DNA of 29,088 nucleotides from Candidatus Sumerlaeota bacterium. Its GTDB lineage: Bacteria; Sumerlaeota; Sumerlaeia; JAFGJS01. Shown here piece by piece: positions 1-29,088 of the stretch. Made by a program: the position numbers and the translations under genes. The stretch covers positions 1 through 29,088 of the forward strand of contig JAFGJS010000071.1 in NCBI GenBank assembly GCA_016928995.1, given 5' to 3'. The notes beneath the pieces are model-generated. The model saw only the letters and a program-made list of their open reading frames with translations, did no database searches and was not told the origin of the DNA. Every line of letters begins with the position of its first letter. Positions within the stretch are counted from its first letter, which is position 1.

Positions 1-1219
1 CATAGTAAACCACCAGACTCGTTTGCAATGCGTCGGAAACCGACGCTCCCAAACTCTCAAAGGCATCATCATACGAATCGCTGGTGTCCGGAATAATGCT
101 GAAATCACGCGCGCCCGTGCGCCCGGCTTCAGGCGTCCACGTCACGGTGAACTGCACGGACTCTCCGGCGTTCAACACTTCGCCCGGCAATGTGATGCCA
201 GTGGTGTCCAGCGTCAGAGTATCCGTGGTATAGCTGCCCTTATCCGGCGTCAAGCTATTCAGCGTCAGAGCGGTGTCGCCAATATTCTTCAACGTCACCG
301 TTCTGGTCATCGTGAATTCATAACCGGTCGTCTGGGTGCCTAACGGAAGATCAATTCTCATCTCCACGTTGCAACGAGGGAACAGCGTGTCACCAACTGT
401 TGCGTCTTGAATCCGAACATCATCGAGATAACCGAGGAAATAATCGGTTGGGCCGTTATTGTAAAATCCTCGCCCGACCGACCAGTTCCAAATCGTCGAC
501 GGGTATCCGGGATAGCCCGACGGTGTGGCGGTAGTGTCCGCTAACAATCTCGGATTGCTGTTTGCATCCGCTTCAGCAACGACTCTGGCGTGGTCATCGA
601 CTGATGGATCCGCATACCAAAGTTGCACCTTCTCACCATCCATGCGCACGGCGACATAATACCAATGGTTGGTGACCATGCCTTGGCTAGCCGCTGCCAG
701 CGTATACCAAGTGCCGCTCTCGCATTGATATTCGACTTTCGGATAGCCGCTGCCGCTGGCGCCCGATGTTTTTAAATAAAGCTGAGAAGCGCCGCCAGAT
801 CCGTCACGGCCGACAAAAGTTTTATTGTCGCCCATGCTCGTTTCATTGATAAAGGCTTCAATAAAGAATTCATCCAGCGCCACTGTCTCCAAATCCAGCG
901 TAGGAGCGCTGTATCTGGACTGAGTGCGTAAATCTGTGTTCGCCGTATTCTGCAGACTCAATGTACTGCTCGTGGGCGATCCTGTGAGCACATTTGTTGT
1001 AAAACTGGTTGTGGCCGCCGACAGATAAAGATCATTGCCGTTGCCGGATGCATCCACTGTGGCGACGGTATCCGTCGTAAAAGCGGCCGAATCAGGCGCC
1101 GCGCCGACTGTGCCGTCTTCAAAATCCCAATAGGCCAGCACATCGGCCTGCGCTTGAAAGTTCGATGCGATCAGGATCGCAACGATTAATACAAGCAAGC
1201 TCCGAATTGGTTTTGACAT
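1..1219 (-). CDS. Secreted LamG-domain protein, C-terminus cut by window edge
   Basis: My own translation of the minus strand from the ATG at 1219 stays open for 406 codons to the left edge, so the gene is 3'-truncated. The start is backed by an AGAAAGGA ribosome site about 7 nt upstream. Residues 1-25 form a signal peptide (MSKPIRSLLVLIVAILIASN, then FQAQA before DVLAYW). Residues about 26-255 look like a LamG / concanavalin A-like sandwich: it opens with VLAYWDFEDG, has NHWYYVAVRMDG in the middle and closes with GYLDDVRIQDATVG, the usual LamG ending. Residues about 265-385 (VTLKNIGDTALTLNSL, then GESVQFTVTWTPEAG) resemble an Ig-like ASH/choice-of-anchor repeat. It is probably a surface or secreted glycan-binding protein; no catalytic domain is visible in the part present. 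A LacI-type operator and structured leader lie upstream. Confidence 0.85.
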   Translation of the reverse strand, partial: MSKPIRSLLVLIVAILIASNFQAQADVLAYWDFEDGTVGAAPDSAAFTTDTVATVDASGNGNDLYLSAATTSFTTNVLTGSPTSSTLSLQNTANTDLRTQSRYSAPTLDLETVALDEFFIEAFINETSMGDNKTFVGRDGSGGASQLYLKTSGASGSGYPKVEYQCESGTWYTLAAASQGMVTNHWYYVAVRMDGEKVQLWYADPSVDDHARVVAEADANSNPRLLADTTATPSGYPGYPSTIWNWSVGRGFYNNGPTDYFLGYLDDVRIQDATVGDTLFPRCNVEMRIDLPLGTQTTGYEFTMTRTVTLKNIGDTALTLNSLTPDKGSYTTDTLTLDTTGITLPGEVLNAGESVQFTVTWTPEAGRTGARDFSIIPDTSDSYDDAFESLGASVSDALQTSLVVYY

Positions 1220-1260
1220 CGTCTTGCGTCCTTTCTTGCTTCAAGATAGTTTTCTGATGC

Positions 1261-1312
1261 GGCTCCTGCATGCCGGTCGCCGGTCAATGCCGGCAAAATT
1301 CCGGCAGGAGCC
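1261..1312 (-). promoter_or_regulatory. Foldback hairpin in 5' leader of the LamG gene
   Basis: Outer arms GGCTCCTG (1261-1268) and CAGGAGCC (1305-1312) are perfectly complementary. Between them are repeated CCGG/GCCGG blocks that allow a smaller inner stem (GCCGG 1279-1283 with CCGGC 1290-1294). The structure ends about 40 nt before the ATG at 1219 and leaves the ribosome site free. It is not followed by a T-run on the minus strand, so it is not an ordinary terminator. Confidence 0.5.
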
Positions 1313-1409
1313 CTTTGCGCGGCGTCCGCGCCTCCGGATCGTATAAACTACACGCTCCGACGTCCCGCTATCATTAGTTCCGTGCACCACCTCCTTTTAT
1401 GTTTTGGAT

Positions 1410-1433
1410 GCGGCGCGGCCTCGGCCGCGCCGC
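1410..1433. repeat. Perfect 10-bp GC inverted repeat
   Basis: GCGGCGCGGC (1410-1419) and GCCGCGCCGC (1424-1433) are exact reverse complements around a CTCG loop. It lies between the pseudopilin stop and the LamG gene start. Neither strand has a good T-tract next to it, so it could be a weak pseudopilin terminator or a processing/stability hairpin in the LamG leader. Confidence 0.5.
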
Positions 1434-1497
1434 AGTGCTTTCCCGCCCCTCAACTTCGATACAGTCCTCGCCGCATCTGTCTTGATAACGCCTTCAT

Positions 1498-1511
1498 TGT
1501 AAGCGCTTTCA
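1498..1511 (-). promoter_or_regulatory. LacI-family (CRE-type) operator
   Basis: TGTAAGCGCTTTCA is a full match to the catabolite-response-element / LacI-family consensus TGWAANCGNTNWCA and is nearly palindromic around the central CG. On the minus strand it overlaps a TACAAT hexamer (1496-1501) that could be a -10 box; a possible -35 is TTGGCG (1521-1526) with a long 19-nt spacer. A repressor bound here would block the promoter of the LamG gene starting at 1219. The match is seen; the identity of the regulator is inference, as no LacI-family gene lies in the window. Confidence 0.6.
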
Positions 1512-1589
1512 TTTCTTGCGCGCCAATGGGTGCAGCTGAGCTGAATTTTACATCAAAGAAATGGCATTGCCCCGCGAGTAGATGCTCGC

Positions 1590-2285
1590 TTAATCCGATG
1601 AACGCCCCTGGTAGCGAATGATGTCGCCGCCGGAAACTGTGCCGTTAGTAGGATCGTATTGAGCCACGTCATAAAGAGGATTGCCGCTGATGACGCCATC
1701 CGGATCGTCCGCATAGTGATACAATCCTGGATCAGCAATTCCTGGAATCGGACCGCGTGCTTGATCCGGACCGTATGACACCAATACATACTTGTAGGAT
1801 CCCTCTGCTGATGGCGTAAACCAGCCTTGTGCCAGCAGCATCTCGATATTCATGTAATTGAATGTTCTGCTGACTTCCCATCCCCCCATGAACGTCATAT
1901 CCATAAATTCGTCTTCTGCGCCCGGGGCTACCGGCGCAAATGGGTCGAGCAGCAATGTGTTTGAAAGGTAGGCGATGGGGCTGCTCAAACAGGTGGCGTT
2001 ATAAATGCCGCCGCGATCACTTTGCCAATCCCCGGCTTCCGCATATAGCGTCATATTGGGGTAAACATTGTTATCAACAAAATACGCTTCTAACGCTGTG
2101 ATGGCCGCGCGCATATCTGCCTTGACGCGGCTGACTTTCGCGCGGGTTTGAAACTCGAGAAAGTTGGGGACGGCGATCGCCGCCAGAATGGCAATGATTA
2201 AAACGACGATCAAAAGCTCGATTAGAGTAAATCCTCTTTCCTTTGATCCCGGCAAAGATTTCCTTAGGTCGAATAAAGATTTCAT
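1590..2285 (-). CDS. GspG-like prepilin (type II secretion / type IV pilin family)
   Basis: 231 aa. A class III prepilin leader (MKSLFDLRKSLPGSKERG) is cut before the Phe of FTLIELL; the conserved Glu sits at mature position 5. The hydrophobic helix (LLIVVLIIAILAAIAVPNFL) is residues about 23-42, followed by QTRAKVSRVKADMRAAITAL and an AYFVDNNVYP segment typical of GspG-type major pseudopilins. The remainder is a long, aromatic, loop-rich globular domain (GPDQARGPIPGIADPG near the end), longer than the roughly 140 aa of standard GspG. The ATG is set by CGGAGGA 9 nt upstream. No secretion-machine genes are nearby, so this is an orphan pseudopilin. Its LamG neighbours hint at a surface role, but that is inference. 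Confidence 0.9.
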   Translation of the reverse strand: MKSLFDLRKSLPGSKERGFTLIELLIVVLIIAILAAIAVPNFLEFQTRAKVSRVKADMRAAITALEAYFVDNNVYPNMTLYAEAGDWQSDRGGIYNATCLSSPIAYLSNTLLLDPFAPVAPGAEDEFMDMTFMGGWEVSRTFNYMNIEMLLAQGWFTPSAEGSYKYVLVSYGPDQARGPIPGIADPGLYHYADDPDGVISGNPLYDVAQYDPTNGTVSGGDIIRYQGRSSD

Positions 2286-2556
2286 TAGATACTATCCTCC
2301 GAAAAAATTGCATTAAATGTTTTTTAAGGCGCCGCTTGGCGCGGCGTCCGGCGCGTTAACCTGTCGATCACGCACATGTTCATTTTGCTAAAAAAAAAGA
2401 AGCATCAACACTCGTGCATGAACTGCCACATGCAAAAAGACAATAAATTGTATCTCATTACATGCCTTCATTCCTGCGAATCGCCTTGCTTGCATCCATT
2501 TCGTTGATTTAATCGCGAAGGCTGCCTGGTTCGCCGGAAAATCAACTCCAGGATGA
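2286..2556. other. Intergenic leader between fecR-like gene and pseudopilin gene
   Basis: No gene is supported. On the minus strand it holds a TGCATG/CATGCA hairpin (2415-2434) with a nine-T tract (2390-2398) some 16 nt further on, a possible weak terminator of the sigma/FecR pair. It also holds a GC-rich hairpin in the pseudopilin leader (about 2328-2350, CGCCGC/GCGGCG core). I see no clear -35/-10 for the pseudopilin. Confidence 0.35.
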
Positions 2557-4227
2557 CTATCTGGTTTCCTCCTTTTGTTTAATTTGGTATAACGCCGCAT
2601 TCGCTGCGGATTGATGAATCAAGTCGATTTTACTGATTCGATTGATCTCGGGCTGGGACAGCGGACGGCTATAGACGCGCAGATCGTCAATCTTGCCGTT
2701 AAAATAGAAGGGGAAATGTTCGATATTTTCATCCCCCGGCATCCGGTTGCGGCCGATGAACCAATCCACATCTGCTTTGATGCTATGGCTGAACGGCACA
2801 GCCGCGCTCTGCATAAGCTTTCCGTTAATATATTGCCGCACATCGCGGCCGTTATTCGAGAAGGTCACGGTGTAATGCAGCCAATGACCAGTGATGGAGT
2901 CGTCCAGCGGGACTTCGATATCGTCAGTCAGGCCGCCTGTATCGAGCCCGCCTCCGCCGTCGCCATAACAAAAATCCGCCAAGGTTTCGTGAAAACCGAA
3001 ATGAATGCCGTATTTCAAATTGTAAGAAGCGAGAATGCGGTTATAGGAATTAGCGTTGTTCAGTTTGACCCACGCCATCACCGTGAAGTTATCTTTCATC
3101 TCATTTAGCGGATAGGGCTGAGTAATGCGAAACCAGGCTGGATCCTGAGGATCGAACTCGACACAAGAGCCAAACAGCACGTTTGAAATCGACTCCACGC
3201 CGGGCTGAAGCGACTGACCGCCTTCTTCATATCCGTGAAGCTGATACGGTCCACGGTCGATCAGCACCAATCGGCCATTCTCATCCAATTCGGTTTCCAT
3301 GGGCCAATAGGCCAGCAAGCCCGGCACTTGGCCGATCCAACGGTCTTCATCCAAATTCCGCACCCAAAAGGCCTTTTCCTGACCTTCAGAGCGGGATTGC
3401 GCCGGGCCAAGCCCGGAATCGCTAATGATGATAAACTGACCCGCAGTGATGGAGCGCATGATGGAAAAATCCTCGACGTCGACAGAGCCCTCCGCCACGT
3501 CCACGCGGATTCCCTCATCGAGATGCGTGACGCCGAAACTGGTTCCCGTTACGTGCACCAAGCCCCAATCGGAGACGACTTCGAAGCCCTCGCCGCCTTT
3601 TTCGACATCGAGCCATACTTTTCCACGATTAAATTGGATTTTGCTTTCGTTGATCTTCTGGACATCCGAATGCGCGGCCATAGCCAGTTGCACGGTTTGA
3701 TTGAAGGCGACAATCCGGGGAGTGTCTTGAGTGGCGATTTTGGGATAAACCTGCTTGGCCGGAAGGGTGATTTGCGCTGGTTGTCCTGTGTTCCACAGCA
3801 TGACAATCAGCGCCAGCGACAGCACGAATACGATCGAAGCGGCGAGAAGCGTGCCGAAAACCGGCTTGAGTTCCAGCGGAATCTGACGCCCGAAAACAGC
3901 GTCGTCGCTTGCCGGAAGCATGCGAAAGCGGCTGATCACCCAGCTCCAGAAGCGGTCCTTGAATCCCTCATCCTGCTTATCCTGTTCATGACTCGCGTCA
4001 TCCCGGAAGGCGTCGATCCGCACCTTGTGGATGACATAATCCACAAGCCGATCCGTTTGGGCGTCCAGTTGGTCGAGCCGGCGCTCTTCATAAGCGTTCC
4101 AATGCGCAGAGAGCGCCCGGATCGCCTCATCCTTGGACAGATGAGCAGCACTCGACAGCGCCGCCGCATCCTGTGGTGAAACGTCGTCTCTTTCGCTGGT
4201 TAATCTTTCCAGATCTTCGGGTTTCAT
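2557..4227 (-). CDS. FecR-type anti-sigma factor with C-terminal LamG domain
   Basis: 556 aa, single-pass membrane protein. Residues 1-120 are cytoplasmic, charged and helical; there is no ZAS-type HxxxCxxC zinc motif. A membrane helix follows at about 124-145 (GTLLAASIVFVLSLALIVML). The FecR domain spans about 172-270 and shows the family pattern FNRGKVWLDVEKGGEGFEVV, VHVTGTSFGV and RVDVAEGSVDV. A LamG domain runs from about 304 (GLLAYWPMETELDENG) to about 545 (FNGKIDDLRVYSRPLSQPE). The ATG overlaps the stop of the upstream ECF sigma gene (ATGA), so the two are translationally coupled and are expected to act as a pair: the protein would hold the sigma factor and release it on an extracytoplasmic signal. 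The LamG fusion suggests that the signal is a polysaccharide or matrix component; this is inference. Confidence 0.9.
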   Translation of the reverse strand: MKPEDLERLTSERDDVSPQDAAALSSAAHLSKDEAIRALSAHWNAYEERRLDQLDAQTDRLVDYVIHKVRIDAFRDDASHEQDKQDEGFKDRFWSWVISRFRMLPASDDAVFGRQIPLELKPVFGTLLAASIVFVLSLALIVMLWNTGQPAQITLPAKQVYPKIATQDTPRIVAFNQTVQLAMAAHSDVQKINESKIQFNRGKVWLDVEKGGEGFEVVSDWGLVHVTGTSFGVTHLDEGIRVDVAEGSVDVEDFSIMRSITAGQFIIISDSGLGPAQSRSEGQEKAFWVRNLDEDRWIGQVPGLLAYWPMETELDENGRLVLIDRGPYQLHGYEEGGQSLQPGVESISNVLFGSCVEFDPQDPAWFRITQPYPLNEMKDNFTVMAWVKLNNANSYNRILASYNLKYGIHFGFHETLADFCYGDGGGGLDTGGLTDDIEVPLDDSITGHWLHYTVTFSNNGRDVRQYINGKLMQSAAVPFSHSIKADVDWFIGRNRMPGDENIEHFPFYFNGKIDDLRVYSRPLSQPEINRISKIDLIHQSAANAALYQIKQKEETR

Positions 4228-4889
4228 CGCCTCTCCCTTGCCTGCGCTTTGCTGTCCTGAGTCACTGGTGGAGTTTGTTCGAAGCGTCGCAATCTTTCGG
4301 CGAGCAACGCCAAGGCCTGATAGGTCCTTACGGTCACCGTGCCGATCGGCATATTCAGCACTTCGGCGATCTCGCGGAACTTCAATCCGCTGCCGAAGCG
4401 TAGCGCCAGCGCCTCCCGTTCTGTTTCTTCAAGCAATTCCATTTCCTCGTTCACCCGACGCATCATCTGCATGTTATGTAACGCCTCCCGCGCATTCTGC
4501 GCGGGATCGACAGCGTCCCATTCCTCGTGGCCTGAGCCGAATAACATCACTTCATTTTTCCAGTTTTGACTGCGCAACGTCTCAAAAATCTTATTGCGGA
4601 CGATTCGATACATCCATGCACGAAACTGGGCGGGATTGCGCAATTGGCCGCGTTTATGCCAGATCTGCAGCCAGGCATCCTGAAAGACATCCTCGGCGGC
4701 GTCATGCAAGCGGATATAGCGCAGGATCATATTCATCACGCGCCCTTTTTCTTCGCGCATGAGAAGTTCGAACGCTTCCACGTCGCCAGCCTGATAACGT
4801 TTTATATCATCCAAATTCACTATAAAAATACTTCCACAATACTGATAATAAGCCCCTTCAATGCTGAATTCATCTGCTTTATCAAACAC
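4224..4889 (-). CDS. ECF-family RNA polymerase sigma factor
   Basis: 221 aa from the ATG at 4889. Sigma region 2 lies at about 40-107 (HDAAEDVFQDAWLQIWHKRG, FRAWMYRIVRNKIFETLR) and region 4 at about 150-205 (EETEREALALRFGSGLKFRE, then IAEVLNMPIGTVTVRTYQA, the helix-turn-helix). The first 23 residues are unusual for the family; a GTG at 4820 (giving VNLDDIKRYQAGD...) with GGAAG about 9 nt upstream would give a more typical 198-aa protein and may be the true start. The 3' end overlaps the FecR/LamG anti-sigma gene by 4 nt. Together they form a cell-surface signalling unit; the regulon is unknown. Confidence 0.92.
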   Translation of the reverse strand: MFDKADEFSIEGAYYQYCGSIFIVNLDDIKRYQAGDVEAFELLMREEKGRVMNMILRYIRLHDAAEDVFQDAWLQIWHKRGQLRNPAQFRAWMYRIVRNKIFETLRSQNWKNEVMLFGSGHEEWDAVDPAQNAREALHNMQMMRRVNEEMELLEETEREALALRFGSGLKFREIAEVLNMPIGTVTVRTYQALALLAERLRRFEQTPPVTQDSKAQARERR

Positions 4890-5122
4890 AGGTGAAGAGC
4901 GGTGAAAAGCCTTTACTTATCGTATTTAACTCCCCCAAATCGCCTCTCCCCTTCACAAACTCTCACAATACAATAAGAAGTATCGGCTTTTCACACACAC
5001 TTCCCTGATATATTTGATGCAGAAAGTGCTTTTTTTATATAGAATTTTCCGGGTTTTGACAGACAAACAGGGCATTTCGACAAGCTGGATTTCCTCGCAA
5101 AAATGGAAATATGAAAAGTAAA
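4890..5122 (-). promoter_or_regulatory. AT-rich upstream region of the ECF sigma gene
   Basis: With the glnN terminator (5123-5145) this makes a gene-free gap of about 300 nt. On the minus strand I see TTGTCT followed by a TCTATA/TATATA stretch at a 17-19 nt spacing as the best promoter candidate (about 5035-5065), and a tandem TTCACC motif closer to the gene. No coding sequence is supported. Confidence 0.3.
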
Positions 5123-5145
5123 ACGGCGGCGCGATGCGCCGCCGT
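5123..5145 (-). terminator. Rho-independent terminator of glnN
   Basis: ACGGCGGCGC (5123-5132) and GCGCCGCCGT (5136-5145) form a perfect 10-bp stem with a 3-nt loop. On the minus strand the stem is followed by TTTACTTTTC. It sits 46 nt beyond the stop of the glutamine synthetase gene. Confidence 0.85.
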
Positions 5146-5190
5146 AAAACAGTCTGTACGTGATTACATTTTGTGATACGTCCTCCGGAT

Positions 5191-7371
5191 TTAGCGAACA
5201 AATAACATCTCCTGATAGGTAGGCAAGGCCCAGAGGTCGTCGGGAATCATCCCTTCCAGCGTATCCACATATCCGCGGATTTCTTCTATTTTCGGTAAAA
5301 TCGCGTCGCGCACATATTGGCAGTGAGATTCAATGTCCTCGCAGTTGTGCTCCCGCTGCTTTTGCGCCTCCAGTTCGGACACGCTGTCCTGCAATTTACG
5401 GATCAACTCCGTCATCTTGTCAATCGTCTTGTGATCCGGCTCGATGCCGACGGCCTTCAGGTTGGCCAGCGACAGCGCCAACTCGCTCTGGTAGCGAATC
5501 GCCGCAGGGAAAAAGATGGTCCGCACCATTTTCACCACCAAGTTGGATTCCACGTTGATCGAGGCAATATACTGCTCGGCGTAGACATCATAACGGGATT
5601 GTGTCTCGCGTTCGCTGAGGACGCCGAATTTTTTGAACAACGCGATGGTCTCCTTGGACTTGATCGCGGGAAGCGCATCAGCGGCCGTCTTCAGATTAGG
5701 CAGCCCTCGCCGCGCCGCCTCCGCATGCCATTCAAGTGAATAACCGTCGCCATTAAAGACGACATTGGAGCATGATTCCCAGACTGATTTCACGAGCTGC
5801 TCCACAACCTGGCCGAGCTGCTCCGGTGTTTGGGGATTTGCGTTCTCCAGTTCCTGGGCGAATTCGCCCAGGGATTCCGCCAGGATCGTATTGAGCGCCA
5901 CCAACGGGCCGCCGATGGATTGGCTGGAGCCGACAGCGCGGAACTCAAAACGGTTTCCGGTGAAGGCCATCGGGCTTGTGCGGTTGCGATCGCCGGAGTG
6001 CATCGGTATCGGAGGAATCACATCGACGCCGATATGCAGTTCTGATTTCCTCGAGGTGATCGGCGCGCCTTTCGCGATGCCTTCGATGATTTCGGTCAGT
6101 TCATCGCCCAGAAAGATGGAAATCACAGCCGGGGGCGCTTCATTCGCGCCCAGGCGATGGTCATTCGACGCCGAAGCCACGACGGCGCGCAGCAGTTTGG
6201 CCCAACGGCGCACAGCCTGGATCATCGCAGCGCAAAACAGCAGAAACTGCGCATTTTGCTCCGGCGTATCGCCGGGATCGAACAAATTCCCCGCAACCGG
6301 CGAAGCCAGCGAGTAGTTCAAGTGCTTGCCGCTGCCGTTGATCCCGGCAAAGGGCTTTTCGTGCAGCAGGCAGACCATGCCGAATTTTTCCGCGACTTTC
6401 TTCAGCGTGACCATGATCTGCTGCTGATGATCCGTGGCGACATTGGCGCATTCATGCAACGGGGCGACTTCAAACTGCGCCGGCGCCACCTCGTTGTGGC
6501 GGGTTTTCACGGGAATGCCCAGTTTGAATAATTCCCGCTCGACTTCGAACATAAAGGCCATCACGCGCGGCTGGATCACGCCGAAATAGTGGTCTTCGAG
6601 TTCCTGGCCCTTGGGCGGATTCGCGCCGAAGAGCGTGCGTCCCGCCGCCATCAGATCCGGACGGGCGTGATAGAAATTCTTATCCACCAGGAAATATTCC
6701 TGCTCCGCGCCAGCCGTGGGACGAACATAAGCGCCATCCGTGCCGAAGAACTTCAGCACGCGCTGGCATTCCTTGTTGAGCGCCTGCATCGAGCGCAACA
6801 ACGGGGTTTTCTTGTCCAGCGCCTCGCCGGTCCATGAAACGAACGCCGTCGGGATGCAAAGCGTCGCGCCGTTGGGGCTTTCCATGATATACGCCGGGCT
6901 GGTCGCATCCCAGATCGTATAGCCACGCGCCTCGAACGTCTGGCGGATGCCGCCGGAGGGGAATGACGAGCCGTCCGGCTCGCCTTGAATCAGCATCTTG
7001 CCTTCAAACTGAGCCAGCATGCCGCCCGCGCCATCCGGTTGAAAAAAACTGTCGTGCTTCTCGGCGGTCAGCCCCGTCAAGGGATAAAAAACGTGGGCGT
7101 AGTGCGTCGCGCCCTTCTCCAGCGCCCAGAGTTTCATCGCCTCAGCCACGGCGTCCGCCACTTCCTTGTTCAGCGGACAGCCGGTGTCGATGCATCGCTT
7201 CAAAGCCTTGTACGCCTTGTCCGGCAGCCGTTCCTGCATCTTCTTCACGCAGAACACATTCTCCGCCCAGACCTTGCCTGTCGGGAGATTAACATAATCG
7301 AATGTAGATACTGGCTGTTCCGTATTGGCAATACTCTCCATTGCATGCAACCGCGCAACCTTTGTGCTCAT
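5191..7371 (-). CDS. glnN: Type III glutamine synthetase (GSIII)
   Basis: 726 aa, the usual length of the GSIII family and far longer than GSI (about 470 aa). It makes glutamine from glutamate, ammonia and ATP in the cytoplasm. GSIII signatures are visible: [20 protein letters not shown] and [20 protein letters not shown] near the N-terminus, [11 protein letters not shown] (ATP/glutamate site), [20 protein letters not shown], and [20 protein letters not shown] (substrate/metal region). The C-terminal 200 residues are the helical GSIII-specific part. The start is set by TTTGGAGG 6 nt before the ATG. It is a stand-alone gene with its own promoter (TTGTGC/TCTAAT) and terminator; no glnB-like regulator or transporter is adjacent. 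Confidence 0.97.
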
Positions 7372-7416
7372 GGCAGGCCTCCAAATCTTGATAGCGTTGA
7401 GGCGACCCCTGAATCA

Positions 7417-7445
7417 ATTAGACACTCTTCTCCGCAACGGCACAA
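7417..7445 (-). promoter_or_regulatory. Candidate glnN promoter
   Basis: On the minus strand TTGTGC (7440-7445) and TCTAAT (7417-7422) are 17 nt apart. This puts the transcription start about 35-40 nt before the glnN ATG, with the GGAGG ribosome site in between. Confidence 0.5.
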
Positions 7446-7731
7446 CGAGATGAAATTAGGTATTTCATAAATACATTACATCGCTTTGTCGTGCAGCCGT
7501 GGAAAATTGTCAGAAGTTCGCTTTATTTAGCATTGAAATATACCGCGCAACCATTCCGGCGTAAAAAACATGCATGGAAGACAACGCAACTTCTGCGATT
7601 GCTGGTGTGCAATATTTTTCCGGCGTTCCGCTCGTGTGAATGTTGAAGACAGTTTGCTCCACCGCCGGTCTTTCGCAACATTTTTTTCGAATAAGAGCTA
7701 TAGAATATGCGGCGGATTGGCAAAAAAGATA

Positions 7732-7763
7732 TTGACGCCCGAAAAACTTGGCGATATGGTCAA
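7732..7763 (+). promoter_or_regulatory. ars operon promoter with overlapping dyad (candidate ArsR operator)
   Basis: TTGACG (7732-7737) and TATGGT (7755-7760) are spaced by 17 nt. An interrupted dyad covers both boxes: TTGAC (7732-7736) with GTCAA (7759-7763), and inside it CGCC (7736-7739) with GGCG (7750-7753). A repressor bound here would occlude RNA polymerase, as is known for ArsR-type autoregulation. The promoter is well supported; the operator is inference. Confidence 0.6.
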
Positions 7764-7786
7764 ATAAGAAATTATGGAGAACAAAC

Positions 7787-8119
7787 ATGGCGGATTTGAA
7801 AAAAAGGGCGACTCTGGCGCGCTATGAGCAGCGGGCGGCCGTGCTGAAGGCGATGGGGCATCCGACGCGGCTGTTCATCGTCGATCAGCTCGCCCTGGGC
7901 GAGCGCTGCGTATGCGAATTGCAGGAGATGATCGGAGCGGACCTCTCCACTGTGTCGAAGCATCTGGCGCAATTGAGAAACGCGGGACTGGTGGCTGACG
8001 AAAAGCGCGGCACGCAGGTGTTCTACCGGTTGCGCGTGCCGTGCATCATGAATTTTTTCGGCTGCGTGGAGGCGGTGATGCGCACGGACGCGCAGGAGAA
8101 GCTGGAGGCGTTGCAATGA
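7787..8119 (+). CDS. arsR: ArsR-family metalloregulatory repressor
   Basis: 110 aa winged-helix protein. The core AVLKAMGHPTRLFIVDQLAL, then GERCVCELQEMIGADLSTVS and KHLAQLRNAGLVADEKRGTQ, follow the ArsR/SmtB fold. CVC matches the ELCVCDL-type thiolate site of As(III)/Sb(III) sensors. It should repress its own operon and leave DNA when arsenite binds. The start is the ATG at 7787, preceded by TATGGAGA; an upstream in-frame TTG at 7748 overlaps the promoter and is rejected. The stop overlaps the start of the next gene (ATGA). Position and motif both fit control of the downstream eight-gene unit. Confidence 0.93.
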   Translation: MADLKKRATLARYEQRAAVLKAMGHPTRLFIVDQLALGERCVCELQEMIGADLSTVSKHLAQLRNAGLVADEKRGTQVFYRLRVPCIMNFFGCVEAVMRTDAQEKLEALQ

Positions 8120-9534
8120 GACCGTCGAAAGACGAAATTGCGAACTCCGGGCGCTCTTTTTTTTCTGGCCGCTCCTTGGCAAATTGGCCAATTGCCCATC
8201 AATGGGCGCAAACGCTGCAACGCCGCTGGCAGGAATTCTGGACGGGCGAGTGGAAGGTTCTGGCTGTAATCGCGGCGGTGTTTCTGGCGTGCTTTTATGC
8301 GCCGGTCGATAATGCGCGTTTCAATAACGCCGCGCTGGAATCGCTGAAACTGGTTCGCTGGTATGCGCGCGAGCACGTGCTGCTTTGCCTGCTGCCGGCG
8401 TTTTTCATCGCCGGCGCGATCGGCGTGTTCGTCAGCCAGGGCGCCGTAATGAAACACCTCGGCGCCGGCGCGAACAAAGTCGTCGCTTACGGCGTCGCTT
8501 CCGTCTCCGGTTCACTGCTGGCCGTATGCTCCTGCACGGTGCTGCCGCTGTTCGCAGGAATTTATCGCATGGGCGCCGGGATCGGTCCGGCCTCGGCGTT
8601 CCTGTACGCCGGGCCGGCGGTCAATGTGCTGGCGATCATCCTGACGGCGCGAGTGTTAGGCTTTGAAATGGGCGTGGCGCGCGCGGTGTGCGCCATAGGT
8701 TTCAGCGTAGTCATCGGATTGGCGATGCAATGGATTTTCCGCAACGAGGATATCGAGCGGATCAAAGCGCAAACGGCGTCGGATGCGACAGACGCGCCGC
8801 GCTCGCTCGGGCAGAACGCGGCGTTCTTTATGACCATGGTCGGCGTGCTGGTGTTCGCCAATTGGGCGCGGCCGGAAGACGCTTCGGGCGTATGGCATGC
8901 CGTATGGAGCGCCAAGTGGATTCTGACTGCGCTCTTTGGCGCGGCGCTGGGCTTTTGCCTGATCCGCTGGTTTGGCGCGCGGCTCTGGCAGATCGGACTC
9001 ATCGCCGCTGCGACGGCGCTGGTGGCGATCCTGCTCCCCCATCGTCCCGGTGCGGCGTTCTTCACCGCGTTGGTTGGACTATCATTGCTCACTAGTCTGA
9101 GCGACGGCGAGCTGAGCGATTGGTTCCAGCAATCCTGGGGCTTCGCCAAACAGATTCTGCCGTTGCTCTTTTGGGGCGTCTTGGCAGCCGGACTGCTCTT
9201 CGGCGCGCCCGGCGGCGAGGGATGGATTCCCCGCGAGTGGGTCGGACGCATGGTGGGCGGCAATTCACTCAGCGCGAATCTGTTCGCCTCGGTGGCCGGC
9301 GCGCTGATGTATTTCGCCACGCTGACCGAAGTGCCGGTGCTGGAAGGCTTGCTCAGCGCAGGCATGGGCAAAGGTCCGGCGCTGGCCCTGCTGCTGGCCG
9401 GTCCGGCGCTCTCTCTGCCGAACATGCTGGTGATTCGCGGCGTGATGGGAACGAAAAAAACGATCGTCTATGTCACGCTGGTGGCGGCGATGTCCACGAT
9501 CAGCGGGATGATCTATGGATTCTTTTTTGGATAA
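8116..9534 (+). CDS. CSC-motif permease (ArsP/DUF318-like), probable metalloid efflux
   Basis: 472 aa polytopic inner-membrane protein with about 10 hydrophobic segments. The start is the ATG at 8116, overlapping the arsR stop by 4 nt and preceded by GGAGG. The family signature is SGSLLAVCSCTVLPLFAGIY, with Cys138 and Cys140, followed by MGAGIGPASAFLYAGPAVN. The second half repeats the pattern in LTEVPVLEGLLSAGMGKGPA and ALLLAGPALSLPNMLVIRGV, as in predicted permeases of the PF03773 type; some of these (ArsP) export trivalent organoarsenicals. A soluble loop lies at about residues 210-240. Position in the ars operon supports arsenic or organoarsenic export, but the substrate is inference. Confidence 0.85.
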   Translation: MRPSKDEIANSGRSFFSGRSLANWPIAHQWAQTLQRRWQEFWTGEWKVLAVIAAVFLACFYAPVDNARFNNAALESLKLVRWYAREHVLLCLLPAFFIAGAIGVFVSQGAVMKHLGAGANKVVAYGVASVSGSLLAVCSCTVLPLFAGIYRMGAGIGPASAFLYAGPAVNVLAIILTARVLGFEMGVARAVCAIGFSVVIGLAMQWIFRNEDIERIKAQTASDATDAPRSLGQNAAFFMTMVGVLVFANWARPEDASGVWHAVWSAKWILTALFGAALGFCLIRWFGARLWQIGLIAAATALVAILLPHRPGAAFFTALVGLSLLTSLSDGELSDWFQQSWGFAKQILPLLFWGVLAAGLLFGAPGGEGWIPREWVGRMVGGNSLSANLFASVAGALMYFATLTEVPVLEGLLSAGMGKGPALALLLAGPALSLPNMLVIRGVMGTKKTIVYVTLVAAMSTISGMIYGFFFG

Positions 9535-9562
9535 AAAAAATTCACACATAAGGAGCGGAACG

Positions 9563-9793
9563 ATGAAAATTCAGATTTTCGGGACGGGATGCCCGAAATG
9601 CAATCAACTGGCCCAGGCGGCGCAGGCGGCGGCGGATGAGCTGGAGCTGGATTATGAGTTGGAAAAGGTGACGAAAATCGCGGACATCACGGCGATGGGC
9701 ATTATGATGACGCCAGCGCTGGCGGTGGACGGCGACGTGAAAGTGGCGGGTAAAGTACCGAGCGTGGAACAACTCAAGGCGCTATTACAATGA
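9563..9793 (+). CDS. Small thioredoxin/glutaredoxin-like protein (CPKC)
   Basis: 76 aa, cytoplasmic. MKIQIFGTGCPKCNQLAQAA contains the redox pair Cys10-Pro-Lys-Cys13; MMTPALAVDGDVKVAGKVPS carries the cis-Pro loop of the thioredoxin fold. It belongs to the compact thioredoxin-like group that often sits next to CSC-motif permeases. The start at 9563 is set by AAGGAGCGG 5 nt upstream; a more 5' in-frame ATG (9515) lies inside the permease gene and is rejected. It probably hands electrons or a metalloid to the permease or the arsenate reductase. Confidence 0.88.
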   Translation: MKIQIFGTGCPKCNQLAQAAQAAADELELDYELEKVTKIADITAMGIMMTPALAVDGDVKVAGKVPSVEQLKALLQ

Positions 9794-9827
9794 ATTCCGG
9801 CGACGTCCGGAAGAAAGGAATCATAAA

Positions 9828-10208
9828 ATGAGCGAATCCCCAAAACATGAATGCGCGTACGGCGGAGACCTGAAATTGATTTTCACATGCAGCGGAGCGG
9901 CGGACGTCGGCGGCGTGAGCGATCAGGCCGGACGCGAATTAACGCGGCAAGGCGCGGGCAAAATGTTCTGTTTGGCCGGCGTCGGCGGACGCGTGCCTGG
10001 GATTATGGATACGACGCGCAGCGCCAAAACAATCCTGGCCATTGACGGCTGCTCCACGCATTGCGTGAAGGAGTGCCTATTACAGGCCGGCTTCACGCAG
10101 TTTGAGCATCTCAGCCTGACAGAACTGGACATGCCCAAGGGCAAAACCGAAGCCAATACGGAAAACATCAACAAAGTCGTAGCGGCCGCCGTGGCGAAAT
10201 TAGCATAA
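9828..10208 (+). CDS. DGC-domain putative zinc-binding protein
   Basis: 126 aa, cytoplasmic. The family's cysteine motifs are visible: LKLIFTCSGAADVGGVSDQA, KMFCLAGVGGRVPGI, and the name-giving DGCSTHC with Asp73-Gly74-Cys75, Cys79 and Cys83 (DGC/putative zinc-binding family). Members are often found in arsenic and metal loci with a CSC permease, but their biochemical role is not established as far as I know. AAAGGA 9 nt before the ATG sets the start. The clustered thiols make As(III) or Zn(II) binding likely; that is inference. Confidence 0.85.
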   Translation: MSESPKHECAYGGDLKLIFTCSGAADVGGVSDQAGRELTRQGAGKMFCLAGVGGRVPGIMDTTRSAKTILAIDGCSTHCVKECLLQAGFTQFEHLSLTELDMPKGKTEANTENINKVVAAAVAKLA

Positions 10209-10243
10209 AAAAATCTAAACTATATGCCGGAGGTATGTATCCG

Positions 10244-10801
10244 ATGCATATCTATGCAAAGATAGCCATTGTTGTGATTGTGATGTCCACGGCAGCGGCT
10301 CTTGTTGCGCTAAAATCCGCGCAAGACAATCCAGCGGCCCCGTCGGACAAACCGACAACCGTCGCAAGCGATCCAGTGGCCGCTTCAAGCGGTACAACGA
10401 GCAACTCCAGCGATCCAGCGGTCTCATCTACTGATGAAGTGGACGCTCCTCCTACGAAGCCCGTGGCAATGCAATCCTTGCCTCAAATGATCGATCTTGG
10501 CGCGAGAAAATGCATCCCGTGTAAAATGATGGCGCCGATTCTGGATGAACTGCGCGAAACGTACGCCGGTCAGTTGGAAGTGACGTTCATCGACGTTTGG
10601 GAAAATCCCGATGAGGGCGAGAAATATGCTATCAGAGGCATTCCAGCCCAGATCTTCTACAATGCCGATGGCAAGGAACTCTTCAGGCATTATGGCTTCT
10701 TTTCACGAGAGCAAATCCTGGCGAAATGCAGGGAGTTGGGTTTCGGCTTGGTCGAGCCTGAATCTGAGCCCAAGCGGGACCGGAAGAACGGGGAACACTA
10801 G
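10244..10801 (+). CDS. Membrane-anchored periplasmic thioredoxin (ArsF-like)
   Basis: 185 aa. N-terminal signal anchor (IYAKIAIVVIVMSTAAALVA), then a Ser/Thr/Pro-rich linker to about residue 75, then a thioredoxin fold with Cys90-Ile-Pro-Cys93 (GARKCIPCKMMAPILDEL), FIDVWENPDEGEKYAIRGIP (cis-Pro) and IFYNADGKELFRHYGFF. The ATG at 10244 is 10 nt after GGAGG; the ATG at 10235 has only 1 nt spacing and is less likely. Directly downstream, 2 nt away, is a CcdA-like membrane protein, its probable electron donor. From memory, NCBI family names for this pair in ars operons are ArsF (a nitroreductase-subunit family) and ArsG; a thiol-disulfide role is what the sequence itself supports. Confidence 0.85.
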   Translation: MHIYAKIAIVVIVMSTAAALVALKSAQDNPAAPSDKPTTVASDPVAASSGTTSNSSDPAVSSTDEVDAPPTKPVAMQSLPQMIDLGARKCIPCKMMAPILDELRETYAGQLEVTFIDVWENPDEGEKYAIRGIPAQIFYNADGKELFRHYGFFSREQILAKCRELGFGLVEPESEPKRDRKNGEH

Positions 10802-10803
10802 CG

Positions 10804-11502
10804 ATGGAAGGAGTGTTCGAAGCGTTGTCGCGCGCCGTGGAGGGATCGGCGCTCGTGGCCTTGGGAGCCGCGGCTGTTTGGGGCGTGCTGAGCGTCGTGC
10901 TGAGTCCATGCCATCTCGCCAGCATCCCGCTGATCGTAGGTTTCATCGATGAACAGGGGCGCACGTCCATGCGGCGTGCGATGCTCGTTTCCTCGCTGTT
11001 CGCCGTGGGGATCTTGCTGACGATCGCGGCGATCGGAGCGATCACCGCCGCCGCCGGACGCATGCTGGGCGACGCAGGCCATTGGGGGAATTATTTCGTC
11101 GCCGTCATTTTCCTTGTCATGGGATTGCATCTGCTCGGAGTCATTCCGCTGCCCTGGAGCGGCCCCGGGCAATTGGGCTGGAAGCGAAAGGGCTTGCTGG
11201 CGGCATTCCTGCTTGGTTTGATCTTCGGCGCGGCGCTCGGACCGTGCACCTTCGCCTTCATGGCGCCGCTGCTGGGCGTCACGCTTCAACTGGGCGGAGA
11301 GCAACCCGTTTATGCCGCGTCGCTGCTGTTGATGTATGGCGTGGGGCATTGCTCCGTGATCATCTTCGCGGGAACGTTCACCGAAGCCGTGCAGCAATAC
11401 CTTGATTGGAACGAGTCCTCCCGGGGCGCGGTGATCCTGCGGAAGATTTGCGGCGCTCTCATACTCCTCGGCGGATTTTATCTGATATATACCGCGCCAT
11501 AA
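10804..11502 (+). CDS. CcdA/DsbD-like transmembrane protein (ArsG-like)
   Basis: 232 aa with six or seven membrane segments in two similar halves. Each half has the CcdA cysteine next to proline: LSPCHLASIPLIVGF (Cys36) and LGPCTFAFMAPLLG (Cys148); a third Cys183 lies in GVGHCSVIIFAG. CcdA proteins move electrons from cytoplasmic thioredoxin to periplasmic thioredoxin-like partners, and the gene follows such a partner by 2 nt. In ars operons homologues are named ArsG and described as aromatic-arsenical efflux permeases (recalled, not checked). Relay and transport roles cannot be told apart from sequence alone. Confidence 0.87.
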   Translation: MEGVFEALSRAVEGSALVALGAAAVWGVLSVVLSPCHLASIPLIVGFIDEQGRTSMRRAMLVSSLFAVGILLTIAAIGAITAAAGRMLGDAGHWGNYFVAVIFLVMGLHLLGVIPLPWSGPGQLGWKRKGLLAAFLLGLIFGAALGPCTFAFMAPLLGVTLQLGGEQPVYAASLLLMYGVGHCSVIIFAGTFTEAVQQYLDWNESSRGAVILRKICGALILLGGFYLIYTAP

Positions 11503-11539
11503 CCGTGTGACGCGCGTTGAAGCGGAGGCGCATGAAACA

Positions 11540-11989
11540 ATGACAGCAACGCCTGAACAAAAAATGAAAATCCTGTTTCTCTGCACGGGCAATTCGTGCC
11601 GCAGTCAGATGGCCGAGGGATGGGCGCACGCGCTGAAGGGCGACGAAATCGAGGCCTGGAGCGCGGGAATCGAGACGCATGGTCTGAATCCCCTGGCGGT
11701 GCGTGTGATGGCCGAAGCAGGCGTTGATATCTCCGGGCATCGGTCGAAAAACGTGCGCGAACTGCTGAGCATTCCGTTCGATTACGTGGTCACGGTCTGC
11801 GGCCATGCGCACGAAACATGCCCGGTGTTTCCTGCCGGCGCAAAAGTAGTGCACGTGGGTTTCGACGATCCCCCGCAACTGGCGCGCGAGGCTGAAACGG
11901 AAGAGGAAGCGCTGAGCCATTACCGCCGTGTGCGGGATGAGATCCGAAAGTTCATCGAAGCTCTTCCAGGACGCTTTGACGAATTTTAA
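11540..11989 (+). CDS. arsC: Arsenate reductase, low-MW phosphatase (pI258) type
   Basis: 149 aa from the ATG at 11540 (GGAGG 12 nt upstream; an ATG at 11564 is the alternative). It reduces As(V) to As(III) with thioredoxin. The P-loop CTGNSCRS gives nucleophile Cys15 in a CX5R motif with Arg21, plus Cys20. The shuttle cysteines are Cys87 and Cys94 in [12 protein letters not shown]. The spacing 15/20/87/94 is that of the Staphylococcus pI258 enzyme (10/15/82/89) shifted by five, so the full redox triad is present. [20 protein letters not shown] carries the conserved Asp-Pro of the fold. It works with the exporter encoded just downstream. Confidence 0.96.
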
Positions 11990-12006
11990 AAAAGGCTGAA
12001 TATTTT

Positions 12007-13212
12007 ATGAGTTGCACTTCTCCTGGAGCGCAATCCTGCGCTCCGAAAACCACTGAAGCGATGGGCGTTTTTGAACGCTACCTGACTGTCTGGGTGGGGC
12101 TTTGTATCGCTGGGGGCATTGCGCTGGGCAAGATCGCGCCGGGATTTGCCCGCAGCCTCGACGGCATGGCGTTATCGATCAACGGAGCGCCAATCGTATC
12201 GATCCCTATCGCCGTCTGCCTGTTCTTTATGATGTACCCGATCATGGTTAAAATCGACTTCGCCGAGGTGATCAAGGCTGGCAAAAGCGTTAAACCGGTC
12301 GGACTGACCCTTTTCATCAACTGGGCGATCAAACCATTCACCATGTACGGCATCGCGTTGCTTTTTCTCGGAACATTATTCCGTGGACTAATCGGCAGCG
12401 ACGCCATGGACTTGGTTAAAATGCCGTTCGGACTCGACCTGGCGATCGGAGCGCATTACGGCGCGGGAACAGTCATCTTGCAGGATGGCTTGAAAATGCT
12501 GCAAGTTCCGTTGTGGCGCAGTTACCTCGCCGGATGCATTCTGCTGGGGATCGCGCCTTGCACGGCGATGGTGCTGGTATGGGGCTATCTGGCGCGCGGC
12601 AATGACGGCCATACGCTGGTGATGGTGGCGGTCAATTCGCTGACCATGCTGCTGCTTTACGGCGTGCTGGGCGGATTCCTGCTTGGCGTCGGCCGGCTGC
12701 CTGTGCCGTGGCAGGCGCTGCTCTTGTCGATTTCGATTTATGTCGCCCTGCCCCTGGCCGCCGGATTCTTCACGCGCAAATGGATCATCGCCGCCAAGGG
12801 CGAACTCTGGTTCAAAGAAAAGTTTCTGCACGTGCTTACGCCGGTCACGATCTCGGCGCTGCTATTGACGCTGGTGTTGCTCTTCTCATTCAAAGGCGAA
12901 GTCATTCTGGGCAATCCACTAACGATCCTGTGGATCGCCGTTCCGCTGTTCATCCAGACAGTCACGATCTTCGGCCTGGGCTATGGATTCGCGAAAATCA
13001 TGGGATTATCCTATGCCGACGCCGCGCCTTCAGCGATGATCGGCGCATCGAACCACTTCGAAGTCGCCATCGCCACAGCAGTGATGCTGTTCGGTCTATC
13101 CAGCGGCGCCGCACTGGCCACGGTTGTCGGCGTGCTGATCGAAGTGCCGGTGATGCTGATGCTCGTGCGCATCTGCCTGCGCACTCAGGGCTGGTTTCAA
13201 CACGAGAAATAA
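12007..13212 (+). CDS. acr3: Acr3-family arsenite efflux permease
   Basis: 401 aa with about ten membrane helices. Family signatures: [54 protein letters not shown] with the conserved Cys185, and [15 protein letters not shown] with Glu352, matching the essential Cys and Glu of Acr3 exporters. A segment between the Cys helix and the preceding one ([20 protein letters not shown], residues about 138-157) is longer than in the common Acr3 proteins and seems to mark a subgroup. It exports As(III) in exchange for protons. It starts 17 nt after the arsC stop, last in the operon. A weak CCGGC/GCCGG hairpin follows near 13235-13255. Confidence 0.95.
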
Positions 13213-13296
13213 ATTCGGATTGCCGCTCTGAAAATACCGGCGATACTTTTGCCGGCATCATGGACGATACTGCCCGCTTGACTTTGGGAATTGAGC

Positions 13297-13326
13297 TTGC
13301 CAATACGCTGCACAGCATCCTACAAT
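13297..13326 (+). promoter_or_regulatory. Candidate promoter of the AT-rich two-gene islet
   Basis: TTGCCA (13297-13302) and TACAAT (13321-13326), spaced by 18 nt, with a second TACAAT at 13332. An overlapping alternative is TTGACT (13278-13283) with AATACG (13302-13307). The ribosome site AAGGAG lies downstream at about 13361. Confidence 0.5.
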
Positions 13327-13376
13327 TTTCATACAATTTAGATTGATTAAGTAATTTTTTTAAGGAGACAAACGCG

Positions 13377-13664
13377 TTGAAATTGATGATCCTAATTTTA
13401 ATATCGTTGATACTGACGCTTGATCTCTGCCCTGCAGCGCCATCCACGCAAAAAGAGTTACAGATTTACATGGTGAGTACGTCACGCCCATCTGTCCAGA
13501 GAGCTCAGAAACCAAATTCGAATGCAATTGTCGTCGTTGATTTTGTCAAACCAAAGGTCTCAAAGAAGAATAACGTGAAAATTTGCGTCGGTTTTCTTCC
13601 TTTCAACAAACAATTCGATTCCAATTATACAAACTGCAAATCCTCCAATTGGCTGCATTACTGA
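13377..13664 (+). CDS. Small secreted protein of unknown function
   Basis: 95 aa from the TTG at 13377, 10 nt after AAGGAG (an ATG at 13386 is possible). Residues 1-21 form a signal peptide (KLMILILISLILTLDLC, then PAA). The rest is basic and polar, without a motif I recognise; two Cys lie near the C-terminus (ICVGF, NCKSS). It is followed 11 nt later by the 308-aa secreted protein, so the two are probably co-transcribed. Base composition is clearly more AT-rich than the flanking genes, as is that of its partner, suggesting a separate origin. It could be a fast-evolving or degraded surface protein; the signal peptide and ribosome site argue that it is real. Confidence 0.55.
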   Translation: MKLMILILISLILTLDLCPAAPSTQKELQIYMVSTSRPSVQRAQKPNSNAIVVVDFVKPKVSKKNNVKICVGFLPFNKQFDSNYTNCKSSNWLHY

Positions 13665-13675
13665 AAGGACTCATC

Positions 13676-14602
13676 ATGTATAGGAAATACTTATTAGCGA
13701 CCGTATTTGTTTTCATCCCGATCCTTGCGCCTAGCATCCCATCGGAGATATCCATCAGCGCAATGATTGAATCCAAAGACTCAGGCACAACTTTGCCGCT
13801 CAATGGCTCTTTTGAATGGGAAATTGCTTTTCATGATGAGCAGACGACCACATCGCAGATAGGAGAAAAAATTCAGGGAGAAGCTGAAATCACTGATGGT
13901 ATTTTCAGTATCACTTTGACTCCTCCAGAGGAGATACAGGATTTAGATCATGTATATTACAGGTTGGCGGTCGACAATGACCTTAATGGAATTTCAGAAA
14001 GCGATTATTTCAATGATTTTTTTGAGCTGACCTCCGTGCCTTTTGCGCATTCGACTAAACCCAGTTGCTTGTTCTCCCCTCATCTTCCAGCATTAGTCGG
14101 CGAAACTCCCGATTGGTCTTCAGAGACACGGCTGCCCGTATCTCCATTTTGGACGCCGGCGGGTGGAGTGCGCTTCAATAAGATCTACGCCTACGTGGGG
14201 AGTCTGCCTGAATATGGCGCGGCCACGATTTCCTTTGGTGTATATAATGAGGAGGGGGATATTATCGCCCATTCAGGCTTGGTTAACATCCCCGACGGAT
14301 TCCAAGGGCTGGTCGAAGCAAACGTATCGGGTTTTCTCCGGCCAAATTCCATGTGCTATACAGCGTATGGCGCGAATAAGCCTATTGCTATGTTACCGAC
14401 TAGCGGCAACTTAACCGCATATCGCAACGGATATGCTGATATTGAAGTGACTGGAGGGAATATTCCGGATTCATTCGATCCGGAAACAGTCGACCAAACC
14501 ATCACGATGCCCTTGGCAATCACGCTCTCTTATGAGAATAGCATACATCCGGCATCGGATATTTCCACACCAAAATACAGGTTAATACCGACTGTGAAGT
14601 GA
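13676..14602 (+). CDS. Secreted beta-sandwich protein, unknown function
   Basis: 308 aa from the ATG at 13676, with GAAAGGA 9 nt upstream. Signal peptide at residues 1-24 (KYLLATVFVFIPILAPSIP). Residues about 26-130 have the layout of the N-terminal beta domain found in many bacterial surface and fibre-like proteins: LNGSFEWEIAFHDEQ, a TDGIFSITLTPPEEIQDLD strand pair, YYRLAVDNDLNG, then the closing LTSVPFAHSTKP (compare the common LTSVPYA ending). Residues about 150-300 form a second beta-rich part (RFNKIYAYVGSLPEYGAATI). I do not recognise a catalytic motif. AT-rich compared with neighbours; it ends at a strong terminator. Confidence 0.8.
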   Translation: MYRKYLLATVFVFIPILAPSIPSEISISAMIESKDSGTTLPLNGSFEWEIAFHDEQTTTSQIGEKIQGEAEITDGIFSITLTPPEEIQDLDHVYYRLAVDNDLNGISESDYFNDFFELTSVPFAHSTKPSCLFSPHLPALVGETPDWSSETRLPVSPFWTPAGGVRFNKIYAYVGSLPEYGAATISFGVYNEEGDIIAHSGLVNIPDGFQGLVEANVSGFLRPNSMCYTAYGANKPIAMLPTSGNLTAYRNGYADIEVTGGNIPDSFDPETVDQTITMPLAITLSYENSIHPASDISTPKYRLIPTVK

Positions 14603-14650
14603 AGAAGGATGCCTGCTTGACTTTGATGTTTCAAGTTGGCCATACTTTTG

Positions 14651-14681
14651 CCTCGCGGAAGGAGTTCCGCGAGGTTTTTTT
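14651..14681 (+). terminator. Strong rho-independent terminator
   Basis: CCTCGCGGAA (14651-14660) and TTCCGCGAGG (14665-14674) form a perfect 10-bp stem with a GGAG loop, followed by seven T. It closes the two-gene AT-rich unit, 49 nt after its stop. Confidence 0.95.
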
Positions 14682-14755
14682 ATTTCAAATGACGATTTTC
14701 TCTCAAACTCAAATTTCAAAAAAGCGAAAACGATTATATGCAGGAGATTGAGAAT

Positions 14756-17317
14756 ATGGCTGGTCAGGCGCAGGAGCAGATGGAAACGTACTATCCGCAC
14801 GGCGAAATCGAGGTGAAGTGGCAAAAGCACTGGGAGACGCGGAAGACGGACAAGGTCGTCGAAGACGATACGAAGCCGAAGTACTACGTGCTGGAAATGT
14901 TTCCTTATCCCTCGGGGCCGCTGCACATGGGGCACGTGCGGGTCTACAGCATCGGCGACGCGCTGGCGCGCTTCTTCCGCATGAAGGGCTGCAACGTGCT
15001 GCATCCGATGGGCTATGACGCCTTCGGCCTGCCGGCGGAAAACGCGGCGATCAAGCATGACACGATGCCGGACGAATGGACGCAGCGCTGCATCGGCATC
15101 ATGAAGGGCCAGCAGAAGCGCCTGGGGCTCTCCTACGATTGGGACCGCGAAGTCTGGACCTGCCGCGAGGATTATTATCGCTGGAACCAGTTTATCTTTC
15201 TTGAATTTCATAAACGCGGCCTCGTCGAACGCCGCACGTCGGCGGTCAACTGGTGCGACAAGTGCCAGACCGTGCTGGCGAATGAGCAGGTGGTCAACGG
15301 CAATTGCTGGCGGCACGAAGACACGCCGGTGCGCATCAAACAGATGCCGCAGTGGTACCTGAAAATCACGGACTACGCCGAGGAACTCCTCTCGTCGCTC
15401 GACACGCTGACCGACTGGCCGGAGGGGGTGAAGGCGCAGCAGCGCAACTGGATCGGCCGCAGCGAAGGCGCGATGGTCAACTTCAAATTAGTGGACCGTG
15501 AAACCGGCGAGGCGGGCGAGGATTTTCCGATTTTCACCACGCGCCCGGACACGCTCTGGGGCGTGACGTACATGGTGATGGCGCCGGAGCATCCGAAGGT
15601 GATGGAACTCGTCGAAGGGACGGAACAGGAAGAAACGGTGAAGCAGTTCGTCGACCGCATCTGCCTGGAAGATCGCCATTTGCGCACGGCCGAGGATCGC
15701 GAAAAAGAGGGCATGTTCACAGGACGTTATGCGATCAATCCGCTGACAGGCGGCAAAATTCCGATCTACATCGCCAACTTCGTGCTGATGGAATACGGCA
15801 CAGGCTGCATCATGAGCGTCCCGGCGCACGATCAGCGCGACTTTGAGTTCGCCAAGAAATACGACATTCCGATCAAGGTCGTGATTCAGCCGAAGGACGA
15901 AGAGCTCGACGCGGATCAAATGGCAGCGGCCTTCGTCGAAATCGGCGTGATGGTGAATTCCGGCCCGTTCAACGGCGTGCCGTCGGACAAGGGTATTCCA
16001 AAGGTCATCGAATACCTCGCGGAAAAAGGCTTTGGTTCCGGCACGGTGCAATACCGCCTGCGCGACTGGCTGATCTCACGCCAGCGCTATTGGGGCACGC
16101 CGATCCCGTTTGTCTGGTGCGAAACCTGCGGACCGCAACCCGTTCCGTCGGATCACCTTCCGGTCGTCCTGCCCAGGAACGTCAAGTTCGGCGAAGGCAA
16201 TCCGCTCGCCACCGACGCGGAATGGCTAAAATGCGTTTGCCCGAAATGCGGCAAACCAGCGCGGCGCGAAACCGACACGATGGACACCTTCTTCGATTCG
16301 TCATGGTACTTCCTGCGCTATTGCGACGCGCAAAACGACAAACTGCCGTTCGCCAAGGCGGCGGCGGATTACTGGATGGACGTCGATCAATACATCGGCG
16401 GCATTGAACACGCGATTCTGCATTTGCTTTACGCCCGCTTCTTCACCAAGGCATTGCGCGACTGCGGCCTGACATCGGCCAGCGAGCCGTTCCAGCGGCT
16501 GCTCGCGCAAGGCATGGTGACCAACAAGGCCGTCGATCCCAAGGACGGCAAGGAAAAGTGGCTCAAGATGTCGAAGTCGCTGCATAACGGCGTCGATCCG
16601 CAGGAGATCATCGAAAAATACGGCGCCGACACCGCGCGCATGTACATCCTTTTCGCCTCGCCGCCGACCAAGGAGCTCCCCTGGAACGACGACAGCATCG
16701 AAGGACGCTATCGTTTCCTGAACCGGATCTGGCGCTACTTCCACATGCGCAAGGAGGCGATCCTGCAGGGCATGGAGCTCGTGGAAAAACGCTTCAAGAT
16801 GACCTACGACGAGGCGGCCGAGGGCGATCGCGTCCTGCTGCGCCAGACGCACGCCACGATCCAGCGCATCACTCACGACCTCGCCGAACGGCAGCAGTTC
16901 AATACGGCGATCTCCGCCATCGATGAGCTGCTCAACGCCGTGGGCAAATACAAGGAACGCGATGACGACGCATCGGCCGCGGCGGTGTATACGGCGATGC
17001 GGACGATCCTGCTGACGCTGGCGCCCTTTGCGCCGCACCTGGCCGAGGAGCTCTGGGAGATGCTGGGGAACACCGAGAGCATCTTTCAAGAGGCATGGCC
17101 GGAATACGACGAGCAATGGCTGACCGTCGAGACGATCACCATCGTGGCGCAGCACAACGGTAAAGTCCGCGCCCGCATCGAAGTCCCGGCCGACGCCGAT
17201 CAGGAGACGATTCAGCAGTTGGCCGTCGAACACGAAGCGATTCATCGCAGCCTGGAAGGCCGCGCACCGAAAAAAGTGATCGTCGTTCCAGGAAAACTGG
17301 TCAACGTGGTCGGATAA
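14756..17317 (+). CDS. leuS: Leucyl-tRNA synthetase
   Basis: 853 aa, normal for bacterial LeuRS. It charges tRNA-Leu with leucine. The class I HIGH motif is HMGH at residues 57-60 ([20 protein letters not shown]) and the KMSKS motif is at 604-608 ([17 protein letters not shown]). The editing (CP1) domain includes [20 protein letters not shown] and the [20 protein letters not shown] stretch; Cys pairs for the zinc domain are visible (WCDKCQ, WCETCG, CVCPKCG). The LeuRS-typical [14 protein letters not shown] is present. The ATG at 14756 is 9 nt after AGGAG; the ATG at 14738 lacks a ribosome site. I see no T-box leader. Single gene; upstream transcription is stopped by the terminator at 14651. 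Confidence 0.97.
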
Positions 17318-17520
17318 CGCAACAAAATCGCAGCATTCACATATATTAACGCAACACAAGCCTTTAAGCGTTGCATTATACGCAGTGACTATATCAGTAT
17401 CAGTGCGTGAAATCGACAGCGGTAAAACGGACTACGCGATAGTCCATTACAACTAACCTCCAAGACACAATGGATGCCAACGTTGTAAAATCAAACGTTA
17501 CGAAATGATGAGTTAAAAAA

Positions 17521-17550
17521 ATCCCGATCCAGCGTATCGGGATTTTTTTT
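17521..17550 (+). terminator. Rho-independent terminator downstream of leuS
   Basis: ATCCCGAT (17521-17528) and ATCGGGAT (17536-17543) form a perfect 8-bp stem, preceded by an A-tract and followed by seven T. It could work in both directions. It lies about 200 nt after the leuS stop. Confidence 0.92.
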
Positions 17551-17592
17551 GCCCTGAATGCACGAAATGATCCATCACAATGCAACGTACTG

Positions 17593-17622
17593 TTGACCTT
17601 GGTGAGTATGCCATGCCATAAT
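17593..17622 (+). promoter_or_regulatory. Promoter of the comEA-like gene
   Basis: TTGACC (17593-17598) and CATAAT (17617-17622), spacer 18 nt, in the gap between the leuS terminator and the gene at 17683. The -10 sits in a GCCATAAT context similar to the promoter at 18421. Confidence 0.7.
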
Positions 17623-17682
17623 CCCAATGTATCCATCGGGAAACGTGGGGATTCACAGCATTTCAAGTGGCGATGAGAATCT

Positions 17683-18396
17683 ATGCTCACCGGACTGACG
17701 ATTCGTGAACAACGGACTTTGCTGGTCTTGTTGGCGTTCTTGACGGCAGGAATGGCGCTGAGGCATTATTCGACGCTATCCGCGGAAGACGGTTTTCGAT
17801 TGCTGGAAGGGGACGCAGCGGGCTTTCAACAACTGTCGCAACCGCAACAGCGCGCTCAGCTGGAAGGAATGAAGGCGCCGAATCGCGAGCCTGGCGATTC
17901 TCTGATCGACATCAACAGCGCCGAAGAAGCGCAACTGACGCAATTGCCGCGCATCGGCCCCAAAACCGCCGCTCAAATCATCGCCTGGCGCCAGGCGAAC
18001 GGCGATTTTCACCAAATCGAAGACATCATGAAGGTTCCCGGCATCGGCCCCAAGACCTTCGATGGCTTCAGGGAATTAATCACTGCCGGCGGCGACGGTG
18101 CGCGTCCCATGCCGCAATCCCAAGCAACCAAGGCATCCACAGGGCCGGAAACTTCGCTGAACGCGCCGGTGACGACCTATCCTTCAACCGGTGAAACGGG
18201 TCTAATTATCAATATAAATACAGCCACACAAGCGGATTTTGAAAGCCTTCCGGGCATCGGACCGGCGATCGCGGAAAAAATAATCCAATATCGCCAGGCG
18301 CATGGTCCATTCCAGTCGACGCGGGATTTGCGGAAGGTTTCCGGCATCGGTGAGAAGAAATTGGAGAAACTTGAGCCTTGCATCCGTGTGGAATAG
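17683..18396 (+). CDS. ComEA-like membrane protein with two helix-hairpin-helix domains
   Basis: 237 aa. A membrane anchor lies at residues about 12-27 (TLLVLLAFLTAGMALRHYS). Two ComEA-type DNA-binding HhH units follow: residues 73-133 (SLIDINSAEEAQLTQLPRIG, then QIEDIMKVPGIGPKTFDGF) and 173-235 (LIININTATQADFESLPGIG, then DLRKVSGIGEKKLEKL), joined by a Thr/Pro-rich linker. ComEA binds double-stranded DNA outside the inner membrane during natural transformation; most ComEA proteins have one such unit. No comEC or other competence gene is adjacent, so a competence role is only possible. The ribosome site before the ATG is weak (GATGAGA). Confidence 0.85.
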   Translation: MLTGLTIREQRTLLVLLAFLTAGMALRHYSTLSAEDGFRLLEGDAAGFQQLSQPQQRAQLEGMKAPNREPGDSLIDINSAEEAQLTQLPRIGPKTAAQIIAWRQANGDFHQIEDIMKVPGIGPKTFDGFRELITAGGDGARPMPQSQATKASTGPETSLNAPVTTYPSTGETGLIININTATQADFESLPGIGPAIAEKIIQYRQAHGPFQSTRDLRKVSGIGEKKLEKLEPCIRVE

Positions 18397-18420
18397 GACG
18401 GCCCTCTGAGGATTATTTGT

Positions 18421-18448
18421 TTGACAGCAAAGCTCTGCGTGGCATAAT
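18421..18448 (+). promoter_or_regulatory. Promoter of the five-gene envelope cluster
   Basis: Consensus TTGACA (18421-18426) and CATAAT (18443-18448) with a 16-nt spacer, 25 nt after the comEA-like stop. The predicted transcript starts near 18455 and has a leader of about 100 nt before the ATG at 18554. Confidence 0.75.
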
Positions 18449-18460
18449 TAGAGCTATTAT

Positions 18461-18525
18461 CATGTTTAGACAGAGACCACATCTGTCTATCATGCGAGCA
18501 GCATGCCTTCTTCGCAAGAAGATGC
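18461..18525 (+). promoter_or_regulatory. Two hairpins in the 5' leader of the envelope cluster
   Basis: First, TAGACAG (18467-18473) pairs with CTGTCTA (18483-18489), extended by CATG at 18461 and 18491. Second, CTTCTT (18507-18512) pairs with AAGAAG (18516-18521), extended by GCAT (18501) and ATGC (18522) with a 2-nt bulge. Both lie between the predicted start of transcription and the ribosome site GGAG at 18541. The first could also be a DNA operator. Confidence 0.45.
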
Positions 18526-18553
18526 GGAGTGCTTCTCGCGGGAGCGGATGAAG

Positions 18554-19681
18554 ATGACCAAACGTAAAATTTGGATGCTGAACGGGATGCTTGCTGCGTC
18601 CTGTTTCCTTGCGACTTCGGGATGGTCTCAGGGATTCACCCCTCTATTCGATCAACAACCTCCAGCGCCGCCGGCCTTCGGCGCGCCGGCTCCGGGCGGG
18701 AATGCTTTTAATCTTGGAACCCCAGGAGGCGTCGGCGTCAGCGACACCTACACGGAATCGCTGGGCGGTTACACTGTCAGCATCACGCCCTCGTATGGCA
18801 ATGGCTTTGCCAATCAACTCGTGTTGGACAATCGCCCCACATTCCAATGGGAAGCAGGCGGAGTCACCGTGCAAATCGCAACCAACCGTTTGCGAGTGGC
18901 AAACATGGATTACGGCCAGGTTTCACCGGGATCGGACATTACTGTGAATAACGGACAGGTGAGCGTCAACAACGAGCCCCGCCTCGGCCGTGAAGACTGG
19001 CGGGCGATGCTCTCCACGCGTAAAACCGTGCTCACCGGGGCCCGCGTGCAAGACCGCATCACGCATAAATTGCTGGACGACGTGTATTACATCCGGGTGA
19101 CGGATGACGAATTTAATCAGATGGTTCCGCTGCCCTCGGACGACGGCGAGTGGCCCGATCTGACTGCTAATGATAAAATCTACAGCAATTTCGACCAGAC
19201 CGACAAATATCTCAGTCCGGAGTCCAACCAGCTCAAGCTGCGTGTGATCCGCATGATCGAACTGGCTGAAAATCTGGGGCCGTTGGATTTCTATGGCGTG
19301 CATGCCGCGGCGACGGATCCTTTTTCCACGCTGCCGAATTACTACGTGGAGGAAGAGAATCGCGACAAGAAAATCCGCGAATGGGTGGATCAATTTTTGA
19401 AAGACTATCGCCGTGAGCCGGACAATCCGGACAGCACGGATTTTTGGCCGCTTTATGTGCCAGAACCGCCGCGCAAGCCGTATATGGCCGCGCCGGAATC
19501 GTTCGATGCGCTCTATCTGGACCGTTCCGAGGAGAGTCAACAGGAAATGACCGAGGCCCAACAGCAAGGTCCGCAAGGGCGCACCGTCATCGGACCTTCC
19601 GGCCAGCCGATCCCGACCACGGGCGACACGCTGATCTCAGGCCCCGGCGGAACCGTCACAACGAGCTATTACAGCCGGTGA
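18554..19681 (+). CDS. Secreted protein of unknown function, first gene of envelope cluster
   Basis: 375 aa from the ATG at 18554, 9 nt after GGAG; ATGs at 18503 and 18548 are less well placed. Signal peptide to about residue 26 (MLAASCFLATSGWSQ). A Pro/Ala/Gly-rich stretch (QQPPAPPAFGAPAPGGNAF) covers residues about 34-53. Then comes a beta-rich part (GGYTVSITPSYGNGF, VTVQIATNRLRVANM) and an acidic, mixed part (RVTDDEFNQMVPLPSDDGEW, KIREWVDQFLKDYRREPDNP). The tail is Gln/Gly/Thr-rich. I do not recognise a family. It is followed after 32 nt by the tail-anchored protein gene and is presumably co-transcribed with it from the promoter at 18421. Extracytoplasmic location is the only firm inference. 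Confidence 0.85.
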   Translation: MTKRKIWMLNGMLAASCFLATSGWSQGFTPLFDQQPPAPPAFGAPAPGGNAFNLGTPGGVGVSDTYTESLGGYTVSITPSYGNGFANQLVLDNRPTFQWEAGGVTVQIATNRLRVANMDYGQVSPGSDITVNNGQVSVNNEPRLGREDWRAMLSTRKTVLTGARVQDRITHKLLDDVYYIRVTDDEFNQMVPLPSDDGEWPDLTANDKIYSNFDQTDKYLSPESNQLKLRVIRMIELAENLGPLDFYGVHAAATDPFSTLPNYYVEEENRDKKIREWVDQFLKDYRREPDNPDSTDFWPLYVPEPPRKPYMAAPESFDALYLDRSEESQQEMTEAQQQGPQGRTVIGPSGQPIPTTGDTLISGPGGTVTTSYYSR

Positions 19682-19713
19682 CCATGAATTTCATAAAGGA
19701 CGTGTAAACAAAG

Positions 19714-20514
19714 TTGGCAGCGGAAGAAACTCGAACGCCAGAATCGCAAGGCATCAAACCAGCGCCTAGACCTGGACAACGGCGCCCCGCCGGCGGACAA
19801 CCACGTCCCGCTCCGGCGCAAAAGGGCGCGCCCGGTCGGCCAGCTGCGGCCCCGCGCAAGGCGCCGCGACAAGCCCCGCCGGCAAGCGCCCCCCCAGAAG
19901 AAACTTCGGAAAAAGCGGCGGCGGCGAGCGCGGATGGCAAGCCGAAAAAGAAAACCGACGAGCAGAAAATACAGGACATTCGCGCCAGCATGGTTGAATT
20001 CCTCGAGATCTGGAAAGAGACCAAGGGGATGCTGCTCAAAGCCTTCATGGCCAAAGAGCCGATCAGCGACGCGGAAGAGGAGAAATTCCTCACACAAAAG
20101 ACGCAGCTGATCCGGATGGGCAAACGGCTGGACATGCAAACGCCGAGCTACCTTGAAGTCGGCAACGACCAAATTAATAAAATCATGAAAGCCGCGGTGA
20201 ATCTCAAGATCCTCAGCGAAATGAACACCATCGCGAAAAAGGGATTATACTCAAACTGGCATATTGCATACCTGCAAATGCATCGCACTATCGGCGCGCT
20301 CGATGTCTTTGCCGATGGCTACCGTCCGAAGCGCGAAGTGAAGAAAAGATCGTCGTTCGAGAAAGCCGCGCAGAGCATGAGCGGCATGTTCGGCCATCGC
20401 ATCAGCGCATCGGGAGAAACGGCTGAAGAAAGCCCGGTGAAAACGATCATTATGATCGTGACCGGACTGGCGCTCACAGCCCTGCTCATCTGGGCGGCGC
20501 TGAATATCGGTTAA
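19714..20514 (+). CDS. Pro/Ala-rich tail-anchored protein, paralogue of the gene at 24050
   Basis: 266 aa from the TTG at 19714; AAAGGA lies 13 nt upstream and a 7-codon reading frame (MNFIKDV, 19684-19707) sits over the ribosome site, so the start is uncertain. Residues 1-80 are disordered, rich in Pro, Ala, Arg and Lys (APRPGQRRPAGGQPRPAPAQ). Residues about 82-205 form a helical domain with ISDAEEEKF (117-125) and NWHIAYLQMHRTIGAL (181-196). A single membrane helix closes the protein (243-263, IIMIVTGLALTALLIWAAL), so the bulk should face the cytoplasm if tail-anchored. EEEKF and the WH block recur at the same distance in the protein at 24050. I know no family name for it. Confidence 0.82.
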   Translation: MAAEETRTPESQGIKPAPRPGQRRPAGGQPRPAPAQKGAPGRPAAAPRKAPRQAPPASAPPEETSEKAAAASADGKPKKKTDEQKIQDIRASMVEFLEIWKETKGMLLKAFMAKEPISDAEEEKFLTQKTQLIRMGKRLDMQTPSYLEVGNDQINKIMKAAVNLKILSEMNTIAKKGLYSNWHIAYLQMHRTIGALDVFADGYRPKREVKKRSSFEKAAQSMSGMFGHRISASGETAEESPVKTIIMIVTGLALTALLIWAALNIG

Positions 20515-20598
20515 TGAATAGGAATACGATCCAGCTCTAAATAGATCATAAAAAACGATCGAGAACGGTTGACGCTTATTACTGCGGAGGAACTTGGC

Positions 20599-23500
20599 AT
20601 GAACGCTCAAATGGAAAACTGGACGCGACGCTTCCTGCTGTTGACCATGGCCCTGGCTCTGACGGCCGGCGGCTTCGGCTGCAAGAAAATCCAGAGCAAC
20701 ATGAAGCGCAACAAATTCGAAAAACTGCAAACCCAAGCGGAGCCTTACCGCCCCTTCCATCATGAGAAGGATCGGGCGGAGCAGGCCCAGCAACAGTATG
20801 ACGCCGGACAACAGGCGTTCAGCGGGGCTGATTTTGAAACGGCGCTCAACCGCTTCAATGAAGCCGTGAACATTCAGCGCGAAGTGCTGGATGAATCGCG
20901 GCGCAAGGAAGCCAAGGAGCAATTCGACGAAGCCACCGTGGAACGCAGAATCGCCGAGAAAAACGACGGCGCCACCTTGGGCGAAGGGCCGGAAGATTAC
21001 CAGAAAATCATCAGCATGCACGATGAGACCAAGGAGCTGTACGACAACGGCAAATACGACGATGTGATTGAGAACTCCAAGATCATCATCGAAGACGTGC
21101 GTCAGCTCCTGCTCAAACTCAAGAACCAGGCCGAGAGCAAAATTCAGGCCGCGAAGAGTCAGCGTGAATCGATGGAGGCGCACGAATGCTCGCGATACGC
21201 CCCGGAGTTCGTTCAGGACGTCGAGCGTCTGATTCAGGAGGCCGAAGCGCAGGCCTCGTTCGAAGTTCGCCATTATAAAAACACCATCGACCGCGCCGAT
21301 GAAGCGATCCGGCGCGCCGGAGAAGGCATCACTGAAGCGCAACGCGTCATCGCCCTGAACGAGATCAGCGAAGTCGAAACGCTGCAAGGCATCGCCATCG
21401 GCCTGGACGCGGAGAAATGGGTGCCCGAGGAGTGGAAGAAAGCCCAGCAAGATTATGAGACGATGAAGGACGTCTACGATCAAAAACAGGATTACGTCCG
21501 CTCTCGCGACATGGCGATCCAACTGAAATCATTCTGCGAACAAATGATCGTCGACACCCGCCGAGAGATCGCCTCGGATGCGATCGCCAAGCTCAACGCT
21601 GAATTCACACGCATCGTCAATGAAAACGCCAAACTGTACCTTGAGTCGGATGTGAACTCCCTCGACGGCATTTTAAAGGCGACACAGGATCTTTACGACA
21701 AACAGGCTGATGCAAATTACTTCAGCAACGAATACGAGCGTGTGAAAAACATCGCTGAACAAGGCCTGCTGGAATGCGAGTCGCTCTGGCGGAGTTTCGA
21801 TTCGTACACCGTCGAAGAAATTCAACAGGCCCGCAGCCGCCACGACGTGGCGCGCGAAGTGTTTGATAAGATGCAAAAGGTCTTTTGGCCCAAGGAAAAT
21901 GAATACATCAAACGCATCGATCTGGAATTTGAAAACAACAAGCAAACCTTGCAGACAACGCTGGACGCCACCCTCAGTCAAGTCGACCGGGACATCGAAC
22001 GAGCCGATCAGCTGCGCATCGAAGAGCAAAAGTATCACAACGCCATCAAACTCGCCCGTGAAAGCGGCGAACGCTCCAATGAGGCGCTGGCGCAGACCTA
22101 TAATGTCGTGGCGCACAACGCCATCAATGAAGTCGCCGACCAGCTCAGCCGCTGGGAGCGCGACGGCGGCAAGGAATGGGCCGACGAGCAGATTTTCGCC
22201 TGTCAATCCTCCATCGACGAAGCCATCACCCTGCGCGATCTGGAGCAATACGAGGAATCGATTCGCAAGTCGGCGGAAGCGCGCTGGAAACTTGATTTCG
22301 CCATCCAAAAAATCGAACAGAAAGCCGTAGCGGAAGTGCAAAGCGCCCAGCGGAAAATTCAACAAGCGCTGGATGAAAAAGCGCTGGTTTTCACCACTGA
22401 TGAAATCAAAGAAGCCGAGGCGCTCTATCAAGACGCGCAAAACCAAATGGAGCAGGAGCACCTTAAAGACGCCGTGCTGCAAGCGCAGCAGGCCCAGGAC
22501 ATTGCCGATCGCGCTCGCGAGACCTCCACGGAACTCTGGACCCGTGATGAAATCCAGCAGGCCGTGATGCAAGTCCGCATGTCCCAGGACGCCGGCGCCG
22601 CTCAATACTCGGGCGAACTGCTGGACAAAGCGGAAAACGAGCTCGCCGCGGCGCGCAAACTGCTGGATGAAAAGAAATACAACACGGCCCGCCTGGTCGC
22701 CAGCCAGGTGCAGGAAGACGCCAGCCGTTCACGTTATTACTTGATCGATCAAGCCGAAGACCGCACGGACATCGCCCGCCAATACGGCGGATGGAGTTAC
22801 GACCGTCCGACGATGACCGAGGCCATTCGCAACAACAAAGTGTCGCGTGAAATGATGGAACGTCAGGACTACGAAACCGCCAATCAATTGGCGCGCGAGG
22901 CCATCGCGCTCGCCGGCCAGACCCTCGATTTATCCAAACGCAAAGCCTATCAGGAGGAACTGGTTAAAATTCAGGAGACCATCAAGATCCTGATGGGCTC
23001 CGGCGCCAAGTACTATCAGAAAGATCAAATCGAGAAAATGATGCAGGAATCCGACGCGCTTCGCCGGGCTTTCCAGGCGGATGATTTCGCGGAAAACTTC
23101 GATGAATATTTCAACCGCATGCAGGCGCTCTATAAGGATCTGACCGACACGTTGGCGATGACCGGCGATGTGCTGGAGGCGTATATCAACAAGGAGAAAC
23201 AACGCGTTGAGCGCATCGAGGGGATGGATGAATCCGTGTTCTTACGAACCGAACTCGACGAAATCAATTCGCTCCTGAACATCGCGCATGTCGAGTTCAA
23301 TCTCAAACAAAACTACTTTCAATCCTACGACAGTCTGCGCAAGGCGGACGGCCGCCTGAATAAAATCGAAAAGGGTTTAGAGCAAGACATCTACCTCGAC
23401 GATGTGCGCGAAATCCTCACGGAGCTGTCCACCGCCAAGAGCAAATTCTCCGACATTCTGAGCATGAATCGCAAGACGCTGAAATCGTTCACCCAGGGAC

Positions 23501-23835
23501 ACGGCGGGCAGAACCAATATGTCGCCATCGTCGGCCGTCTTTCGCCGTACGAGTTCCGCGCGAAGATGGACGAGCTCTTCACGCGCGCCAGCATCCTGGC
23601 TCCGCCGGCGGGTTCGGGGCTTGACATCGTCCAAGATGAGCTGGTTATTATGCTGACGGATGCGCGGCGCGCCGCGATGAATTTCGAAAAATTGATGATT
23701 GTCGAAGAATACGACAACCAGACCATCGGCTCGATCATTGATCGCGCGTATGATCTGATGGCAAAAGTAAACAAAGCTCACGCCGGACTGGCGGAACAAT
23801 TGCTGCATAAAGGCACGAGCACGCATAGCATTTGA
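20599..23835 (+). CDS. Giant helical-repeat putative lipoprotein (1078 aa)
   Basis: 1078 aa from the ATG at 20599, 8 nt after GGAGG. N-terminal export signal (FLLLTMALALTAGGFGC); the Cys at about residue 28 could be lipidated although the box (GFGC) is not canonical. Next is a TPR-like pair (AQQQYDAGQQAFSGADFETA). The rest is almost wholly alpha-helical with degenerate repeats of a form YxxEEixxAxxxyxxA...dYxxAxxxAxxA, seen starting near residues 198, 273, 593, 668, 730 and 804; examples are KWVPEEWKKAQQDYETMKDV and YSGELLDKAENELAAARKLL. These resemble DUF4398-like periplasmic helical repeats by eye. Very rich in Glu, Gln, Lys and Arg; no C-terminal membrane helix. Probably a long periplasmic or outer-membrane-tethered rod or scaffold; function unknown. 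Confidence 0.9.
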   Translation: MNAQMENWTRRFLLLTMALALTAGGFGCKKIQSNMKRNKFEKLQTQAEPYRPFHHEKDRAEQAQQQYDAGQQAFSGADFETALNRFNEAVNIQREVLDESRRKEAKEQFDEATVERRIAEKNDGATLGEGPEDYQKIISMHDETKELYDNGKYDDVIENSKIIIEDVRQLLLKLKNQAESKIQAAKSQRESMEAHECSRYAPEFVQDVERLIQEAEAQASFEVRHYKNTIDRADEAIRRAGEGITEAQRVIALNEISEVETLQGIAIGLDAEKWVPEEWKKAQQDYETMKDVYDQKQDYVRSRDMAIQLKSFCEQMIVDTRREIASDAIAKLNAEFTRIVNENAKLYLESDVNSLDGILKATQDLYDKQADANYFSNEYERVKNIAEQGLLECESLWRSFDSYTVEEIQQARSRHDVAREVFDKMQKVFWPKENEYIKRIDLEFENNKQTLQTTLDATLSQVDRDIERADQLRIEEQKYHNAIKLARESGERSNEALAQTYNVVAHNAINEVADQLSRWERDGGKEWADEQIFACQSSIDEAITLRDLEQYEESIRKSAEARWKLDFAIQKIEQKAVAEVQSAQRKIQQALDEKALVFTTDEIKEAEALYQDAQNQMEQEHLKDAVLQAQQAQDIADRARETSTELWTRDEIQQAVMQVRMSQDAGAAQYSGELLDKAENELAAARKLLDEKKYNTARLVASQVQEDASRSRYYLIDQAEDRTDIARQYGGWSYDRPTMTEAIRNNKVSREMMERQDYETANQLAREAIALAGQTLDLSKRKAYQEELVKIQETIKILMGSGAKYYQKDQIEKMMQESDALRRAFQADDFAENFDEYFNRMQALYKDLTDTLAMTGDVLEAYINKEKQRVERIEGMDESVFLRTELDEINSLLNIAHVEFNLKQNYFQSYDSLRKADGRLNKIEKGLEQDIYLDDVREILTELSTAKSKFSDILSMNRKTLKSFTQGHGGQNQYVAIVGRLSPYEFRAKMDELFTRASILAPPAGSGLDIVQDELVIMLTDARRAAMNFEKLMIVEEYDNQTIGSIIDRAYDLMAKVNKAHAGLAEQLLHKGTSTHSI

Positions 23836-23930
23836 TCGAAGGACAAGCCCGCGGGCTGCGCGCTGCAACCGGTCTTCCGTATTCGGACCGCGGCCGCGAA
23901 CAAATCAACACGAAACGGACGCCTATCGCC

Positions 23931-24029
23931 ATGAACATCGTATATAGCGCAGAAGTCCTGGTTATTGTCGCCGTCATTGTCGCCGCCGCTTACATCCTTT
24001 ACACCTTTGACCTGTTCAGCCCTGATTAA
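23931..24029 (+). CDS. 32-aa single-span membrane micropeptide
   Basis: 32 aa: a short polar start (MNIVYSAE), one hydrophobic helix (VLVIVAVIVAAAYILYTF) and a short acidic tail (DLFSPD). It sits 95 nt after the giant lipoprotein gene and 20 nt before the next Pro-rich protein gene, on the same strand. The ribosome site is poor (ACGGA about 12 nt upstream). A longer in-frame reading from a TTG at 23832, overlapping the previous gene, would give 65 aa, but its extra part is Arg-rich and less protein-like. The position in a tight cluster and the clean transmembrane pattern favour a real small membrane protein; conservation would be needed to be sure. Confidence 0.55.
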   Translation: MNIVYSAEVLVIVAVIVAAAYILYTFDLFSPD

Positions 24030-24049
24030 TAAGGAATTTGAGCGTACAT

Positions 24050-24781
24050 ATGGCAGACAATCTTAACACAAATCCATCTTCCGCAGGCTCCCCGCAGCAG
24101 CCTCCGCGTCCGGCGCGTCCAGCTGTTCAACAACCCGGCATGGGCCGGCAACCCAGCGCTCCGCAGCGGCCTCGTCCAGCCCGGCCCGCGGGTCCAAGGC
24201 CGCAAGAAGCGCCTAAGCCGGCAGGTCCGGCGCAAGCAAAGCCTGTCGCTGGAGAAACACCGCCAGCCGACGAAAAAAAATCATCGAAACAATCCGGCGG
24301 CATGTTCGGCAAAGCCAAAGGCGGTGGAAAAAAAGCAGGCGTTAATTTTCGCAATCTGGATTACCGCATCCAGCTCTGTACTGCATACACCAACGACTGG
24401 CGGCAATTCTTCGACTTTTTCGGCGAAGGTTTTGAAGGGCGGCGAATCACGCAGCAAGAAGAAGAAAAGTTTCACGTTCTGCTGGTGGACTTGGCGAACA
24501 AACATTACGTTTACACTGAACTCATCAACAATCATCTCGAACCGAAGTACAAAAAGGCCATCTTTGACATTCTTTGCGACTGCATCAGCCTCTCGCACGT
24601 CAAGAATCTCTCCGTATCCGAGTACAGCCGTTTGATTCAACGCTGGCACGAGGTTTTCATTTACATGAACAAGGCTCTCGGCATCCTGGTCAGTCAAAAA
24701 GCGGAGATCGAGGCCAATCAGAAGACGAAGGAATCGATGAAGAAACACCCCAAGAAAGCGCCGGAATCCGGCAAGGAATAA
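24050..24781 (+). CDS. Pro-rich soluble protein, paralogue of the gene at 19714
   Basis: 243 aa from the ATG at 24050 (AAGGA 14 nt upstream; a TTG at 24038 is an alternative). Residues 1-95 are disordered and Pro/Ala/Arg-rich (PPRPARPAVQQPGMGRQP), then Gly/Lys-rich. Residues about 100-215 are a helical domain with ITQQEEEKF (133-141) and RWHEVFIYMNKALGIL (198-213). In the protein at 19714 the same two blocks are 61 residues apart; here they are 62 apart. Unlike that paralogue it has no C-terminal membrane helix but a Lys-rich tail, so it should be cytoplasmic. Last gene of the cluster before a strong hairpin terminator. No known family recognised. Confidence 0.83.
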   Translation: MADNLNTNPSSAGSPQQPPRPARPAVQQPGMGRQPSAPQRPRPARPAGPRPQEAPKPAGPAQAKPVAGETPPADEKKSSKQSGGMFGKAKGGGKKAGVNFRNLDYRIQLCTAYTNDWRQFFDFFGEGFEGRRITQQEEEKFHVLLVDLANKHYVYTELINNHLEPKYKKAIFDILCDCISLSHVKNLSVSEYSRLIQRWHEVFIYMNKALGILVSQKAEIEANQKTKESMKKHPKKAPESGKE

Positions 24782-24827
24782 TAGAAACGGCGCGTCAACA
24801 AGCACCAATAATTTAGCAGAAAATTCA

Positions 24828-24853
24828 GGCCTGACGGCGAGCGCCGTCAGGCC
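24828..24853. terminator. Bidirectional terminator between convergent genes
   Basis: GGCCTGACGGC (24828-24838) and GCCGTCAGGCC (24843-24853) form a perfect 11-bp stem with a GAGC loop. It is flanked by GATTTCT on the plus side and, on the minus strand, by TGAATTTTC. It lies between the envelope cluster (plus) and the epimerase gene (minus). Confidence 0.8.
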
Positions 24854-24874
24854 GATTTCTATCGCGGGCGCGAA

Positions 24875-25843
24875 TCACTCCGGATTTTCCCGGCAGTACG
24901 CTGCCATATCGTCGATAATCACATCCAAATTCCGCCGCGGGGCATAATCAATAATTTGCCGGGCGGCCTCCAGGCAAGGTTTGCGGCGTTCCATGTCCTC
25001 GAAATCCGCGCTGTACGCCACATCGAACGGGATGCGCTTGATCACCGATTGGCTGCCTGTGCGGGCGATCACACGTTCGGCCAGTTGGTTGATCGTCACC
25101 TCTTCCTGACTGCCGATGTTGATCACCTTGCCCCGGCCCTGGGGATGCTGCATCAATTTGCGCAACGCCTCGACAATGTCGCTCACGTGTGCAAAACAGC
25201 GCGTTTGTTCTCCGTCGCCGTAAACCGTGAGTTCCTCATCCGCCAGCGCCTGCCGCACGAATCGCGGAATCACCATGCCATAACGACCCGTCTGGCGCGG
25301 ACCGACGGTATTGAAAAGCCGCACAATGACCGTGGGCAAATCGCGCGATTTATCATAAGCCAGCGCCAGAAACTCATCGATCGCCTTGGAACAGGCGTAG
25401 CTCCAGCGCGGACGGCATGTCGGGCCGATCACGATGTCGCCGTCCTCATGAAACGGCAGCTGCGCGCTCTTGCCGTAGACCTCCGAAGTCGAAGCCAGCA
25501 GCACTTTCTTTTTTTTCTTGTCCGCCTGCTCCAGCACGTTCTCCGTGCCGCGAATGTTTGTCACGATGGTCTGCACGGGATCATCCACGATGCGGCGCAC
25601 GCCCACGGCCGCGGCAAGATGAAACACGGCGTCGGCGTCGTCGATCAGCTCCGCCAATAGCGGGAGATCCATGATGCTGCCGATGGTGTAGCTGAAATTC
25701 GAATCGGCTTTCAGCTGCTGAATATTGCGGATCGAGCCAGTGGAAAGATCGTCCAGCACGCTGACCTGGCATCCATCCTGGAGCAGTTCCTCAGCGAGAT
25801 GCGAACCGATGAATCCCGCGCCGCCGGTGATGAGGTATTTCAT
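24875..25843 (-). CDS. NAD-dependent sugar-nucleotide epimerase/dehydratase (extended SDR)
   Basis: 322 aa. Rossmann NAD site GGAGFIGSH (7-15) with DDLSTG, catalytic triad region LASTSEVYG (117-124) and YACSK with Tyr149 and Lys153. RLFNTVGPRQTGRYGMVIPR and LTVYGDGEQTRCFAHVSD are typical of the group containing UDP-glucose 4-epimerases, UDP-glucuronate decarboxylases and GDP-mannose 4,6-dehydratases. It would act on a nucleotide sugar for cell-surface polysaccharide; the exact substrate cannot be read from sequence. GGACGG lies just upstream of the ATG. It stands alone, with a MITE-like element in its upstream region that may carry or disturb its promoter. Confidence 0.93.
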   Translation of the reverse strand: MKYLITGGAGFIGSHLAEELLQDGCQVSVLDDLSTGSIRNIQQLKADSNFSYTIGSIMDLPLLAELIDDADAVFHLAAAVGVRRIVDDPVQTIVTNIRGTENVLEQADKKKKKVLLASTSEVYGKSAQLPFHEDGDIVIGPTCRPRWSYACSKAIDEFLALAYDKSRDLPTVIVRLFNTVGPRQTGRYGMVIPRFVRQALADEELTVYGDGEQTRCFAHVSDIVEALRKLMQHPQGRGKVINIGSQEEVTINQLAERVIARTGSQSVIKRIPFDVAYSADFEDMERRKPCLEAARQIIDYAPRRNLDVIIDDMAAYCRENPE

Positions 25844-25866
25844 GTCGCCCGTCCAATTTTTTTATA

Positions 25867-26081
25867 CCACAGAGCACACAGAGAGACACAGAGTAACAAT
25901 TGCGTGATCTCAACAGGGCTATTTTGCGCTTTTGCATGGAATCAATATGATTGCTTTTGCTTAGCGATGACGCCCGGATTGATCCAACACCGGATAACGG
26001 CAGAACATAAAGGCAATTCACGCATCCGGTTTCTATTCGTTCATAAAAAAAAATCTCTGTGATCCTCTGTAGGCTCTGTGG
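25867..26081. mobile_element. MITE-like palindromic element built of CACAGAG units
   Basis: Terminal inverted repeats of 27 nt: 25867-25893 (CCACAGAG, ACAGAG, CACAGAG in series) and 26055-26081, which in reverse complement matches at 22 of 27 positions. A second, inner pair TGCGTGA (25901-25907) and TCACGCA (26018-26024) lies at the same relative place. The outside edges are TTTATA and TTTTATA. The 215-nt unit encodes nothing recognisable. Similar CACAGAG-type repeats are, from my experience, common as dispersed copies in environmental genomes; copy number here cannot be checked. Confidence 0.6.
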
Positions 26082-26088
26082 TTTTATA

Positions 26089-26916
26089 TCATTCTTCCAT
26101 CGGTTTGCCCAGATAACGCAAATGCCAAGGCTCCGCGATGTATCCGGTCTCGGTTTCATTGTCTTCCGTATATGTCAGACGAAAACCATAACGGCCGCAG
26201 TGTGTCTCGATCCATTGGCCTTCCTTGGTCTCGCCAAATTCCTGCTCCAGCGCAAGCTTCGGATCAGGCCCTACAAGATCGACAGTGACTCCGAGCTGAT
26301 GCTCCGAGTGGCCCGGCTTGGCCGACACGCGCTGGCCGAGTCCCTCCTTTTCGACCTTTTGGAGGAATTTGCCGCTTTGCCAACTGTAACTTCGATACGC
26401 CGACGCGACCCAGATTTTGCATCCATCCGCGCGCGCGTCATCGAGCATGACTTTCAGCGCCTCCCATGCTTCGCGGCGCAGACGAAATTCATTCTGCGTG
26501 TAGCAATACGATGCGGGCAGCGAAACAAGGTCGCCCGGTTCGTACGTGTCCGGGAGGCTGTTCCAGCGGTCGACGATCTCGCCGCCGATGGGCAAATCGC
26601 CCTCGGCCTTGTTCGAATCGGGAACATGCGTCAACCAGGCGAACGGGGCGTATGCGATCTGGCCCTCGTGGCGAAAGGCGATCCACTCGATGTAATCCGC
26701 GTTGCGGAAGTACTTGATGCCTTCGATGACATCGCCTTTAGAGAGCGCCGCCAGCGGTGTGGTTTCCGTGTCCAACTGCGTCGTTGCATAAACCGGACAT
26801 CCGTCGCTCCATACGGTCCATTCTTTTTTGCCGGGATCCTCCGCCGATTGCGATATGCGCATAGCGGCGGCCATGATGAGCATTAAAAGCGCTATAGTCT
26901 TGGTGCAATGGGTCAT
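26089..26916 (-). CDS. VanY-type D-alanyl-D-alanine carboxypeptidase, exported
   Basis: 275 aa from the ATG at 26916, which opens a signal peptide (IALLMLIMAAAMRISQSA); an ATG at 26976 would add a 20-residue n-region and cannot be excluded. Residues about 32-97 resemble a bacterial SH3 domain (DGCPVYA, LSKGDVIEG, GQIAYAPFAWLT). The catalytic LD/DD-carboxypeptidase domain shows SAYRSY (172-177), SEHQLGVTVD with zinc ligands His206 and Asp213, and EPWH with catalytic Glu262 and ligand His265. It trims the terminal D-Ala of peptidoglycan stem peptides in the periplasm. No van regulatory or ligase genes are adjacent, so a housekeeping wall role is more likely than glycopeptide resistance. Confidence 0.92.
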   Translation of the reverse strand: MTHCTKTIALLMLIMAAAMRISQSAEDPGKKEWTVWSDGCPVYATTQLDTETTPLAALSKGDVIEGIKYFRNADYIEWIAFRHEGQIAYAPFAWLTHVPDSNKAEGDLPIGGEIVDRWNSLPDTYEPGDLVSLPASYCYTQNEFRLRREAWEALKVMLDDARADGCKIWVASAYRSYSWQSGKFLQKVEKEGLGQRVSAKPGHSEHQLGVTVDLVGPDPKLALEQEFGETKEGQWIETHCGRYGFRLTYTEDNETETGYIAEPWHLRYLGKPMEE

Positions 26917-27035
26917 CTGTAAAAAAAATCGTCCAAAAATTACCGTCTTCCCACGGCTCAAATCAGTCCGCAGCATGGCGTGTCCATTCGGATTTGGCAA
27001 GATTAGAATGCATGATCCAAGTATATACATCCAGT

Positions 27036-28091
27036 TCAGGATTTTCGCCGCAAACGCACTCCAGGCTTATCGCTGACCAGCGCGATATGGGTGCGTGTTT
27101 TACGGAAAATCAGGCTGTCAATGGAATGGAGCAACGACTGATTTTCCGCGTGGCGGATGAAATCGAGCAAGTTCTCCACGGCGTTCAGCGGCGGAGGGAA
27201 TTCGCCGGGGCGTAAATCAGCCAGCCAAAGCCGCAGGATTCGGCGAACTATCGCCTCGGGATGCCTGCTGAAAAACGCGCGTGTAATCTTGCGCGGGGGT
27301 TTTGAATTCTTCGTATGAGCGCCAAGACGCTCATAGCGCCGCCGGGCTTCGGTTTCGGCCCATTCGTCCTCGATCCGCATGATGCGCGCCAGACGGATCA
27401 GCGCGTCGCGGACTTTCGGATTGTAATCCCGTTCGAGCAAGGGCAGCAGCTGCGCACGGATACGGTTGCGCAATAGCGACGCGTCTTGATTCCCCGAATC
27501 CTCGCGCCATTCCAGACCGCGTTGTCTGGCGTAGGCCTCGATTTCCGCCCGCGAAACATCGAGCAGCGGACGCAGAATCCATAATCCCTCCCGCAGACTG
27601 ACCGGCTCCATGCCGCCCAGTCCGCCGGAACCCGATCCACGAAGCAGATTCATCAACACGGTTTCAGCCTGATCATCGCCGTGGTGCGCGACAGCCAGCG
27701 CGCGGCATCGCAGACGTTTCGCCGCTCGCGCAAAAAAGGCGTAACGTTTCCGTCGCGCCACGGCCTCGCGTCCGCCTTGATTGGGCGGAGCTGCTCCAGG
27801 CTTCAGTTTAGCGGTTTCACAATGAATACCGCGCGCATGGCAAAGTTCGCACACAAATTCCGCGTCGCGCGCCGATTCCTCGCCGCGCCAGCCATGATCC
27901 AGATGGGCCGCGAACAACTCCCACCCCTCCCTTGCCGCCGCATCCTGAAGCGCATCGAGCAGCACGACGGAGTCCACGCCGCCGGATACGCCCACCAGCA
28001 ATCGCCGTTCGGGAACCTGTTCCCGGACGGTTCGCAACGCATCGCGGCAGCATCCCTGCAAACGCCGCAGGATCTCGCGTTTTTGTTTCAT
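27036..28091 (-). CDS. tilS: tRNA(Ile)-lysidine synthase
   Basis: 351 aa from the ATG at 28091 (a GTG at 28106 would add five residues; AGGTGG lies just upstream). It converts C34 of tRNA-Ile(CAU) to lysidine using ATP and lysine. The PP-loop is SGGVDS at residues 36-41 (LLVGVSGGVDSVVLLDAL); HLDHGWRGEESARDAEFV, AHHGDDQAETVLMNLLRGSG and ILRPLLDVSRAEIEAYARQR are family blocks, and DSGNQDASLLRNRIR is the RNR motif. It is shorter than the 430-aa E. coli enzyme and lacks most of the C-terminal domain, as in several other phyla. Convergence or operon structure: it reads toward vanY with a gap of about 120 nt. Confidence 0.94.
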   Translation of the reverse strand: MKQKREILRRLQGCCRDALRTVREQVPERRLLVGVSGGVDSVVLLDALQDAAAREGWELFAAHLDHGWRGEESARDAEFVCELCHARGIHCETAKLKPGAAPPNQGGREAVARRKRYAFFARAAKRLRCRALAVAHHGDDQAETVLMNLLRGSGSGGLGGMEPVSLREGLWILRPLLDVSRAEIEAYARQRGLEWREDSGNQDASLLRNRIRAQLLPLLERDYNPKVRDALIRLARIMRIEDEWAETEARRRYERLGAHTKNSKPPRKITRAFFSRHPEAIVRRILRLWLADLRPGEFPPPLNAVENLLDFIRHAENQSLLHSIDSLIFRKTRTHIALVSDKPGVRLRRKS

Positions 28092-28116
28092 GGCACATTC
28101 ATCCACCTGAAAAAGC

Positions 28117-28146
28117 TTGCGGCTTGTTCACTGCCTTTGCTAGAAT
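28117..28146 (+). promoter_or_regulatory. Candidate promoter of the gene at 28215
   Basis: TTGCGG (28117-28122) and TAGAAT (28141-28146) spaced by 18 nt, divergent from tilS. The ribosome site AAGGA is at 28201. Confidence 0.5.
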
Positions 28147-28214
28147 TATCTTCGTCTGTGAACAAACACGGGCATGTAGCGCCGTTCGAAGATTAAAGAC
28201 AAGGAATGATCGAT

Positions 28215-28919
28215 ATGTATGCTAAAGTCCACAGGATTTTCGTCTTTGCGGGAGCCATCGCGCTATTGACGTCGTTGTATCCCGCTCTTGTTCAGGCCGC
28301 GGACTTAACTCGCGAGGAGCTCCTGACTAAGGACCAAATCGAGGATCTGACGCCGGAAGCGAGATCGAATTATCTGCTGATGCTTCGCCACATGGATATG
28401 GTCTTGATCACAGAGGCCATGACGGATTTAGAACAAGCGGCAGATGCGGATCCGCGGCATATTCCGTTGCAGTTCCTCTGCGCGCGTTCGGCGGTGTCCA
28501 TGGCGCGCACGGGGCGCGGCATGTCATTGGCTGACAATCTGGAGATTTCCAAGTCGAACGTGGATTTGGCCAATGAATACTATGCGCTGGCCTCCAAATG
28601 CACGCAACGCATCCTTGAGACGCTGAATCTGCCGCAGGAATTGTTCGACCGCGCCCGGCGATTGAAAACCGTCATCGACCGGGAAAGTTCTTCCGTGGAA
28701 GTGCGCGAAGAACGCGCGCGATACTCAACCTATCAATTCCTGAAAGAGCATGTTTCGGAAATTTACCTCGATCAGGAGCCGGCTCCGGCTCAAACCGCCG
28801 AGGACTTGCTGCAGTACATCTCGCAACAGAGAGCGGCTGCTGAGGAGGCGCGAAACGAGGCGAATCGTCCAACATCAACGCCAAGACGTCCAGGATCGAC
28901 GGCTGCGCGGCCTCGCTAA
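28215..28919 (+). CDS. Secreted helical protein with Pro/Arg-rich tail, unknown function
   Basis: 234 aa from the ATG at 28215, 9 nt after AAGGA; the ATG at 28206 touches the ribosome site and is rejected. Signal peptide of about 26 residues (FVFAGAIALLTSLYPALVQA, cut before ADLTREE). The mature part is helical and TPR-like (MTDLEQAADADPRHIPLQFL, NVDLANEYYALASKCTQRIL), then charged helices, then a disordered tail (TSTPRRPGSTAARPR). The style recalls the envelope cluster at 18554-24781 (helical extracytoplasmic proteins plus Pro-rich segments), but no direct sequence match is visible. Divergent from tilS; ends at a strong hairpin. Confidence 0.85.
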   Translation: MYAKVHRIFVFAGAIALLTSLYPALVQAADLTREELLTKDQIEDLTPEARSNYLLMLRHMDMVLITEAMTDLEQAADADPRHIPLQFLCARSAVSMARTGRGMSLADNLEISKSNVDLANEYYALASKCTQRILETLNLPQELFDRARRLKTVIDRESSSVEVREERARYSTYQFLKEHVSEIYLDQEPAPAQTAEDLLQYISQQRAAAEEARNEANRPTSTPRRPGSTAARPR

Positions 28920-28950
28920 GATTCGCTCGATGCCCTGATAAAATCAACAG

Positions 28951-28979
28951 CGCCCCGGAATGATAACCATTCCGGGGCG
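28951..28979. terminator. Bidirectional hairpin terminator
   Basis: CGCCCCGGAATG (28951-28962) and CATTCCGGGGCG (28968-28979) form a perfect 12-bp stem with a 5-nt loop. Plus side is followed by TAAAGTTTT; minus side by CTGTTGATTTTATC. It separates the gene at 28215 from the probable minus-strand gene end at the right edge. Confidence 0.8.
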
Positions 28980-29002
28980 TAAAGTTTTAAAGCTTGATTT
29001 AC

Positions 29003-29086
29003 TTAGATCGGGCGCATCTTGACGGAGCTCCCAAAGTTATGCGAAAGTACATCTGGAGACGAGAAATGACTCCCATTCCTTTTCAA
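29003..29086 (-). CDS. Possible C-terminal fragment of a minus-strand gene
   Basis: One minus frame is open from the window edge to a TAA at 29003-29005 and would end in SSPDVLSHNFGSSVKMRPI. The terminator at 28951-28979 lies 24 nt beyond that stop on the minus strand, which fits a gene end. Only 27 residues are visible and a second frame is also open for 16 codons, so frame and identity are uncertain. Confidence 0.3.
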   Translation of the reverse strand: MKRNGSHFSSPDVLSHNFGSSVKMRPI

Positions 29087-29088
29087 GC

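Follow-up and report, generated by a model that had tools for sequence, protein, structure and literature searches.

A five-gene cassette lies in the window, that is, the whole stretch of DNA analysed here, which comprises 29,088 nucleotides of contig JAFGJS010000071.1 from a Candidatus Sumerlaeota bacterium. Positions 18421-24853 form a single + strand unit of five open reading frames, which we denote P1 to P5 and all of which are found at the positions noted earlier. The features of the unit and its upstream neighbour are as follows:

17683..18396, + strand: upstream neighbour, encoding an N-terminal hydrophobic segment and two HHH_3 domains (ComEA-like, by Pfam)
18421..18448, + strand: candidate promoter, sigma-70-like TTGACA-16-CATAAT with extended TG (consensus match only)
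18452..18547, + strand: leader with predicted RNA structure (-35.4 kcal/mol, z -2.8 against shuffles)
18548..19681, + strand: P1, secreted protein with a Pro/Gly-rich N-terminus and a conserved core (R166, D178, DDG, D273, W279, PP)
19714..20514, + strand: P2, protein with a DOM domain (19948-20322) and a C-terminal transmembrane helix; TTG start
20599..23835, + strand: P3, 1078-aa lipoprotein with helical repeats of about 72 aa (DUF4398-like)
23931..24029, + strand: P4, 32-aa single-span membrane peptide
24050..24781, + strand: P5, soluble protein with a DOM domain (24338-24703)
24828..24853, no strand assigned: terminator hairpin between convergent units (11-bp GC hairpin, z -4.1)

The original prediction read this region as one transcription unit, and the open reading frames, the promoter and the hairpin terminator are indeed where it had placed them. 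The candidate promoter agrees with the consensus at 11 of 12 positions and is the top one of 4 matches on both strands, against a background, at a lower threshold, of 3.3 matches per shuffle of the region. The putative leader is predicted to fold into two hairpins, more stable than shuffled sequence, and has no match in Rfam; the T tract of the terminator hairpin is weak on the + strand. The longest frame of P1 begins at 18503, position 18548 being an alternative start. The flanks of the cassette are mostly unconserved: the window and three other loci (L062, L063 and L098) have LeuRS and/or the ComEA-like gene ahead of the cassette, the ComEA-like gene immediately before P1, and because this gene does not adjoin P1 in most relatives, it is probably an ancestral neighbour rather than part of the cassette. 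Elsewhere in the window (1590-4889, - strand), three successive genes code for an ECF-type sigma factor, a FecR and LamG-like (Laminin_G_3) protein, and a product that bears a type IV pilin methylation motif.

None of the five proteins scores above the cut-off against Pfam, NCBIfam, PHROG or PADLOC, the PADLOC models including those for anti-phage defence, and no significant match was obtained in a sequence search of the PDB with the P3, P1 and DOM profiles. Neither could we find, in the open-licence literature, a paper on the function of DUF4398 or on the cassette. The earlier view that the cluster has no recognised counterpart therefore holds up, save for a partial match of P3 relatives to DUF4398 (PF14346).

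The cassette extends well beyond the organism in which it was noticed. A scan of species genomes with the P5 profile returned 20 loci, nearly all of them from Candidatus Sumerlaeota (Sumerlaeia, Sumerlaeaceae, BRC1), with one Candidatus Eisenbacteria record. By profile search, P3 is present in 38 of 40 Sumerlaeota (BRC1) genomes, including every one of the 20 whose completeness reaches 90% and whose contamination does not exceed 5%. An early idea, that of a phylum-restricted system, was dropped once the cassette and DOM turned up in other phyla: the DOM profile, run against 386 genomes, matched 14 that lie outside Sumerlaeota, and four of these (G366, G229, G214 and G351) hold the cassette. 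Within the phyla to which these four belong, here called the second and the third, the P3 profile matches 13 of 14 and 2 of 2 genomes, respectively.

The arrangement P1-P2-P3-P4-P5 on one strand is the same in all 26 Sumerlaeota loci detailed, which include one of another class (L098) and one in which P1 is cut by the contig end (L068). The 13 loci of the second and third phyla have the same order, except that P1 is missing from L195 (of G351), where P2-P5 remain, and P5 of L222 is lost to the contig end. This count draws on ten further second-phylum loci that were read, nine with the same layout, P4 included, L222 ending inside P4 at the contig end; the tenth, L223, in which P3/P2 is broken, was left out of the table. 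Chance falls far short of explaining a set of five genes that is repeated, in unchanged order, at about 39 loci in three phyla. On the question of synteny that the original prediction had raised, the genes stay together in close relatives, across Sumerlaeota, and in two further phyla.

P1 is always the first gene and is present in every cassette locus other than L195. Its relatives share the conserved core and vary at their low-complexity ends; the core ends in PP..P motifs, often with an aromatic C-terminus. Matches of P1 to a phage head-tail joining protein were weak (E 0.0002-0.004, under the cut-off, with the window sequence only), and we attribute them to chance. The constant first position and the secreted, partly variable nature of P1 would suit a dedicated export system, in which DOM, P4 and P3 serve as a conduit, or as a chaperone-and-rod apparatus, that brings P1 to the surface. 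We consider this very improbable, given that the cassette encodes no ATPase, channel or beta-barrel and that G351 dispenses with P1 while keeping the other four genes.

Cys28 of the P3 lipobox, which follows a hydrophobic signal, is invariant in an alignment of 19 rows, and a lipobox-like pattern is found in P3 of most Sumerlaeota loci and of all 13 loci from the other two phyla. The predicted model is nearly all helix, with a repeat unit that, counted by eye from the list of helices, recurs roughly 13 times and spans about 67-74 residues, two units reaching about 90; the pTM of the model is 0.36, so that the overall shape is unsure, but if the chain were packed like spectrin, the rod could be tens of nanometres long. 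DUF4398 is matched by 12 of 19 P3 members (best E 9.4e-16), whereas P3 of the window, about 13 repeats long, scores 18.1 bits, below the curated gathering cut-off of 27.9. Fold searches with P3 list EzrA, spectrin, talin and vinculin at generic scores, EzrA with a Z of 8.5 over 422 residues at an rmsd of 22.9, a score that unrelated helical repeats also reach. P3 resembles EzrA and the spectrin-like proteins in being a predicted chain of helical bundles and differs in being an exported lipoprotein, whereas EzrA is cytoplasmic, with an N-terminal anchor.

These properties bring into play the main rival to the reading that we come to favor, namely, that the cassette is a stand-alone structural tether, comparable to Tol-Pal or a periplasmic spectrin, which links the inner membrane to the outer one in the service of cell shape or division and merely shares DOM, a generic adaptor put to a separate use in pili. 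The presence of the cassette in nearly all genomes of three phyla is as expected of a housekeeping structure, and the fold matches of P3, generic as their scores are, point the same way. In its general idea, the cassette is also like Tol-Pal, with small membrane proteins, a long, helix-rich periplasmic link and an outer-membrane lipoprotein; unlike Tol-Pal, none of its proteins has a Pfam match to the Tol or Pal families (TolQRA/TolB/Pal).

All 39 tabulated loci encode P4, a single-span peptide that mostly measures 32-51 residues, and its span is the only one retained throughout. The span starts with Glu in most members and with Gln in a few, and the C-terminus is basic in most relatives. A type IV prepilin, suggested by the combination of Glu and a helix, was ruled out by eye, with no leader Gly at -1 and no +5 spacing.

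P2 and P5 proved to be homologous, a search with P5 finding P2 at E of about 1e-7, and the domain that they have in common with P6, a third paralogue encoded elsewhere in the genome, is DOM, a helical domain with the motif W-E-F-WH. The original prediction had overlooked both this homology and the third homologue, which is found in type IV pilus operons. Trp21, Glu42, Phe45, Trp103 and His104 (numbered from window position 24338) are invariant across P2, P5, P6 and the DOM proteins of another phylum. The AlphaFold2 model of DOM is a confident four-helix bundle (pLDDT 94); fold searches against the PDB returned generic four-helix bundles only (best Foldseek E 0.07; best Z 11.7, in the range of unrelated bundles), and comparison with viral structures likewise gave generic matches only. 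The placement of the proteins in the cytoplasm, inner membrane and periplasm, as first proposed, is supported, and certain of its particulars call for revision. The cytoplasmic Pro-rich platform is not a general feature: the Pro-rich N-terminal arms of P2 and P5 are confined to the lineage of the window and relatives lack them, the conserved part being the helical DOM. As for the tail anchor of P2, the C-terminal span is predicted, at a strict threshold, in 19 of 26 Sumerlaeota loci and in none of the 13 loci of the other phyla. In one Sumerlaeota genome, P5, otherwise the soluble partner, bears at its C-terminus an extension resembling a TM2 domain, which would be a membrane anchor (L070:6415-7164).

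DOM genes outside the cassette bear on its possible function. P6, which consists of DOM, one span and an apparently periplasmic part, is present in most Sumerlaeota genomes. Of 35 Sumerlaeota loci, 22 have it immediately behind pilC, which is usually itself preceded by pilB/pilT, and dprA is the usual next gene after P6; in one further locus (L127), a secretin gene lies directly upstream, and in the window's own genome (L123), P6 adjoins dprA, not pilC. The succession PilB-PilC-P6-DprA recurs in both third-phylum genomes, and P6-DprA in one second-phylum genome (G440, L227). In a fourth phylum, that of the Eisenbacteria record, DOM was detected in 6 of 47 genomes, in three of them after tadC and in the other three after pilT, at the end of PilM-PilN-PilO-secretin (PilQ)-PilT operons; the PilT-DOM pair is found in two more genomes of other families (L198 and L197). 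Pfam confirmed T2SSF, T2SSE, secretin and PilM among the neighbors tested. The recurrence of DOM genes behind pilC, pilT and tadC across lineages ties DOM to type IV filament machines; in independent lineages it lies inside type IV pilus or Tad operons, which holds for genes of the P6 type, not for P2 and P5. A rough estimate made by hand, in which pilus genes are taken to make up about 1% of the gene neighbors in a genome, gives a probability of the order of 1e-5 or less that about eleven contexts of lone DOM genes would by chance include four independent pilus contexts. One study (PMC8092238) reports type IV pilus twitching genes in every one of its Sumerlaeota MAGs. In three genomes, tadC and the DOM gene are separated by a gene for a small secreted protein, about 118-128 aa long and unmatched in Pfam (L122:7597-7953, L153:11083-11439 and L155:8495-8881).

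About half of the lone DOM contexts adjoin non-pilus genes, namely, korAB, rplU/HU, tatCA and guaB/dnaE, so that DOM may be a general interaction module. In three Eisenbacteria-like genomes, soluble DOM paralogues adjoin putative korAB, coding for 2-oxoacid:ferredoxin oxidoreductase subunits, with no pilus gene nearby (L151:8689-9354, L154:8917-9609 and L156:215-1588), and further lone DOM genes stand beside rplU and an HU-like gene, or beside an HU-like gene and tatC/tatA (L204:3998-4630, L205:529-1176, L206:73-498, L199:218-787 and L202:7964-8617).

In a tree of DOM, built on 119 columns only, P6 proteins of three phyla cluster apart from P2 and P5. As in Sumerlaeota, the typical DOM complement of a second-phylum genome is exactly three genes, of which the cassette contributes two and the third lies elsewhere, and a third DOM gene occurs in nearly every cassette-bearing genome of the second and third phyla. 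It is this company, together with the repeated ties of DOM to PilC, PilT and TadC, that speaks against the stand-alone tether. That alternative retains in its favor the unrelated genes beside which DOM is also found and the cassette's own surroundings, with no pilus genes in any locus seen, and we rate it as rather unlikely.

The same neighborhoods bear on another possibility, that the cassette and P6 are accessories of DNA uptake (natural transformation), working alongside DprA and the ComEA-like protein as part of a competence pilus. The neighbor of P6 is dprA in the majority of Sumerlaeota loci, as it is in the two third-phylum genomes and in the second-phylum genome G440, and P1 is immediately preceded by a ComEA-like gene with two HHH domains in the window and three other loci. 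Most cassette loci, however, are without a ComEA-like neighbor, and topA comes after dprA in L194 and L196; since the dprA-topA order is a common arrangement regardless of the gene upstream, the link between P6 and dprA may be passive. A role in DNA uptake seems improbable.

The reading that we favor, at a probability of about 45%, is that the five genes encode one envelope-spanning complex whose DOM adaptors dock on a type IV filament machine. P3 would be a periplasmic helical-repeat rod, held by lipid, probably in the outer membrane; P4, a tiny connector in the inner membrane, of a topology that we infer; P2 and P5, two four-helix-bundle adaptors on the cytoplasmic side; and P1, an exported partner. 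With the P4 span the only one kept throughout, the most economical model of a physical assembly would run from P2/P5 in the cytoplasm through P4 in the inner membrane to P3 in the periplasm and P1 as the exported component. The likeliest docking site for the DOM adaptors would be the filament machine's inner-membrane platform or motor; P6 probably docks on PilC, which would be the precedent for docking of P2 and P5, and by this functional link to pili, the cassette would tether, gate or align the machine across the envelope.

Compared with the known type IV pilus and Tad machines (PilB/PilT, PilC, PilM-N-O-P-Q; TadA-B-C), the likeness lies in the DOM genes directly after pilC, pilT and tadC in several lineages and in the layout from the cytoplasm through the inner membrane and periplasm to an outer-membrane lipoprotein. 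Unlike these machines, the cassette lacks genes for an ATPase, a platform protein, a pilin and a secretin, the five proteins giving no match to the T2SSE ATPase or T2SSF platform domains or to the prepilin N_methyl motif, and DOM matches no known family of type IV pilus components. Were the link to pili proven, the cassette would count as a novel accessory within a kind already known; for now, it matches no known kind.

The fixed gene order over three phyla and the retention of so small a peptide as P4 in 39 of 39 loci mark a basic envelope machine that has no name in family libraries. Tentatively, we would regard it as part of the core equipment of at least three phyla: its 32-residue membrane peptide would couple two cytoplasmic adaptors to a long periplasmic lipoprotein rod, and the whole would thereby connect or control type IV filament machines, with DOM as a new, general class of pilus-platform adaptors. 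If DOM is, indeed, a docking module for PilC, PilT and TadC, the W-E-F-WH motif becomes a testable marker for such adaptors elsewhere, and the domain itself offers a handle on the wiring of type IV filaments to the envelope in phyla without genetics.
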